A program made the position numbers and the translations under genes. The notes under the pieces are model-generated. The model did not search any database, had not been told where the DNA came from, and saw nothing but the letters and a program-made list of their open reading frames with translations. Shown here piece by piece: positions 1-64,000 of a stretch of 64,000 bases of DNA; position 1 is the stretch's first letter; the number at the start of each line of letters is the position of its first letter. Source of the DNA: Synergistaceae bacterium (GTDB lineage: Bacteria; Synergistota; Synergistia; Synergistales; Aminobacteriaceae). Location of the stretch: assembly GCA_018436725.1 (NCBI GenBank), contig JAHDKT010000015.1, positions 1 to 64,000 on the forward strand, in the 5' to 3' direction.

Positions 1-94
1 CAGAATGGCTCACAAGCCCCCTAACTTTTGAAAGAGGTATAAATGGTCGTTTAGCGCAAGTCTTTTCAATGTGGCGCGAGCTAGGGTGGCTCAT
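1..94 (-). CDS. Possible partial ORF downstream of integrase
   Basis: A minus-strand frame opens with ATG at 94, overlapping the integrase stop codon by four bases (ATGA). It stays open for 31 codons to the window edge. The visible residues begin MSHPSSRHIEKTCAKRPF and match no family I know. There is no clear Shine-Dalgarno sequence. The four-base overlap is the only real support, so this may be chance. If real it would be the next gene of the integrated element. Confidence 0.2.
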   Translation of the reverse strand, partial: MSHPSSRHIEKTCAKRPFIPLSKVRGLVSHS

Positions 95-1032
95 AAACGA
101 GTTAAGCGTTTACGGCGTGGTAAAAGGTTGGAAACGGGGCTTGCCTTGGCGTGGGCGGTCTGAATGTCGTCCTCACTTAGAGCCAAATATTTTTGGGTCA
201 TTGAAATGGTGGTATGTCCCATCTCTTTTTGGAGCGTTGCGAGATTCCCGCCGTTTCGTAAATACTCGATGGCGTGTTGGTGCCTTAGGTCGTAGGCAGA
301 AAACCGTCTTAACCCCGCTTTCTTGGCATATCTCCCTAGCTGGTGCGTCCATGCTCGAGTGTTCCACATTTCACCGTAACTGGTGCAAAAGACCGGTGTC
401 GACAAGTCCCATTCTTCGGGGCGGCTCGTTATGAGTTGTCGCAACACGTTGGCGGTCTGACTGGAAAAAAAGACAACTCGACTCCGACGAGTCTTGGCGG
501 TCGAGCTACGAATGACAGCCCTAAATAGGTCGAGATCAACGTCATTGACTCTCAACTGCAAAGCCTCGCTCGGTCGTATTCCGCAATCCAGACTTAAAAG
601 GAAAAGTGCTTGGTCTCGCAGTCCGACGAAGGTCGAAACGTCCATTACTCCAAGCATGGCTTTTAAATCCTCTTGGGAGTGATCGACCATCCGGGGGTCG
701 GCGTGTTGGAGCTTTAGCCCGTTGGCAGGGTTGGAAGCAAAAGCCCCCTCACGAACGCAGAAGTCAAAGAAATGTTTTAGCGTCTTGAGCCGAATATTGT
801 ACGTTGGCGGGGCTATCCCCTCTTGCGAAAGGTGCTTTAGCAGACAATCACGACATGTGTCACTCCATGCCGTGGGGTATCGCTCGAAGAAAAGCCTAAC
901 ATTTTCAACGTAACCGGCGATTGTGTAAGGTGCGGCTTGTTCAGCCCTTCGTAACGTCACGAAACGTTGTAGAGCATTTTCCCATGTTTGAGGTGGAACC
1001 GACTTAATGTTAACCACCGTTGCTCTTTCCAT
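91..1032 (-). CDS. Tyrosine recombinase / integrase of a mobile element
   Basis: Site-specific recombinase of the phage-integrase family, 313 residues. It has an N-terminal SAM-like DNA-binding domain (about 10-110) and a C-terminal catalytic domain. Visible catalytic residues are Arg153 (GIRPSEAL), Lys180 (TAKTRR), Arg250 in YDLRH, His273 (EMGH) and the nucleophile Tyr282 (QKYL). The usual first His of the HxLR motif is Tyr here, a known variation. I chose the ATG at 1032 because GGAGGT lies 7 bases upstream; an in-frame ATG at 1113 lacks a ribosome site. The start lies 172 bases from the 3' end of tRNA-Lys and transcription runs away from the tRNA, as expected for an element integrated there. 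Its base composition is less GC-rich than the main region. Confidence 0.9.
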   Translation of the reverse strand: MERATVVNIKSVPPQTWENALQRFVTLRRAEQAAPYTIAGYVENVRLFFERYPTAWSDTCRDCLLKHLSQEGIAPPTYNIRLKTLKHFFDFCVREGAFASNPANGLKLQHADPRMVDHSQEDLKAMLGVMDVSTFVGLRDQALFLLSLDCGIRPSEALQLRVNDVDLDLFRAVIRSSTAKTRRSRVVFFSSQTANVLRQLITSRPEEWDLSTPVFCTSYGEMWNTRAWTHQLGRYAKKAGLRRFSAYDLRHQHAIEYLRNGGNLATLQKEMGHTTISMTQKYLALSEDDIQTAHAKASPVSNLLPRRKRLTRL

Positions 1033-1204
1033 GTCATCAACCTCCATAAATGTAAGGTCTTGACATTGGGAATCCGCTTGTTTTTGATCACCTGACAGAG
1101 GTGTTTTTGACACATTTTTTGAGAGGTGGGGTCGGTCTACACGTAAGGGGAGAAAAGTATGAGAACCGTTGCTATTACTAGCTTACAATCTTTCAGACAA
1201 AAAA

Positions 1205-1250
1205 TGGTGGACCGTACAGGAATCGAACCTGTAACCCCCTGATTAAGAGT
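1205..1250 (-). other. Putative attachment site in the 3' half of tRNA-Lys
   Basis: Integrative elements often recombine into the anticodon-to-3'-end part of a tRNA gene and leave their integrase gene just beyond it. The geometry here fits: the intact tRNA 3' end is followed directly by the integrase. The second copy of the repeat would lie left of base 1, outside the window, so the call is inferred from position alone. Confidence 0.35.
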
Positions 1251-1280
1251 CAGGTGCTCTGCCAATTGAGCTAACGGTCC
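1205..1280 (-). tRNA. tRNA-Lys (anticodon CTT)
   Basis: Full cloverleaf on the minus strand. The acceptor stem is GGACCGT/ACGGTCC with discriminator A and encoded CCA. The anticodon loop is CTCTTAA in stem CTGA/TCAG, giving CTT. It is the last gene of a five-tRNA group, and its 3' end faces the integrase. Confidence 0.97.
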
Positions 1281-1316
1281 ACGAAGAGCTATTCATTTAT
1301 TTTATGCGAATACTAA

Positions 1317-1393
1317 TGGCGCGCCCGGCAGGAGTCGAACCCGCGACCTACGGATCCGAAGTCCGTCGCTCTATCCAGCTGAGCTACGGGCGC
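1317..1393 (-). tRNA. tRNA-Arg (anticodon TCG)
   Basis: Acceptor stem CGGGCGC/GCGCCCG, discriminator G, CCA encoded. The anticodon loop CTTCGGA in stem ACGGA/TCCGT gives TCG, reading CGA codons. Confidence 0.96.
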
Positions 1394-1411
1394 GTACCGC
1401 ATTTTAAAAAA

Positions 1412-1489
1412 TGGGGTGAGCGAGGGGACTTGAACCCCCAACATCTGGAGCCACAGTCCAGTACTCTAACCAATTGAGCTACGCTCACC
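1412..1489 (-). tRNA. tRNA-His (anticodon GTG)
   Basis: The anticodon loop CTGTGGC in stem CTGGA/TCCAG gives GTG. The gene encodes the extra 5' G (-1) opposite discriminator C, the identity pair of bacterial tRNA-His, and CCA is encoded. Confidence 0.96.
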
Positions 1490-1510
1490 ATATCCATATC
1501 AAGATTCAAG

Positions 1511-1587
1511 TGGCGCGCCCGGCAGGATTCGAACCCGCGACCTACGGCTTAGAAGGCCGTTGCTCTATCCACCTGAGCTACAGGCGC
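1511..1587 (-). tRNA. tRNA-Arg (anticodon TCT)
   Basis: Acceptor stem GCGCCTG/CGGGCGC (one G-U pair), discriminator G, CCA encoded. The anticodon loop CTTCTAA gives TCT, reading AGA/AGG. Confidence 0.96.
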
Positions 1588-1608
1588 CTGCGAATGTTAC
1601 GATAAAAT

Positions 1609-1685
1609 TGGAGCGGGAAACGGGATTCGAACCCGCGACCTACGGCTTGGAAGGCCATCGCTCTAGCCAACTGAGCTATTCCCGC
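1609..1685 (-). tRNA. tRNA-Gly (anticodon TCC)
   Basis: Acceptor stem GCGGGAA/TTCCCGC, discriminator T (usual for bacterial tRNA-Gly), CCA encoded. The anticodon loop CTTCCAA gives TCC. It is the promoter-proximal gene of the five-tRNA group. Confidence 0.96.
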
Positions 1686-1692
1686 TCGTCGC

Positions 1693-1710
1693 AACGAAGT
1701 TGACTTCGTT
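1693..1710 (-). other. Short hairpin in the tRNA precursor leader
   Basis: Inverted repeat AACGAAGT/ACTTCGTT with a two-base centre lies between the tRNA promoter and tRNA-Gly. It would fold just 5' of the first tRNA in the primary transcript; a role in processing is conceivable but not shown. Confidence 0.4.
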
Positions 1711-1721
1711 CAGCACGGGAA

Positions 1722-1750
1722 ATACTACCATATGACCGAGTTTCCTGCAA
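1722..1750 (-). promoter_or_regulatory. Sigma-70 type promoter of the Gly-Arg-His-Arg-Lys tRNA operon
   Basis: On the minus strand the -35 is TTGCAG (1745-1750), followed by a 17-base spacer and -10 TAGTAT (1722-1727). The start point would fall about 30 bases before tRNA-Gly. All five downstream tRNAs share this strand with short gaps, so one transcript is likely. Confidence 0.7.
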
Positions 1751-1892
1751 CCTTTTTTTGATAGAAATTTGATGTAAAAATTATTTAAACTGTTGTAACA
1801 GAAAATAAGACTGCTATGAGCATTGATAGTATCATTTTATATGGTTACACAAAGTAGCAGCTCTATTACTATAACAAGGAGGTAAGAGCAGA

Positions 1893-2672
1893 ATGAGCTA
1901 TAAAGAGATAACTATTGAAAAGTGGGAAGATCGTGTAGGGCGAATAACATTGAATCGTCCGGAAAATCTCAATACTTTTAATAGCCAGATGGCATGTGAA
2001 CTTGATAAAGCTCTTCTTGAACTTGATGAAGATAAAGATATACGAGTAATTATTGTAAAGGGTGCAGGAAGAGTTTTTTGTGCCGGTATAGATCTTAAGG
2101 AATTTCCTGAACAGAACCCGTTGGAGTATCGAGAGTGGGTTGAAAGAATGGAAAAATCTTTTGTGACAATCTCTAAGATGAAAAAGCCTGTTATTGCCCA
2201 GGTTCATGGTGTCGCTGCTGCAAATGGTTTAGGACTTATCGCTGCAGCGGATCTTGCGATTGCTTCAGAAGACGCACGAATGGGATTGACAGCGATTAAT
2301 GTGGGTCTTCATTGTGTTGGTCCTGTAATTGCCGTATCTAAGTCTGTAGGGCGCAAAAAGGCTTTAGAAATGGTGTTATATGGGAATCTTATTCATGCTC
2401 AAGAAGCTCTTTCTCTTGGTTTGATTAATAAGGTTGTACCTTTCGATAGACTAGAAGATGAAACGAGAAGTTGGGCTTCTGAACTGGCTCAGAAAAGTCC
2501 ACTCGCAATACAAATGGCTAAGCAAGGCTTTTATACATTACAAGATATGGAATATGAAAAACAATTTGCCTACGCTAATGAGGTTTTTGCGAGACTCTGC
2601 ACTACAGAAGACGCTCTAGAAGGAATTTCTGCTTTTTTTGAAAAACGTTCCCCTCACTGGAAAGAAAGATAA
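1893..2672 (+). CDS. Enoyl-CoA hydratase/isomerase (crotonase) family protein
   Basis: Crotonase-fold protein of 259 residues, full length for the family. The oxyanion-hole segments are VFCAGIDLKEF (62-71) and AANGLGLIAAADLA (109-122). Aligned by eye with rat crotonase, the first catalytic Glu (E144 there) is Ala134 here, whereas the second (E164) is kept as Glu159 in ALEMVLYG. Isomerase-type members often keep only this second Glu, so a double-bond isomerase or other CoA chemistry is more likely than simple hydration. AAGGAGG lies 8 bases before the ATG. The gene stands alone between two tRNA groups, on the opposite strand, and is strikingly AT-rich in both its bases and its codon choice compared with every gene to the right. 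That suggests recent acquisition. Confidence 0.88.
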   Translation: MSYKEITIEKWEDRVGRITLNRPENLNTFNSQMACELDKALLELDEDKDIRVIIVKGAGRVFCAGIDLKEFPEQNPLEYREWVERMEKSFVTISKMKKPVIAQVHGVAAANGLGLIAAADLAIASEDARMGLTAINVGLHCVGPVIAVSKSVGRKKALEMVLYGNLIHAQEALSLGLINKVVPFDRLEDETRSWASELAQKSPLAIQMAKQGFYTLQDMEYEKQFAYANEVFARLCTTEDALEGISAFFEKRSPHWKER

Positions 2673-2683
2673 AAAAGTCAAAA

Positions 2684-2716
2684 AAAGAGGAAATTGCAAA
2701 AAGCAATTTCCTCTTT
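2684..2716. terminator. Bidirectional terminator between crotonase and tRNA-Pro
   Basis: Perfect stem GAGGAAATTGC/GCAATTTCCTC (2687-2713) with an AAAAA loop, extendable by A-T pairs. On the minus strand it is followed by a run of seven T and serves the tRNA-Ala/Pro transcript. On the plus strand TTTATCT follows, so it can also end the crotonase transcript. Confidence 0.88.
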
Positions 2717-2724
2717 ATCTAAAA

Positions 2725-2802
2725 TGGTCGGGGCGAAAGGATTCGAACCTTCGACCCCCTGCTCCCAAAGCAGGTGCGCTAACCAGACTGCGCTACGCCC
2801 CG
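2725..2802 (-). tRNA. tRNA-Pro (anticodon TGG)
   Basis: Acceptor stem CGGGGCG/CGCCCCG, discriminator A, CCA encoded. The anticodon loop TTTGGGA in stem CCTGC/GCAGG gives TGG. Confidence 0.96.
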
Positions 2803-2842
2803 ATTTTATGTTGAGAAAGAATCGAACCAACCGAGCGAAATC

Positions 2843-2917
2843 TGGTGGAGCTGGGGGGATTCGAACCCCCGGCCTCTTCCGTGCGAGGGAAGCGCGCTCC
2901 CACTGCGCTACAGCCCC
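2843..2917 (-). tRNA. tRNA-Ala (anticodon CGC)
   Basis: Acceptor stem GGGGCTG/CAGCTCC with the G3-U70 pair that marks tRNA-Ala, discriminator A, CCA encoded. The anticodon loop CTCGCAC in stem CTTCC/GGAAG gives CGC, reading GCG. Confidence 0.95.
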
Positions 2918-2936
2918 GGTCAGACCAACGGCGATT

Positions 2937-2965
2937 ATTTTATATGGCGATCCCCTTCCTGTCAA
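2937..2965 (-). promoter_or_regulatory. Strong sigma-70 promoter of tRNA-Ala/tRNA-Pro
   Basis: Minus-strand -35 TTGACA (2960-2965, exact consensus), 17-base spacer and -10 TAAAAT (2937-2942), about 13 bases ahead of tRNA-Ala. Confidence 0.85.
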
Positions 2966-3125
2966 GCGCTTCCTTTCAAAAAAACATTCCCGAGTCGAGA
3001 ACACAGTTGAAGCAAGAAATATTCCAGCAGGAAAGACCTCAAGAGCCCGTGACGGTCTATCCTTTTTTGCAACTCGAGAGCTGAAGGATGTTCGATGATT
3101 CAAATTTAATTCGTGGAGAAAAAGC

Positions 3126-3169
3126 CTTCGAGGAACATCTTCTTCTCCTCCTCGAAAGAATGATATACT
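3126..3169 (+). promoter_or_regulatory. NFACT gene promoter with overlapping inverted repeat
   Basis: An extended -10 element, TGATATACT (TG at 3161-3162, hexamer 3164-3169), lies about 38 bases before the ATG; no good -35 is visible. An inverted repeat TTCGAGGA/TCCTCGAA (3127-3134 and 3149-3156) covers the -35 zone and could be an operator or a weak hairpin. Confidence 0.5.
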
Positions 3170-3206
3170 CGTACACTTGAAAGTGATCTCATAAGAGGAT
3201 GGAGAG

Positions 3207-4907
3207 ATGTGCGTGTCCTTCGGACCGGAACTGATTGCGGCTCTAGTAGGCGAATTCAATGAACGAATGCTGCCGGCACGGATATACAAGATCGAGACAG
3301 GCGATGTCTGGGCGGCGTTTAAAACGGGAGGCTGCGCCTGGTTGTTCATCTCGTGGCATGCCGTCCATTACGGGATAGGTATCGTGGGAGACGAAGCCGT
3401 CGGCGCGCTGAAAAAAATGAAAGCGCCGAAGTCGTCGTTCGGCGAAGCGCTGAAGAGATATTTTCTCAACGCCGCTTTTCTCTCGGCGCAACAGCTCCAC
3501 AATGACCGGATTCTGACGCTCGAAAGCGAACGCCTTGTCGGAGCCGGGTTTACCGTATCCAACACACTTGTGTACGAGGGGATGGAAAGAAACAGCAATC
3601 TCATACTCCTCGACCAGAAACATACAGTTTCGGACGCGGCAAAACACATTCCCCCTGATGTGAACCGCTATCGCACCGTCCTTCCAGGAAACCCCTATAC
3701 TCCTCCCCCCCCGATCGACAGAGAAAAATGGACCGAAAATTCATCTCTTCAAACTCCGGATGAAGCGAAGCGCTTCGCCGGGATAGGCAAACCTCTCGCC
3801 AAGGCGATAGAAGAAGCATGGGAGACACTTCCTCCGCGCGCATGGAACGATGCGTTGAGACTGCTCTTTGGAAAGGCGGAGTCCGAACAAGCTTCGTTCC
3901 GTCTTCAAAAAATCGGGGGCTATCTTACCGTCTTCCCTTATTTGCTGAGAGGCGCGACGGAACTGGAAGGGGACATGCTCCGCCGATGCGGTCAGAACGC
4001 CTCGGAAGGTATTGCCGCACTTCACCGGGAGAAAGGACTGGCGTCTGTCCGCAAAGCGATTGAAAAGGAGATACGAAGCCGCAGGCGGCACGTCGACGGT
4101 CTGGTCAAGCAGTTGACGCTTTCCGAGCGCGGAGATGAATTCAAAAAGTACGGAGAGCTGCTGCTCGCGTCCGCCCACAGGATTCCTTACGGTGCGAAAG
4201 AAGCGAAAGTCATAGACTGGGAGACGCAACAGGAAGTTACTATTGCCCTGGAGGAATCGCTCACTCTCACGGCCAATGCGGATCGTTTTTTTAAAAAGTA
4301 CAAAAAGGGAAAGATCGACGTTCCCTCCGTGAAAAAAAAGATAGAGTCGATCGAGGACGGGATTCTTGAACTTGAAGAACAGATGGACGCTCTCGAATCC
4401 ATAGACGATCCTCGCCTTCTCGCGGTCACGGCACAGGACATCCTGGAATGGCTTGCTCCCGTGAAAAAAAACGCGGCGAAAAAGAAGAAGAAGGAAGAAC
4501 TCCCCCCGCATATACGCTTCTCCCACTGCGGAAACGAAATCTTCGTCGGGCTGAATGCGCGCGGGAACAGGTATGTCACATTCAAGGCTTCCTCGGCAGG
4601 AGACCTCTGGTTTCATGTTCACGAGATTCCCGGAGCGCATGTCATTCTAAAGACGCCGGGAGAAAAATACGACGGCGCCGAAGACTCCATACTCCTTGCA
4701 GCGTCGCTGGCGGCATGGTTCAGCAAGGCGCGGCATTCGACCAAAGTACAGGTCGACTATACCAGAAGAAAAAACGTCAGGTCCATACCGGGAAGCGCGA
4801 TAGCGCACGTGACGTACACAAACCCGGAGACCGTGCAGATCAGGCCCGATCTGTGGAAAGAATCTCCTGAAGCCGGGCAGTCAATTCTTTCGGCAATGAA
4901 CAGATGA
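3207..4907 (+). CDS. rqcH: NFACT-family ribosome quality control protein (RqcH/Rqc2-like)
   Basis: Homologue of RqcH/Rqc2, which binds split 50S subunits with stalled peptidyl-tRNA and drives alanine tailing. At 566 residues it is typical. An NFACT-N domain covers about 1-180, helix-hairpin-helix and coiled-coil segments about 180-430, and an NFACT-R domain about 430-540, with the signatures HIRFSHCGNEIFVGLNARGN and DLWFHVHEIPGAHV. Such proteins are often annotated as fibronectin-binding, but the cytosolic translation role is the better-founded one. AGAGG lies 8 bases before the chosen ATG. It is one of only three plus-strand genes in the window, and its last 68 bases overlap the end of rluD tail to tail. 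Confidence 0.93.
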   Translation: MCVSFGPELIAALVGEFNERMLPARIYKIETGDVWAAFKTGGCAWLFISWHAVHYGIGIVGDEAVGALKKMKAPKSSFGEALKRYFLNAAFLSAQQLHNDRILTLESERLVGAGFTVSNTLVYEGMERNSNLILLDQKHTVSDAAKHIPPDVNRYRTVLPGNPYTPPPPIDREKWTENSSLQTPDEAKRFAGIGKPLAKAIEEAWETLPPRAWNDALRLLFGKAESEQASFRLQKIGGYLTVFPYLLRGATELEGDMLRRCGQNASEGIAALHREKGLASVRKAIEKEIRSRRRHVDGLVKQLTLSERGDEFKKYGELLLASAHRIPYGAKEAKVIDWETQQEVTIALEESLTLTANADRFFKKYKKGKIDVPSVKKKIESIEDGILELEEQMDALESIDDPRLLAVTAQDILEWLAPVKKNAAKKKKKEELPPHIRFSHCGNEIFVGLNARGNRYVTFKASSAGDLWFHVHEIPGAHVILKTPGEKYDGAEDSILLAASLAAWFSKARHSTKVQVDYTRRKNVRSIPGSAIAHVTYTNPETVQIRPDLWKESPEAGQSILSAMNR

Positions 4908-5853
4908 AGGACACCTTCTCTTCCGAAACAGGATGCCGGAAGGAGAGTTTCCACGAATGGAGAAATACTCTCCCGAATTTTTCGGCGTTTTTCACCGAAG
5001 CGCCGTAGAGAATGTCGCCGTCCAACGGGTGCCCGATCTGACTCATATGCACCCGTATCTGGTGGGTTCGTCCGGTAAGTATACGGCATTCCATAAGAGA
5101 GTACCCTCCTCTGCTCCACAGAACGCGGAACTCGGTAACGGCGGGTTTGCCATCCGGGTCGACGGCCATACGGACCCTGTTGCTCGAGGATCGTCCGATG
5201 GGAAGGTCGATTCGCCCGGAAACGCGACGGACCTTGCCTTCTACGAGCGCGAGATAGCGTTTCTCCACCTCCCGCATTCTGAACTGCCGTTGCAGCGCCT
5301 CAAGAGTCGACTGATCCCTTGCGACGACAAGGAGTCCGGAAGTCGGTCCGTCGAGCCTGTGGACGATGCCCGGACGATGGACGTTGTTGAACGCTCCCCA
5401 AGCGTCAAAACGGTGGAGCAACCCATGGACGAGCGTTCCGCGCCAGTTCCCCGGGGCCGGATGGACGACGACGCCGGCGGGCTTGTCGAGCACGATCAGC
5501 CACGGATCCTCGTGAACTACACGGAACGGAACGTCTTCTGGCTCCAGATCCATCGACTCGGGAGCGGGAAGCTCGGCGACGACGACGAGCCCCTCCGTTA
5601 CTTTCATCCCGGGTTTCAATTTCTTCGCCGAGGAAACGGTCACATGCCCTCCTTCGAACAGTTTACGAACAAAGGAGCGGGTGATTCCGAGTCTCGTCGC
5701 GAGGAAGAGGTCGAGGCGGCTCCCCGTCTCGACCTCTTCAACAACGAAAGTTTCAGTCCTGCCCGCCGATTCGGAGGTTACATCCTCGTCCGTCCCGACA
5801 GGGGCTGGTTGGTTCTCTTCTCCTCGCAGAGCGGGGCTTTTCTTCTCATGCAT
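4840..5853 (-). CDS. rluD: Pseudouridine synthase, RluD/RluA family
   Basis: Isomerises specific uridines of 23S rRNA to pseudouridine. An S4 RNA-binding domain comes first (about 45-95, RLDLFLATRLG), then the RluA-type catalytic domain with HRLDGPTSGLLVVAR carrying the catalytic Asp. GRTHQIRVHMSQIGHPLDGD is the second family signature. The start at 5853 overlaps the ileS stop by eight bases, suggesting coupling; it has no strong ribosome site, and the acidic first 40 residues are poorly anchored, so a later start is possible. Which of the RluA/C/D specificities applies cannot be told from sequence; the S4 domain excludes RluA. Confidence 0.92.
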   Translation of the reverse strand: MHEKKSPALRGEENQPAPVGTDEDVTSESAGRTETFVVEEVETGSRLDLFLATRLGITRSFVRKLFEGGHVTVSSAKKLKPGMKVTEGLVVVAELPAPESMDLEPEDVPFRVVHEDPWLIVLDKPAGVVVHPAPGNWRGTLVHGLLHRFDAWGAFNNVHRPGIVHRLDGPTSGLLVVARDQSTLEALQRQFRMREVEKRYLALVEGKVRRVSGRIDLPIGRSSSNRVRMAVDPDGKPAVTEFRVLWSRGGYSLMECRILTGRTHQIRVHMSQIGHPLDGDILYGASVKNAEKFGRVFLHSWKLSFRHPVSEEKVSFICSLPKELTARLQEILSTDRA

Positions 5854-8638
5854 CCGCGAGCGTATGAAGAACCCGCGAACACCTGGGGCAGAGCCCCTCG
5901 GCGTCGGGAGTCTCGGTGTACTGCCAGCACCTGGGACACTTCTCCCCAAGCGCCTTATCCACGCCTACCCTGATTCCGGTCTCCTCGTCGATCTGCACTA
6001 CGCACATACCCGAAATCGCATCGGTCCAGCGGAAACCGGAGACAATGCTGAATGTTTTAAAGTCCTCATCGGAGAAGGACTCGGCGGCAGCGGCGGCGTT
6101 CTGCCGCTCGACCTCCACCCGTGCATCAAGAGCGTGGCCGATGATTCCTCCGCCTCGGGCAACTTCGAGAACACGGCTGACAGCGCTACGCACTATCAGC
6201 GCTTTTTCCCACTTCGCCTCTATGCCTGCGTCGCTCATTCCGGCCTGCGGTTCAGGCCAGTCGGAGAGGAACACGCTTTCGGGAAGCGACGCATCGATAG
6301 TCCGCATCTCCTGCCAGATCTCCTCGGCAGTGAAACTAAGCACTGGAGCGAGCATCCTCGTAAGTGCGGAGAGCACCATCCACATCGCGGTCTGGCCGCT
6401 TTTACGGGAGAGGGAGTTCTTTCCGTCGGCGTACATACGGTCTTTGCTGGCGTCGAGGTAGAAGGCGCTCAACTCGTTCACACAGAACTGATGTATAGCG
6501 AACGTGGGGATATGGAATTCGTAATTGTCGTAAGCGTTGTTCGCCTTCCCGATAATCGAGTTCAGCTTCATCAGGATCCATCGGTCCATTTCGAGCATCT
6601 CGTCGAAAGAAACAGAGTCCGTCGGAGAGAAGTCGTTCAGATTCGCCAGAAGATAGCGGGCGGTATTGCGGATTCGACGGTACGATTCGCTCAGGTTTTT
6701 GATAATGGTGTTCGAAATCCTGACGTCGTTTCTGTAATCGGTAGAAGCCACCCAGAGACGGAGGATATCCGCGCCGTACTCTTTGATGACCTCTTGAGGA
6801 GCGACAACGTTCCCTAGAGACTTGGACATCTTCCGCCCCTCGCCGTCCATAATGAACCCGTGCGTGAGCACCTGCTCGTACGGCGCACGACCGTACATTC
6901 CGACTGAAGTCAGCAGCGATGTCTGAAACCAACCGCGATGCTGGTCGCTTCCTTCAAGATACATATCCGCAGGCCATTTCAGTTCCGGGCGTGTCTTCAG
7001 CACACCTGCATGGCTTGTGCCGGAGTCGAACCAGACGTCCATGATGTCCGTCTCCTTGCGGAGGTTCGAACTGCCGCAGTGATGACAGACACAGAGGTCG
7101 CCGAGCAGCTCTTCAGGGGACATCCGCCACCATGCCGAACACCCCTGCTCCACGACTAGCGCTTGAACCGCACGAATCCTGTCCTCCGTAAGAATCGGTT
7201 TGCCGCAGTCGTTGCAATAAAAAGCGGGAATGGGAACTCCCCATATGCGCTGACGGCTGATGCACCAGTCCGAACGGTCGCGTACCATGTTGAAGATGCG
7301 GTCTTTGCCCCAGTCCGGAATCCAACGGACATCGTTCTCGATCGTCTTGAGCGCGTCCTCTCTGAAATCGGCCACGGAGACGAACCACTGGTCCGTCGAA
7401 CGGAAGATGACGGGTTTTTTGCAGCGCCAGCAGTGCGGATAGGAGTGTTGGATCTTGCTGTTTCCCAGAAGACGTCCGTTTTCCGTGAGTATTTCGAAAA
7501 TCTTCTTTGATCCGGCATCAAGACTCAGACCGTCGACAAGTCCGGTTCCCTCCTTGAAGCGCCCCTTGTCGTCGACAGGGTTGTAGACTTCAAGACCGAA
7601 CTTTACACCGGTCTCGTAGTCTTCCACTCCGTGCCCCGGAGCCGTGTGAACGCACCCCGTGCCTGTGTCGAGAAGCACATAGTCCGCAGGGAGCAGCGGT
7701 GTGCGACGTTCCGGATAAAAGGGGTGTACGGCGTCCACTCCCTGAAGCGAGGCGCCTTTAACAACGCCGAGTTCCTCTTCGAAGACCAGTCCTGTTTCCT
7801 TCGCTACGCTCTCGACAAGCGCCTTCGCCAGAAGGTACGTTTTCTTCCCGGCACGCAAAAAGACATACTCGTGATCAGGACCTATCGCCACGGCCATGCT
7901 CGCCGGAAGCGTCCATGGGGTCGTTGTCCATACGATGACGTTGACATCCTCGCCGGCGAGCACGGGCAGAAGCGCTTCCGCCCCCGGAAGCGCGTACGCG
8001 ACGAAGATCGAAGGAGACGACTCGTCCCAATACTCGATCTCGGCTGCGGCCAGCGCGGTCTGACAGTCGACGCACCAGTAAACGGGCTTCTGCCCCTTAT
8101 AAACAAGGCCTTTTTCGACAAGATCGGCGAAAGCCCCGAGCTGCGCGGCCTCGTACTCCGGGTGTAGCGTCATATAGGGGTTTTCCCAGTCGCCCAGAAC
8201 GCCGAGACGGACGAACTCTTCTCTTTGGATATCGCGGAACTGCAAAGCGTATTCGGTGCATTTTTCGCGGAGAAGCACGGGGTCCACGGTATCTTTCGTT
8301 ACACCAAGGCTTTTAATGACGTGCAGCTCTATTGGAAGGCCGTGCGTATCCCATCCGGGAACATACGGAGCATAATACCCCTTCATCGCTTTGAATTTCG
8401 GGATGAAGTCCTTCAAAATTTTATTGAACGCGGTGCCTATGTGAATGTGTCCGTTCGCATAGGGCGGCCCGTCGTGAAGAACGAACGAGGGAGCCCCTTC
8501 GCGTTTTTTCAGCATCTTGCCGTAGATATCCCGCTCCTTCCAGAAATCGAGGAACCCCGGTTCTCTCTTTGCGAGGTTCGCTCGCATCGGGAAGGCCGTT
8601 TCAGGAAGCGAGAGCGTGTTTTTATAGTCCGTGCTCAT
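5846..8638 (-). CDS. ileS: Isoleucyl-tRNA synthetase
   Basis: Class I synthetase charging tRNA-Ile, 930 residues, as in most bacteria. HIGH motif: GPPYANGHIHIGTAFNKI. KMSKS loop: GRKMSKSLGNVV. A CP1 editing domain lies between them (TTTPWTLPASMAVAIG). The C-terminal zinc ribbon reads CPRCWQYTETPDAEGLCPRC, the bacterial type-1 form. The upstream gap is only about 100 bases and holds the terminator of the TRAP operon, so there is no room for a T-box leader. A GGGGG ribosome site lies 9 bases before the ATG. Confidence 0.98.
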   Translation of the reverse strand: MSTDYKNTLSLPETAFPMRANLAKREPGFLDFWKERDIYGKMLKKREGAPSFVLHDGPPYANGHIHIGTAFNKILKDFIPKFKAMKGYYAPYVPGWDTHGLPIELHVIKSLGVTKDTVDPVLLREKCTEYALQFRDIQREEFVRLGVLGDWENPYMTLHPEYEAAQLGAFADLVEKGLVYKGQKPVYWCVDCQTALAAAEIEYWDESSPSIFVAYALPGAEALLPVLAGEDVNVIVWTTTPWTLPASMAVAIGPDHEYVFLRAGKKTYLLAKALVESVAKETGLVFEEELGVVKGASLQGVDAVHPFYPERRTPLLPADYVLLDTGTGCVHTAPGHGVEDYETGVKFGLEVYNPVDDKGRFKEGTGLVDGLSLDAGSKKIFEILTENGRLLGNSKIQHSYPHCWRCKKPVIFRSTDQWFVSVADFREDALKTIENDVRWIPDWGKDRIFNMVRDRSDWCISRQRIWGVPIPAFYCNDCGKPILTEDRIRAVQALVVEQGCSAWWRMSPEELLGDLCVCHHCGSSNLRKETDIMDVWFDSGTSHAGVLKTRPELKWPADMYLEGSDQHRGWFQTSLLTSVGMYGRAPYEQVLTHGFIMDGEGRKMSKSLGNVVAPQEVIKEYGADILRLWVASTDYRNDVRISNTIIKNLSESYRRIRNTARYLLANLNDFSPTDSVSFDEMLEMDRWILMKLNSIIGKANNAYDNYEFHIPTFAIHQFCVNELSAFYLDASKDRMYADGKNSLSRKSGQTAMWMVLSALTRMLAPVLSFTAEEIWQEMRTIDASLPESVFLSDWPEPQAGMSDAGIEAKWEKALIVRSAVSRVLEVARGGGIIGHALDARVEVERQNAAAAAESFSDEDFKTFSIVSGFRWTDAISGMCVVQIDEETGIRVGVDKALGEKCPRCWQYTETPDAEGLCPRCSRVLHTLADA

Positions 8639-8662
8639 TCATGTACCCCCTTGTGGAATAGG

Positions 8663-8697
8663 AAAACCGTCCCTGAATTGTACCGGGACGGTAAAAA
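8663..8697 (-). terminator. Terminator of the DUF1850-TRAP operon
   Basis: Stem ACCGTCCC/GGGACGGT (8666-8673 and 8685-8692) with an 11-base loop, followed on the minus strand by TTTTCC. The loop contains TACAAT, which could double as a -10 element for ileS. Confidence 0.72.
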
Positions 8698-8736
8698 GAA
8701 CTTCCATATACTAACACATTTTCGAGCAGTCGTTCG

Positions 8737-10692
8737 CTAAAGGCTCGCAGTCTTCGAGGAGGTGAACGACTGAAGCGCGTACAGCAAGACAAGGACAGCG
8801 ATGCCGAACATGTCGCTCTGCCACCCCGGAATCAGCAGGAAAAGCGCCCCTGCAAGCGCGAGAACTCGTTTCCACAAGCTCAGCGTTCCCTTGAAGTAGC
8901 CGACCGTGGACATGCCGAGAAGCACCACACCGAGCATCGCCGTTCCCACCGCCATTACGAACGGGATGAAACTATAGTCGACGAGCACCAGAATCGGGTT
9001 GAAGACATAGATGAACGGGACGATAAAACCGGCAAGGGCAAGTTTTACCGCCGTCACTCCCGTCCTCATAGGCTCGGCTCCGGCTATTCCTGCTCCGGCG
9101 TATGCGGCGAGAGCGACGGGGGGGCTCAGATCGGCGGCAATGCCGAAGTACAGAACAAACATATACGCAGCCATTGGAGGAACGCCGAGTTGGAAGAGGG
9201 CCGGTGCGGCCATGGTGCTCGTGACGATGAAATTCGCCGTCGTGGGCAAGCCCGCCCCGAGCAGAATACAGGCAACCATGGTCAAAAGGAGCGTCAGCAG
9301 CAGATTTCCCCCAGCCAATGTTACGATGGCGCTGGCGATTCGAAGACCGAGCCCTGTAAGGGTTGCGGTCCCGACGATGATTCCGACGGTTGCACATGCG
9401 CAGGCTACGCCGAGAGCGGACCTGGCGCCGCTTTCCAAGGCGGCCAGCAGACGAGGAAGCGTAAGCCGAGTCTCCTTGTTCAGCCAGGAAACAAGGAAGG
9501 TAATGAGAATTCCGTTGTACGCGGCCTTAAGCGGGGTATAGCCGCCGATGAGGAAGTAGACGATACCGAAAAGAGGAATGAGCAAATGTCCTTTCTGGCG
9601 CAGAAGCCTCAGCAGCGGTGGGAGTTGATCTCTTGGGAGCCCCTTGAGTCCGAGACGCGTCGCCTCGAAATGTACCTGAACAATGACGGCGAAGTAGTAC
9701 AACAGCGCCGGTACCACTGCGGCAAGAGCGACCTGGATGTACGGAACTCCCATGAACTGGGCCATGATGAACGCCGCAGCACCCATGACCGGCGGCATGA
9801 TCTGACCTCCGGTGGATGCGACGGCCTCGACGGCCCCGGCGAAGTGCGGCTTGTACCCTACGCTTTTCATCAAAGGGATTGTGAACATCCCCGTAGTGCA
9901 TACATTGGCTACGGAAGACCCGGAAATGGAACCCATCAGGCCCGAACTGAGAACGGCGACCTTGGCAGGACCGCCCGTAGCCCATCCGGCAAGAGCCATG
10001 GCAAGATCGATGATGAACTTGCCCATTCCGGTCTGCTCAAGCACCGATCCGAAGAGAATGAACATGAAGACGAACGTCGCGGAGACACCGAGCGGAATAC
10101 CGAAAATCCCCTCCGTCCCCAGATACATATGGTTTACGATGCGGTTGATGTTGAAACCTCTGTGCTGGAAGAGCGCCGGGAAATGCCGTCCGTAGTAGCA
10201 ATAGAGAAGGAAAAAGATCGCGATAACCGGCAGGATGGGACTCGTCACTCTCCTCGTCGCTTCCAGCAGTATCGCGACACCAAGAAATGCGACGACAAGA
10301 TCCATTGCCGTGGGCAATCCCGCCCTTTGAATAAGAGAATCGAACTCGACAACCAAGTAGAGTGTCACGAACGCTCCAACAGCGGCAAGAAGGTAGTCGT
10401 ACCAGGGAATTTCAGTTTTGGAAAGCTTAGGGGAAAATGGATAGAGCAAAAAAACGAGGACAAGGACAAACGCCAGATGGACGGCCGCCTGAATAATCGC
10501 CTGCATAAGGCCGAAGCCTGATGTGTACAGATGAAACAATGACATACATACGGCAATGGCCGAAACAAAAATCGCCGGAAATCCAGAGAGCTTGCGGTAT
10601 CTGGATTCCGTGTCGAACTGCCGCCGTACAGCGTCGAGATCGATTTCGCCGTGTCCGTTCACTCCGTCCTTTTCGGAAACATCGGACAACAA
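8737..10692 (-). CDS. TRAP transporter fused permease (DctQM), TAXI type
   Basis: Inner-membrane permease in which the small (4TM, DctQ-like) and large (12TM, DctM-like) TRAP subunits are fused, about 651 residues. The N-terminal fifth carries the small subunit; the rest shows DctM signatures such as GLMGSISGSSVANVCTTG and STGGQIMPPVMGAAAFIMAQ. The fused form is characteristic of TAXI-TRAP systems, which import organic acids with sodium. A soluble TAXI receptor gene is needed but none is present in this window. AGGAGG precedes in-frame TTG codons at 10692 and 10689; a GTG at 10698 sits too close to it. DUF1850 lies 13-19 bases upstream. Substrate unknown. Confidence 0.93.
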   Translation of the reverse strand: MLSDVSEKDGVNGHGEIDLDAVRRQFDTESRYRKLSGFPAIFVSAIAVCMSLFHLYTSGFGLMQAIIQAAVHLAFVLVLVFLLYPFSPKLSKTEIPWYDYLLAAVGAFVTLYLVVEFDSLIQRAGLPTAMDLVVAFLGVAILLEATRRVTSPILPVIAIFFLLYCYYGRHFPALFQHRGFNINRIVNHMYLGTEGIFGIPLGVSATFVFMFILFGSVLEQTGMGKFIIDLAMALAGWATGGPAKVAVLSSGLMGSISGSSVANVCTTGMFTIPLMKSVGYKPHFAGAVEAVASTGGQIMPPVMGAAAFIMAQFMGVPYIQVALAAVVPALLYYFAVIVQVHFEATRLGLKGLPRDQLPPLLRLLRQKGHLLIPLFGIVYFLIGGYTPLKAAYNGILITFLVSWLNKETRLTLPRLLAALESGARSALGVACACATVGIIVGTATLTGLGLRIASAIVTLAGGNLLLTLLLTMVACILLGAGLPTTANFIVTSTMAAPALFQLGVPPMAAYMFVLYFGIAADLSPPVALAAYAGAGIAGAEPMRTGVTAVKLALAGFIVPFIYVFNPILVLVDYSFIPFVMAVGTAMLGVVLLGMSTVGYFKGTLSLWKRVLALAGALFLLIPGWQSDMFGIAVLVLLYALQSFTSSKTASL

Positions 10693-10711
10693 GACCACCT
10701 CCTGATCGTAT

Positions 10712-11218
10712 TCAAAACACCCGTGAAATACCGTGTCTCAAAAAATCCGTCGTTTCTGCGGAAAACACAAGTATATCCCCGGGAAAATCCTCATACAGCG
10801 CAAGTTCCGAACCGTCCGGAAGCAAGAGGCGATTCCTTCCTAAAAGATCGTTGCCCACCCTATAACGGATATTCCGGGCGACAAGCCCACCCCCCCTCAG
10901 AATCATCCATTTCCTGTCCATGATAAAACGCCCGTTCTGCGGAGCCTCCGTCGGCAATCCCGCATTTTGAGAGATGAATCGCTCCTCCCACTGGCGGATT
11001 TTCCCGGAAAGGACTCGATATTCGCTCTCCACAGGCGTCTTTTCGACAGAATGAATAAAGCCCAGGACAAACGAGCTTTTATTCGTCACAGGGAAGGTAA
11101 AAAGCGTTTTTCCATCCATAGATCGGATTGTCAATGTCTGAACAGGCACAGTGAAAAGAAATATAAGAGAAAAAAAGAGGATAACGAAGAAGATGCGCTT
11201 CATAAAGAGCGAGTGCAA
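10712..11218 (-). CDS. DUF1850 protein associated with TAXI-TRAP transporter
   Basis: 168 residues with an N-terminal signal or anchor (MKRIFFVILFFSLIFLFTV), then a small beta-rich domain. FVLGFIHSVEKTPVESEY matches the DUF1850 family, whose genes typically sit beside TAXI-TRAP permeases, as here. Function is unknown; an envelope accessory to the transporter is the usual guess. GAGGTGG lies 6 bases before a TTG at 11218, which therefore looks like the true start. The nearest ATG (11203) has no ribosome site. Confidence 0.82.
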   Translation of the reverse strand: MHSLFMKRIFFVILFFSLIFLFTVPVQTLTIRSMDGKTLFTFPVTNKSSFVLGFIHSVEKTPVESEYRVLSGKIRQWEERFISQNAGLPTEAPQNGRFIMDRKWMILRGGGLVARNIRYRVGNDLLGRNRLLLPDGSELALYEDFPGDILVFSAETTDFLRHGISRVF

Positions 11219-11259
11219 GAACGTCCACCTCTTTTTTCGGAAACACGTGTTCGAAAAGA

Positions 11260-11335
11260 TGGCGAGCCTGGGCCGATTCGAACGGCCGACCTACACCTTA
11301 GGAGGGTGCCGCTCTATCCTCTGAGCTACAGGCCC
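11260..11335 (-). tRNA. tRNA-Arg (anticodon CCT)
   Basis: Acceptor stem GGGCCTG/CAGGCTC (one G-U), discriminator G, CCA encoded. The anticodon loop CTCCTAA in stem GCACC/GGTGT gives CCT, reading AGG. It lies 41 bases upstream of the DUF1850 gene on the same strand and may share its transcript. Confidence 0.95.
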
Positions 11336-11425
11336 GTCTTCACTGACTGTATTCTGTTGAACAGGCGGATCGAAACGGCAAGAATTCGCCAGCACGTGGA
11401 ATAGTACCACCCTCTCCCGGATTTT

Positions 11426-12391
11426 TCAAGTCGGAACGCGTTCAAATCCGGAAAATGCTTTCGACAAAAGGCGATAAACATCTGCCGAAAGCGCACGCGT
11501 ACGCTCGAACCACGAACGCACTTCCTGAACGTCTTGCTCCATCCGCCGAAGGAGCCCCCCGGTCGTGTCGAATTTCATCTCGGGACGCAGATACGACTCG
11601 AGAAAAACCGTCAACGTCTTCCCGTAAAGAGATTCTTGCATATCAAGCACATATGTTTCAAAACGCGGAGTGCCGGAGGGTTCGAGAAATGTCGGATTGT
11701 AGCCTATATTCAAAGCTCCGCGGCGCCATTCGGATCCGATCAGAACAGAAGCTGCGTATACGCCTCGTTCGGGAATGATCTTTTTTTCCGGGTAGCGAAT
11801 ATTCGCGGTAGGAAAACCAAGCGTCCTCCCTCTTCCGTCCCCTGGAACGACCCTGCCTCTGAAAAAGAACGGATAACCAAGCAACGTTTTCGCGCCCACC
11901 ACGTCCCCTGCGCTCACCAGCTTCTTAATGCTGCTGCTGCCTACTTTTGCGCCGTTCACAACGAGAGAATCCACTATTTCGAAGAACCAGCCCTTCCGGC
12001 GGGCCGTCTCGCGAAGAAACGCCGCATCGCCCTCGCGGTTACGCCCGAAACGAAAATCATCCCCGACGACGATACCCGTCACCGGAAGAAGCGATTCCAG
12101 CAATGTTATGAACTCGTCGGGCGACATCAGGGCGAGCGCGTCGTCGAACGGAATTTTCAAGACGTCAGGTACGTTGAGAAAGCGAGCGAGAATATCCCGC
12201 TCCTCCTCCGAAAAGAGCGAGCGCACCGAATCACCGAGCACGACCGAATCCGGGTGGGGGGAAAATGTAACAACAGTCCAGTCTTCCGAGGCGTTCGCCG
12301 CGGAATGGAGCAAGGCTAGTTTCCGGGCCCTCTCGAAAAGGAGCGCATGTCCTCTGTGAAATCCGTCGAAAGCTCCAAGAACGACTATCAT
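11426..12391 (-). CDS. ribF: Bifunctional riboflavin kinase/FAD synthetase
   Basis: Converts riboflavin to FMN and then FAD. The N-terminal adenylyltransferase domain opens with GAFDGFHRGH and holds GIVVGDDFRFGRNREG. The C-terminal kinase domain carries GRTLGFPTANI and GVYAA. At 321 residues it is the usual length. Its ATG overlaps the truB stop (ATGA). It is the last gene of the rimP-nusA-infB operon, and the riboflavin synthesis genes lie about 17 kb away in a different operon. Confidence 0.95.
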   Translation of the reverse strand: MIVVLGAFDGFHRGHALLFERARKLALLHSAANASEDWTVVTFSPHPDSVVLGDSVRSLFSEEERDILARFLNVPDVLKIPFDDALALMSPDEFITLLESLLPVTGIVVGDDFRFGRNREGDAAFLRETARRKGWFFEIVDSLVVNGAKVGSSSIKKLVSAGDVVGAKTLLGYPFFFRGRVVPGDGRGRTLGFPTANIRYPEKKIIPERGVYAASVLIGSEWRRGALNIGYNPTFLEPSGTPRFETYVLDMQESLYGKTLTVFLESYLRPEMKFDTTGGLLRRMEQDVQEVRSWFERTRALSADVYRLLSKAFSGFERVPT

Positions 12392-13302
12392 TCCGTCTCC
12401 TCCAGAACGATGTTGATTTTGGGTTCGTAGGCCCCTTCACGAACAATTCTTCCGAAGCTAAAAAGTCCGTTCCCGCGAACAGCCGTTCCGCGAAGCGGAG
12501 AGAGCGTCCCCTCATGTGCAAAACGAAGCGAGGATAAACGGACCGCGACCCCGGTTTGCAGGATGCGAGTTGTCTCCGCATCAGCCTCATAACAGTAAAA
12601 ATTCTCTGCGAAACGGGAGAGGGGATAGATGCGGGATCGAAGATCCTTTTCCCCGTTCTGGAACTCTTCGAAAGAGAGCGCCTGATCCACCGAAAGGGAA
12701 CCGGTCCTCTTTCGAATCAGACGGAGGATGTGCGCGCCGCACCCGAGGATTCTTCCGATATCCCTGACGATACTGCGGATGTACGTCCCTTTCCCGCAGA
12801 CAACGCGCAAATTGAAGCTATTCCGTCCACTCTCGCTCGGTAAAAGCGAAACCGAGCGCACGAAAACAGGACGCCCGGACAGGGAGACATTCCCGCCTGA
12901 ACGAACGAGAGAATGAGCGCGTTTTCCATCGACCCGAACGGCGGAAATGCCGGGAGGCGTCTGGATACGCGCACCGTAAAATGCGGGGAGAATCGCTTTG
13001 ATGAGATCGCAAGCATTATCTGGAACCTTGCCGGTGAAAACGGTTTCACCGGAATAGTCGTCGGTAGAACGCTCTTCGCCGAGAAGAAACGTCGCCTCGT
13101 AGAGCTTGGGAAGGGACATCACCAGGTCGCTCGTCCGCGTCGCCCCACCGACAAGCAGCACGAGCAACCCTTCCGCAGTGGAATCGAGCGTACCTCCGTG
13201 TCCGATCTTGAACTCTCTTTGAAATCGTCGTTTTGCGATCGCCACGCAGACCGTGCTCCGAACGCCCGCCGGTTTATTCAGCAACAGCAAGCCGCTCGGC
13301 AT
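12388..13302 (-). CDS. truB: tRNA pseudouridine-55 synthase
   Basis: Makes pseudouridine 55 in the T-loop of tRNAs. The N-terminus GLLLLNKPAGVRS and the catalytic segment GHGGTLDSTAEGLL (Asp nucleophile) identify TruB; GTYIRSIVRDIG follows in the core. A C-terminal PUA-like domain occupies about 240-304. GGAGG lies 6 bases before the ATG at 13302, which I chose over longer in-frame starts; it overlaps nrnA by 29 bases. It lies just before ribF, the common truB-ribF pair. Confidence 0.95.
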   Translation of the reverse strand: MPSGLLLLNKPAGVRSTVCVAIAKRRFQREFKIGHGGTLDSTAEGLLVLLVGGATRTSDLVMSLPKLYEATFLLGEERSTDDYSGETVFTGKVPDNACDLIKAILPAFYGARIQTPPGISAVRVDGKRAHSLVRSGGNVSLSGRPVFVRSVSLLPSESGRNSFNLRVVCGKGTYIRSIVRDIGRILGCGAHILRLIRKRTGSLSVDQALSFEEFQNGEKDLRSRIYPLSRFAENFYCYEADAETTRILQTGVAVRLSSLRFAHEGTLSPLRGTAVRGNGLFSFGRIVREGAYEPKINIVLEETE

Positions 13303-14311
13303 TTTTTCCCTCCACCAGCGAACGTATACTCTCCAGCGCATCCGACAGCGGAAGAGGCATCTTGCACCCCGCAGCCTGAGGATGCCCCCCGCCACCGAAA
13401 ACCCGTGCAATCTCGGCGGCTTCGACAGCGCCTCTGGAGCGGAGAGACACCCGAACGCACTCCTCGTCTTCGACGAAGAAGGCGGCAAATGACACCCCTT
13501 TGAGCGTCAGCAGATCGTTTACTAAAAATTCCGTATCTGCGCGCTCGCTTCTTGTACGCACGAAATCATCCCGACGCAACCATGTGAACGCCGCCCAACC
13601 TCCTGCGGCAAAAACCCTGGAAAGGGCTATCGCTCTCAGGCGAAGGCCGGGCAGCGTAGCGTTGCATCGGATCAGTTCATCCATTCTCGCGGGGGAGACG
13701 CCCCCGGCAAGCAAATCCGCAGCAATTGAATGAGTCCGCTCGGTGGTGCATGAGAAAGCGAAGTTTCCGCAGTCGGTAATAATCGCTGTGTACAGCGCTT
13801 CAAGAACCTCGACCCCCGGAGACACCCCCCACTCGCGCAAGAGCATCCACACCATCTCGCCGGTTGAAGATGAAAAGGGATCCAGGTAGTTGATCGTTCC
13901 GAACATCTCGTTATCGGCATGATGATCGATGTTTACCAGCGGGACGAAGGGCGGAAGCTCTGAAATATCCTCCAGCGAACGGGCGCGCGTCGATGTGTCC
14001 AGCACGACAACGGCGCTCTTTTCCGTCACGGAGAGCGCCGAAAGCTTGAGGTTCTGACGAAAGGCAGCGGCGCCGGCAAGAAAAGAGTACCGGGAAGGGA
14101 ACTCGTCCGGCCCTCCCCAGACGACGTTCTTTCCAAGAATCCGGCCCACGGAGGCGAATGCGCTCGCTGAACCGAGCGCATCGCCGTCTGGCTTCACATG
14201 GGAAAGAACAATCCAGTCGGATGCGCCGGAAAGTGCGCTGATAAGAGGAGAGAAATCGAACGGAGGAAGCGCGGGTCCAGCGTCCACGATTTTCTCTCCG
14301 TCACCGGACAT
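13274..14311 (-). CDS. nrnA: DHH-DHHA1 phosphoesterase (NrnA-like)
   Basis: Bifunctional oligoribonuclease and pAp phosphatase family, degrading RNA dinucleotides to monomers. The DHH motif lies in VNIDHHADNEMFG, an upstream Asp in SHVKPDGDALGS, and the C-terminal DHHA1 glycine motif reads GGGGHPQAAGC. About 345 residues. The start is uncertain: ATG at 14311 has a weak GGATGAG seven bases before it, and ATG at 14323 is also possible; both overlap rbfA. Position between rbfA and truB is typical for this family. Confidence 0.9.
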   Translation of the reverse strand: MSGDGEKIVDAGPALPPFDFSPLISALSGASDWIVLSHVKPDGDALGSASAFASVGRILGKNVVWGGPDEFPSRYSFLAGAAAFRQNLKLSALSVTEKSAVVVLDTSTRARSLEDISELPPFVPLVNIDHHADNEMFGTINYLDPFSSSTGEMVWMLLREWGVSPGVEVLEALYTAIITDCGNFAFSCTTERTHSIAADLLAGGVSPARMDELIRCNATLPGLRLRAIALSRVFAAGGWAAFTWLRRDDFVRTRSERADTEFLVNDLLTLKGVSFAAFFVEDEECVRVSLRSRGAVEAAEIARVFGGGGHPQAAGCKMPLPLSDALESIRSLVEGKNAERLAVAE

Positions 14312-14723
14312 CCGGAGACTCATCCGGCAGAAAACCGTCTTCGCCGTCTTCGTCCGCGTCGTCGTCACCGCCCGCTTCCTGAACATCCGACTTCAACGAA
14401 TCAAGCAGAATATCGATACTGCGTCCGTATTCCTCGCTTGTATCGACGACAAAAGAAAGCGCCGGTACTTGACGTATAGTGAGCAGTTTCCCGAGCTGAC
14501 TCCTCAGCGCTCCGGCCACGCTTGAGAGCGCCTTCCCAACATCTTCGCGTTCGGAAGGATCCAAAGTCGTATAGTAGATCTTCGCATGTTCCAGGTCGCG
14601 AGAGCAGTCAACATCCGTGATGATCGCTCTCTTCGCCGTTTCGTTCTTTATACGCAGCTCCAGGAGAAGCGAGACCTCTCTCTGTATCTGTTTGTTGATT
14701 CTCTGCATTCGAAATGTCGTCAT
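14301..14723 (-). CDS. rbfA: Ribosome-binding factor A
   Basis: 30S maturation and cold-adaptation factor binding near the 5' end of 16S rRNA. 140 residues; the KH-type core begins MQRINKQIQREVSLLLELRI and includes the segment around TDVDCSRDLEHAKIYYT. The C-terminal tail is rich in Asp and Glu. GAGGT lies 8 bases before the ATG at 14723. The first 116 bases of this gene lie inside the DUF503 gene in another frame, which is unusual. Confidence 0.93.
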   Translation of the reverse strand: MTTFRMQRINKQIQREVSLLLELRIKNETAKRAIITDVDCSRDLEHAKIYYTTLDPSEREDVGKALSSVAGALRSQLGKLLTIRQVPALSFVVDTSEEYGRSIDILLDSLKSDVQEAGGDDDADEDGEDGFLPDESPDVR

Positions 14724-15036
14724 AGCGTGTTACCTCGCGCCAGTGATATAGAACAGCGAACTCCCCGGTCTCTTCTTCGTTGGTTATAAAAGAGAACACC
14801 GCATTGAGCCGCTCTTCCGCCATAGCAACCCCGGAAGCGACCGCTGTAACGGCTAAAAAGACCTCGGACCAGCTTCCATCGGGTCCGAGATCCATAGCCG
14901 AAACATTCCATCGTCGTCTGATCCTGTCGAGCAAAGACTGGGTCACCTGTCTCCGGTCCTTCATGCTCCTGCTGCCCATAATTTCGAGGGCGACGAACAG
15001 GATCCCGGAATATGGAACGGGAAGCCTCCGGTTCAT
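14608..15036 (-). CDS. DUF503 family protein with extended C-terminus
   Basis: Small conserved protein of unknown function (ylxP/DUF503 type), commonly placed between infB and rbfA, as here. The family core is PYSGILFVALEIMGSRSMKD, followed by QVTQSLLDRIRRRWNVS and ending near VLYHWREV (about residue 100). The frame then continues a further 40 residues, overlapping the start of rbfA by 116 bases; the tail (NAENQQTDTERG) looks unconserved. The ATG shares one base with the infB stop (TAATG). Confidence 0.85.
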   Translation of the reverse strand: MNRRLPVPYSGILFVALEIMGSRSMKDRRQVTQSLLDRIRRRWNVSAMDLGPDGSWSEVFLAVTAVASGVAMAEERLNAVFSFITNEEETGEFAVLYHWREVTRYDDISNAENQQTDTERGLASPGAAYKERNGEESDHHGC

Positions 15037-17021
15037 TACGAAAGGTGCCTTTTCTCCTCGATAATCTCGTATGCTTCCACAATGTCGCCCTCTTCGAAGT
15101 CCTGGAAGTTGGAGAGACTGATACCGCACTCGTAGCCTGCCGCCACCTCTCGGGCATCGTCCTTGAATCGGCGCAGATTCGCCAGGGAGCCGTCCCAGAG
15201 AACAATACCGTTGCGTATAAGCCTGGCTTTCGCATTTCTTCTGATGATGCCTTCCAGTACGTAGCTTCCTGCGATGTTGCCGGCTTTCGGTACGCGGATG
15301 ATTTGGCGGATTTCGGCCTGCCCGAGCGTATTCTCCCGGATAGTCGGCTTGAGCATCCCCTCAAGAGCCGCCTTCACGTCGTCGATGGCGTCGTAGATGA
15401 TGTCGTACAGTCGTATCTGTACACCTTCCGCTTCGGCCACCTTCTTCGCGTTGGCGTCGGGACGGACGTTGAAGCCAATGATGACCGCGTTCGAAGCCGA
15501 AGCGAGCATGACGTCGGATTCCGCAATCCTACCGACGCCCCGGTGGACGATATTGATTCCGACCTCGTTCGTCGCAAGCTTCTCCAGCGACGCGGCAAGG
15601 GCCTCGCTCGACCCCTGAACATCGCACTTGAGAAGGAGGTTGAGCTGAGGGATGTCCCCTTCCTTAAGCTGCGAGTACAGTTCCTCCAACGTGAGTTTCC
15701 GGGGGCCGCCCTGCTGCGCGTTGCGTACCTCCTGCTCTTTCGTACTCAGCGCATCCCTGGCGGCGCGTTCATTCTCCACGGCCTTGAAAACTTCCCCGGG
15801 CTGTGGAACGGCGGTGAGGCCGAGAATCTCCACAGGTGTGCTCGGTCCCGCGCAGTCGATCGGATTGCCCTCCGCGTCGATCATCGCTCTGATCTTCCCC
15901 CATGCGGTGTCGAAGAGCACAATATCGCCCTTGCAGAGAGAGCCCTGCTGCACCAGGACAGTCGCCACAGGCCCCTTCCCCTTGTCAAGCTTCGCCTCCA
16001 CGACGACGCCTTCGGGACGAACCGTAGGATCGGCCTGCAACTCTTCCATCTCGGAGACAAGGAGGATCATCTCAAGAAGCTGCGGAATGCCCTGCCCCGA
16101 TTTTGCGGAGACCTCCACCATTATCGTGGTTCCGCCCCACTCTTCGGGAGCCAGACCGACATCGGAAAGCTGTTGGCGAACCCTGTCCGGTTTTGCCGCT
16201 GGTTTGTCCACTTTGTTGATCGCCACGACGATCGGGACTCCCGCAGCCTTTGCATGGTTTATTGCCTCGCGGGTCTGAGGCATAACACCGTCGTCCGCCG
16301 CGACCACGAGCACGGCCACATCCGTCGCCTGCGCGCCCCGGGCCCGCATCGCCGTGAATGCCTCGTGTCCCGGAGTATCAAGGAAGACGATCTTTCTTCC
16401 TTCGTGCATTACGATCGAGGCGCCGATATGCTGCGTTATACCGCCCGCTTCGCGCGCCGTGATATTCGTTTTGCGGATGAAGTCGAGCAGAGTCGTCTTG
16501 CCGTGGTCCACGTGCCCCATTACGGTGACGATGGGAGGACGTCCTTCGAGATGTTCTCCGGTGAAGACCTTCCGTTTGATGACGGCGCAGGTCGTAGCCT
16601 CTCCCTCCTGCTCGTCTTCGCCGCAGGCAAGCGTCAGGACGGCGCCGTACGCTTCGCCGAGAACCTCCAGGCAACGCTCGTCCACCGCGCTGTCCGCGGG
16701 AACCATCATCCCCGCGGAGATAAGGCATTTGACCGCTTCGGCCGGAGTGGTTCCCAGGAGCTGGGCCACAGCTTTTACCGTAGAGCCTTTTGACACTTCG
16801 AAAGTTTCTGTTTTCGTCACTTTTTGCTCCTCTTTCTTTGTTTTCTGCCCCCCGCCCGAAGAACCGCTCGAAAGCGCGTCCTCCACAAGTTGGGCGATTT
16901 CGTTGTCAATGGAACTCATATGGCTTTTTACATCGACCCCGAGGTCGATCAGAAGATCAAGCAGCTCTTTATTGCTCTTCCCCAGCATCTTCGCAAGTTC
17001 ATATACACGGATTTTACTCAA
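15036..17021 (-). CDS. infB: Translation initiation factor IF-2
   Basis: GTPase placing initiator fMet-tRNA on the 30S subunit and promoting subunit joining. 661 residues with a short N-terminal region: an IF2-N module ([19 protein letters not shown]), then a second one near residue 80, then the G domain with G1 [20 protein letters not shown] and NKVDKP, then domains II-IV. The canonical start [11 protein letters not shown] corresponds to a TTG at 17021 with GGAG six bases upstream; it overlaps the ylxQ stop by eight bases. A further in-frame TTG at 17042 is less likely. Confidence 0.97.
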
Positions 17022-17352
17022 TTCCCTCTCCCCCTTCCGCAAGCAGTTGCACTATTCTCTGCGCAAAACCGCTGCGTAACGGCAAAGCAACCACTTTCAC
17101 GTTTCTCGAACCTATAGCCGCCGATAACTCAGCCTCTGTAATTCCAGGCGGATTTAACAAGTGACATTTTTCTGCATACCTCCCCTTTTGGAGGGATCGT
17201 TGGAACGAAGTATCCTTTCCGGCGAAAAGCACAAGAAGGGACTCTCGCCGCGCCAAGGAAGATTTTACTATATCCTGCCCGATGAGCAGAACCCCCGCGC
17301 GGCGGGCGAACCCCAAAACTGACAGCACGGCGGCGGTCGTCTTCTCATTCAC
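17014..17352 (-). CDS. ylxQ: L7Ae-family RNA-binding protein (YlxQ)
   Basis: 112-residue member of the L7Ae/L30e/S12e fold, which binds kink-turn RNA in characterised relatives. Visible core: [20 protein letters not shown], then [10 protein letters not shown]. It sits between ylxR and infB, the standard place. It starts with GTG overlapping the ylxR stop by four bases. Confidence 0.88.
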
Positions 17353-17633
17353 GGCGTCTCGTGCGGCTCCTTTGTTTTTTCACGGATCAAGGTCAAGATC
17401 TCCTCGTACAGCGAATCATCGACTTTCGTCTTCAGCGCCTTTGCAAGAGCGCCCCTTTTTACGGCTGCGGCAAGGCACTCCTCGGAAAGACAGACATAGG
17501 CGCCTCGCCCGGGATGTCTCCCGGAAGGATCCACCCGCACTATCCCGTCGGGCGTCCTCACAACTCTGAGCATCTCCCGTTTAGGAGCCTCTTCGCGACA
17601 CCCGACGCACGTCCTCGGGCGTCGCCGTTTCAA
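17349..17633 (-). CDS. ylxR: YlxR (DUF448) RNA-binding protein
   Basis: 94 residues; RTCVGCREEAPKREMLRVVR and GRGAYVCLSEECLAAAVKRG are the DUF448 signatures, with a CxxC at 9-12. It is a nucleoid- or RNA-associated protein in the nusA-infB operon. The only standard start codon is a TTG at 17631-17633, which sits in the loop of a six-base-pair hairpin; the nearest Shine-Dalgarno sequence (GAGGAGGGG in the end of nusA) is about 20 bases away, so the start is unusual. Confidence 0.88.
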   Translation of the reverse strand: MKRRRPRTCVGCREEAPKREMLRVVRTPDGIVRVDPSGRHPGRGAYVCLSEECLAAAVKRGALAKALKTKVDDSLYEEILTLIREKTKEPHETP

Positions 17634-17639
17634 AACGGC
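17624..17639 (-). promoter_or_regulatory. Hairpin presenting the ylxR TTG start codon
   Basis: GCCGTT-TTGA-AACGGC folds into a six-base-pair stem whose tetraloop contains the TTG start of ylxR. The GGAGG-type site lies upstream, at the end of nusA. Confidence 0.4.
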
Positions 17640-17644
17640 ATCGC

Positions 17645-18748
17645 TTATTTGGACCCCTCCTCGTCGATTATATCCTGGAAAATATCATGCAGCGTGGGCA
17701 TCCTCTCCGGCTCCAGCGCATTGATGTCGATCTTCCATCCGGTCAGCCTTGCCGCTAGACGAACGTTCTGTCCGGCTTTTCCTATAGCAAGGGAGAGCTG
17801 GTCCGGGCGCGCGTACACGGTGACGGCCTTCTCCTGTTCAAGAATGGGCTCGATCTTGACGACCTTGGCCGGAGAGAGCGAATTCCGAACGTACTGCAAC
17901 GGGTCGCTGCTCCACACGATGACATCGACCTTTTCCCCGCATAGCTCCTTGCTGATGGACTTGATCCTGGCGCCGTTGTTCCCGACACAGGCTCCTACCG
18001 GATCGACATTCATATCGAGCGTCTGGACGGCGATCTTCGCCCTGGCCCCTGCCTCGCGAACAATATTCTTTATATCGATGACTCCTTCGCGGATTTCCGG
18101 AACCTCCAACTCAAGGAGCTTCCGGAGCAGCCCCGGATGCGTCCGGGAGACCACGATCCGCGGACCGCGCGTCGTCTGCCGGACATCGAGCAGATAGAAC
18201 TTCATCCGCTCTCCCGGAATGTACTTTTCGCTTACGATGCGCTCCTCCCGGGGGAGAATGGCCTCCGTCCTGTCGTTGAGGCGGATGAGCACCTGGTCGT
18301 TTTCGGATTTGAAGACCACCCCGGTCACAAGGTCGCCGACCCTGTCCGAAAACTCCTCGAAGATGATCTGGCGCTCCGCGTCCTTCAGTCTCTGGATAAT
18401 CACCTGGCGCGCAGTCTGGGCGGCGATACGTCCGAAGTTCTCGGGATCGCGCTCAATTCTGATATAGTCTCCCAAAGCGACATCGATGAACCCCTGGGAC
18501 TGTGCGTCCTCCAAAGCAATCTGCGTATCCGGGGCGGACACGACGTCAACTATCTGCTTCACCTCGCAGATGGAGATATCGCCGTTCTCCGTGTCGATAT
18601 ATACCTCGACGTCCTGATTCCCTCCCTGAAACTTCTTGTACGCCGAGATCAGCGCCGCCTCAAGACTCGACGCTATGACCTCCTGAGAAAGACCCCGCTC
18701 CTTGGTAATCTGGGCAAGTGCGCGAGCGAAGTCACGACCAAGCTGCAT
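17645..18748 (-). CDS. nusA: Transcription termination/antitermination protein NusA
   Basis: Binds RNA polymerase and nascent RNA, controlling pausing and termination. 367 residues: NusA-N domain (1-125), S1 domain (about 130-200, GDLVTGVVFKSEND), then two KH domains (GACVGNNGARIKSI; SLAIGKAGQNVRLAARL). It lacks the acidic C-terminal repeats of E. coli NusA, like the shorter forms of many Gram-positive bacteria. The ATG follows the rimP stop directly (TAAATG), with GGAGGAG in the end of rimP. Confidence 0.97.
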   Translation of the reverse strand: MQLGRDFARALAQITKERGLSQEVIASSLEAALISAYKKFQGGNQDVEVYIDTENGDISICEVKQIVDVVSAPDTQIALEDAQSQGFIDVALGDYIRIERDPENFGRIAAQTARQVIIQRLKDAERQIIFEEFSDRVGDLVTGVVFKSENDQVLIRLNDRTEAILPREERIVSEKYIPGERMKFYLLDVRQTTRGPRIVVSRTHPGLLRKLLELEVPEIREGVIDIKNIVREAGARAKIAVQTLDMNVDPVGACVGNNGARIKSISKELCGEKVDVIVWSSDPLQYVRNSLSPAKVVKIEPILEQEKAVTVYARPDQLSLAIGKAGQNVRLAARLTGWKIDINALEPERMPTLHDIFQDIIDEEGSK

Positions 18749-19249
18749 TTATGAACTCCTCCTTTTGTCTTTCTTTTCCTCGAAGACAAGATTGCCCTTG
18801 GTGATCACATTGAAAGGAACTTCGGCGACGGATTTCTCATCCGTGTTTTCCTCATAGATTTCAAGTATGACCGTATCGTCGTGCGCCGAAATAAGGACGC
18901 CGGTGAGGCTCTTCTTTCCCAAAACCGGAGTACGCGTTCTCAGCCTCGCCTTTTTCCCTAGAAAACGAACGTAATCTTCCATGGTAAAGAGAGGACGCTC
19001 GATCCCCGGAGAGCTGACCTCCAAAAAAAACTTCCCCGACACAAAATCTTCATGTTCATCGAGAAAAGCACTCAGAGCTTTTGAAACGATTTCGCAATCG
19101 CGCACCTCGATGCCGCCCATCGAATCGATGAACACCCTCAAAAAAACGGACCGTTCTTCGGTAACGAGCGTTATGCCGACGCACTCGTATCCAAGCCCCT
19201 CCACAATGTCGCGCAGCGGCTTCCACATATCTTTTCTGCCTGTTTCCAC
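18749..19249 (-). CDS. rimP: Ribosome maturation factor RimP
   Basis: Needed for 30S maturation. 166 residues with FLEVSSPGIERPLFTMEDYV, the family signature, in the centre and a C-terminal SH3-like domain. It is the first gene of the nusA-infB operon. A GTG at 19249 is the likely start; an ATG at 19228 is an alternative. A terminator-like leader lies directly upstream. Confidence 0.94.
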   Translation of the reverse strand: METGRKDMWKPLRDIVEGLGYECVGITLVTEERSVFLRVFIDSMGGIEVRDCEIVSKALSAFLDEHEDFVSGKFFLEVSSPGIERPLFTMEDYVRFLGKKARLRTRTPVLGKKSLTGVLISAHDDTVILEIYEENTDEKSVAEVPFNVITKGNLVFEEKKDKRRSS

Positions 19250-19265
19250 ATCGATCGCCCCGCTT

Positions 19266-19309
19266 CACTCTTCTTAAAAAACAAAGAGTGGGGGAAATCC
19301 CACTCTTTG
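19266..19309 (-). promoter_or_regulatory. Terminator/attenuator-like leader upstream of rimP-nusA
   Basis: On the minus strand an 11-base-pair perfect stem (19282-19292 with 19299-19309) is followed by GTTTTTT, a strong intrinsic terminator. The heptamer AAGAGTG occurs twice, at 19301-19307 in the stem and at 19266-19272 just ahead of rimP, so the middle segment CACTCTT (19284-19290) could pair with either. Since the terminator lies only about 30 bases before rimP and after the likely promoter, it may act as an attenuator. Confidence 0.65.
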
Positions 19310-19332
19310 CAAAAAAAACCCGCAAAACAAGT

Positions 19333-19345
19333 AGTATAGAGTATA
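19333..19345 (-). promoter_or_regulatory. Tandem -10 elements, likely rimP operon promoter
   Basis: TATACT appears twice on the minus strand (19340-19345 and 19333-19338) downstream of the small ORF stop and upstream of the hairpin. No good -35 is visible. Transcription from here would place the hairpin in the rimP leader. Confidence 0.45.
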
Positions 19346-19383
19346 GCACAAAAAAAGGCAGAGCGCAGTATCACTCCACAACT

Positions 19384-19572
19384 TTAGAGATAAAAATCGG
19401 ATACAAAATCCTCCCACCACTCGTCGAGATACGTCTCGAACTCTCTCGGGTCTTCAACGGAGAATACATCATCCGCCATCTCCTCCTCCATGAGTTCAGG
19501 AAGAGCAAGAACTCCCGCCCAGTACACAGCATCCTCGTAAGTGTTCCGTTCAAAAACCTTCGCATCCGCCAT
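19384..19572 (-). CDS. Small acidic hypothetical protein
   Basis: 62 residues, very rich in Asp, Glu and Trp (DEWWEDFVSD near the C-terminus). No family recognised. GGGGGT lies five bases before the ATG. It lies 38 bases after guaB on the same strand and before the rimP leader hairpin, which would end its transcript. The composition looks protein-like, but length and lack of known relatives leave doubt. Confidence 0.5.
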   Translation of the reverse strand: MADAKVFERNTYEDAVYWAGVLALPELMEEEMADDVFSVEDPREFETYLDEWWEDFVSDFYL

Positions 19573-19610
19573 ATCGGACCCCCGTTCTCGGGAAGAACGA
19601 AATCACAACG

Positions 19611-22362
<2,752 letters not shown>

Positions 22363-22366
<4 letters not shown>

Positions 22367-23595
22367 GACATGCGGACTTCCCTTCGGATTCTCCCGAAGA
22401 CCATGCGGCCGGCGGAAGTCTGAAGCATCGAAGTCACAACGACCTCGACCCTTTTCCCGATAAAGTTTTCGCCGTCCTCGACGACGAACATCGTTCCGTC
22501 GTCGAGATACCCGACGCCTTGATGAGGTTCTTTCCCCTCGCGGATCACATCGATCACTATGGTCTCGCCGGGAAGCAGCATCGGCTTCAGCGCATTCGCA
22601 AGGTCGTTGACGTTCAGAACGCGAATCCCCTGGATCTGCGCAAGTTTATTGAGATTGTAATCCGTCGTCAGGATCTGGCCGCCGATTTTTTCCGCCAGAA
22701 CAACCAGAGCGCTGTCTACGGATTCCGCCTTAAGATGCTTCAGCGACGCGTCGACTATTTCGACCTGAATATCCCCAAGTCGCTGAAGTTCGTTTACGAC
22801 GTCGAGTCCCCGCCGGCCTCTCGTCCGCCGTGCAGGATCGGTCGAGTCGGCGACGGATTGGAGTTCGTGAAGCACGAATTGCGGGATGAGAATAATGCCC
22901 TCCAGAAACCCGGTCCGGGCGACATCCAGAATACGTCCGTCGATGATCACGCTTGTATCCAGTATTTTTTTGGGAACTTCCCACGGCTGTTCATCGGAGG
23001 GGAACCCCTCCTCATCTCTATGGGGCTGCCCCTTGATCATGGAAAGACGTTCCTTGAGCCCTCGGATCGGACCGAACACTTGGCGGAGTTCGTTCTGTCG
23101 CTTCAACAAAATTCGCGCCCCCAGGTAGGCCAGCACGACATTGAGCACCACCGCCATATAGCTTCCGAACGGCAGGTCCGAAAACGGAAGCGCCAAAAGA
23201 TTCGCGATGAGCAGACCGATGATCATACCTACGGTAGCGGATGTAATTTCTGACCAGCTGGTGTTCTTAAGGTGCGATTCAATAAAAGTACCCATGAAAC
23301 CGAGAAGACGCAGAAAGAGAGGGGAGAAAATCAAACCGATAAAAGCGAATAAAACCACGGAAAAAATAGTCATCAGAATCTTGCCCGGCATCCAAAGGGG
23401 AAGCCATTCCTTCCCGGCCGAAAACCACTCCGCGGGGATGATCGGAAAAAGTAGCTGAGCTACCTGCGCGCCTATCATGCCCCCTATGAGAATCATCAGG
23501 CCGGAGAAAATCAACTGCACGATTTTCCCGAAACCTTCCGTCATATTTTCACCTCGCTTTTTAGATAAATATGCCATCAGCTTGAACTTTTTCAT
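22363..23595 (-). CDS. Membrane-anchored PIN-TRAM domain protein (YacL-like)
   Basis: 410 residues: four predicted membrane segments in the first 170 residues (the first QLIFSGLMILIGGMIGA), then a PIN ribonuclease-like domain (ILDTSVIIDGRILDVARTG with acidic residues; later LTTDYNLNKLAQIQGI), then a C-terminal TRAM RNA-binding domain (about 350-405). YacL-type proteins usually lie beside ispD/ispDF, as here. The target RNA is unknown. Two starts have good ribosome sites: ATG 23595 (AAAGGAG) and ATG 23544 (GAGGTG); the second removes 17 residues and gives a more usual N-terminus. Confidence 0.9.
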
Positions 23596-23652
23596 TGTGC
23601 TTCTCCTTTATCACAAGAAAACGCGCCGTCGGTCCGAAACGCTCCGAGGCTT

Positions 23653-24261
23653 TCATTGAGCGCCTTTCACGCGGACACGGGATTCCATTGCGGCCTGCAG
23701 CGTGGTCCTGTCCGCGAACTCGATGCTGCCTCCCACGGGAAGACCGTACGCAATCCTGGAGAGAGACGCAGCGCCTGCGCCGAGATAGTCCACAAGAGCG
23801 TGGTACGTCAGATCGCCTTCTATACGCGGGTTCGTCGCTATTATCACCTCCTCTATGCCATCGTTCTCTATACGCGTGCACAGAGCCTCGAGCACCTTTC
23901 CGTCAAGCGTCTCTCCGTCGAGGGGCGATTCTCTTCCCCCGAGGACTTGATACACGCCGGAGAAAACTCCCGCGTGCTCGATACTGAAAAGGTCCTCCAC
24001 CGTCTCCACAACGCAGAGCACTTTTCTGTCCCGAAGAGGGTCTGAACAGATGGAGCACGGGTCGTCATCGGTGATGTTGCCGCAAATGGAACAATTATGG
24101 ACGCGTTCTTTCAATGCCGCAAGAACACGCGCAAGTTCATCGGCGAAAGAGGGCGGCTGCTGCAAAACATAAAACGCCATACGCCGGGCGCTCTTCGCTC
24201 CGACGCCCGGCATTTTGCGGAACAACGACGCAAGTCTTTCAAAAGACTCCGGCAGCGCCAC
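23653..24261 (-). CDS. recR: Recombination protein RecR
   Basis: RecFOR pathway protein that helps load RecA on gaps. 202 residues: helix-hairpin-helix (KMPGVGAKSARRMAFYVL), a four-Cys zinc finger (CSICGNITDDDPCSICSD), a Toprim domain (VLCVVETVEDLFSIEHAG) and a C-terminal Walker-like segment. It starts with GTG at 24261, with AAGGGGG six bases upstream. It forms the common ybaB-recR pair. Confidence 0.96.
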   Translation of the reverse strand: MALPESFERLASLFRKMPGVGAKSARRMAFYVLQQPPSFADELARVLAALKERVHNCSICGNITDDDPCSICSDPLRDRKVLCVVETVEDLFSIEHAGVFSGVYQVLGGRESPLDGETLDGKVLEALCTRIENDGIEEVIIATNPRIEGDLTYHALVDYLGAGAASLSRIAYGLPVGGSIEFADRTTLQAAMESRVRVKGAQ

Positions 24262-24279
24262 CCACGGCCCCCTTGCGGG

Positions 24280-24585
24280 TTAAAACAGTCCGGGCATGCC
24301 CAGGCCGCCGGTGAGCTGACTCATACGGCTGTTCGCCAGCTCCTTGCTCTTGCGAAGCGCATCGTTCACCGCCGCCAGCACGAGGTCTTCCAGCATCTCC
24401 ACATCGTCGCCGGCGACCTCGGGCTCGATACGGACAGCGACAACGTCTCCCTGTCCGTTGGCGGTCACAGTCACCATACCGCCCCCGGCGCTTCCCTCGA
24501 CCTGTTCGTTCGCCAGTTCCTCCTGAATCTTCGCCATCTGCGCTTGCATCTTCTGGGCCTGCTTCATGATTTTATCCATATTCAT
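24280..24585 (-). CDS. ybaB: YbaB/EbfC nucleoid-associated protein
   Basis: 101-residue DNA-binding dimer. The N-terminal helix [20 protein letters not shown] and the core [19 protein letters not shown] are diagnostic. It lies 18 bases ahead of recR, probably in the same operon. Confidence 0.95.
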
Positions 24586-24619
24586 GCGCTACATCGCTCC
24601 CTTACTTGTACTTGTTGAA

Positions 24620-25081
24620 CTAATGATGATACTCGACGCCGCGCATGATCGTAAACGCGCGGTACACCTGCTCGAGAAGGACAACGAGACAAAGCTCATG
24701 CGGCATCGTCATGGGCGACAAAGAAAGCGTAAAATCGCTTCGACGCCGAATTTCTTCCGAGAGACCGAAAGCTCCTCCGATCACCATCACGACCCTGCCC
24801 GGCGTCCCTTCCAAAATGGCTTGGAGCCATCCGGAGAAGGCTTGACTGTCGAAGCGTTCTCCCCGTTCCTCGAGCGTTACCACGAAGTCTCTCTCCCGGA
24901 GTGTTTTCAGAAGGGCACCCCCCTCCTTCTCCATCTTTCTTAAAGGAAGAGAATCCTTCGACTCCGGAACGGTCTCCATCGTCACCGAGACAAAAGCCCT
25001 CAATCTCTTGAAATATCGGTCCGCCATCATCGCTGCATGGTCGTCTTTCGCTTTTCCGACACTAAGAATAATGATTTTCAT
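24620..25081 (-). CDS. rlmH: 23S rRNA (pseudouridine-1915-N3) methyltransferase
   Basis: SPOUT methyltransferase acting on helix 69 of 23S rRNA after RluD has made the pseudouridine; rluD lies elsewhere in this window. 153 residues; VMVIGGAFGLSEEIRRRSDF is the SAM-binding knot and MTMPHELCLVVLLEQVYRAF the C-terminal signature. The ATG at 25081 has only a weak ribosome site. Confidence 0.95.
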   Translation of the reverse strand: MKIIILSVGKAKDDHAAMMADRYFKRLRAFVSVTMETVPESKDSLPLRKMEKEGGALLKTLRERDFVVTLEERGERFDSQAFSGWLQAILEGTPGRVVMVIGGAFGLSEEIRRRSDFTLSLSPMTMPHELCLVVLLEQVYRAFTIMRGVEYHH

Positions 25082-25099
25082 AGTATATGTCCAGCATGT

Positions 25100-25303
25100 T
25101 TATTGTATTTTTTCGCTTTCGGGGGAGAAATTTTCCATGGCCATCGCTTGCTCTTCAGAGAAACGTACGTCCAGGAGAAGCGGTAGAACTCCCCTTAGAA
25201 ACTGCGCTTCGGTCAACCTGGAAAAATAAAAACGCGCCCCTCCGTTTTCGTGGCTACTTCGGGGCGCACAAAAAAAACTGTATTTCCGGGAAACGGCTTT
25301 CAT
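25100..25303 (-). CDS. Small hypothetical ORF overlapping the glycosyltransferase stop
   Basis: 67 codons; the ATG overlaps the glycosyltransferase stop (ATGA) and AAGGAG lies four bases before it, which argues for a real coupled gene. The second half (RLTEAQFLRGVLPLLLDV) looks protein-like. Against this, a strong intrinsic terminator lies inside the reading frame at 25221-25267. No family recognised. Confidence 0.35.
   Translation of the reverse strand: MKAVSRKYSFFCAPRSSHENGGARFYFSRLTEAQFLRGVLPLLLDVRFSEEQAMAMENFSPESEKIQ
25221..25267 (-). terminator. Terminator after the glycosyltransferase gene
   Basis: On the minus strand the stem GCGCCCC/GGGGCGC (25261-25267 with 25234-25240) is followed by GTTTTTATTTTT. 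It would end the transcript of the glycosyltransferase gene. Confidence 0.7.
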
Positions 25304-27027
25304 ACCGCTCCTTTTCTCTTCGAACGATAAATACCGGTTTTTGTTAAAAGTACCTTCACCACAAACGCAAAAAGGTCAAGGTCTTTTTTCCATCTCCAGG
25401 GTTCCTGCAAAAGACGGTAAAACCATTCGAGCCCTATCTTCTGAAGAATCTTCGGGGCTCGTTTCAACGCCCCCGAGACAACGTCGAAAGCGCCGCCTAC
25501 TCCTACGGCGAGCAGATCTCCGAGGGCTTCGGCGTTTTCGGAGACCCATATCTCCTGTTTGGGAATGCCCATCGCGACGAAGAGAATTTTTGCCCCGCTC
25601 TTCCTTATTTCTTCCGCCACGGATAAATCTCTTTCATCGAAATAACCGTCACGGAAACCGGCAACGACAAGATCAGGGAAACTGCTCCGGAGTTCGGCAA
25701 CTGTCTTTTCAACTATATGCGGACGCGATCCGAGAAGATAAACGGGCCACCCTTCTGCGGCAGCCATACGGGCAAGACCTATCATGTAATCGATCCCGGT
25801 TACACGTTCTTGAACAGGGGTACCCAGCAACTTAAGCGCCCAGACCAGGCCCGTCCCGTCAGCGAGAGTTAAAAATGAACCGTCGAGAGCCGCCGCGTAC
25901 TTTTCGTTTCTCTCCGCCTCCATCACCGCTAAAGCGTTCACGGTTGCAATCAGGCGGGCGCCTCTGCCGGAGACAAGCCCTCCCCGCGCTTTTGAAAGGG
26001 CATAGTTCATCGAGACGTTATCTATGGTCGTTCTCCAGATGGACGGTCTCAGTGGCATTTCCACATTCTCCTTCATATTCCGTATAGCCGGAGCCAGAGT
26101 GATACCGGCGAAAAGGATTGCAAGGCTCGCTACGAGCATCATCGACAGAGGATGCCCGAGTTGCGAGATGGCGACTGCGGATCCTCCAAGAGCGCAGAGA
26201 GAAGTAATGAACCGGACGGCGCTCGGATGATCCAGCCCCTTCCCTATCAATTTGCTGTACAGGACTGCGGCGTTCGATGTTTTAGAGGAGAAGGCGCGGT
26301 GCATGAAGTTCAGCGACGCTTCCATTATAGGAATGGCGAAGAGGCCGAGAGGTAGAATCATCAACGTACCGAACGTAATCCCTTTGCTTACGCCCAAAAC
26401 CGAGGTTCCCGCCACAAGCACGCCCCACATCGCAGCAAGCGCTTCGCCCATGCGCCGGTACATATGGCCGTGACGACTCCAGAAAACTCCGAGGAAGAGA
26501 AGTCCTGAGACGGACATGAAAAAAGCATCCTGCAGATTCTGGCCGGAGAAGACCGTCGCGGCCAGCAGAAGCGAGAACGAAACCGCGAGCAGATGACCGG
26601 CCATGCCTGGTATGTTATCCAATTCCTGCAGGAGCACTGGGAACGCGGAGACCCAGATCGCGGTGATAAGCACGGACACCTCGACCGGGAGGAAGTGATA
26701 CTGACCTGCGGGAAGACCTACGAAGGCGATCCTCGGCCCGAAAAAGGCGAAGACGAAACCTATGAGTAGATACACCGGCTTCCACAGTGCGTTTGGATAA
26801 ATATGCTGCACCATGCCGAACACAGCGGCAAGAACCGACATTCCTACGATGAAGCGGGACGAAGGATTTCCGACGCACAGAGCCGCCAGAATCCAAGCCG
26901 CAATGAGAGTCAGGTCACGGAAATAGTTGTATTGCGTCTTGTCCATGCTTCTCCTGCAGACGCGCTGCGCAAAAAAACAGAGCACCGTCAGGGGAATCAC
27001 ACATAAAAGAATGCTGGAAACGTACAT
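25300..27027 (-). CDS. Fusion: degenerate WecA/MraY-like membrane domain + WecG/TagA/CpsF (GT26) glycosyltransferase
   Basis: 575 residues. The first 320 form about ten membrane segments laid out like the polyprenyl-phosphate sugar-phosphotransferase family, but with its active-site motifs lost: the GLxDD segment is GMVQH (71-75), the DGxDGLA segment is DNIPGMA (137-143) and the HLHHRLL segment is VLYSKLI (255-261). Residues 340-560 are a full GT26 domain: TVNALAVMEAE, LADGTGLVWALKLLG with the Asp-Gly pair, ERVTGIDYM, FVAMGIPKQEIWV, and GVGGAFDVVSGALKRAPK. GT26 enzymes add the second sugar to an undecaprenyl-linked precursor of envelope polymers. I infer that the decayed domain anchors the enzyme or binds the lipid carrier. 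The nearest Shine-Dalgarno sequence is 27 bases before the ATG. Confidence 0.85.
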   Translation of the reverse strand: MYVSSILLCVIPLTVLCFFAQRVCRRSMDKTQYNYFRDLTLIAAWILAALCVGNPSSRFIVGMSVLAAVFGMVQHIYPNALWKPVYLLIGFVFAFFGPRIAFVGLPAGQYHFLPVEVSVLITAIWVSAFPVLLQELDNIPGMAGHLLAVSFSLLLAATVFSGQNLQDAFFMSVSGLLFLGVFWSRHGHMYRRMGEALAAMWGVLVAGTSVLGVSKGITFGTLMILPLGLFAIPIMEASLNFMHRAFSSKTSNAAVLYSKLIGKGLDHPSAVRFITSLCALGGSAVAISQLGHPLSMMLVASLAILFAGITLAPAIRNMKENVEMPLRPSIWRTTIDNVSMNYALSKARGGLVSGRGARLIATVNALAVMEAERNEKYAAALDGSFLTLADGTGLVWALKLLGTPVQERVTGIDYMIGLARMAAAEGWPVYLLGSRPHIVEKTVAELRSSFPDLVVAGFRDGYFDERDLSVAEEIRKSGAKILFVAMGIPKQEIWVSENAEALGDLLAVGVGGAFDVVSGALKRAPKILQKIGLEWFYRLLQEPWRWKKDLDLFAFVVKVLLTKTGIYRSKRKGAV

Positions 27028-27123
27028 TTCCGAGGTAAAAATGAGCGACTCCCTCCTTCTACAAGAGTAATCCCTTTAATTTTACCAGCAACATACTATT
27101 ATTTCTACCTGTTCCGGCGAAGG

Positions 27124-28879
<1,756 letters not shown>

Positions 28880-28906
28880 TCGGAACTCTCTCCCTTCAAG
28901 ATCTCC

Positions 28907-30166
28907 CTACCGCAGGAGATCGCATATATGCAGCATGTGGCCGAGCTTCTGTTCCTTCGTTCCAAGGTAACGTTCGTTGAACTTGTTGGGCGGAATCACC
29001 AGCGGGATCCGTTCCGCGATCTCGATGCCGTATCCTTGCAGCCCGACCACTTTCCTCGGGTTGTTCGTCAGCAGCCTGATATTTTCAACCCCCAGATCCA
29101 GCAAGATCTGCGCCCCGATGCCGTAGTCGCGCAAATCCGGGGCGAAGCCGAGAGCTGCGTTCGCCTCCACCGTATCCATCCCCTTCTCCTGGAGCTGGTA
29201 TGCCTTCAACTTTTCCGCGATACCGATACCGCGCCCTTCCTGCCGCATGTAAAGGACAACGCCGCACCCTTCCTTTTCCACCATCTCCATCGCGACGGAG
29301 AGTTGCGGTCCGCAGTCGCAGCGCAGAGAACCGAAGACATCGCCCGTGAGGCACTCCGAATGCACTCGCACCAGAATTCCCTTCCGCCCGTTGACTTCCC
29401 CCTTCACGAGCGCGATATGCACCCGTTCCGAGTTCTCGTCGAGCACGTTTCTGTACGCATGCGCCACGAAAGCGCCGTGGAGCGTCGGAAGCTCCACCGT
29501 CGCAATCTTTTCTATCAGGCGCTCTCTTGTGCTTCGATACGCTATCAGATGCTCGATCGAGATGATCTTCAAACCGTATTCGGCGGCGAACTCGAGGAGT
29601 TGCGGAAGGCGCGCCATGGTTCCGTCCTCGTTCATGATCTCGCAGATAACCCCCACCGGCGGAAGTCCCGCAAGCCGCGCAAGGTCCACGGCCGCCTCGG
29701 TGTGTCCCGCCCGTTTGAGGACCCCACCTTGCCTCGCTTCGAGGGGAAACATGTGCCCCGGACGATAAAAATCTTCGGCGCGCGATGAAGGTTCGGCAAG
29801 CAATCTAGCTGTTGCGGCGCGTTCATCGGCTGAAATACCCGTCGTCGTTCCCTCTTTGGCGTCGACCGAGACAAGAAAGGCCGTGCCGTGCTTGTCGGTC
29901 CCCTCGCGCACCATCGGATCCAGGCGGAGACGGCGCGCGTACTCTCTCGAAAGAGGAACGCACACCAGACCGCGCGCCCTGCGAACCATGAAATTGATCG
30001 CCTCCGTAGTCGCCATGGACGCCGCGACGACAAGATCCCCCTCGTTCTCACGGCTGTCGTCGTCCACGACGATGATCATTCCGCCGTTCCGTATGCCCTC
30101 GACAGCCTCCTCGATGGTGCTGAACATCGCTTTCTCCTGCTTATCCGTCTCCGAAAGAGCGCTCAT
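28907..30166 (-). CDS. ribBA: Bifunctional DHBP synthase / GTP cyclohydrolase II
   Basis: Supplies both precursors of riboflavin. Residues 1-215 are the dihydroxybutanone phosphate synthase ([29 protein letters not shown]). Residues 216-419 are cyclohydrolase II, with zinc ligands in [17 protein letters not shown] and RQEGRGIGI. 419 residues is standard. GGAGGT lies nine bases before the ATG. Confidence 0.97.
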
Positions 30167-30189
30167 TCAATAACAACCTCCCGCACTGT

Positions 30190-30879
30190 TTACAGCCACC
30201 CGGCCTTTCTGAAAGCATCCAGCGAAAGACCGGACGGCGCATCGTCGCCCCCTGTCGCCTGCGGGGCGTTCCTTGAAAATCCGTTCGAAAGCGCCGTCCC
30301 AAGAAAGCGGCGAACATATTTTCCTAGAATATCCATCTCGATGTTCACATCGTCGCCGGAGCGGAGATCGCCCAGCATCGTCGCCTTCAGTGTCTCCGGA
30401 ATGAGGCTTACCGTACAGATCGTTCCTTTGAATTCCATGATCGTCAGGCTCGTCCCGTCGATCGCTATCGACCCCTTCGGCACAAGGAGAGAAGCCATTT
30501 CGGAGTTCAGCTCGATATCCAGCAGGAACCCTTCGCTCCCCTTGCGTACCCCCCGAACACAGGCGACGCCGTCGATATGTCCGGTGACGATATGCCCGTC
30601 CAGCCGGTCGCCGACGAGAAGAGCCCGTTCCAGGTTCAGGCGGGCGCCCGGGCGCAGCGAGCGGAATTTTGTTTTCGCGAGCGTCTCGCGCATCACATCC
30701 ACGGAAAAGAGGTCTTCTCCGCACGAAGCAACCGTGAGACACGCTCCCGAAACGGCAACCGACTGACCGCGCGACAGCTCTCCGGCGAACGACGGAGCGC
30801 GAACGGAGAGCCGGGCGTACACCCCGCTTGCCTCAAGCGATACAAGCGTCCCGATCGCCTCTACAAGTCCGGTGAACAT
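30190..30879 (-). CDS. ribE: Riboflavin synthase alpha subunit
   Basis: Dismutates two lumazines to riboflavin. 229 residues with two lumazine-binding barrels, the first opening MFTGLVEAIG and the second from about 98 (GHIDGVACV). It carries a 25-residue C-terminal extension beyond the usual end. The ATG at 30879 has GGGGGTG upstream and overlaps ribD by 19 bases. Confidence 0.95.
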   Translation of the reverse strand: MFTGLVEAIGTLVSLEASGVYARLSVRAPSFAGELSRGQSVAVSGACLTVASCGEDLFSVDVMRETLAKTKFRSLRPGARLNLERALLVGDRLDGHIVTGHIDGVACVRGVRKGSEGFLLDIELNSEMASLLVPKGSIAIDGTSLTIMEFKGTICTVSLIPETLKATMLGDLRSGDDVNIEMDILGKYVRRFLGTALSNGFSRNAPQATGGDDAPSGLSLDAFRKAGWL

Positions 30880-31961
30880 GCAAGCACCCCCTCGAGCAGA
30901 AAATCCTCGCCCGCGCGCTTCACGCCGCACTCCCTGAGGGAAAGCGTCTCTCTCATGCAGGAGAAGGAAAGTCCGTTCGTAAATGTTTTCCCTTGCCCCA
31001 TCAGGCGCGGCGCGAGAAAGAGCGAAAGAGCGTCGGCGACTCCTTCCTTGAGAAAGGAGGAAACGACGGAGGGGCCGCCCTCGACGAGGAGTCTGCACAC
31101 GCCTCTGCGAACCAGCTCGGAGAGCACCGCTCCCAGCGAGAGCCCCCCTTCTTTCCTCGGAACACGCACGACGGAAGCCCCGGAAGCCCCGACTGCCGCT
31201 ACACGTTCCGAAGAAGCCGACTCGGACGAGAAGACCACGCAGGACGGGCCGAGGATCTTCGCGCCCGGAGAAACGGAAAGCATCGAATCGAGCAGCACCC
31301 GCAGAGGGGACCGCCCCCACGCGCTGCGGACGGTCAATTCGGGATCGTCCGCCCGGACGGTGCCCGCGCCCACCAGAACGGCGTCGTGCTCCGCCCTCAG
31401 GAGATGGGCGAATGCGCGCGCCCCCTCCGATGTAATCCACTTGCTCTCTCCGGAAGGAAGAGCCATCGCTCCGTCGAGCCCGACCGCCCCCTTCAGCGTC
31501 ACCCACGGTCTCCCCAATCGAACCTTCCGCAGAAAGCCGCGGTTCAGCAGGCGGCACTCCGCTTCCAGAACCCCGGATTCCACGTCGAGGCCGGCCTCGC
31601 GGAGCAGAGCGATTCCTCGCCCGCTGACCCGTTCGTCAGGGTCGATCATCCCGACCACGACTCTCCGGACGCCCTTCTCTACAATCAGCGGAGCGCAGGG
31701 GGGGGTTCTGCCGAAATGAGAGCACGGCTCCAGATTCACATAAAGAGTCGCCCCTTCCGCGGATTCCAGACAGTTCAAGGCAGCTCGCTCCGCATGCAGC
31801 TCGCCGCAGCAGGCGTGCCACCCTTCTGCAAGAACCGCGCCGTCGCGTACAACGACGCACCCTACCAGAGGGTTGGGGGACGTTCGCTCCGTACCTCTGA
31901 GAGCGAGACTGAGCGCCCTTCGCATATAATACTCGTCAATTTTCTTCCTGGAGAGGGTCAC
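30861..31961 (-). CDS. ribD: Bifunctional riboflavin deaminase/reductase RibD
   Basis: The N-terminal deaminase has zinc motif HAERAAL and EPCSHFGRTPPCAPLI. The C-terminal reductase (about 150-366) has KGAVGLDGAMALPSGESKWI and GAGTVRADDPELTVR. 366 residues, complete. It starts inside the end of uvrC (26-base overlap), so riboflavin synthesis here is read from the uvrC transcript; no FMN riboswitch can fit. Confidence 0.95.
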   Translation of the reverse strand: MTLSRKKIDEYYMRRALSLALRGTERTSPNPLVGCVVVRDGAVLAEGWHACCGELHAERAALNCLESAEGATLYVNLEPCSHFGRTPPCAPLIVEKGVRRVVVGMIDPDERVSGRGIALLREAGLDVESGVLEAECRLLNRGFLRKVRLGRPWVTLKGAVGLDGAMALPSGESKWITSEGARAFAHLLRAEHDAVLVGAGTVRADDPELTVRSAWGRSPLRVLLDSMLSVSPGAKILGPSCVVFSSESASSERVAAVGASGASVVRVPRKEGGLSLGAVLSELVRRGVCRLLVEGGPSVVSSFLKEGVADALSLFLAPRLMGQGKTFTNGLSFSCMRETLSLRECGVKRAGEDFLLEGVLACSPDL

Positions 31962-33426
31962 TATTCTTCTCCTTCAAAAAAGTCAGTATCCGGGCCGCGG
32001 TCGCGTCGCCGATCCCCGGCGCCGCCGCAAGCTCCTCCGCGGACATGTTCGCTATGGCCCGGGCGCTTCCGAAACGCCCGAGGAGCTGCGCCGCCTTATG
32101 CTTGCCTATGCCGGGGATATCTTCGAGCACGCTCCGCCGAAGCCGTGCCGAGCGCGACGAACGATGACTCTCGATGGCATACCGATGCGACTCGTCGCGG
32201 ACCCTCTGCAAAAGACGGAGCGCAGCGTCTCCCCTGTCCAGCCGCAGAGGTTCCTGCTCCGTGCTATGGTATATCAGTTCCTCTTCTTTTGCCAGCGAAA
32301 TCGAGGGAATTTGCTCCAGTCCGAGCTTCGCGAGGGCATTCCGCGCGAATTCGAGCTGCACGGGACCGCCGTCGATCACTATGAGCTGGGGCAGCGGCTC
32401 CTTCCCTTCGAGCGATTTTCCGTAGCGCCGTTCAAGCGTTTCTTCCATCGAACGGAAATCGTCCACTCCCTCGACGGTCCTGATCTTGAACCGCCGGTAG
32501 AGCGAACGGTTCGGAACCCCCTGTTCGAACACCACCACCACGCCGTACGTCTCTTTTCCGGACATGTGGGAGATATCGAAACCGTCGATTCTCCACGGAA
32601 GAACAGGAAGGTGCAGCAGCTCCTGGAGACGATTCAAACACTGCCACATATCCCCGTCGAACTCTTCGCGCAGCGGGGAGGAGATTCTCTGGCGGGTTAT
32701 GCGCCAGATTGCGCGGATAGTGTCCCGCAGCCGCCCCGCCTCTTCGAACTGAAGACTCTTCGCCGCCTTGTCCATTCGCTTCCGCAGACGTTCCACAACC
32801 TCCGTGGACTGCCCCTGAAGCAGAAGAATCACGTCGTCGACCCTTTCTCTGTACTCCGCAGGAGAGACCAGACCGGCGCATACCCCCATGCAGCGCCCCA
32901 GAGCGTGATGAAGACAGGGACGAGTCTTCCCCTTCGCCGCATCCGCCGGATCGATCTCCCGGGCGCATATCCGCAGCGGGAAGTATCTTTCGATCAGGCG
33001 CAGAAGCGAGCGGACATCCCCGACGCGCACGAAGGGACCGAAATAGAGACCGTCGTCTTTCCCTCTCTGGCGCGTCACTACGATACGCGGAAAAGGTTCG
33101 GAGGTGATCTTGATATACGGATACCTATCCCCCATCTTCAGCTCGACGTTGAAGAACGGAGCGTATTTCTTGATCAGCTTCGCCTCCAGAATCAGCGCCT
33201 CGACCTCCGTCTCCGTGCGGATCACGGAAACATCCTCGATGGAGGAGACAAGCTTCCGGAGACGCGGCGACGCGAACGACTCGTGCCGGAAATAGGATGC
33301 CACTCGTTTTTTCAGCGACTTCGCTTTCCCTACGTAGAGCACATCCCCGTTGTCGTCACGCATAAGGTACACACCCGGCCGATCCGGAAGGTTTTTCAAC
33401 AGATTTTTTATATGCTCCTTCGCCAC
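31936..33426 (-). CDS. uvrC: UvrABC excinuclease subunit C
   Basis: Makes both incisions in nucleotide excision repair. 496 residues, short for UvrC but with all parts: GIY-YIG nuclease (PGVYLMRDDNGDVLYVGKAK), Cys-rich cluster (CLHHALGRCMGVC), UVR helix (about 205-240), RNase H-like domain (DGFDISHMSGKETYGVVVVF, VIDGGPVQL) and two helix-hairpin-helix motifs at the end (IPGIGKHKAAQLL, APGIGDATAARIL). The start is GTG at 33426 with GGAGG five bases upstream; longer in-frame starts lack this. Confidence 0.96.
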   Translation of the reverse strand: MAKEHIKNLLKNLPDRPGVYLMRDDNGDVLYVGKAKSLKKRVASYFRHESFASPRLRKLVSSIEDVSVIRTETEVEALILEAKLIKKYAPFFNVELKMGDRYPYIKITSEPFPRIVVTRQRGKDDGLYFGPFVRVGDVRSLLRLIERYFPLRICAREIDPADAAKGKTRPCLHHALGRCMGVCAGLVSPAEYRERVDDVILLLQGQSTEVVERLRKRMDKAAKSLQFEEAGRLRDTIRAIWRITRQRISSPLREEFDGDMWQCLNRLQELLHLPVLPWRIDGFDISHMSGKETYGVVVVFEQGVPNRSLYRRFKIRTVEGVDDFRSMEETLERRYGKSLEGKEPLPQLIVIDGGPVQLEFARNALAKLGLEQIPSISLAKEEELIYHSTEQEPLRLDRGDAALRLLQRVRDESHRYAIESHRSSRSARLRRSVLEDIPGIGKHKAAQLLGRFGSARAIANMSAEELAAAPGIGDATAARILTFLKEKNSDPLQEEN

Positions 33427-33494
33427 GACAGCCTCCAAGAAAAGACTACCGGCATGATTCGCCGGGAATAAAAAGTTCTGCATCCCACAAAGTT

Positions 33495-33508
33495 GTATTA
33501 TATAATAC
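33495..33508. promoter_or_regulatory. Palindromic shared -10 region between uvrC and cysS
   Basis: The perfect 14-base palindrome GTATTATATAATAC gives TATAAT on both strands (plus 33501-33506; minus 33497-33502). It lies about midway in the 113-base gap between the divergent genes, so one site may serve both, or be an operator. No good -35 elements are visible. Confidence 0.55.
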
Positions 33509-33539
33509 TGCTTCAGAATGCATTGGAGGTGCTGAGAAA

Positions 33540-34955
33540 ATGGGTTTGATGCTGTATAACGATCTGACGCGGAAAAAAGAACCGTTCGTCCCTCTCAAAG
33601 AGGGGCATGTGGGCTTCTACAGTTGCGGCCCCACGGTCTACGATTTCTTTCACATAGGCAATGCGCGCCCCTTCATCGTCTTCGACGTTCTTCGGCGCTA
33701 CCTTGAGTACAGCGGCTACAAGGTCGCCTTCGTCCAGAATTTCACCGACATCGAAGACAAGATGATCAACAGGGCGAACCAGGAGGGCATCACCGTCAAG
33801 CAGCTCGCGGACAGGTTCATCGACGAGTACTACAAAGACGCCGACGCTCTCGGAATCCGCCGCGCCACATATAATCCGAAGGCGACCGAGCACATGGAGG
33901 AGATCGTCGCGCTGATCCAAAAACTCGTCGACAAGGGGCACGCCTACGAATCCGACGGAGACGTCTTCTTCGACGTGGCAAGCTTCCCCTCGTACGGCGC
34001 CCTTTCGAAGCAGAGCCTTGAAGAGCTTCAGTCGGGAGCGCGGGTGGAGATCAACGAGCGCAAACGCCACCCTCTGGACTTCGCACTCTGGAAAGCGAAG
34101 AAAGAAGGCGAACCATTCTGGCCAAGCCCGTGGGGTGAAGGGCGCCCCGGGTGGCACATCGAATGCAGCGCAATGTCCATGAAATATCTCGGAGAGACCC
34201 TCGACATCCACTCCGGCGGAACCGATCTCACCTTCCCGCACCACGAGAACGAGGTCGCCCAGACGGAGGCGGCGACGGGAAAACCCTTCGTCCGCTACTG
34301 GATCCACAACGGATATCTCCTGATCGACAAGGAGAAGATGTCGAAGTCGCTCGGCAACTTTCTCACCGCGAGGGCGGCGCTTGGGAAGTATCCGGCGAAG
34401 GCCATCCGCCTTTTCATGCTCAGCGCGCACTACAGATCGCCGATCAATTTCTCCGAGGAGAGCCTGAACCAGTCTCTCGGCGCGGTCGAACGCCTGGACA
34501 ACTGCTGGTCAGACCTGGCGCACGCAAGAAAAAACAGAAAGGCGACGAGCGAGGGACCTCGCGCGGAGTTCGAGGCGCTTTTCAAAGGATTCGAGGAGCG
34601 TTTCGTTGCGGCGATGGACGACGACTTCAACACCGCCGCGGCTCTTGGCGTTCTCTTCGAGGCCGTCAAGACGGTGAACACCTATCTGAAAGAAACGCAG
34701 ACACTTGAAGAGGCTTTCCTGGAGCGCGCCGAAAACTTCTTCCGGAAAATCGACTCGGTGATGGGCGTGTTGGGACTCGACGCCGAGAGCGGATACGAAG
34801 ACGTCGCGGAGATAGAGCAGCTCATCGCGGAGCGTAACGCCGCACGCAAGAACAAGGATTTCAAGCGGTCCGACGCTCTCCGGGACGAGCTTGCCGCCAG
34901 AGGCATCCTCCTTGAAGATACCCCCGACGGCACAAAGTGGAAGAGAAAAGCGTAA
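33540..34955 (+). CDS. cysS: Cysteinyl-tRNA synthetase
   Basis: Charges tRNA-Cys. 471 residues: YSCGPTVYDFFHIGNAR contains the first zinc Cys and the HIGH-like motif; KEKMSKSLGN is the KMSKS loop; HSGGTDLTFPHHENE supplies further zinc ligands. GGAGGT lies 11 bases before the ATG. It is one of three plus-strand genes, and ends four bases from the convergent queT. Confidence 0.97.
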   Translation: MGLMLYNDLTRKKEPFVPLKEGHVGFYSCGPTVYDFFHIGNARPFIVFDVLRRYLEYSGYKVAFVQNFTDIEDKMINRANQEGITVKQLADRFIDEYYKDADALGIRRATYNPKATEHMEEIVALIQKLVDKGHAYESDGDVFFDVASFPSYGALSKQSLEELQSGARVEINERKRHPLDFALWKAKKEGEPFWPSPWGEGRPGWHIECSAMSMKYLGETLDIHSGGTDLTFPHHENEVAQTEAATGKPFVRYWIHNGYLLIDKEKMSKSLGNFLTARAALGKYPAKAIRLFMLSAHYRSPINFSEESLNQSLGAVERLDNCWSDLAHARKNRKATSEGPRAEFEALFKGFEERFVAAMDDDFNTAAALGVLFEAVKTVNTYLKETQTLEEAFLERAENFFRKIDSVMGVLGLDAESGYEDVAEIEQLIAERNAARKNKDFKRSDALRDELAARGILLEDTPDGTKWKRKA

Positions 34956-34959
34956 TCGA

Positions 34960-35475
34960 TCAGAGGGCGGGATCTTTCCCGCCCTCGCCTATCCGTTCCC
35001 GAAGAAGAAGCGTCAGCGGAACGCCGAGAAGGTAGCAGGCAATGAACTGACCGATGCCCACATACACGGCGCAGAGCAAAAAAGACACATCCAGTATATA
35101 CGACAGATACCCGCCCACGATCAGCGTGTTCACCAGCACCGGAGGAAGCGCCGCCAGATAGACGGTCGGCATCGCCGATGACATGAGCGCCGCGATAAGC
35201 GTCGCCGCGCTCCCCAGCGCCACGTCGAGAATACCGAAGCCGCCGAAAAGGTTCGCGATGAGACACCCGACGAAGAGACCGAAAACTGCCTGAGGAAAGA
35301 GAAACGGAAGCACCGTGAGCGCCTCCGAGATTCGTACTTGGATATACCCGTAGGAAATAGGCGCGAACAGGATCGTCGTCACTGCATAAATAGCTGCGAC
35401 AAGCCCTGAAATAGCCAGTGAACGGACCGAAAAAAGCTCTTTCGCCGATACGCCGCGGAAAAAAAGAAACCTCAC
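34960..35475 (-). CDS. queT: QueT family transporter (queuosine precursor ECF S-component)
   Basis: 171 residues with about five membrane segments; VRISEALTVLPFLFPQAVFG is the QueT signature. Such proteins are substrate-binding S-components of energy-coupling-factor importers for queuosine precursors. The ECF ATPases are not in the window. It starts with GTG at 35475 with GAGGTGAT upstream, 12 bases after pcm, so no preQ1 riboswitch can precede it directly. Confidence 0.87.
   Translation of the reverse strand: MRFLFFRGVSAKELFSVRSLAISGLVAAIYAVTTILFAPISYGYIQVRISEALTVLPFLFPQAVFGLFVGCLIANLFGGFGILDVALGSAATLIAALMSSAMPTVYLAALPPVLVNTLIVGGYLSYILDVSFLLCAVYVGIGQFIACYLLGVPLTLLLRERIGEGGKDPAL
34963..34986. 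other. GC-rich hairpin at the cysS/queT convergence
   Basis: Ten-base-pair stem GAGGGCGGGA/TCCCGCCCTC with a TCTT loop; it includes the last codons of queT. It lacks a T-run on either strand, so it may slow convergent polymerases rather than be a classic terminator. Confidence 0.5.
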
Positions 35476-35487
35476 CCTATCACCTCT

Positions 35488-36138
35488 TCATGAAGATCCG
35501 CCGCTCCTCCCCCTCAGGAGAGGAACGAAGCGGCAATAGTCATACCACGTATCCGAATATTCGCCATGAAAACGCTTTTCACGGAGCAGTAACCGCTCCC
35601 CCCCGGAAAGCACCGTAACAGGCGCAACCAGCCGTCCTCCCGGAGCAAGGGCCTCCGACCACCACTCCTCAAGCATCGGCGCCGCTGCGGTGACAATGAC
35701 GCCCTGAAACGGTCCGAGGCAATCCCCCGCTTCGCGACCGTCCGACCAGAACACCGTCACATCGTACCCGAGCGCCGAAAGCGTTTCCCTTGCCTTTACA
35801 GCAAGAGAGGCGATTCGTTCGATACTCGTCACCTTGGTCCCCAATGCTGCAAGAACCGCAGCCTGATACCCCGAGCCCGTGCCTATCTCAAGTACGGAGT
35901 CCCCCCTCGCAGGCGCCAGAAGCTCGGTCATCCGCGCCACCATATACGGCTGCGAGATGGTCTGCTCCTCCCCGATCGGAAGAGGGCTGTCTATCCACGC
36001 GCTTTCACGAAGGTGTTCGGGCAGAAACAGATGCCGCGGGACGGAACGCATCGCTTCAAGGACGCTCTCCGAGTCAATGCCCCGCGCCCGGATCTGTTTT
36101 TCCACCATCTCTGCCGCCCTGATCTCCCATGGAGTCAT
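35488..36138 (-). CDS. pcm: Protein-L-isoaspartate O-methyltransferase
   Basis: Repairs isoaspartyl residues using SAM. 216 residues; VPRHLFLPEHL and ISQPYMVARMTELL are family signatures, and VLEIGTGSGYQAAVLAAL binds SAM. The ATG at 36138 is preceded by GGAGGTGAT, excluding the longer in-frame start. The SAH produced here would be handled by ahcY or the deaminase further right. Confidence 0.95.
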   Translation of the reverse strand: MTPWEIRAAEMVEKQIRARGIDSESVLEAMRSVPRHLFLPEHLRESAWIDSPLPIGEEQTISQPYMVARMTELLAPARGDSVLEIGTGSGYQAAVLAALGTKVTSIERIASLAVKARETLSALGYDVTVFWSDGREAGDCLGPFQGVIVTAAAPMLEEWWSEALAPGGRLVAPVTVLSGGERLLLREKRFHGEYSDTWYDYCRFVPLLRGRSGGSS

Positions 36139-36232
36139 GAAATCACCTCCGAAAGGGTATGTTTTCGGAGTATTGTACCATGCAAAAGACGCTTCCCTCC
36201 AAAAAGAGAAGCGTCTCAACGGCAGCTTTTAC

Positions 36233-36330
36233 TGGCGGAGGCGTGTGGGGGTCGAACCCACCGGAGACGGCCTGTACCGCCTCCCACCGGATTTGAAGTC
36301 CGGGGCGCCCACCGGGACACATTCGCCTCC
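36233..36330 (-). tRNA. selC: Selenocysteine tRNA (anticodon TCA)
   Basis: 98 nt on the minus strand. The anticodon loop CTTCAAA in stem CCGGA/TCCGG gives TCA. A six-base-pair D stem (GTGTCC/GGGCGC), an eight-base-pair variable arm (GGAGGCGG/CCGTCTCC), discriminator G and encoded CCA are all typical of tRNA-Sec. The acceptor pairs over seven positions (GGAGGCG/CGCCTCC); the eighth position, paired in E. coli, is A opposite A. SerS, needed to charge it, is in this window; selA, selB and selD are not. Confidence 0.95.
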
Positions 36331-36344
36331 ATTCGACACTACGG

Positions 36345-36373
36345 ATTGTACTGTGTTCCTATGAAAAAGTCCA
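36345..36373 (-). promoter_or_regulatory. Promoter of selC
   Basis: Minus-strand -35 TGGACT (36368-36373), 18-base spacer, -10 TACAAT (36345-36350), about 14 bases before the tRNA 5' end. Confidence 0.6.
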
Positions 36374-36407
36374 GTCGTAAAGAGCATTCAGACAATCCTA
36401 CTTTTTC

Positions 36408-36424
36408 TCTCCTTTTGAAGGAGA
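36408..36424. other. Short inverted repeat between hypothetical gene and selC
   Basis: TCTCCTT-TTG-AAGGAGA forms a seven-base-pair stem with a three-base loop. On the minus strand it is followed by A rather than T residues, so it is not a clear terminator. Confidence 0.4.
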
Positions 36425-36469
36425 CATAGCTCGGAGCCGGAGTCGACCGGTGTACCTGAAGAATACCCG

Positions 36470-37165
36470 CTATTTGCTCTCGGCAGAAAACCACACCATG
36501 TCATGATCCACCAGAACCTCACGTAGAGCGGGTGCGCCGAAGAAATTTCCGAAAGAGAGAACGGAGGCGGCGTTTGCCAGAGCGCGGGCGACATCAAGCG
36601 TGCTTATTGCCGGGTTGTCGTTCGTCGCATCGTCGAAGCGAACTTTTGCGACGCCGTCGCCGCCGATGACATAGGCGCCGGTAAAGCGCATCAAAGCCCG
36701 AACCCTGAATGTGAGGCGCCGCTCGTAGACCCCCTTCACCATAACCTTTCCGTTGCGCAGTTCCAGTTCCGAAACGGCGAAGTGCGGCATTCCCTCGGAA
36801 AGCGTCTTCAGAAAGCTCTCCTTTGAGATTCCGCCGGAGAGGCGGCTTTCGCCGTGAGAATGAATGACGATGCCTCGCGCCGCCGAAGTAAAAAGGACAT
36901 CGTACATCACGAGCAACAGCCTGTCGTAACGAACGCCTTCAAAAAGCGCGTTTTCGATACACAGATTGAGCGTCGGTATCTTGCCCCGGCGCAGCTCGTC
37001 CTCCGAGCCCATTATGACTGCCAGTACGGATTTTGCCTGAATTCTGTCCGCGAAGTATTTGGTAAACCGCGCCTCGAACTCACGTACAAGCTGGTTCCCC
37101 CAGCATGCGGAGGCTCCCAGAAGCAGCAGAAAGGAGCCTGCGAAGAGTCTTCTCCAGAACGTCAT
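36470..37165 (-). CDS. Exported DUF2993/LmeA-like protein
   Basis: 231 residues with a signal sequence (RRLFAGSFLLLLGASACWG). The central part, GGISKESFLKTLSEGMPHFA followed by ELRNGKVMVKGVYE, resembles DUF2993 proteins, which bind envelope lipids in the one studied example (mycobacterial LmeA). The match is from memory of the pattern and is tentative. The ATG at 37165 has GGGAGG eight bases upstream; a GTG three codons earlier is less likely. It follows the M23 peptidase gene, suggesting an envelope role. Confidence 0.65.
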   Translation of the reverse strand: MTFWRRLFAGSFLLLLGASACWGNQLVREFEARFTKYFADRIQAKSVLAVIMGSEDELRRGKIPTLNLCIENALFEGVRYDRLLLVMYDVLFTSAARGIVIHSHGESRLSGGISKESFLKTLSEGMPHFAVSELELRNGKVMVKGVYERRLTFRVRALMRFTGAYVIGGDGVAKVRFDDATNDNPAISTLDVARALANAASVLSFGNFFGAPALREVLVDHDMVWFSAESK

Positions 37166-37229
37166 CCCCTCCACCTCCCGAGGAAAAAGTATCCGCGCAC
37201 GCGGTCAGCGCAGCCGCTGTCCTCCGGCA

Positions 37230-38165
37230 TTACTTCCACTTAGGGATTATCTTCCGCAACGCGGTTTTCTCCAGCATTTGGGCGACAGTGGCGGAGAAAA
37301 GGGGCTCGGGGTCCACCATCTGTCCGGAAAGCGCAAGACCGAAATGCAGATGCGGTCCGGTCGCCCTTCCGGTCACGCCGCTCTTGCCGACCACCTGTCC
37401 CGCCTTGACGAAATCGCCTTGTTTCACATCCGCGGTATCCATGTGAAAGTAGTGCGCGATGACTCCTCCGCCCGAATCGATATAAACGCTCTTCCCTGCG
37501 TAGTAATGATCACCGGTGAGGACGACGTACCCGGAAAGAGCGGAGAGAACCGGCGTTCCCGTCGCGGCGCGGAAATCAACCCCACCGTGAGGGCTCCTCG
37601 GTTTTCCGTTCAAAATCCTCCGGCGGCCATACGGGCTGGTCACTATGCCTGGGACGGGCCGCACGATGGGAAGCCCCCACCGACGTTCCGCAGTCATAGT
37701 AGCAAGGGCCGCGCCAGTCAGCTTTCTCTCCGCCTCTATGCGTTTGAGCGCGGAAGGCGGAGGCGTCACCATGCCCTCCGGAAGCGTGAGCCTGTCCTCC
37801 TTGTACTGCACAGGCGTTATCTTAATGGAAAAGGGGTGCTCCGAACGCTTCCCTCCGGCGAGGAGGCGGAGCGTCAGGCGGTGATCTCCCGTCTTCGCCT
37901 TGCCGACGTGCGTTCCGAGAAGACCGAGGGCGATGTAACGGTCATTCCATACCGAAACGCCGAGCTGCACAACGCTCCCCTGCCACACGACCTCCACCCC
38001 CGTCAAGGGTTCGGACGAGGTGACGCGGAGTACGAACGGCTTCCCGATACCCACCGAAGACGGAAACTGAACGTTCACATCGGCAGCCCCCGGCGACGGA
38101 AGCAGAGCGAAGCAAAAGAACAGGAAAAAGAAGAGCGCGCACCGTAGTCTTACTGTACCGAGCAA
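37230..38165 (-). CDS. Secreted M23 family metallopeptidase
   Basis: 311 residues: signal peptide (FFFLFFCFALLPSPGAA), an Ig-like N-terminal part (about 28-115), and a LytM/M23 domain from about 170. Zinc ligands are in PHGGVDFRAATGTP and ATGPHLHFGLALSG, so it should be an active cell-wall endopeptidase. It starts with TTG at 38165, four bases after the phosphorylase stop, with GGAAGG upstream. Confidence 0.9.
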   Translation of the reverse strand: MLGTVRLRCALFFFLFFCFALLPSPGAADVNVQFPSSVGIGKPFVLRVTSSEPLTGVEVVWQGSVVQLGVSVWNDRYIALGLLGTHVGKAKTGDHRLTLRLLAGGKRSEHPFSIKITPVQYKEDRLTLPEGMVTPPPSALKRIEAERKLTGAALATMTAERRWGLPIVRPVPGIVTSPYGRRRILNGKPRSPHGGVDFRAATGTPVLSALSGYVVLTGDHYYAGKSVYIDSGGGVIAHYFHMDTADVKQGDFVKAGQVVGKSGVTGRATGPHLHFGLALSGQMVDPEPLFSATVAQMLEKTALRKIIPKWK

Positions 38166-38169
38166 CTAT

Positions 38170-39486
38170 TTACCCAACCCTTCCGAGAATCAGTTTTCTT
38201 TGCGCCCCCGCATCGGAAGGCGCGACCGCATGATCGAACGTGCAGGCGGACTCGAAATACGGCAAAGCGTCCGCGAGCTTCCCCTCGTCGTTGTACAGGA
38301 TTTCGAGGAGCGCTTCACCTTCACGGACCGACGCGCCGTTCTTCTTCAGAATGCGAGCGCCGACGGAGAGATCGATACTCTCCCCCAAAGACATCCGCCC
38401 GCCTCCGAGCCGCTTCACACCTTCGCCGATCTTCCGTGCGTTCACCGAGCGCACAACGCACTCTCCGGGAGCGGCGATAACCTTTTTCTTGCCGGCCAGA
38501 GGAAGCACGTCCTCCGGGCGGGTACATATCCGTTCATCTCCCCCTTGGGCGCGGATCATGGCGCGGAACGTCTCGAGCCCCGACCCGTCGTCCAGCTTCT
38601 TCCGGGCGAGATCGCACCCCTCGTCGAAAGAGAGGTCCGAATCGATGGAGACCATCGCCCCGGCAAGGTTGATCACAATCTCCTCGACATCCTTCGGCCC
38701 TTCTCCCCGGAGTACCGAAACGGCTTCGAGCACCTCCGTGCTGTTACCTATCCACTCGCCGAGGGGTTGATCCATATCGGTGATCAGCGCCATACTCTCC
38801 TTCCCGAGAGCTTTTGAGAGTGACACGAGCGCCCTCGCGAGCTTTTCGGCGCTTTCGTAATCCTCCATGAACGCGCCCCCGCCGCATTTCACGTCGAACA
38901 CGAAAGCGTCGGCGCCTCCGGCGATCTTCTTGCTGACTATGCTGCTGCATATCAGCGGAAGCGAGGGCACGGTCCCGGTAACATCGCGCAGAGCATAGAA
39001 CTTTCCTTCCGCGGGGGCAAGGTCGGCCGAATGGCCTGAGATAGCGCAGCCGATGCGCCGAACCTGGTCGGCGAAACGCTCGGAGGAGAGGTGTGTTTGA
39101 AAGCCGGGAATCGCCTCCAGCTTGTCCACGGTGCCGCCGGTGAATCCCAGCCCCGGACCGGAGAGTTTGGCCACCTTGACGCCGCATGCGGCCGCAAGAG
39201 GAACCAGGAGCAGCGTTACCTTGTCGCCCACGCCGCCGGTGCTGTGCTTGTCCACGATACGAAGGTCGCCGAAGGAGAGAATCTGTCCTGAACGCGCAAG
39301 GGCCAGGGTGAACTCCTTCAGCTCTTCTCCCTTGAGTCCGGAGTGATATACCGCCATCAGCCATGCGCTCGCCTGATAGTCGGGAACGACGCCGGAGGCG
39401 AAAGCGCTCACGAACTCGCGGATATCCTCGCCGGAGTGCGCTCCTCCGTCTCTCTTTCGCTCGATGAACGAAATGATATCGAACAT
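38170..39486 (-). CDS. deoA: Pyrimidine-nucleoside (thymidine) phosphorylase
   Basis: Phosphorolyses thymidine or uridine to base and sugar phosphate. 438 residues; VDKHSTGGVGDKVTLLLVPL and LSGPGLGFTGGTVDKLEAIP are hallmark segments. An alpha/beta C-terminal domain is complete. Gram-positive-type enzymes of this family (pdp) accept uridine too; the choice cannot be made here. Its ATG follows the pnp stop by one base. Confidence 0.94.
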   Translation of the reverse strand: MFDIISFIERKRDGGAHSGEDIREFVSAFASGVVPDYQASAWLMAVYHSGLKGEELKEFTLALARSGQILSFGDLRIVDKHSTGGVGDKVTLLLVPLAAACGVKVAKLSGPGLGFTGGTVDKLEAIPGFQTHLSSERFADQVRRIGCAISGHSADLAPAEGKFYALRDVTGTVPSLPLICSSIVSKKIAGGADAFVFDVKCGGGAFMEDYESAEKLARALVSLSKALGKESMALITDMDQPLGEWIGNSTEVLEAVSVLRGEGPKDVEEIVINLAGAMVSIDSDLSFDEGCDLARKKLDDGSGLETFRAMIRAQGGDERICTRPEDVLPLAGKKKVIAAPGECVVRSVNARKIGEGVKRLGGGRMSLGESIDLSVGARILKKNGASVREGEALLEILYNDEGKLADALPYFESACTFDHAVAPSDAGAQRKLILGRVG

Positions 39487-39487
39487 G

Positions 39488-40303
39488 TCATCTCATCTCC
39501 TTGAAAAAACGCTTCAAGAGGCGAATCAGCTTCTCGGAAGTCTTCGCCATCTCGTCGAGCACCTCCTGTCCGCTCAAAACATTTTCCGTCATCCCCGCGG
39601 CGGCGTTGGCAACGCAGGAAAGAGCGCAGACCCGCAGCCCCATGGCATTTGCCGTTATCGCCTCCGGTACGGTGGACATACCCACCACGGCCGCCCCCAG
39701 CATGCGCGCCATCCGTATCTCGGCCGGAGTTTCGAAAGAAGGCCCGGAGAAAGCGAAATACACCCCCCTGCGCACGGAAATGCGCTCCTCCATAGCGGCC
39801 TTTTCGAACGCCGCCGAAAACTCGGGGTCGTAACAACGCGTCATGTCCGGAAAACGATCGTTCCACTCCGGCGTGTCGGGACCGCGCAGAGGATTCGCTC
39901 CCATGAAATTGATGTGGTCTTCCACAACGACCACGTCCCCCGGAGAGAGCGCCGCATCCACTCCGCCCGATGCGTTCGTGATCACCAGATTCTTCACGCC
40001 GAGTTCCCCGAGTACCCGCACCGGAAAGACAACCTGCTCCATCGGGTACCCCTCGTAGTAGTGAACTCGACCCTGCATGACGAGAAGCCGCCGATCGCCC
40101 AGTTTTCCCTGGACTAGCCGTCCGCCGTGTCCCGGTGCGGTGGAACGGGGCCAATTCGGTATCTGCTCATAGGGTATCACGGTGCGTTCTTCGAGGGAAT
40201 CCGCGAAAGCACCCAATCCTGAACCCAGAATGACGGCGGACTCGGAAGACGAAGGGAGGCGTTCTCGCAAGAAAGCGCACGCGGCCTTGACTTTTTCGAT
40301 CAT
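39488..40303 (-). CDS. punA: Purine nucleoside phosphorylase (trimeric type)
   Basis: Phosphorolyses inosine and guanosine. 271 residues; ILGSGLGAFADSLEE binds phosphate, GRVHYYEGYPMEQVVFPVRV and TNASGGVDAALSPGDVVVVE follow, and FSGPSFETPAEIRMAR is the family signature. AAAGGAG lies upstream of the ATG. With deoA it forms a nucleoside-salvage pair. Confidence 0.94.
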   Translation of the reverse strand: MIEKVKAACAFLRERLPSSSESAVILGSGLGAFADSLEERTVIPYEQIPNWPRSTAPGHGGRLVQGKLGDRRLLVMQGRVHYYEGYPMEQVVFPVRVLGELGVKNLVITNASGGVDAALSPGDVVVVEDHINFMGANPLRGPDTPEWNDRFPDMTRCYDPEFSAAFEKAAMEERISVRRGVYFAFSGPSFETPAEIRMARMLGAAVVGMSTVPEAITANAMGLRVCALSCVANAAAGMTENVLSGQEVLDEMAKTSEKLIRLLKRFFKEMR

Positions 40304-40336
40304 TCTCTCAACTCCTTTTCATTGATCGGCGCATGT

Positions 40337-41230
40337 TTACGCTCGTGGATGAGAAGCATCATACACGTCCCGCAGTTCAAGGTCAAAGTGCAGATACTTG
40401 TCGGTTGTGGATATGGAGGCATGTCCCAGGATTTCCTGGAGCGTTTTCTGGTCCATTCCGCGGCGCAGCAGATGCGTCGCGAAGCTATGACGGAGAATAT
40501 GAGGATGGAGGCGTTTTCTGGAGATCCCCGCCTCCGCCCCTCGTTTCTGTAGAATCCGCCACACATCCTCGCGGTTCAGCATCATGCCGTTCCGCGAAAG
40601 AAAAAGCGCATCGGTCTCCGCCTTCGCAAGCATGGGGCGGGCTGTTTCAAGATAGATCCGCACGCGATGCGCAGGCTCGCCCAAGAATGGAACCGTGCGC
40701 TCCTTCTCGCTCTTCCCGAGGGCGCGGAGCGTTTTCGAAGCGAAGTCAACATCTCCTGTACGGAGCGAACACAACTCGCTTGCCCGCAGACCGCACCCGT
40801 AAGCTACCTCGAAAAGCGCCCGATCCCTGCGGGACAGGGGGTCTTCGCCCGCGCACACCTCGAGCAGCCGGTCGATCTCTCCCTCGCCGAGAATCTGCGG
40901 GAGCCGCTGCTCTTTCTGCGGAAGCTCGGGAAGCGCGACATCGCTTACCAGCACCTCCTCCACCTGCAGGAATCGCATCCACGTGCGAAGTCCCGCCATC
41001 GTCCGCTGCCGCGAGGATTTGCTCCCCCCGTTGTTCACCAGAAAACGTTGGAAACGGGCGATACCAGTCTCCTCGGGAGGAAAGGGAGACACCCCGGAAA
41101 CGGTGCAGAAATCGAACCAGCGCTGCAGATCGCGCGAATAAGCGGAGGCCGTGTTCTCGCTCAGCCCCCGTTCCAGCAACAACCACGCAAGAAAACCTTC
41201 ACGAGCGGATTCAAAGTCATATAATGTCAT
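40337..41230 (-). CDS. xerD: Tyrosine recombinase XerC/XerD
   Basis: Resolves chromosome dimers at dif. 297 residues with a SAM-like N-terminal domain and catalytic residues Arg (GCGLRASELCSLR), Lys (LGKSEKERTVPF), HPHILRHSFATHLL, LGHASISTTDKYLH with the nucleophilic Tyr. All residues are canonical, unlike the integrase at the left end. XerC and XerD cannot be told apart here. The ATG at 41230 has no ribosome site and lies nine bases from a -10 element, so the mRNA may be leaderless. Confidence 0.92.
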   Translation of the reverse strand: MTLYDFESAREGFLAWLLLERGLSENTASAYSRDLQRWFDFCTVSGVSPFPPEETGIARFQRFLVNNGGSKSSRQRTMAGLRTWMRFLQVEEVLVSDVALPELPQKEQRLPQILGEGEIDRLLEVCAGEDPLSRRDRALFEVAYGCGLRASELCSLRTGDVDFASKTLRALGKSEKERTVPFLGEPAHRVRIYLETARPMLAKAETDALFLSRNGMMLNREDVWRILQKRGAEAGISRKRLHPHILRHSFATHLLRRGMDQKTLQEILGHASISTTDKYLHFDLELRDVYDASHPRA

Positions 41231-41239
41231 AATAGTTAC

Positions 41240-41267
41240 AGTGTAGCATAAAAAAAGGAACCGGCAA
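41240..41267 (-). promoter_or_regulatory. xerD promoter overlapping upstream terminator
   Basis: Minus-strand -35 TTGCCG (41262-41267), 16-base spacer, -10 TACACT (41240-41245). The -35 lies inside the 3' stem of the Nudix gene terminator. Confidence 0.55.
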
Positions 41268-41278
41268 AGCCGGTTCCT
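41249..41278 (-). terminator. Terminator of the kor-Nudix operon
   Basis: Ten-base-pair stem AGGAACCGGC/GCCGGTTCCT (41269-41278 with 41256-41265), three-base loop, followed on the minus strand by a run of T. Confidence 0.88.
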
Positions 41279-41332
41279 CATATATCCCGATATTCGAAAG
41301 GGTTGTTAAAACCTCTTTTTCCCGGCGCGTTC

Positions 41333-41878
41333 TCAGCGTCCTTCGCCGAAGGCTATCCACCACGAGAGCGCGGCGAACGTCTTCGCGTCGCGCAGAGTTC
41401 CTCCTGCGAGCAGCGCCGGGATCTCCCCGCGCGCGACCGGAACGACCGAGATATACTCGTCGTCGTCCTCCTGCAGCTTCGAAGGGCGAAGCCCCGTCGC
41501 GACGAACAGAGCCATCAGCTCCGTGCTGAAACCCGGAGAGTTGTAAATGCGGCCGATCTCCCTCAAATGTTCCGGGTAGTAGCCCACTTCCTCCTGCAGC
41601 TCTCTGCGCGCCGCTTCATCGAACGGTTCGTCGCCCTCGACGATTCCGGCGGGTATTTCCAGCATATCCTCCCCTACCGCGTACCTGTGCTGCCTGATCA
41701 ACAACACGGTTCCGTCGTCAAGCACGGGAAGTATGCCCACGGCTGGGCTGTGTTCCACCACCTCGCGGATCGCCCGCTTCCCGGAGGGAAGCGTAACGTC
41801 GTCCACGCGGAGATTCAGAATCCTGCCGGTGTAGACAGTCCTCTGCGCGAGGGTCTGCTCCCTCACGCTTTCAAACAT
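41333..41878 (-). CDS. nudF: Nudix hydrolase, ADP-ribose pyrophosphatase type
   Basis: 181 residues. The Nudix box runs from GIVEGDEPFDEAARRELQEE onward, with IPAG just before and SPGFSTELMALFVATGL after, as in ADP-ribose pyrophosphatases. It would hydrolyse ADP-ribose or similar nucleoside diphosphate sugars. The start overlaps korC by 16 bases. Confidence 0.88.
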   Translation of the reverse strand: MFESVREQTLAQRTVYTGRILNLRVDDVTLPSGKRAIREVVEHSPAVGILPVLDDGTVLLIRQHRYAVGEDMLEIPAGIVEGDEPFDEAARRELQEEVGYYPEHLREIGRIYNSPGFSTELMALFVATGLRPSKLQEDDDEYISVVPVARGEIPALLAGGTLRDAKTFAALSWWIAFGEGR

Positions 41879-42420
41879 GCCCTGGCGACCTCTTTCCCCT
41901 TTTCATAGGCGCCCAGGTTCATCGGGAGGAACTGGGGCTTCTTTTTTCCCAGCTTCTCCTTGATCGTCTCGATGCAGACCTCGTCCGAAACAATACCGCT
42001 CGACTCGACGACGGCGCCGAGAATGACGACGTTGGCTATCTTATCGCTGCCCAGCTCCTCCGCGATTGCGGAGGCCGGAAGAGCGACCGGCTTGATATCG
42101 GTGCGGGCGTTGTCGTACTCCACAAGGTCGCTGTTGTACACCAGCACGCCGCCCGGCTTCAGCCGGCCGATGAACTTGGAGAGAGAAGGCTGATTCATGA
42201 CCACCAGAACGTCCGCCTTGTCCACTACCGGAGAACCGATCTCTTCATCCGAGAGCACCACGCCGCAATTCGCCGTTCCTCCGCGCATCTCCGGCCCGTA
42301 GGAGGGAATCCACGTGACGTGTCTTCCTTCTTCGATACCCGTGTACGCTACGAGCTGCCCAAGGACCATGACTCCCTGACCGCCGAAACCGGCCGCGAGA
42401 AGCGTTTTGAAAAAGGACAT
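41863..42420 (-). CDS. korC: 2-oxoacid:ferredoxin oxidoreductase, gamma subunit
   Basis: Gamma domain of the OFOR complex, 185 residues; AAGFGGQGVMVLGQLVAYTG and PSYGPEMRGGTANCGVVLSD are diagnostic. I chose the ATG at 42420 because GGGAGG lies seven bases upstream; an ATG two codons earlier is too close to it. It completes the delta-alpha-beta-gamma set. Confidence 0.95.
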   Translation of the reverse strand: MSFFKTLLAAGFGGQGVMVLGQLVAYTGIEEGRHVTWIPSYGPEMRGGTANCGVVLSDEEIGSPVVDKADVLVVMNQPSLSKFIGRLKPGGVLVYNSDLVEYDNARTDIKPVALPASAIAEELGSDKIANVVILGAVVESSGIVSDEVCIETIKEKLGKKKPQFLPMNLGAYEKGKEVARACLKA

Positions 42421-42432
42421 GCTCATCCCTCC

Positions 42433-43179
42433 CTAGTCGAAATCCTTGAACGTACCAAGGGGATAGTAGGGCATCATCGTATTGACAAGCCAGTCGAAAG
42501 CCTCCACGGGACGCATCCCCCAGTTCGTCGGACAGGACGAGAGAATCTCGACGAGCGAGAATCCCTTCCCGTCGATCTGATTCTGGAAAGCCTGCTTGAC
42601 GGCCTGCTTCGCTTTGATGATGTACTTCGGCTGCGCCACCGTGACGCGGGTGATATAGCCCGGAGCGGGGAGCGTGGCCAGCATCTCGCTCACCCGGATC
42701 GGATAGCCGTTGACCTTGACGTCGCGTCCAAGCGGGCACGTCGAGGCTCTCTGGCCCACAAGCGTCGTCGGGGCCATCTGGCCTCCGGTCATGCCGTAGA
42801 TCGCGTTGTTGATGAAGATCACCGTGATATTCTGCCCTCTGTTGGCGGCGTGAACGATTTCGGCCATGCCGATGGAGGCGAGGTCGCCGTCGCCCTGGTA
42901 GGTGTAGACGATCTTGTCGGGGCGGACGGTCTTTATGCCGGTCGCCACTGCGGGGGCGCGGCCGTGCGGCGCTTCGCAGTAGTCCGTGTCCATATAGTCG
43001 TAGATCATGGCGGCGCACCCGACCGGGGCGATGCCTATGGTGTCGTTCTGTATGCCGAGTTCGTCGATGGCCTCGCAGACAAGGCGGTGGGCGATTCCGT
43101 GCCCGCACCCCGGACAGTAGTGGCTGCTCACATTCGGCATCCAGCTCTTCGGACGTTCGTATACTTTCACTTCGTTCAT
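42433..43179 (-). CDS. korB: 2-oxoacid:ferredoxin oxidoreductase, beta (TPP-binding) subunit
   Basis: 248 residues. HYCPGCGHGIAHRL at the start; the thiamine diphosphate motif runs from GDGDLASIGMAEIVHAANR to INNAIYGMTGGQM. It catalyses decarboxylation of a 2-oxoacid to acyl-CoA with the alpha subunit. GGGAGGGG lies seven bases before the ATG. Confidence 0.95.
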   Translation of the reverse strand: MNEVKVYERPKSWMPNVSSHYCPGCGHGIAHRLVCEAIDELGIQNDTIGIAPVGCAAMIYDYMDTDYCEAPHGRAPAVATGIKTVRPDKIVYTYQGDGDLASIGMAEIVHAANRGQNITVIFINNAIYGMTGGQMAPTTLVGQRASTCPLGRDVKVNGYPIRVSEMLATLPAPGYITRVTVAQPKYIIKAKQAVKQAFQNQIDGKGFSLVEILSSCPTNWGMRPVEAFDWLVNTMMPYYPLGTFKDFD

Positions 43180-43195
43180 CAGAAATCCCCTCCCT

Positions 43196-44257
43196 TTACA
43201 GGCCGAGAATCCGTCGGCATTCGTTCTCGATCTCCTCGACCGAGGGCGCGAATCCGCCCGTGCGGCCGTAGAAGGAGACCGGATACTGACAACCGGTGGC
43301 GACTCTCACGTCATCCACCATCTGCCCGGCGTTCATCTCGGAGACAAGAATATGCTTGACGGTGGAAGGAATCGTCTTGAACATTTCATAAGGATAGGGC
43401 CAGAGGGTGATCGGACGAATCATGCCGACCTTGTGCCCCTCGGCGCGCAGGTTGTTCACTGCGGAGCGGGAGATTCTGGCCGTGGTGCCGTATGCGGCGA
43501 TAAGCAGCTCGGCGTCGTCGAGAAGATAAGTTTCGCAGCGCTGCTCCGTTTTCTTCATCTCGGCGTACTTCTTCTGTAGCTTTCGGTTGTGCTCTTCAAG
43601 GGGTTCCGGAGTCAGGAAGAGGCTGTGAAGGTGGCTCCTCTTGCCGCCGCGTTCGCCCATGAATCCGAGCGCCCAGGAAGAGTCCGCGGGCTGATCTCTG
43701 GTCGGGCTCGGTTTGATCTCGACGGCCTCCATCATCTGTCCCATGAAGCCGTCCGCAGCCACCATGACCGGATTGCGGTACTTCTGCGCGAGGTCGAACG
43801 CGAGCTGGGTGAGGTCGACGCACTCCTGGAGCGTGCTGGGCGCGAGGACGATAAGGTTGTAATCGCCGTTTCCGCCGCCCTTGGTCGACTGAAGGTAATC
43901 CGCCTGTCCCGGCAGAATACCGCCAAGTCCGGGACCTGCGCGCATCACGTTCACGATCACTGCGGGAATCTCGCATCCCGCGACGTAGGAGATACCCTCC
44001 GACATGAGGGAGATGCCGGGGCTCGACGAGGAGGTCATGACTCTGTACCCTGTGGCGCCGCCTCCCAGCACCATGTTGATCGAAGCCACTTCGCTCTCCG
44101 CCTGCACATAGACGCCGCCCACCTCGGGAAGATGCGCAGACATATACTCCGGAATCTCGTTCTGCGGAGTTATCGGGTATCCGAAAAAGTATTTACAGCC
44201 CGCCTGAATGGCAGCCTCGGCAATGGCTTCCGTTCCTTTCATCAAAACTCGTCCCAT
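43196..44257 (-). CDS. korA: 2-oxoacid:ferredoxin oxidoreductase, alpha subunit
   Basis: 353 residues; FGYPITPQNEIPEYMSAHLP opens the pyrimidine-binding domain, followed by SSSSPGISLMSEGISYVAG and RAGPGLGGILPGQADY. Subunit size resembles the KorA/VorB group, so 2-oxoglutarate or branched-chain 2-oxoacids are the likely substrates; the sequence alone does not decide. Four Fe-S electrons pass to KorD. GGAGGTG precedes the ATG. Confidence 0.94.
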   Translation of the reverse strand: MGRVLMKGTEAIAEAAIQAGCKYFFGYPITPQNEIPEYMSAHLPEVGGVYVQAESEVASINMVLGGGATGYRVMTSSSSPGISLMSEGISYVAGCEIPAVIVNVMRAGPGLGGILPGQADYLQSTKGGGNGDYNLIVLAPSTLQECVDLTQLAFDLAQKYRNPVMVAADGFMGQMMEAVEIKPSPTRDQPADSSWALGFMGERGGKRSHLHSLFLTPEPLEEHNRKLQKKYAEMKKTEQRCETYLLDDAELLIAAYGTTARISRSAVNNLRAEGHKVGMIRPITLWPYPYEMFKTIPSTVKHILVSEMNAGQMVDDVRVATGCQYPVSFYGRTGGFAPSVEEIENECRRILGL

Positions 44258-44283
44258 GTCTTCTTCACCTCCGACAGTGCAAA

Positions 44284-44502
44284 CTACTCTTCAATCCTGA
44301 ACACTTCGATCGCCGCATCGGGACAGGTCATCGCACACATGCCGCACCCGACGCACCCCTCCTTGAACTGTTCGACCGGACGATAGCCCTTCGCGTTGGT
44401 CTTCTCCGAAATCCGGAGAACCTTCACCGGGCAGGCGGTCACACACAGTCCGCAACTCTTGCAAAACTGCTCGAAAACCTCGATGCGTCCTTTTTTCGCC
44501 AT
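44284..44502 (-). CDS. korD: 2-oxoacid oxidoreductase ferredoxin (delta) subunit
   Basis: 72-residue protein with two [4Fe-4S] motifs, CKSCGLCVTACPVKVL and CVGCGMCAMTCPDAAI. It transfers electrons from the KorAB active site to free ferredoxin. First of the four kor genes, directly after the ATPase gene. Confidence 0.95.
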   Translation of the reverse strand: MAKKGRIEVFEQFCKSCGLCVTACPVKVLRISEKTNAKGYRPVEQFKEGCVGCGMCAMTCPDAAIEVFRIEE

Positions 44503-44539
44503 TGCCTGTGCACCCCTTCCACAAAGAATTGGAGAAAAA

Positions 44540-45331
44540 TTATTCGCCTGCCGCCGGAGCTTTTGACCACATGGCGCCTTCCTCCCACGGAAGCATCATG
44601 TGCCGTGAAAGTGGCCAGCAGGGAACGGAGATATTCCGTGATGCGACCGTCGAAACCGTCTCCTCGAAAAGCTTCGGAGGAACGCCTGCGAAAAGAACCG
44701 GAAGACCGAGGTCCGCACCGGCTTCCATAACGGTCTCAAGGCCGTCGGCGCAAAGTTCCGGCGTCGTCTCGTCCATAAGGTGGGAATTGCTCACAAGCGC
44801 CCCCACGGAGAGGCCGCAGATGCTCTCCATTCTTTCGAGCATGGTCCGGACGCCGCGGACCGAGGAGGTTTGCGGACGGAACGCGTTGACGACAAGAATC
44901 AGAAGATACCCCGCGCGCCGAATATCGGGTTCGAACTGCTTCAGCGCCAGCGCTCCCTCCGCATCGCCGCCGATATCCAGCATCAAGCGGCCCTCGTCGG
45001 TCGCCAACGCGCAGGAAATCTTCGGCGAGACAACAGTCATATCGGACCAGCGAGCGTTTTCTGGGGGCATGATGATATTGAATCCCCTTGCGCCGAGAGC
45101 TTCCGTTACCTGTCGAATGCAGAAGTAAGGGTTGATGATATCCAAGTCGGCGATCGTGACCTTCTCGCCGAGCGCTTCGAATCCCAGGGCGAGATTCAGA
45201 ACCCACTCCGTCTTTCCGGAGCCGAGCGCGCCGGTGACGGCTACAGCCTTCGGCCATTTTTCGAGTGTGGCGGCAAATGTTTGAAAGGAGGTCATTAACC
45301 GGCTGAAAAGTTCGCGTTCAGAGGCGTTCAT
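44540..45331 (-). CDS. Uncharacterised P-loop ATPase linked to kor genes
   Basis: 263 residues. Walker A: GALGSGKTEW (about 34-43). DLDIINPYF (63-71) follows strand 2, as in MinD/ParA/CobQ-type (SIMIBI) NTPases, and RLMLDIGGDAEGA (115-127) is the Walker B region. No signal or membrane segment. The ATG at 45331 overlaps the fmt stop by four bases (ATGA), and korD follows 37 bases downstream, so it is built into a def-fmt-ATPase-korDABC operon. I infer a role in assembling or regulating the oxidoreductase, such as Fe-S or cofactor delivery, but nothing in the sequence proves it. A KGxxK-type deviant Walker motif is absent. Confidence 0.8.
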   Translation of the reverse strand: MNASERELFSRLMTSFQTFAATLEKWPKAVAVTGALGSGKTEWVLNLALGFEALGEKVTIADLDIINPYFCIRQVTEALGARGFNIIMPPENARWSDMTVVSPKISCALATDEGRLMLDIGGDAEGALALKQFEPDIRRAGYLLILVVNAFRPQTSSVRGVRTMLERMESICGLSVGALVSNSHLMDETTPELCADGLETVMEAGADLGLPVLFAGVPPKLFEETVSTVASRNISVPCWPLSRHMMLPWEEGAMWSKAPAAGE

Positions 45332-46275
45332 TGAAGAAAATCCCCTTTCTTCAGGCGGATCCCTCGGGCCCATTCAGCCCCGCCGAGGCGTTTTTTTCCT
45401 TCGGGTTGAATACTGAGAAGCACGACGGCCCCTTCGGAGGCTGCGACAACTGGGCATCCTTCGACGAAATCGAGGATTTCTCCGGGCTGCCCGGAGGAAG
45501 AATGACTAACGGCTTCCCAGATTTTCACCCGTTTGCCGAGTATCAGCACAAAGGCCCCCGGAGAGGGGTTCATCGCCCGCACCGTGGCGACTATACTGCG
45601 AGAAGGGCGGGACCAGGAGCATTCAGCCTCGTTGTTGGCAATTTTAGGAGCATAAGAAGCCGATTCAGAATCTTGATCTCTATACTCGCAACTTCCCTCA
45701 TTGAGACATTTTACACCCAACAGGTAAAGTTCGCTACCTTTTTCCGCAAGAATCTCTAAAATTTCTCCCGCACTGGCCTTCTCACCGATCGCCCACTCTT
45801 CCTGAAGAAGAATGGGCCCTGCGTCCATCTCCTCCACAAGACGGAAGAGCGACACTCCCGTCACGGTCTCTCCGTTCAGAAGCGCTCTCTGGACGGGGGC
45901 GGCGCCTCTGTACGCCGGGAGGAGCGAAGGATGGATATTCAGACACCCCCATGCGGGAGCGCTGAGAAATGGCTCGCGGATCTTCTGGCCGAAGTCCACG
46001 ACGAGAATGCACGCCGGCGGCGCTTCGGAAAGTCGCGCGGCAAGCTCGGGTTCGGCGGACGCTCTGGAAGAATGGAACACGGGAAGGTGGAGAAGATCGC
46101 AGGTTTTTTCCACGGGAGAGGGGATGCTCTTCATTCCTCTCCCTCCGGAAGAAGGAGGCGAAGTGACGATTAGGTCGAAGTGGATCTTTTGAGCAAGATG
46201 CGAAAGACAGGAGGCCGCAAAAGTCCCTGTTCCGAAGAACCACAGGACGGGATCTCTGGAAAGCGCGGGCGTCAT
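45328..46275 (-). CDS. fmt: Methionyl-tRNA formyltransferase
   Basis: Formylates initiator Met-tRNA with 10-formyl-THF. 315 residues; FGTGTFAASCLSHL at the start, then the catalytic region HPSLLPAYRGAAPVQRALLN and TGVSLFRLVEEMDAGPIL, and a C-terminal OB-like tRNA-binding domain. ATG overlaps the def stop (ATGA). Confidence 0.95.
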   Translation of the reverse strand: MTPALSRDPVLWFFGTGTFAASCLSHLAQKIHFDLIVTSPPSSGGRGMKSIPSPVEKTCDLLHLPVFHSSRASAEPELAARLSEAPPACILVVDFGQKIREPFLSAPAWGCLNIHPSLLPAYRGAAPVQRALLNGETVTGVSLFRLVEEMDAGPILLQEEWAIGEKASAGEILEILAEKGSELYLLGVKCLNEGSCEYRDQDSESASYAPKIANNEAECSWSRPSRSIVATVRAMNPSPGAFVLILGKRVKIWEAVSHSSSGQPGEILDFVEGCPVVAASEGAVVLLSIQPEGKKRLGGAEWARGIRLKKGDFLQ

Positions 46276-46790
46276 CGTCGCACCGATCCTCCGTCGGCGG
46301 ACTCGGCATCTTTCGAACGCAGGAGCTTTTTGCGGGCCATGGCGCGTTTCATGGGCGAAAAGTTATCGATAAGCAGTCTGCCGTCGAGATGATCCATTTC
46401 ATGAAGAAAGGCCCGGGCGAGGAAGCCGTCGACGGTCGTCTCATGTTCGACGCCTTCGATGTCGTTATATCTGACGGTTATCTGCGAAGGACGGTCGACA
46501 TTGCCGAAAATCCCCGGGAAGCTCAGACACCCCTCCTCGCCGGACTGTTCGCCTTCGGTGGAGATAACCCGGGGATTGGCCAGGACATGGAGCATTCCGT
46601 TGTAAAACACAACCGCCAGGCGCAGCGACACGCCGACCTGCGGGGCTGCGAGCCCCACTCCGTCGTGCAGATTCATCAGCCGGACCATTTCGGCGATCAA
46701 ATCTTTCAGTTCATCGTCAAAAACAACAACCGGTTCTGTTTTTTTTCGCAGAACCGGGTCGGGGTACACTCGAAGACGCAATGGATTCAT
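46272..46790 (-). CDS. def: Peptide deformylase
   Basis: Removes the N-formyl group from new proteins. 172 residues with all three motifs: GVGLAAPQVG, EEGCLSFP (metal Cys) and HEMDHLDG (metal His pair, catalytic Glu). First gene after the rpsA terminator and head of the def-fmt-kor operon. Confidence 0.97.
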   Translation of the reverse strand: MNPLRLRVYPDPVLRKKTEPVVVFDDELKDLIAEMVRLMNLHDGVGLAAPQVGVSLRLAVVFYNGMLHVLANPRVISTEGEQSGEEGCLSFPGIFGNVDRPSQITVRYNDIEGVEHETTVDGFLARAFLHEMDHLDGRLLIDNFSPMKRAMARKKLLRSKDAESADGGSVRR

Positions 46791-46819
46791 TCTGTTCGCC
46801 GCTCTTTCTTTGGAAATTT

Positions 46820-46848
46820 GAAAAAAGGGCCGCCTTTTCAGGCGACCC
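46820..46848 (-). terminator. Terminator of the ispH-rpsA transcript
   Basis: Minus-strand stem GGGTCGCCT/AGGCGGCCC (one G-U pair) with GAAA tetraloop, followed by TTTTTT. Confidence 0.88.
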
Positions 46849-46859
46849 CGTGAAGCATG

Positions 46860-48422
46860 CTAGTCCTGCATGGAGTTCTTCAAAAACTCTCCGATGGTGA
46901 CATTCGCCTCGCCGTCGCTCATGATGTTCTTCTGCTGATGTCTGTCGTGATCGCCGCGCTCCTGCTTGCCTTTTCTGCGCTCCTCGTCCCGGGGGCGCGA
47001 AGGTTCTACGGCCGTCGGCTCCTCAAGCGCGCTGATGCTCAGGCGCATTCTGCGCTCCGAAGGATTGATCTCGATGATTCGGGCAAGAACCTCCTGCCCC
47101 TCGGAGAGTACGTCGCCGGGCTTCTCAACCCTCTTCGTGCTCAACTGGGAGATGTGGATCAGTCCTTCGACGCCCTCTTCGATCTCGACGAACGCTCCGA
47201 AGTCGGCCAGGCGGACGACCTTGACCGTCAGATCCTGATCCTTCGAGTATCTGGCCGCGATATCGTTCCACGGATCGTTCAGCTGTTTGTAACCGAGGCT
47301 CATGCGCTTCTTGTCCATATCGACGTCGAGCACCTGCACCTCGACCTCCTGGCCCTTGCGAAGCACGTCTCTGGGATGCTTGATCCTGGTCCAGCTCAAG
47401 TCGCCGATATGGATGAGTCCTTCGATACCGGGCTCGACCTCGACGAACGCGCCGAAGTCGGTGACGTTGGTCACGATACCCTTGGTCACGTCGTTCTTCT
47501 TCCACTTGGAGGACGCAGTCGTCCACGGATCGTTGTCGGTCTGCTTGATGCTGAGAGAGACGCGGTTGTTCTCGCGGTCGATCCCGATGACCTTCACTTT
47601 GACGGGATCGCCCTTCTTGAACATCTCCTTCGGCTTGATATTCCGCTTCCAGGAAAGCTCGCTCATGTGGACAAGTCCGTCGATGGGACCGACGTTCACG
47701 AAAACCCCGAAGGAGGTGATGCTGCTGACCTCTCCGTCGAGTACCGCGCCTTCGGCCACGTTCACGTAGAAGGATTCGCGTTCGGCCACAAGAGTCTCCT
47801 CGACGATCATACGTCTGGAGAAGACGAGCCGGTGCTTCTTCTTGTCCTTTTCCATCAATTTAGCGTCGAAGATCTCGCCCACGAACTTGCCCGGATTGAC
47901 GCCTCTCCCCTCTTCGGCGAGATGCGAAATGGGGACGAACCCCTCGAGTCCGCAGCATTCGACCATGAGGCCGCCCTTGACCTTGCGGATCCCCTTCACG
48001 GAAACGACTTCGTTCTGGGCCAGTTTGTTTTCAAGTTCGCTCCAGCGGCGGTCGAATTCGCATCTCCAGCGGCTGACGAGAAGCTGCGCTTCTTCGCCGT
48101 GGCGGATGCTCACAACCTGAATCTGGATTTTCTCGTCGATCGCGGGTTCGGCCGCGTCCTCGACGAGAACCCTGTGAGACCACTCCTTGGCGGGCAGGAA
48201 GCCCTCGCACTTGTATCCCACGTCAACAAGCCAGCCTCCGTCGACGACGTTCACCACCGTACCGGTGACTATCTTTCCGCGGTGCAGCTCCTCGACCTCA
48301 CCGTACTGCTCGAGGATGCTCTCCATCGTCTCCTGAGCCTCGCCCATTTCTTCCACTTCACGCCCCTCGGCGTTTTCGACGTCCGTAGTACGGAGTCCCT
48401 CATTCATCATTTCTTCCGTCAT
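46860..48422 (-). CDS. rpsA: S1 domain protein / 30S ribosomal protein S1 homologue
   Basis: 520 residues with five S1 RNA-binding repeats, at about 48-118, 135-200, 228-297, 313-382 and 400-467 (for example GEVSSITSFGVFVNVGPIDG and GIVTNVTDFGAFVEVEPGIE). The first two are more divergent, as in ribosomal S1, where they bind the ribosome. The C-terminal 50 residues are charged. It overlaps ispH by 23 bases; the ispH-rpsA pairing is known in several phyla. Confidence 0.9.
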   Translation of the reverse strand: MTEEMMNEGLRTTDVENAEGREVEEMGEAQETMESILEQYGEVEELHRGKIVTGTVVNVVDGGWLVDVGYKCEGFLPAKEWSHRVLVEDAAEPAIDEKIQIQVVSIRHGEEAQLLVSRWRCEFDRRWSELENKLAQNEVVSVKGIRKVKGGLMVECCGLEGFVPISHLAEEGRGVNPGKFVGEIFDAKLMEKDKKKHRLVFSRRMIVEETLVAERESFYVNVAEGAVLDGEVSSITSFGVFVNVGPIDGLVHMSELSWKRNIKPKEMFKKGDPVKVKVIGIDRENNRVSLSIKQTDNDPWTTASSKWKKNDVTKGIVTNVTDFGAFVEVEPGIEGLIHIGDLSWTRIKHPRDVLRKGQEVEVQVLDVDMDKKRMSLGYKQLNDPWNDIAARYSKDQDLTVKVVRLADFGAFVEIEEGVEGLIHISQLSTKRVEKPGDVLSEGQEVLARIIEINPSERRMRLSISALEEPTAVEPSRPRDEERRKGKQERGDHDRHQQKNIMSDGEANVTIGEFLKNSMQD

Positions 48423-49320
48423 AACCTTCCATCCCCCTTGACACCTGCGATGTCTCTATTGCGTGTTTCACTTCTTCTATCAACCAGTCCGGTGTACTGG
48501 CGCCGGCTGCTATTCCAATTTTGTGTTTCCCCGCGAACCACCCCCCGGAAAGCTCCCCCGCGTGCTCGATCCACAGGACGTCGCAGCTTTGCGAACGCGC
48601 TATTTCCACGAGCTTCGCCGTGTTGGCGCTGTTCCGGCCTCCGACGACGATCAGGCCGTCCACACGGGAGGTAATCTTCCTGACGGCCTCCTGCCGCTGC
48701 GTAGTGGCCCCGCATATCGTATTGAAAACCCGCAGTTCGCGGATTTGGGGCGCGAGAATGGAGGCGGCGGATCCGAGAAACTCGCCTTTCTGGGTCGTCT
48801 GAGATATTACTCCCAACCTGTCCCTTTTGCCAAGAGCCTTTACCTCGGAAAGAGAGGATGCGACAAAAACGTCGCCTCCCGCGCACCCGACGATGGCCTG
48901 TACTTCCGGGTGTCCGGGGTCCCCGAGGACGAGAACCGAGTACCCTTCCTCCGCGAGAAACGCAGCCTTGTCCTGCGCGTTTTTCACGAAAGGGCAGGTC
49001 GCATCGGTCACATTCTCGACGCCGCACCGGGAAATAAGCTCCTCCTTTACGGAGGGAGGCACACCGTGGGCGCGAACAAAGGCCGGCGATCCCGGCGGAA
49101 TGTCGTCTATACTGTCCACGACTCTGAGCCCTTTCCTTGACAGACGCTCCACTTCCTGAGGGTTGTGGATGGGCATACCTATGGAATAGACCTTCCCTTC
49201 GCTCCCGGAACCCTCCGCGGCGCACTCCCCGATGCGTTTTTCGAGGCTTTCTATCGCTCTTTTCACGCCGAAGCAGAAACCGGTGGGCGACGCAGTCTCA
49301 ATCTCCTTCTTGTGCTCCAT
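48400..49320 (-). CDS. ispH: 4-hydroxy-3-methylbut-2-enyl diphosphate reductase
   Basis: Last enzyme of the MEP pathway, making IPP and DMAPP. 306 residues; three Fe-S cluster Cys are seen in PTGFCFGVKRAIE, DATCPFVKNAQ and NTICGATTQRQ. The start at 49320 overlaps miaA by 23 bases; its Shine-Dalgarno sequence is distant, and an ATG at 49356 is an alternative. DMAPP made here feeds MiaA encoded next door. Confidence 0.95.
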   Translation of the reverse strand: MEHKKEIETASPTGFCFGVKRAIESLEKRIGECAAEGSGSEGKVYSIGMPIHNPQEVERLSRKGLRVVDSIDDIPPGSPAFVRAHGVPPSVKEELISRCGVENVTDATCPFVKNAQDKAAFLAEEGYSVLVLGDPGHPEVQAIVGCAGGDVFVASSLSEVKALGKRDRLGVISQTTQKGEFLGSAASILAPQIRELRVFNTICGATTQRQEAVRKITSRVDGLIVVGGRNSANTAKLVEIARSQSCDVLWIEHAGELSGGWFAGKHKIGIAAGASTPDWLIEEVKHAIETSQVSRGMEGYDGRNDE

Positions 49321-50314
49321 CGACGAAAGACCATCTCCCCGAATGATGACGGACATCCTTTTCAATCGCGTCGGCGAGTTCCGTCATCGAACAATCCATA
49401 GTATCATACCATAGAATTGGAGAAAATTTCCCAAACCAGGTCATCTGCCTTCGAGAAAATGCTTTCGTCTGCCGAATGTCCTGCTCCGCCGCCTCCTCGC
49501 GTGAACACTTCCCGCGCAGATACTCAAGAATATCCTTGTACCCGAAGCCCTGCATCGAGGGGAAACGTTCGTCGAAACCCTTGGCCAGCAGCCACTCCAC
49601 CTCCTCCACGAATCCGGAGGCGAACTGCTCCCTGACCCGCCGTTCGATGCTCTCGAAAAGAAAGCGCCGCTCCCTTTTCAGCCCGATGTACAGCACGTCG
49701 TATTTCGGCGAGGGCCCCATCTTCCGGCGCTTCCGCCACGCTTCGCCGACGGTTCCGCCGGTCAGGCGGCAAATCTCCAGAGCGCGCACAACACGGCGGA
49801 CATCGTTCTCGTGCAGTCTCTCCGCGCTCTCGGGATCCGCGGAACGAAGCATACAGTGCAGCGCCCCCGCTCCCTGCGCCGAGGCGATCTCCTCCAGCTC
49901 CTTGCGCAGCTCCATACTCTTCGGCAGCTCCTCGGAGAGCGCGCCGCCGAAGAGCGCGTGAAAATAAAACGGCGTGCCCCCCGCGAAGAGAGGAATGCGC
50001 CCCCGAGCGCGTATTCGTTCGACGGCATCCTCGCAGCCCGAGACGAAGTCCGCTGCGGAGAACACCTGATCCGGGTCCGCCACGTCGATCATGTGATGGA
50101 TGATGCGCCGCCGGATATCCGGAGAAATCTTGTCCGCGCCGATATCGAGGTACCTGTACACCTGGCGCGAATCCACGGAGATGATCTCCGCGCCCAGCCG
50201 TTCGGCGAGAAGAAGGCTCACCGCGGTTTTTCCCACCGCCGTCGGCCCCACGACGGCGAGTAGTGGCATCCGTTCATCCCCGCGCGCATCCGCGCCGTTG
50301 GTCTTTGAAAGCAT
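49298..50314 (-). CDS. miaA: tRNA dimethylallyltransferase
   Basis: Prenylates A37 of tRNAs reading U-initial codons. 338 residues: P-loop GPTAVGKTAVS, ISVDSRQVYRYLDIGADK, and FAGGTPFYFHALFGG; a C-terminal helical tRNA domain. GGGAG lies nine bases before the ATG. Lies just downstream of mutL, as in many bacteria. Confidence 0.96.
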   Translation of the reverse strand: MLSKTNGADARGDERMPLLAVVGPTAVGKTAVSLLLAERLGAEIISVDSRQVYRYLDIGADKISPDIRRRIIHHMIDVADPDQVFSAADFVSGCEDAVERIRARGRIPLFAGGTPFYFHALFGGALSEELPKSMELRKELEEIASAQGAGALHCMLRSADPESAERLHENDVRRVVRALEICRLTGGTVGEAWRKRRKMGPSPKYDVLYIGLKRERRFLFESIERRVREQFASGFVEEVEWLLAKGFDERFPSMQGFGYKDILEYLRGKCSREEAAEQDIRQTKAFSRRQMTWFGKFSPILWYDTMDCSMTELADAIEKDVRHHSGRWSFVDGAQEGD

Positions 50315-50319
50315 GCGGT

Positions 50320-52146
50320 CTACTCCCTTCCGAAGAACGATTCCAGTTTACTTCTCGGCAGCAGCAGGACGGTCGGGCGTCCGTGAGGACACGACCAGGG
50401 CTGCTCGCACTGCATCAGCCCTCTCCACAGAGCAAGACACTCGGAAGCCGCCAGCCTGTCCCCCAGCTTGACCGAAAGGCCGCACGCCAGCGTGGCGAGC
50501 TTCCTCCAGAGGATTTCCTCCAGCGGACTCTTCCGCTCCTCCGTCCATTCTAAAAGCACCGAACGCAACAGGCGGACGGGGTCCTCCCCGATACCCCCTT
50601 GCAACGCCGGGTAGACCGAGAGAAGCAGCAGTCCGTCACGCTCTTCGAAGGAAAAACCAACATCCTCCAGCGCCTCCAGATGCTCCCGGACCGACATCGA
50701 GAATGACGGAGGAAGCGGCAGCGGAACCGCGCAGCGCTGCCTGGTCACCGATTCCTTCGATATTCTGCGCGCCCGCTCATAGCCTATCCGCTCGTGCGCG
50801 GCGTGCGGATCCATCACCGCGAGCGCATCGCCGGATTCGAAGACGACATACCCCGACTCCATCCTTCCAAGGAGCCTCACGGAGTCCTGCTCCCACTTCG
50901 GCGATCCTCCTGCGGAGAGCGGGACGGTATCTTCCGAACAGGACGCCTCCGAAGACTGCCCGTCCGCAAAAGGAGACGATGCAACCCTGTTGAACAGCTC
51001 TCCGGCTGAGGGGGCCGGAGCACGCCGCGAAGAGGGCTGCGACGAGGGAGAACTCGAATGGGCGCGGTACGGAGGCTCCTGCCGTACAGGAACGTCTCCG
51101 GAAGAGAGCGCCGGAGCGACGGGGGCGATGGAGGGAGGCTTTCCCGAGAGCGTCAGCACCGCCTGCTGTACCACGTCGAAGACCTCGCCCGGATAGCGGA
51201 AGCGGACCTCCGCCTTCGCCGGGTGGATATTCGCGTCGAGCAGCTCGGGGGCAAGCGTGAAGAAAAACATCCAGTTACCCGTCAGAGACCGGCAGAGCGC
51301 ACCCACAGCCCCCCGAATCACCGAGTCCACCACCGTGCGGCCGTTCACGAAGGTGGAGACGGCGCTCCTGTTCTTCCCGGGAAAGGGCATCCACCAGCAC
51401 TCCAGCGACAGATTCGTCGCCGCCGCCTCGCACATACGCAGCTCGCCCCCGCCGAAACCTCCGTCGTGCGCGGCGCCGGACGGTGTTCGGGGCGTCTGAC
51501 GGGGATCCCCCCACAAGGAACGAAGGAGGGACTCCCTGTCCCCGTCTCCCAGAGAGGAGAAGACCTGCCTGCCGTCGTGCTGCTCCGAAAACGCCACCGA
51601 CGGGTACGCCACGGCAAGATCGCGCACCAGCGAAGAGACGCGCCGGGCCTCCGCGGCGGCTGTTTTCAGGAACTTTCTGCGGGCTGGAAGCGTATAGAAA
51701 AGGTCTTCGACCGAGATTCGCGTCCCCGGACGGCAGGGCGTCGGCACATGACGGACCGTCCGCCCCCCTTCGATAAAGAGCAGCGAGCCCTGCTCCTCCC
51801 CGGCTTTCCGCGAACGAATCTCCAGGCGGCTCACAGCGGCGATGCTCGCAAGCGCTTCCCCGCGGAATCCGAGCGAACGAACGCTCTCCAGTTCCTCGAC
51901 TGTGCGTATCTTGCTCGTCGCGTGCCGCGCCACGGCCAGCGGCAGGTCGTCGAACAACATCCCCTCGCCGTTGTCCTCGATGACGATCCGAAGCTTCCCC
52001 CCCTCGTGGAGGGCCACGGAAATCTCCGACGCTCCCGCGTCGAGCGAGTTCTCCACCGTCTCCTTCACCACGGAGACGGGGCGCTCGACCACCTCCCCCG
52101 CCGCGATGCGGGAGTACACATCTTCAGGAAGAAGAGAGATTTTCAC
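50320..52146 (-). CDS. mutL: DNA mismatch repair protein MutL
   Basis: 608 residues. GHKL ATPase with [19 protein letters not shown] and [17 protein letters not shown]. The C-terminal endonuclease motif reads [12 protein letters not shown], matching DQHA(X)2E(X)4E except Pro for Gln, and the terminal CPHGRP metal motif is present; so MutL is probably a nicking enzyme, as in bacteria without MutH. GTG at 52146 has GGGAGG nine bases upstream and overlaps mutS by 23 bases. Confidence 0.95.
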
Positions 52147-54817
52147 AACGAATCGCCTCCCTGCTTTTTTCGACGAGCGCATACAGCAGCTCAAGCGCGC
52201 GGAACGGAGTGAGCGAGTCCGGAGTCATCGCCGCGAGTTCCTCGACGATGCCGGAGCGCACAGGCTCGAACAGCGTCATCTGGCGAACTCCGGGAATCTC
52301 CTTCCGCTTGCCTGTATGCTGCGCAGGCGCGGCGCACTTCTCTTCTTTTTCAAAGCGCTGCAGCAGTTCGAACGCCCTCTTGAGCACGGGGCGCGGCAAC
52401 CCCGCAAGGCGCGCGACCTCGATGCCGTACGAGCGGTCCGCGCTTCCCTTCACTACCTGGTGCAAAAAGAAGATGCCGTCCGCATCCTCCTTCACAGCCA
52501 TGCTCAGGTTCTCGATCTGCGGATAGCGCTCGTCGAGGCAGGTCAGCTCGTGGTAGTGGGTCGCGAAAAGCACCTTCGGCGAGCGGCCGCACCCCTCCGC
52601 AAGGTGCTCCAGGACGGCCCAGGCGATGCTCATGCCGTCGTAAGTGGACGTCCCTCTTCCCACCTCGTCGAGAATGACCAGGCTCCTCTCCGTCAGGTTG
52701 TTCAGGATGTTCGCCGTCTCCACCATCTCCACCATGAAGGTGCTGCTTCCGCGCGCCAAGTCGTCCCGCGCGCCGATGCGCGTGAAAATCCTGTCGCAGA
52801 GTCCCATCGACGCCGACTCCGCAGGGACGAAGCACCCTATCTGCGCCATCACGACGAGCAGAGCAGCCGTCCGCAGGTAGGTGGACTTTCCCGCCATGTT
52901 CGGCCCCGTGATCAACGCGATCCGCTTCTCCGAACGCCGCAGCGCGATGGAGTTGGGGACGAAGGGCGAATCGGTCAGGCACTCCTCCACGACCGGGTGA
53001 CGCGCGTTCCGCACGACGATATCGTACCCGTCGTTCAGTTCCGGGCGGATATACCCGCGCTCCCTGGCGACCTCGGCGAAGGATGTCAGCACATCGAGGG
53101 CCGACAGGACGCTCCCCAGATGCTGCAACTCCTCCACGCGGGCCAGCGTCCGCTCCGTCAGGCCGTCGAAGAGCGCCCCTTCCCTCCGTGATATCTCCGA
53201 GGCAGCGGACGCAATACGCTCCTCAAGCTCCTTCATCTCCTGCGTGATGAAGCGCTCCGCGTTCACCAGCGTCTGCTTCCGGATGAACCATCCGGGCAGC
53301 TCCACCTCGCCCGCGTTCAGGGCGGCCCTGCTCACTTCAAGGTAGTAGCCGAACACCTTGTTGTAGCCGGGCTTGATCCTCGAGATGCCCGTGCTCTCGC
53401 GCACCTTCTCCACGTAGGCGTCCATCATGTCGGAAGCGCCAGCCTCGACGCCGCGCCACTCGTCCAGTTCAGCGTCGTACCCGCTCCGGATCAGGCCTCC
53501 CTGCGCCCTGTTGCGGGGGAGGTCGTCCTCAAGCGCCGCGCACAGCTCCTCCCGAAGCGCAGTGAAGTCGGCGATCCCTCCGGTCCAGCGGGAAAGCGGC
53601 GAGTCCGCGCACAGCGGCAGAATCGAAGGCAACAGATAGAGAGTATCCCGGATCGCCCCGAGGTCTTTCGGCGTGCCGGTTCCAAGACTCAGCCGCGAGG
53701 AGGAGCGCTCCACGTCGCGGCATTCGCCGAGCAGGTCGCGGAGCGCGCGCCGCTCTCCGGAGTTCTCCACAAGCCAACCTACGGCATCCTGCCTGCGGCG
53801 CACCTCGTCGAGGTCGAGCAGCGGACGGAGCATCCACTCTCTGAGTAGCCGCCTCCCCATGGTCGAACGGCACCGGTTCAGCGTCCGGTAGAGGGACGGC
53901 GCGTCCCCGTTCTGCTCCTGCCGCGTATCGAAAAGTTCGAGATTCCGCCCCGTCGTCACGTCAAGATGCAGATGCTCCGAGGAGCGCAGCGGATGCGCAC
54001 GCTTCACGTACTCCACCGCGCCGAACTGCGTCTCGTGGAGATACGCCAGCACGGCGGCGGCGGCTCCGGCGGCCGGAGAGCCGTCCTCCAGGCCGAAGGA
54101 GGCCAGCGTCGCCGTCTTCCACTGCTGCAACAAGCGCCGCGTACCCTGGGCCGGGCTGAAGAACTCGTCCTCCCTCGGGAGAGGAAAGAAATCGCCCACA
54201 AGCGGCAGCCACTCGGAGAGCGAAAGACTCGCGGGATGGAGCAGCTCGCCGGGAGCGAAAGAACCGAGCAGCGCGGCGGCCTCCCCCTTCGAGAAGACGC
54301 CGGCCTCAAGACGCCCCGTCTCCACCGAGAGCAGCGCCACGGCAAGCTCCTTCCCCGCCCGGCACACGGCAGCCAATCGTCCGCCAGAACCGGCTTCCTC
54401 GGGGACGTACGTTCCCGGTGTGACGATGCGGATCACCTTCCGTTCGACAATGCCCTTGTTGCTCGGCTCGGTGATCTGTTCGCAGATGGCCACCTTGCAC
54501 CCGGCGCGGACGAGCCGCCCCAGATAGCCGTTGACCGCGTGCCACGGCACGCCCGCCATCGGGATGCTCTTCTCAGCGTCCCGCGCCGTGAGCGTGATGT
54601 CCAGGATCGACGACGCCTTCACCGCGTCATCGAAGAACATTTCGTAGAAGTCGCCCATCCTGAAGAAGAGAATGCAGTCCGGATACAGCTTCTTCCACTC
54701 GAAGTACTGCGAAAGCATCGGCGTCATCTTCACCCCGGACAGCCCGGAGGGAATGACCTCCAAGGCCGCCTCCCCGCGCTCCGGCAGGGTTCTCTCTCCC
54801 GGAGCCGCCCCGTTCAT
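52124..54817 (-). CDS. mutS: DNA mismatch repair protein MutS
   Basis: Mismatch sensor, 897 residues. Mismatch-binding [15 protein letters not shown] in domain I; Walker A in [14 protein letters not shown]; Walker B region [18 protein letters not shown]-terminal dimerisation helices. The ATG overlaps the ruvX stop by four bases. A 30-residue N-terminal extension precedes the normal [12 protein letters not shown] start at residue 31, so the real start may be the later ATG near 54727. Confidence 0.97.
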
Positions 54818-55236
54818 GCCCTGCCGCTCCTGTCCAGCCAGCTCTGCAGAATCAGCGCCGCAGCCACCTTGTCCACCTTTCCCTTCCGGTTCTTCCGCGA
54901 AACGTCCCCTTCAAGAAGCGCCTGCGTCGCCATGACGGTGGAGAAGCGCTCGTCGTGCAACACGACGTTCACCGCCGGATAGCGTTCACTCAGAACGCGC
55001 CCCCACTCCTCGATCTTCTCCGCTTCCGGCCCGCGCGCGCCGGTCGTGCGCAACGGCACGCCCAGGAGCAGCGTCTCCGGATCGTACGTCTTCACAAGCG
55101 CGTCCAGCTCCTCCAGCCAGGAGGATTCGGCGGACAGAACGGCGATCCCCTGGGCGAACATCCCCAGGGGATCGCTGACTGCGACGCCGATGCGGACCGT
55201 CCCTATGTCAAGGGCGAGCGTCCGTCTGCTCAGCAT
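54814..55236 (-). CDS. ruvX: Holliday-junction resolvase-like protein RuvX/YqgF
   Basis: 140-residue RNase H-fold protein involved in 16S rRNA 5'-end processing. [19 protein letters not shown] and [13 protein letters not shown] carry family residues; [17 protein letters not shown] is the second signature. It overlaps alaS by seven bases. Confidence 0.94.
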
Positions 55237-57881
55237 GTAAGAAGCTGCCGCTCCACAATGCCGGGAAGCGCCTTGAAAAAGTCTTCGAGGGCTTCCGGCT
55301 TCTTGCCTCCGCCCTGCGCGAGCGCCGGTCTTCCGCCGCCGCCGCCGCCGAGCATCGCCGAACCTTCCTTGACGACCTTTCCGGCGGACACGCCCCTCGC
55401 GAGCGCCTTCTCGTCGGCCATGGCGATGATGGTCACGTTCCCCTCAACGACGGAGGCAAGAGCGACCAGCACGCCTGTATCCGCAGAGCGCTTGTTGAGC
55501 ACCCTGTCGCCCATCTCGCGCAGCATATCCGCGTTCACTCCGTCGAAGCGGCCGAAGACCACGTCCACGCCGTCCGCGGAAGCATGCCGGAGCGAACTCT
55601 CAAGGGAGCTGCTCAGCGAGTTGATCTTCATCTCTTCGATCGTCCGGGCGAGCGACTTCACTTCCGACTGAAGCTGCTCGATCTTCGGCAGCACGCCCGA
55701 TTCATCCACCGCGAGCACGCCTCCGATCTCGCCCAGCGTCCTCCATGTCCGCTGGAAGACGCGCAGCGCCTCCAGCCCCGTCACTGCGGTAATCCTCCGC
55801 GTACCGGAGCCGATGCTCTCCTCGCGCAGAATCTTGAACAGACCGATCTCGCCGGTCGAGGTCACGTGGAGACCTCCGCACAGCTCCGCGGAAAAGTCCG
55901 CGATGCGCACAACGCGGACCACGTCGCCGTACTTCTCCTCGAAGAGGGCCTTCGCGCCCTCCGCGCGGGCATGCTCCATATCGGTCTCCGTTATGTTCAG
56001 CGAATCGTTCGCCAGTACCTCCGAGTTCACCTCGTGCTCAACCTGCGCGATCTGTTCGCGTGAAAGCGGCTCGAAGTGCGTGAAGTCGAAGCGGAGGTTC
56101 GACTCGCCCACGAGCGAGCCCGACTGGCGCACATGCCCGCCGAGCACGCGGACAAGCGCCTCGTGCAGCAGATGGGTCGCCGTATGATTCCTTCGGATGG
56201 AGTTCAGCCGCTCCGTGTTCACGCAGGCGCGCACCGAGTCGCCCGTCTTCAGCGATCCTTCAAGCACCTTCGTCGTGTGCACGCGCAGCCCTTTGGCGCG
56301 GACCAGCGTATCCTCCACCTCGACCTTGAACCCGTCGCCCTGCAGCATTCCGGTATCGCCGATCTGTCCGCCCTTTTCGCCGTAGAACGGCGTGCGGTCG
56401 AGCACCACCTCGACCTCCTCGCCCGCGGAGGCGAAGTCGATCTGCTTGCCGTCGCGGATAAGCGCCGCAACAGTCGACAGCGAGGCGCACTCCGAATAGC
56501 CCAGGAACTCCGTATCGCCAAGCGTCTCGTTCAGCTCGGTGTACACGTCGCCGGTCATCTCGTTGCGTTTCTGTTTGCTCGACGCCCGCGCGCGTTCGCG
56601 CTGCGCCGTCATCTCACGGTCGAACCCTTCGCGGTCCACGGTGAAACCGTTCTCCTCGACGATCTCGGACGTCAGTTCCAGAGGGAAGCCGTAGGTATCA
56701 TACAGCTCGAAGGCGACGGCCCCCGGAAGCGTCGCGCTCCCGGAGCGCTTGAGGTTCGCCATCTCCGCGTCCAGAAGCTCCGTCCCCTGCTGCAGCGTGC
56801 GGCCGAAGCGCTTCTCCTCCACGTCGATGATCTGCTCGACCATCAGGCGGTTGTCCACGATCTCCCGGTACGGATCGCCCATCAGCGCGATCACATCGGG
56901 AACGAAGTCGGTCAGGAAGGGACGGTCGACCCCCAGCAAGCGGCCGAAACGCGCCGCGCGGCGGAGCAGCCGCCGGAGCACGTACCCCCGCCCGTCGTTC
57001 GACGGGAGAATACCGTCCGCGATCATGAAAATCACGGAGCGTATATGGTCGGCGATGACGCGCACGGCCAGATCGGTCTTCTGGCTGTAGCCGTACTGAA
57101 TCCCGCCCAAGCCGCACGCCCTGTCGATCAGCGGCCGGAAGAGATCGGTCTCGAAGTCGGTGCGCACGCGCTGCACCACGGAGGTCAGACGCTCGAGCCC
57201 CATTCCGGTGTCGATGTTCTTCTTCGGCAGCGGAACCAGAGAGCCGTCCTTCTGCTGGTCGAACTGCGTAAACACAAGATTCCAGATCTCGAGGTATCTG
57301 TCGCAGTCGCACCCCACCGCGCACTCCGGCCTGCCGCAGGAATACTCGGGCCCCTGATCGTACATGATCTCCGAACACGGACCGCACGGCCCCTGCGTTC
57401 CCATGAACCAGAAGTTCGCGTCCTTGTCGAAGCGGAAGATCCGCTCGTCGGGAAGACCGACGATATTGTGCCAAACGTCGTACGCCTCTTCGTCGTCTTG
57501 GTAGATCGTCGCCGAGAGGCGTTCCGGCTCCAGGCCGATCACTTCCGTCAGGAATTCCCACGCCCAGGTGATCGCTCCCTTCTTGAAGTAGTCCCCCCAC
57601 GCGAAGTTCCCCAGCATCTCGAAGAAAGTATGGTGCCGCGCCGTCCGACCGACGTTCTCGATGTCGTTCGTTCGAACGCACTTCTGCGACGTCACCGCCG
57701 TCGGCGACTCCGGCGTCTGAATCCCCAGATAGTAGGGCTTGAAAGGAACCATTCCCGCGATGGTAAAAAGCAGCGAAGGATCGTCGGGAATGAGCGAGAA
57801 GCTCGGTACATGTCGGCTCCCCTTCGACACCCAGAAATCAACAAACAAAGAACGTATCTCTCTACCCGATCTCCACTGCAT
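55230..57881 (-). CDS. alaS: Alanyl-tRNA synthetase
   Basis: Class II synthetase, 883 residues: catalytic domain (1-450; FTIAGMVPFKPYYLG), editing domain with RNHTATHLLHEAL and CGGLHVTSTGEIG zinc sites, and the C-Ala domain with GGGGGGRPALAQGGG. I placed the start at 57881, where GGAGG lies ten bases upstream and the sequence MQWRSGREIRSLFVDFW matches the family N-terminus; an upstream 75-codon extension is spurious. Confidence 0.97.
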   Translation of the reverse strand: MQWRSGREIRSLFVDFWVSKGSRHVPSFSLIPDDPSLLFTIAGMVPFKPYYLGIQTPESPTAVTSQKCVRTNDIENVGRTARHHTFFEMLGNFAWGDYFKKGAITWAWEFLTEVIGLEPERLSATIYQDDEEAYDVWHNIVGLPDERIFRFDKDANFWFMGTQGPCGPCSEIMYDQGPEYSCGRPECAVGCDCDRYLEIWNLVFTQFDQQKDGSLVPLPKKNIDTGMGLERLTSVVQRVRTDFETDLFRPLIDRACGLGGIQYGYSQKTDLAVRVIADHIRSVIFMIADGILPSNDGRGYVLRRLLRRAARFGRLLGVDRPFLTDFVPDVIALMGDPYREIVDNRLMVEQIIDVEEKRFGRTLQQGTELLDAEMANLKRSGSATLPGAVAFELYDTYGFPLELTSEIVEENGFTVDREGFDREMTAQRERARASSKQKRNEMTGDVYTELNETLGDTEFLGYSECASLSTVAALIRDGKQIDFASAGEEVEVVLDRTPFYGEKGGQIGDTGMLQGDGFKVEVEDTLVRAKGLRVHTTKVLEGSLKTGDSVRACVNTERLNSIRRNHTATHLLHEALVRVLGGHVRQSGSLVGESNLRFDFTHFEPLSREQIAQVEHEVNSEVLANDSLNITETDMEHARAEGAKALFEEKYGDVVRVVRIADFSAELCGGLHVTSTGEIGLFKILREESIGSGTRRITAVTGLEALRVFQRTWRTLGEIGGVLAVDESGVLPKIEQLQSEVKSLARTIEEMKINSLSSSLESSLRHASADGVDVVFGRFDGVNADMLREMGDRVLNKRSADTGVLVALASVVEGNVTIIAMADEKALARGVSAGKVVKEGSAMLGGGGGGRPALAQGGGKKPEALEDFFKALPGIVERQLLTC

Positions 57882-57916
57882 GAACTCTTTTCCTCCCCGT
57901 AGCCCCCGCGGATATG

Positions 57917-57987
57917 CCTCCGGAGGGCGGTTCTTCGTCCTCCCCTCTCGGGGGAGTGTTTTTCCGGAAACGACAGCACGTTTCCGG
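57917..57987 (-). promoter_or_regulatory. Hairpin-rich leader of alaS
   Basis: Three inverted repeats line up before alaS on the minus strand: CCGGAAACG/CGTTTCCGG (57964-57987), CTCCCC/GGGGAG (57940-57956) and CCTCCGGAGG (57917-57926). None is followed by a T-run. They could form a structured leader or slow polymerase after the deaminase gene. Confidence 0.45.
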
Positions 57988-58006
57988 CGCCGTTCGCGGC
58001 AACCAA

Positions 58007-59293
58007 TTACGCCTTCTTGTTCAGAAGGTTCGTTCTCATCTCTCCGGCCTTCGCCAAAATTCGCTCCGAATCCATGCCGGGAAACACCCTGTCCCTGTAG
58101 ATCCACGCGCCGCCGACCATCGTGGCGTACACGTCCGCAGAAGACCCCGCATACACGATGAAGGGTGCGGCGTTCTCCGCGCCTATGCCGATATAGTGCG
58201 GCTGGTCGATATCCACAAGGACGAGGTCAGCCGCCCACCCCTCCCGGAGCAGTCCTTTCTTCTCGAATCCGAGGGCGGAGGCCCCTTCGTACGTCGCCAT
58301 GCGGAGCGCATCGCGGGCGGAAACAGCGGTAGGGTCCTTCCTGATCCCCTTGTGCAGCAGCGCGGCGCAGCGCATCTCCCCCCAGATGTCCAGGCGGTTG
58401 TTGCTCGCCGCTCCGTCCGTTCCAAGAGCGATCTTCTTCGTCTTCGCGCCGATTCCGCTCAGATCCATCACGCCGCTGCCAAGCTTCAGGTTGCTGTTGG
58501 GATTATGGGCGATCGCCATACTCGAAAAATCGACGGCGCCCACGGTATCGGCATCCAGCCAGACGCAGTGGGCCAGTATCCCGAACGGAGCCGCTAGAAT
58601 CCCGCAGGACTCGAGGTACTCCTTCGGCGTCATCTTCAGTTCATCGCGCAGGTAGGAGAGTTCCCACTCCGTCTCCAGAAAGTGGAAGTGCACGCCCATC
58701 GTACGTTCCGCGGCCGTCGAGCAGATTTCCTGCATCAGGGGCAGCGGCACGGTGTAGGGGGCGTGCGGCCCCAGCTGCACAGTGATCATGTCTCGGTGCG
58801 CTTTCCACGTCTCCGCCAGGCGCAGCCCCTCTTCGAACTTCCCCCGCTCCCCGCCGACGATACCCCTGCAGGCCGCGCAGCGGATTCCCGCCTCAAGCGA
58901 AGCCTCCACGACGGCGTCCATTTCGAAATACATATCGGCGAAGGCCGTGGTCCCGCAGGCCGCCATTTCCAGCAGCGCCGCCATGGTCCCCCAGTAGATG
59001 TGCTCGCGCGTCAGATTGGCTTCCGCAGGCCAGATCTTCTGCTGGAGCCATTCCATCAGGGGGGCCTCCTCGCCTATCCCCCGCAGAAGCGACATCGCGG
59101 CGTGGGTGTGCGCGTTCACGAACCCCGGAAGAAGCGCCATCCTACGCTCGCCGTCGATGACCTCGTCGCCCGGCAGCGCCGCCAGCGTGTCCGCGACAGC
59201 GGAGATCCGGCCGTCCTCGACGCGGAGGGAACAATAGCGCCCCTCCGCCATCTCGCCGTCGACGAGAAGGAAGTTCTTGAAGAGGGCGCCCAT
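58007..59293 (-). CDS. mtaD: 5-methylthioadenosine/S-adenosylhomocysteine deaminase
   Basis: Amidohydrolase of 428 residues deaminating SAH or MTA to the inosyl form. Metal motif NAHTHAAMSLLRG, then VHFHFLETEWE, LAHCVWLD, AHNPNSNLKLGSG and ALGTDGAASNNRLD: all metal and catalytic residues are intact. It lies one base after ahcY, giving two routes for SAH in the same operon. Confidence 0.92.
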   Translation of the reverse strand: MGALFKNFLLVDGEMAEGRYCSLRVEDGRISAVADTLAALPGDEVIDGERRMALLPGFVNAHTHAAMSLLRGIGEEAPLMEWLQQKIWPAEANLTREHIYWGTMAALLEMAACGTTAFADMYFEMDAVVEASLEAGIRCAACRGIVGGERGKFEEGLRLAETWKAHRDMITVQLGPHAPYTVPLPLMQEICSTAAERTMGVHFHFLETEWELSYLRDELKMTPKEYLESCGILAAPFGILAHCVWLDADTVGAVDFSSMAIAHNPNSNLKLGSGVMDLSGIGAKTKKIALGTDGAASNNRLDIWGEMRCAALLHKGIRKDPTAVSARDALRMATYEGASALGFEKKGLLREGWAADLVLVDIDQPHYIGIGAENAAPFIVYAGSSADVYATMVGGAWIYRDRVFPGMDSERILAKAGEMRTNLLNKKA

Positions 59294-59294
59294 G

Positions 59295-60536
59295 CTACTC
59301 CACCCAGCTCTTCATATACTCTTCCTGCTCCGGAGTCATCGTATCCAGCGCGATATTCAGCGAGGCAAGTTTCGCCTCCATCACCGCTCTGTCGATCTCC
59401 GCAGGAACGTCGTACAGCCCCGGCTTCATGGTGTTCCTCGCCATGTGAATGGCGGATTCAAGCTGCAGCGCGAAGCTCAGGTCCATGATCTCGATGGGGT
59501 GCCCGTCGGCGCACGCAAGGTTCACAAGACGCCCTTCGCCCAGAAGGTGCATTCTCCGGCCGTCCTTCAGCACGTACGTCTGTATGCCGGGACGCGTCTC
59601 CTCGACGGACTTCGTCAGGCTTGCCAGATCGGGTTTGCTGATCTCCACGTCGAAATGCCCCGCGTTCCCAAGTAGCACGCCGTCCTTCATCTTCTCGAAG
59701 TGCTCCTTTCGGATCACCTTCGTATTCCCGGTGAGCGTCAGGAAGATATCCCCGCGCGGCGCGGCGTCGGCCATACCGGTAACTTCGTAGCCGTCCATCA
59801 GCGCCTCGAACGCCCGGTGCGGGTCTATTTCGACGATGATTACTTTGGCCCCCATCGCCGAAGCGCGCATCGCCACACCGCGGCCGCACCAGCCGTACCC
59901 CGCGATGACCACGGTCTTCCCCGCGACCAGCATGTTCGTCGTCCGCATAATGCCGTCCATTACGGACTGCCCCGTGCCGTATCTGTTGTCGAAGAGATAC
60001 TTGCTGTGCGCGTCGTTCACCGAGATCATCGGGAAGGCCAGAATCCCCTCGTTCGCCATCGAACGCAAGCGCTTCACTCCCGATGTGGTCTCTTCAGAGC
60101 CTCCACGGATACCCGGGAGCAGATGCTTCATTTCCGTATGCAACAACGCCACGAGGTCGGCGCCGTCGTCAACCACGATGTTCGGGCCCACGGCAAGAGC
60201 TGAGCGAGCATTCTCGAAATACTCGTCTGTCGCCATGCCGTTCCGGCTGAAGACGGCCACGCCGTTGTGCACGAGCGCCGCGCAGACGTCGTCCTGCGTC
60301 GACAGCGGATTGCTCCCCGCCGCGACCACCTTCGCCCCAAGGTCCTGCAGCAGCAGCAGTAGGCAGGCGGTCTTCGCCTCCAGGTGCAGGCAGGCCGAGA
60401 TCACCGTTCCGGCAAGCGGCTGCTCGGTTTTGTACTTCTTCTCGAGATGACGGAGCACCGGCATATACTGCCGCGCCCATTCGATTTTCTTCTGGCCGGA
60501 AGGGGCCAGCGCGATATCCGCAATACGATATTCCAT
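59295..60536 (-). CDS. ahcY: Adenosylhomocysteinase
   Basis: Hydrolyses SAH to adenosine and homocysteine. 413 residues, shorter than the eukaryote-like form and like that of archaea and thermophiles. NAD-binding GYGWCGRGVAMRASAMGA; DNRYGTGQSVMDGI and ISVNDAHSKYLFDN hold active-site residues. GGAGG lies ten bases before the ATG. Confidence 0.96.
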   Translation of the reverse strand: MEYRIADIALAPSGQKKIEWARQYMPVLRHLEKKYKTEQPLAGTVISACLHLEAKTACLLLLLQDLGAKVVAAGSNPLSTQDDVCAALVHNGVAVFSRNGMATDEYFENARSALAVGPNIVVDDGADLVALLHTEMKHLLPGIRGGSEETTSGVKRLRSMANEGILAFPMISVNDAHSKYLFDNRYGTGQSVMDGIMRTTNMLVAGKTVVIAGYGWCGRGVAMRASAMGAKVIIVEIDPHRAFEALMDGYEVTGMADAAPRGDIFLTLTGNTKVIRKEHFEKMKDGVLLGNAGHFDVEISKPDLASLTKSVEETRPGIQTYVLKDGRRMHLLGEGRLVNLACADGHPIEIMDLSFALQLESAIHMARNTMKPGLYDVPAEIDRAVMEAKLASLNIALDTMTPEQEEYMKSWVE

Positions 60537-60550
60537 CCGTGTATTTCCTC

Positions 60551-61570
60551 CTATTCAGACAGGAACGAGGCGATGCCCTCTGCAAACGGAGGGAAAATCG
60601 CGCCCTTTTCCGTAATTATGGCCGAGATCAGCGAAGCGTCGGTGACGTCGAATGCCGGATTCCAGATAGAATACTCCGCAGGCAGCATCCCGCCTCCGGG
60701 GAGTTTGCGAACCTCGTCGGCGGCGCGCTCCTCGATCGGGATCGCCTCGCCGGAGGGAATGGACGCGTCGAACGTGCTCAGCGGAGCGGCCACGTAGAAC
60801 GGGATACCGAAGTGTTTCGCCAGCACCGCATGCGAATACGTCCCGATCTTGTTCGCCGTGTCGCCGTTGGCGGCGATGCGATCCGCCCCGACGATCACCG
60901 CGTCGATTCTCCGGCTCTTCATCAGGCTCCCCGCCATATTATCGCACAGCAGCGTCACGTCGAAACCGTCCCGCATCAGCTCCCAGACGGTAAGACGCGC
61001 GCCCTGCAGAAGCGGGCGCGTCTCGCAGGCGAACACGCGCACTTTTTTTCCCGCATCGCGGGCGGAGCGAATGACGCCGAGCGCCGTTCCATGCCCTCCG
61101 GTCGCCAGGGCTCCGGCGTTGCAGTGCGTCATGACTGTACATTCATCGGGAAGCAGCTTCGCGCCCGAGCGCCCGAGCGCCCTGTTTCCCTCAAGATCCT
61201 CCCTCTGGATGGCGAACGCCTCGTCCAGGACGGCCGAAAAGAGCGCCGAATCCGGCGCATCCGCCGGAAGGCGCCGCAGACGGGCCTCGACGCGCCGAAG
61301 CGCCCAGAAGAGGTTCACCGCCGTCGGTCGCGTCACAGCCAGGCGTTCTATGGCGCGCGACGCCGCCGCACGTCCTTTCCCGGCTTCCAAGGCGACGCCG
61401 AACGCAGCGGCGATTCCTATCGCAGGCGCGCCCCGAACTGCAAGCGTCTCGATCGCCTCCGCGACATCGACGGCACGTTCGCACTCCAAAAACTCCACAC
61501 TGCACGGAAGTCTCCTCTGGTCCAAAAGAGAGAGTCTGTTCTCATTCCATAAAATTACCGGGGGGAGCAT
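60551..61570 (-). CDS. mtnA: Methylthioribose-1-phosphate isomerase
   Basis: Methionine salvage (or alternative ribose-1-phosphate isomerase). 339 residues; VRGAPAIGIAAAFGVAL, THCNAGALATGGHGTALG with catalytic Cys, and NGDTANKIGTYSHAVLAK. ATG at 61570 has GGAGG six bases upstream and overlaps xseA by 16 bases. Other mtn genes are not in the window. Confidence 0.93.
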   Translation of the reverse strand: MLPPVILWNENRLSLLDQRRLPCSVEFLECERAVDVAEAIETLAVRGAPAIGIAAAFGVALEAGKGRAAASRAIERLAVTRPTAVNLFWALRRVEARLRRLPADAPDSALFSAVLDEAFAIQREDLEGNRALGRSGAKLLPDECTVMTHCNAGALATGGHGTALGVIRSARDAGKKVRVFACETRPLLQGARLTVWELMRDGFDVTLLCDNMAGSLMKSRRIDAVIVGADRIAANGDTANKIGTYSHAVLAKHFGIPFYVAAPLSTFDASIPSGEAIPIEERAADEVRKLPGGGMLPAEYSIWNPAFDVTDASLISAIITEKGAIFPPFAEGIASFLSE

Positions 61571-62817
61571 GTCACCCCTCCTTCTTCGTTCTCGAAATCC
61601 GCATCGCTCTTTTGAGCGGAACCGCGCGTCCGTGAAGAGTGAATCTGCGCGTTCGCATCGCCGTCGGCGAACCGCAGACAGACTTCGTCCCCGGAATGGA
61701 GATCGGCGGCGCGAAACACCGGCGCGCCCTCCCGCTCGCAGAGAAGAAACCCGCGGTCGAAGGCCTTCAGCGGCGAAAGCCCGTCGAGAGAAGCCGCGCA
61801 CGCGGCAAGCCGCTCCCTCGACTCGGAAAGCGATCGCTCCGTCGCCCCTGCAAGCCGTCTGGAAAAGAGTTGGAGAGCGGCATCCCGAGACAAGATCACC
61901 TTCTCCAGAATTCTAGCCCCGCGAGAAAGCATCGAATCGACGCCCCGCTGCGCCTTCGACATGTCGAGTTCAACGGACGCGCGCATGGCGGCAATTCGAT
62001 GGTCAAGAAGACGCAACACATCGCGGCGATCTGGAAACACGCGTTCCGCAGCCGCCGAAGGAGTCGGCGCATGCATATCGGCGGCGAGATCGGCCAGCGT
62101 CTCGTCGATCTCATGCCCCACTCCCGTCACCAGCGGAACAGGCGAACTTCGTACGGCCCGCACCACACGCTCGTCGTCGAACGGCGAGAGATCGTCCCTG
62201 CTCCCACCACCGCGCACAAGCATGGCGCAGTCCGCGCCCGAAACATGCACGATACGGCCCAAAGCCTCCGCAATGGCTGCGGGCGCTTCGTACCCCTGAA
62301 CAGCTACCGGAATGACAACCAGTTCGCACGACGGCAGCCGCTTTGAAGCAACCGCCGCAACATCGCGAAGGGCGGCCCCTGTCGGCGACGTCACCACCGC
62401 GACTCTCTCGGGATAAGAGGGAAGGGGGCGCTTCAGACGGGGAGAAAACAGCCCCTCCACCTCCAGACGAGACATCAGCTCCAGCCTCGCTCTGTCGGCG
62501 GCGCCCTTGCCCAGCGGGACAAGCCGTCGAACGAGCAACTGGTAACCGCCTCTCGGAGCGTACACCGAAACGGCGCCCTCCGCGACAACCTCGTCGCCGT
62601 TCCGGGGCCACTCAGGGACATACGAAACGTAATTTTTAAAAAGGGCGCAGGAAATCCGGCTCTCCTGCCCGAGAAGGGTGAAGTACACATGGCCGCTGGT
62701 GTGTTTCTTCAGTTCGCTCAGTTCTCCGCGAACTCCTACGGCCTGCAGGACGGGATCTTTTAAAAAGAGCGAAGAGATACGGGTCGAAATTTCGTCAACC
62801 GTCAGCGTCTTCGGCAT
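61555..62817 (-). CDS. xseA: Exodeoxyribonuclease VII large subunit
   Basis: 420 residues: an OB-fold DNA-binding domain (about 20-100; VRGELSELKKHTSGHVYFTL), a catalytic region (VAVVTSPTGAALRDVA, VRGGGSRDDLSPFDDE, TGVGHEIDETLADLAAD) and a C-terminal coiled coil. The small subunit xseB is not downstream, where it is usually found; mtnA follows instead. ATG at 62817 has GGAGG five bases upstream and overlaps nusB by 23 bases. Confidence 0.94.
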   Translation of the reverse strand: MPKTLTVDEISTRISSLFLKDPVLQAVGVRGELSELKKHTSGHVYFTLLGQESRISCALFKNYVSYVPEWPRNGDEVVAEGAVSVYAPRGGYQLLVRRLVPLGKGAADRARLELMSRLEVEGLFSPRLKRPLPSYPERVAVVTSPTGAALRDVAAVASKRLPSCELVVIPVAVQGYEAPAAIAEALGRIVHVSGADCAMLVRGGGSRDDLSPFDDERVVRAVRSSPVPLVTGVGHEIDETLADLAADMHAPTPSAAAERVFPDRRDVLRLLDHRIAAMRASVELDMSKAQRGVDSMLSRGARILEKVILSRDAALQLFSRRLAGATERSLSESRERLAACAASLDGLSPLKAFDRGFLLCEREGAPVFRAADLHSGDEVCLRFADGDANAQIHSSRTRGSAQKSDADFENEEGGVTCSPR

Positions 62818-63316
62818 GCGAACCTCCGCCGGCAGTCTTGTCGTCCTCCGTTTCCTCGGGAATGGACGCTTCGTCCGCCTCTTTTCCCGGCATGTCAGGT
62901 GGAAGATTGCGGACAATACGGCCTAAAACACCGTTGACGAACTTTCCGGATTCCTCCGTCCCGAAGGTCTTCGCAAGCTCCACCGCCTCCGAAATAGCCA
63001 CCGCCACCGGAGTCGTCTTCGCGAAGAGGCTTTCGAAAATGCACATACGCAAAGCCGCCCTGTCCACCGCGACCATGCGCTCGGGCCGCCAACCCACGAC
63101 ATGCTCGCGGATAAGATTGTCGATTTCCATGCGGCGCTCCCAGGCGCCGTACGTCATAACACGCGCATACTCAAGAACCTCCGCATCCTCGTCGGCCGAA
63201 AATAGCTCGAAAGCTTGATCCGGCGTCTGCTTTTTTCGAAGGTCGAGCGCATACAACAACTGAAGCGCCATCTCGCGTGCTCGATGACGCTTCTGCGGTA
63301 AAAAACCACGAGTCAC
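62795..63316 (-). CDS. nusB: Transcription antitermination factor NusB
   Basis: Binds boxA RNA with NusE in rRNA antitermination. 173 residues; RHRAREMALQLLYALDL at the start and ISEAVELAKTFGTEESGKFV in the C-terminal helices are diagnostic. The last 30 residues are an acidic tail not usual in the family. It starts with GTG, with GGAGG seven bases upstream. Confidence 0.95.
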   Translation of the reverse strand: MTRGFLPQKRHRAREMALQLLYALDLRKKQTPDQAFELFSADEDAEVLEYARVMTYGAWERRMEIDNLIREHVVGWRPERMVAVDRAALRMCIFESLFAKTTPVAVAISEAVELAKTFGTEESGKFVNGVLGRIVRNLPPDMPGKEADEASIPEETEDDKTAGGGSHAEDADG

Positions 63317-63320
63317 TCCA

Positions 63321-63803
63321 TTACCTCCCCGCCATGCTCCTCAGCTTTCGCACGAGTTCCGAGCCCGTTTCGGACTGGAAGAAAAGAACCCCCGCATAAA
63401 AAGCGCCGCCCCAGAAAAGGCTCCAAAGAAGCGTGACCACACCCTCTTTCAGCAAGAGAGCAAAAAGAGCGAACGCAACCGCCCAGACGAGGGGTTTTTT
63501 CGCAAGCGACGCCAATTCCTCGTTATCGACGAACGACGTCTTCGCAAGCTCCACCCATGAGACCCGCACCGAAAGGCCTACCTTGCCGAACACATCCCGC
63601 AATTTGGTCTCCAAAGTCCCCATCGCTGCGGAATCGGAATCCTTCGGCATTGTAAGAACCAGGAAAAGAGTGTCGTCGGCGGAAGAAAGGGAGACCTGCG
63701 TGCATTTAAACGGTTTCTCGCACATCGAGTTTACGAAATCACACATCCCGTCCTGCGAGACAAGGAGGCTGCCGAGAGAGGTTCGTTTCCAGAACAGATA
63801 CAT
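63321..63803 (-). CDS. Hypothetical membrane protein upstream of nusB
   Basis: About 160 residues: a soluble N-terminal part of about 100 residues, then two hydrophobic stretches (WAVAFALFALLLKEGVVTLL and FWGGAFYAGVLFF) forming a hairpin in the membrane. No family identified. It precedes nusB by four bases, in the position where Asp23/AmaP-type envelope genes often lie in Gram-positive-like operons. AGGGGT lies seven bases before the ATG at 63803; GTG 63812 and ATG 63809 are alternatives. Confidence 0.65.
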   Translation of the reverse strand: MYLFWKRTSLGSLLVSQDGMCDFVNSMCEKPFKCTQVSLSSADDTLFLVLTMPKDSDSAAMGTLETKLRDVFGKVGLSVRVSWVELAKTSFVDNEELASLAKKPLVWAVAFALFALLLKEGVVTLLWSLFWGGAFYAGVLFFQSETGSELVRKLRSMAGR

Positions 63804-63820
63804 TCGCATCACCCCTGTAG

Positions 63821-63853
63821 GAAGGGGGCTCCGGAGATCAAGAGGCCCCCTTC
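63821..63853 (-). other. GC-rich hairpin between the edge gene and the hypothetical gene
   Basis: Stem GAAGGGGGC/GCCCCCTTC with a 15-base loop. On the minus strand no T-run follows, so partial termination or an mRNA end-protecting structure is more likely than strong termination. Confidence 0.45.
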
Positions 63854-63903
63854 AAGGTTCGTTGATGAACTAGGAACTGAACACGGCCGCATCGAAGCGA
63901 ATG

Positions 63904-64000
63904 TCAGAGCTGCTCCACTCCCGGCTGTACGGACTTTTCTTGCTCCGGGGCGGGTTCCTCGGGCTGCTTCGCCTCCGCTTTCGGCTCTTCGACGGGGGGC
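63904..64000 (-). CDS. C-terminal tail of a protein cut by the window edge
   Basis: The last 31 codons of a minus-strand frame entering from the right, ending at a TGA (63904-63906). The tail is made almost wholly of Pro, Glu, Lys, Ala and Gln (for example KAEAKQPEEPAPEQEKS), a low-complexity acidic end. By gene order (before a membrane protein and nusB) it could be an Asp23/Gls24-type envelope protein, but the visible part cannot show this. Confidence 0.6.
   Translation of the reverse strand, partial: PPVEEPKAEAKQPEEPAPEQEKSVQPGVEQL

Follow-up and report, generated by a model that had tools for sequence, protein, structure and literature searches.

Enzymes that build saccharides on the undecaprenyl carrier act in turn on the same scarce lipid, and to our knowledge the question of how one of them hands its intermediate to the next is still largely open. 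A gene from a Synergistaceae bacterium (assembly GCA_018436725.1) raises this question in a direct form, for it joins in one reading frame a membrane domain resembling the enzymes that load the first sugar and a glycosyltransferase of the type that adds the second. The window analysed here is a stretch of 64,000 nucleotides (contig JAHDKT010000015.1, positions 1 to 64,000), and the genome to which it belongs is called the source genome below. The domain anatomy of the protein, a dead WecA-fold domain joined to a GT26 enzyme, is nearly certain; the role of the dead domain has to be argued. The initial annotation of this DNA had reported an open reading frame of 575 residues at 25300-27027, which is indeed found there, and its parts and neighbours are as follows.

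25300..27027, minus strand: fusion gene, 575 aa, pseudo-WecA (predicted PNPT-fold) membrane domain and GT26 (TagA-type) glycosyltransferase
26053..27027, minus strand: N-terminal domain, residues 1-325, predicted MraY/WecA/DPAGT1 fold, catalytic motifs lost, D137 kept
25336..26049, minus strand: GT26 domain and C-terminal appendage, approximately residues 327-564 (positions 329-567 of the profile)
25384..25872, minus strand: core PF03808 match, residues 386-548
27124..28404, minus strand: serS (seryl-tRNA synthetase), upstream neighbour of the fusion gene
28388..28879, minus strand: ribH, member of the conserved order ribD-ribBA-ribH-serS-fusion

The start codon was set at the ATG at 27027, in agreement with relatives; AGGAGG lies about 24 bases upstream of this ATG, a distance that would allow translation to begin a few codons before it. 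By eye, an inverted repeat is visible 3' of the gene (25220-25270, minus strand; GCGCCCC...GGGGCGC), accompanied by a T-run, and the fusion gene may therefore be the last of a rib-serS unit; a scan for consensus terminators listed none directly 3' of the gene, this repeat included.

The C-terminal half matches PF03808 in a Pfam scan (E 5.8e-61, 205.6 bits with a cut-off of 27.4) and TIGR00696 at 177.7 bits (cut-off 69), and it scores 154.9 bits for the TarA equivalog NF041710, under the cut-off of 350. A profile of the fusion family aligns with residues 3-240 of the TagA chain 7mpk (E 6.4e-86), the corresponding segment of the window protein being residues 327-564 or thereabouts. Residues D390, T362, R538, R545 and K548 occupy the positions of Asp65, Thr37, Arg214, Arg221 and Arg224 of TagA, respectively; the first four are invariant in all 78 fusion sequences, that of the window included, and the Arg224 position is a Lys in the window protein. 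As reported for TagA, Asp65 is the proposed catalytic base and Thr37 a proposed sugar-positioning residue, the importance of Arg221 is shown by mutation, and the C-terminal appendage is required for both activity and membrane binding (PMC6493773). This appendage is also present in the fusion. Judged by its sequence, the GT26 half is a complete TagA-type enzyme that keeps its catalytic residues and appendage, which bears out the initial annotation in its reading of this half as an intact WecG/TagA/CpsF enzyme.

The N-terminal half is more divergent. With its 324 residues alone as query, neither Pfam nor NCBIfam gives a match, even when E values up to 10 are admitted, and the Pfam scan of the window protein finds no match to PF00953. 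Relatives of the deepest lineage do match this family, L050 (E 1.1e-9) and L051 (E 2.5e-9) over the cut-off and L049 (E 4.1e-5) under it, and the other seven of the ten relatives whose N-domains were scanned do not; any PF00953 match at E<=1 is found for 6 of the 78 fusion N-domains, three of the six having been identified among the ten. A direct search with the Glycos_transf_4 profile, as first proposed for this half, thus fails on the window protein and succeeds in two deep relatives. Profile-profile alignment of the N-domain with 31 WecA sequences spans 240 columns at a probability of 92.5 (P 4.9e-7), and at 73.8 (P 2.9e-5) with the three deepest sequences removed. The controls gave P values of at least 0.28 for five E. 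coli membrane proteins, 0.1 for a reversed profile and at least 0.15 for eight block-shuffled profiles. Against E. coli WecA alone the match is weak (P 0.0046), and comparisons with MraY are not significant, whether with a three-sequence alignment (P 0.18) or with E. coli MraY (P 0.54). Since the WecA alignment is significant and the MraY comparisons are not, the N-domain is WecA-like by sequence; it is too divergent to be placed within the PNPT tree.

Structure prediction agrees with this assignment. The AlphaFold2 model of the N-domain alone, computed from the 78 sequences, has a pLDDT of 88.1, a pTM of 0.88 and 11 long helices. Every one of the first 31 Foldseek matches is an MraY or a DPAGT1, the first unrelated one having an E of 0.34, and VIA gives a Z of 24.2 over 279 residues at 3.6 A, its first unrelated row standing at Z 6.5. 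The N-domain is therefore predicted to adopt the MraY/WecA/DPAGT1 fold, and the layout that the initial annotation had seen in the N-terminal 320 residues holds by profile, by VIA and by Foldseek. An unrelated membrane protein was considered as the source of this domain and rejected on the WecA profile match, both structure searches and the controls. The missing Pfam match of the window's own N-domain could still speak for an unrelated fold, or for a fusion created in assembly, yet the structural and profile matches, the direct PF00953 matches in deep relatives and the existence of 78 distinct full-length fused sequences reduce this reading to a negligible probability. The matches retrieved by a full-length model are TagA for ranks 1-14, followed by MraY/DPAGT1 for ranks 15-38, but the relative placing of the two domains is uncertain because the pTM of this model is only 0.63, as compared to 0.88 for the N-domain alone. 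Lys or Arg make up 8 of the 54 residues in the loops assigned to the cytoplasm and 2 of the 33 on the opposite side, a bias by which the GT26 half would lie on the cytoplasmic side, that of the UDP-sugars.

The fate of the catalytic motifs was followed in one alignment that combined 78 N-domains of the fusion with 31 WecA sequences (30 from Synergistota and that of E. coli) and three MraY sequences. The 78 are the distinct sequences of at least 540 aa among the loci in hand, exact duplicates and eight partial sequences (L046, L048, L052-L057) having been dropped; the fetched loci L150-L159, L162, L164 and L166-L170 were left out of the analysis. All 31 WecA sequences keep D92-D93, D142, D192 and the central His of the DD, DG, GD and HxHH motifs. 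In the window protein, the DD pair is replaced by Q74/H75, the Asp of GD by E195 and the central His of HIHH by Y257, and the family as a whole departs in the same manner. The first DD position is Gln in 46/78 and Glu in 21/78, with Asp in 1/78 at most; the second is His, Lys or Arg in 54/78 and Asp or Glu in 3/78; the GD aspartate is kept in 1/78 and is Glu in 37/78; and of the HxHH histidines the first remains in 2/78, the last in 7/78 and the central one in none, all 78 bearing Tyr. The DGxDG motif fares otherwise, since its first Asp (D137) is kept in 78/78 and its last Gly (G141) in 77/78, its second D/N being replaced, by Pro in 63/78, at a position where Synergistota WecA often has Asn. 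The motif loss first described for this domain (DD, DGxDG and HxHHR) therefore stands for DD and HxHH, extends to the GD aspartate and fails in part for DGxDG; no relative with intact catalytic motifs occurs among the 77 aligned. The position of WecA F189 is Arg or Lys in 48 of the 78 fusions. Positions of the N-domain conserved at 90% or above include Q21, Y33, Y35, D38, R185, R191, W201, K215, P233, E236 and H267, and by the helices of the model most of the charged residues among them would face the old active site.

This pattern does not resemble decay. For the pair L009-L010, the only one of ten with unsaturated dS, dN/dS is 0.028 in the N-domain (dS 0.49) and 0.074 in the GT26 half; where a ratio was defined for the N-domains of the other pairs, it lay between 0.036 and 0.119, with dS above 1. 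The window protein and its nearest relative are 93% identical in the N-domain and 89% overall, an order that is reversed at the deepest level, where three sequences of a separate lineage (f11) show 21-23% in the N-domain and 28-29% overall. The low ratio and the invariant residues indicate that the N-domain is not decaying, and the decaying relic, implied when the domain was first termed decayed, was rejected on these two grounds. By its sequence variation, the N-domain is under purifying selection and has invariant residues of its own; it appears to be a conserved pseudoenzyme.

The fusion is nearly as widespread as the phylum. Of 185 Synergistota genomes, 176 contain a match to it; among the 115 with completeness of 90% or more and contamination of 5% or less the figure is 114, and completeness ranges from 55 to 93% in the nine genomes that lack a match. 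Among the 150 matches listed, 149 span from residue 15 or before to residue 562 or beyond, and one spans 56 to 570. PF03808 is found in 173/185 genomes, 168 of which have a single match, and its frames reach at least 530 aa in 145 of the 150 matches listed, the five shorter ones belonging to G059, G073, G178, G181 and G182; the fusion is thus normally the sole GT26 of a Synergistota genome. Three genomes of f11 carry it as frames of 577 to 580 aa, and a fourth (G001) carries it in pieces on two contigs. A scan of genome contigs with single-sequence patterns returned four Synergistota loci and a standalone 249-aa GT26 protein in a Flavobacteriales genome, such patterns finding close relatives and saying little on other phyla. 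Of 260 plasmid records that match the fusion none covers 80% of it, the N-domain alone has no match among plasmids, and a profile scan of viral contigs found no relative of the N-domain. The survey of the phylum suggested at the outset accordingly finds, in almost every genome covered, what is probably the second-sugar enzyme of a cell-wall anchoring polymer seated on a dead copy of the first-sugar enzyme.

The surroundings of the gene are conserved as well. Near the fusion in 43 flanked loci are ribH (41), ribBA (38), ribD (38) and serS (38), serS stands beside it in 8 of 12 further loci, and all four genes are present in each of the three f11 loci. The spread that includes f11, along with the conserved rib-serS locus, indicates that the fusion descends from an ancestor of the phylum Synergistota. 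Nine of the ten neighbours scanned with Pfam are recR, ybaB, rlmH, serS, ribH, ribBA, ribD, uvrC and a gene for a PIN protein, among which is no polysaccharide gene, as had been remarked from the sequence at the start; the tenth, an open reading frame upstream of uvrC (33513-34430, minus strand), has no Pfam match at E<=1e-5, yet lies near the fusion in 29 of the 43 loci.

Partners for the fusion have to be sought elsewhere in the genome. The source genome holds two PF00953 genes, one that we take to be mraY, after a gene presumed to be murF, and one for an intact WecA-like protein of 297 aa; the homologue whose search the initial annotation had recommended is hence at hand. The latter gene is followed by one for a UDP-GlcNAc 2-epimerase, the WecB of this genome scoring over its equivalog cut-off, and lies on a different contig from the fusion. 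The source genome (G000) measures 4.78 Mb with 7.07% contamination, and four drafts of the same genus measure 2.2-3.3 Mb, an excess that calls for caution wherever a claim rests on a single contig of this bin. Despite the 7% contamination of the bin, its WecA is likely not a contaminant, because same-genus genomes carry it, at 66-81% identity. The WecA query matches 173/185 genomes, and the motifs are intact in 30/30 copies aligned, which are those of the best 30 of the 173. Some weak matches (G056, 1.5e-8; G168, 3.4e-16) may be MraY or fragments; the f11 matches are weak, and the f11 copy in L163 has DD, DGIDG, GD and HIHH. One genome (G145, 92% complete) has the fusion and no match to the WecA query. 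Another, the deep-branching G005 (lineage f12, 82% complete), matches PF04230 twice and SLH twice, and gives no match to the fusion, PF03808 or the WecA query.

Further enzymes of a known kind of pathway accompany these. CsaB of the source genome exceeds its equivalog cut-off (233.9 bits with a cut-off of 213.1); PF04230, a broader family than CsaB, is matched in 175/185 genomes, the CsaB identity itself applying to the source genome only. A single LCP match is found in each of the 10 genomes tested, and the genes for a pyruvylated secondary cell-wall polymer (SCWP), namely WecA, WecB, CsaB and LCP, are all present in the source genome. SLH domains are found in 144/185 genomes, fewer than the fusion, and the source genome encodes two SLH proteins, each of about 500 aa, that weakly resemble a porin family, scoring under its cut-off. 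The CsaB gene adjoins one for a DUF5693 protein (E 1.3e-106), their frames overlapping at L160:9020-10135 and 10039-12045 on contig C46, and the latter protein may have a part in that polymer pathway too. On a single contig in each of seven genomes (G000, on C46, and G026, G030, G031, G032, G041 and G119), a PF04230 gene and an SLH gene lie about 22.4-22.7 kb apart, a spacing that suggests a conserved envelope region.

These genes can be arranged into a route. The separate, intact WecA would make Und-PP-GlcNAc and WecB/MnaA would make UDP-ManNAc, from which the GT26 half of the fusion, in the cytoplasm, would add ManNAc to Und-PP-GlcNAc; CsaB would then pyruvylate the ManNAc of the polymer, an LCP ligase would attach the polymer to peptidoglycan, and outer-membrane porins bearing SLH domains would bind it in its pyruvylated form. 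This proposal draws on the partner genes, on the reconstitution in vitro of MnaA, TagA and CsaB of Paenibacillus alvei with a GlcNAc-diphosphoryl-lipid analogue (PMC6030368), and on the inclusion of Synergistetes among the phyla listed with SlpA/OmpM-type connectors (PMC9388160). The likely task of the fusion is thus the transfer of ManNAc onto Und-PP-GlcNAc for a pyruvylated polymer bound by SLH porins, and the assignment to such a pathway is held with good confidence.

What the dead domain contributes is a finer question. The best explanation overall, to which we give a probability of roughly 0.65, is that the fusion is a TagA built on a dead copy of WecA that docks the acceptor, and that it works in the above pathway. 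The dead domain would hold or receive the lipid-linked acceptor in its old active-site groove, directly or by way of the live WecA, and the second sugar would thereby be added at the membrane face; that the domain either docks this acceptor or pairs with the live WecA is somewhat favoured. A narrower form, put forward tentatively and at less than even odds, makes the dead domain a metal-free receptor that captures Und-PP-GlcNAc, alone or with WecA, and passes it to the fused TagA site. Neutral or basic residues in place of the acidic metal ligands would suit the holding of a pyrophosphate, the product of WecA, without metal, but the basic replacements vary between lineages, which counts against docking. 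MraY and DPAGT1 are homodimers, and a doubtful version of the overall explanation, able to stand by itself, holds that the dead copy is a subunit paired with the live WecA; a single complex would then let Und-PP-GlcNAc move from WecA to TagA. In its favour, the fusion occurs in nearly every genome of the phylum, as does a WecA match, and dead paralogs that pair with a live enzyme are known for other enzymes (PMC5201418, PMC3663545); against this stands the location of the two genes on different contigs of the source genome.

Two simpler accounts carry less weight. An anchor or a platform for the lipid is a plausible use of such a domain, and 11 helices would anchor a glycosyltransferase whose counterpart in Bacillus subtilis, TagA, is a peripheral membrane protein (PMC6493773). 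Yet the GT26 half retains the appendage that alone tethers TagA, so mere anchoring is the weaker version of the proposal and fails to explain the invariant residues; D137 and Y257 are kept in 78/78 and R185, R191, E236 and H267 in at least 90%, and a plain anchor needs none of these polar side chains. We consider anchoring as the sole function improbable. An N-domain that still acts as an enzyme with altered residues is less probable still. The invariance of D137 and the frequency of Glu at the GD aspartate (37/78) and the first DD position (21/78) would accord with it, but the metal pair and the central histidine are devoid of the WecA residues (Asp in at most 1/78, Asp or Glu in 3, His in none), and the genome has an intact WecA besides. 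Docking of the acceptor by the dead domain, with or without WecA, thus remains the preferred reading.

We know of no described pseudoenzyme in the PNPT superfamily, and a literature search of the best matches among open-licence PMC papers found none. Throughout this phylum, the second enzyme carries a disabled form of the first whose inactivated site is still under selection, and acceptor docking or channelling could be tested directly on the fusion. The fusion is also the likely enzyme for the polymer that the SLH outer-membrane porins of Synergistota would bind. If the narrower receptor reading is true, substrate channelling would have been built into the pathway for an outer-membrane tether ligand and conserved since the origin of the phylum.

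Among known systems, the N-domain shares with the PNPT superfamily (WecA/TagO/MraY/DPAGT1, PF00953) the predicted fold, the order of helices and the invariant first Asp of DGxDG, and differs in lacking the metal pair, the GD aspartate and the HxHH histidines and in bearing a fused glycosyltransferase. The other half resembles TagA/TarA of GT26 (5WB4, 5WFG, 7MPK, 7N41; 'T. italicus' in PMC6493773) in its profile match and its catalytic Asp and Thr, and two of the three appendage arginines are invariant in the fusion family, the third being Lys in the window; however, the TagA chain has 244 residues, is soluble or peripheral and lacks any polytopic domain, whereas the fusion carries one. The pathway as a whole finds its closest likeness in the pyruvylated SCWP of P. 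alvei, for which homologues of MnaA and CsaB, together with WecA and LCP, are also present in the source genome (PMC6030368), but the TagA of Synergistota would carry a dead WecA domain, its genes lie on different contigs, and Synergistota, unlike P. alvei, are diderm (PMC9388160). In this last respect the comparison is with the tethering of the outer membrane by SLH porins (OmpM/SlpA) in diderm Terrabacteria (PMC9388160, PMC10628300), to which the two SLH proteins of the source genome would correspond.
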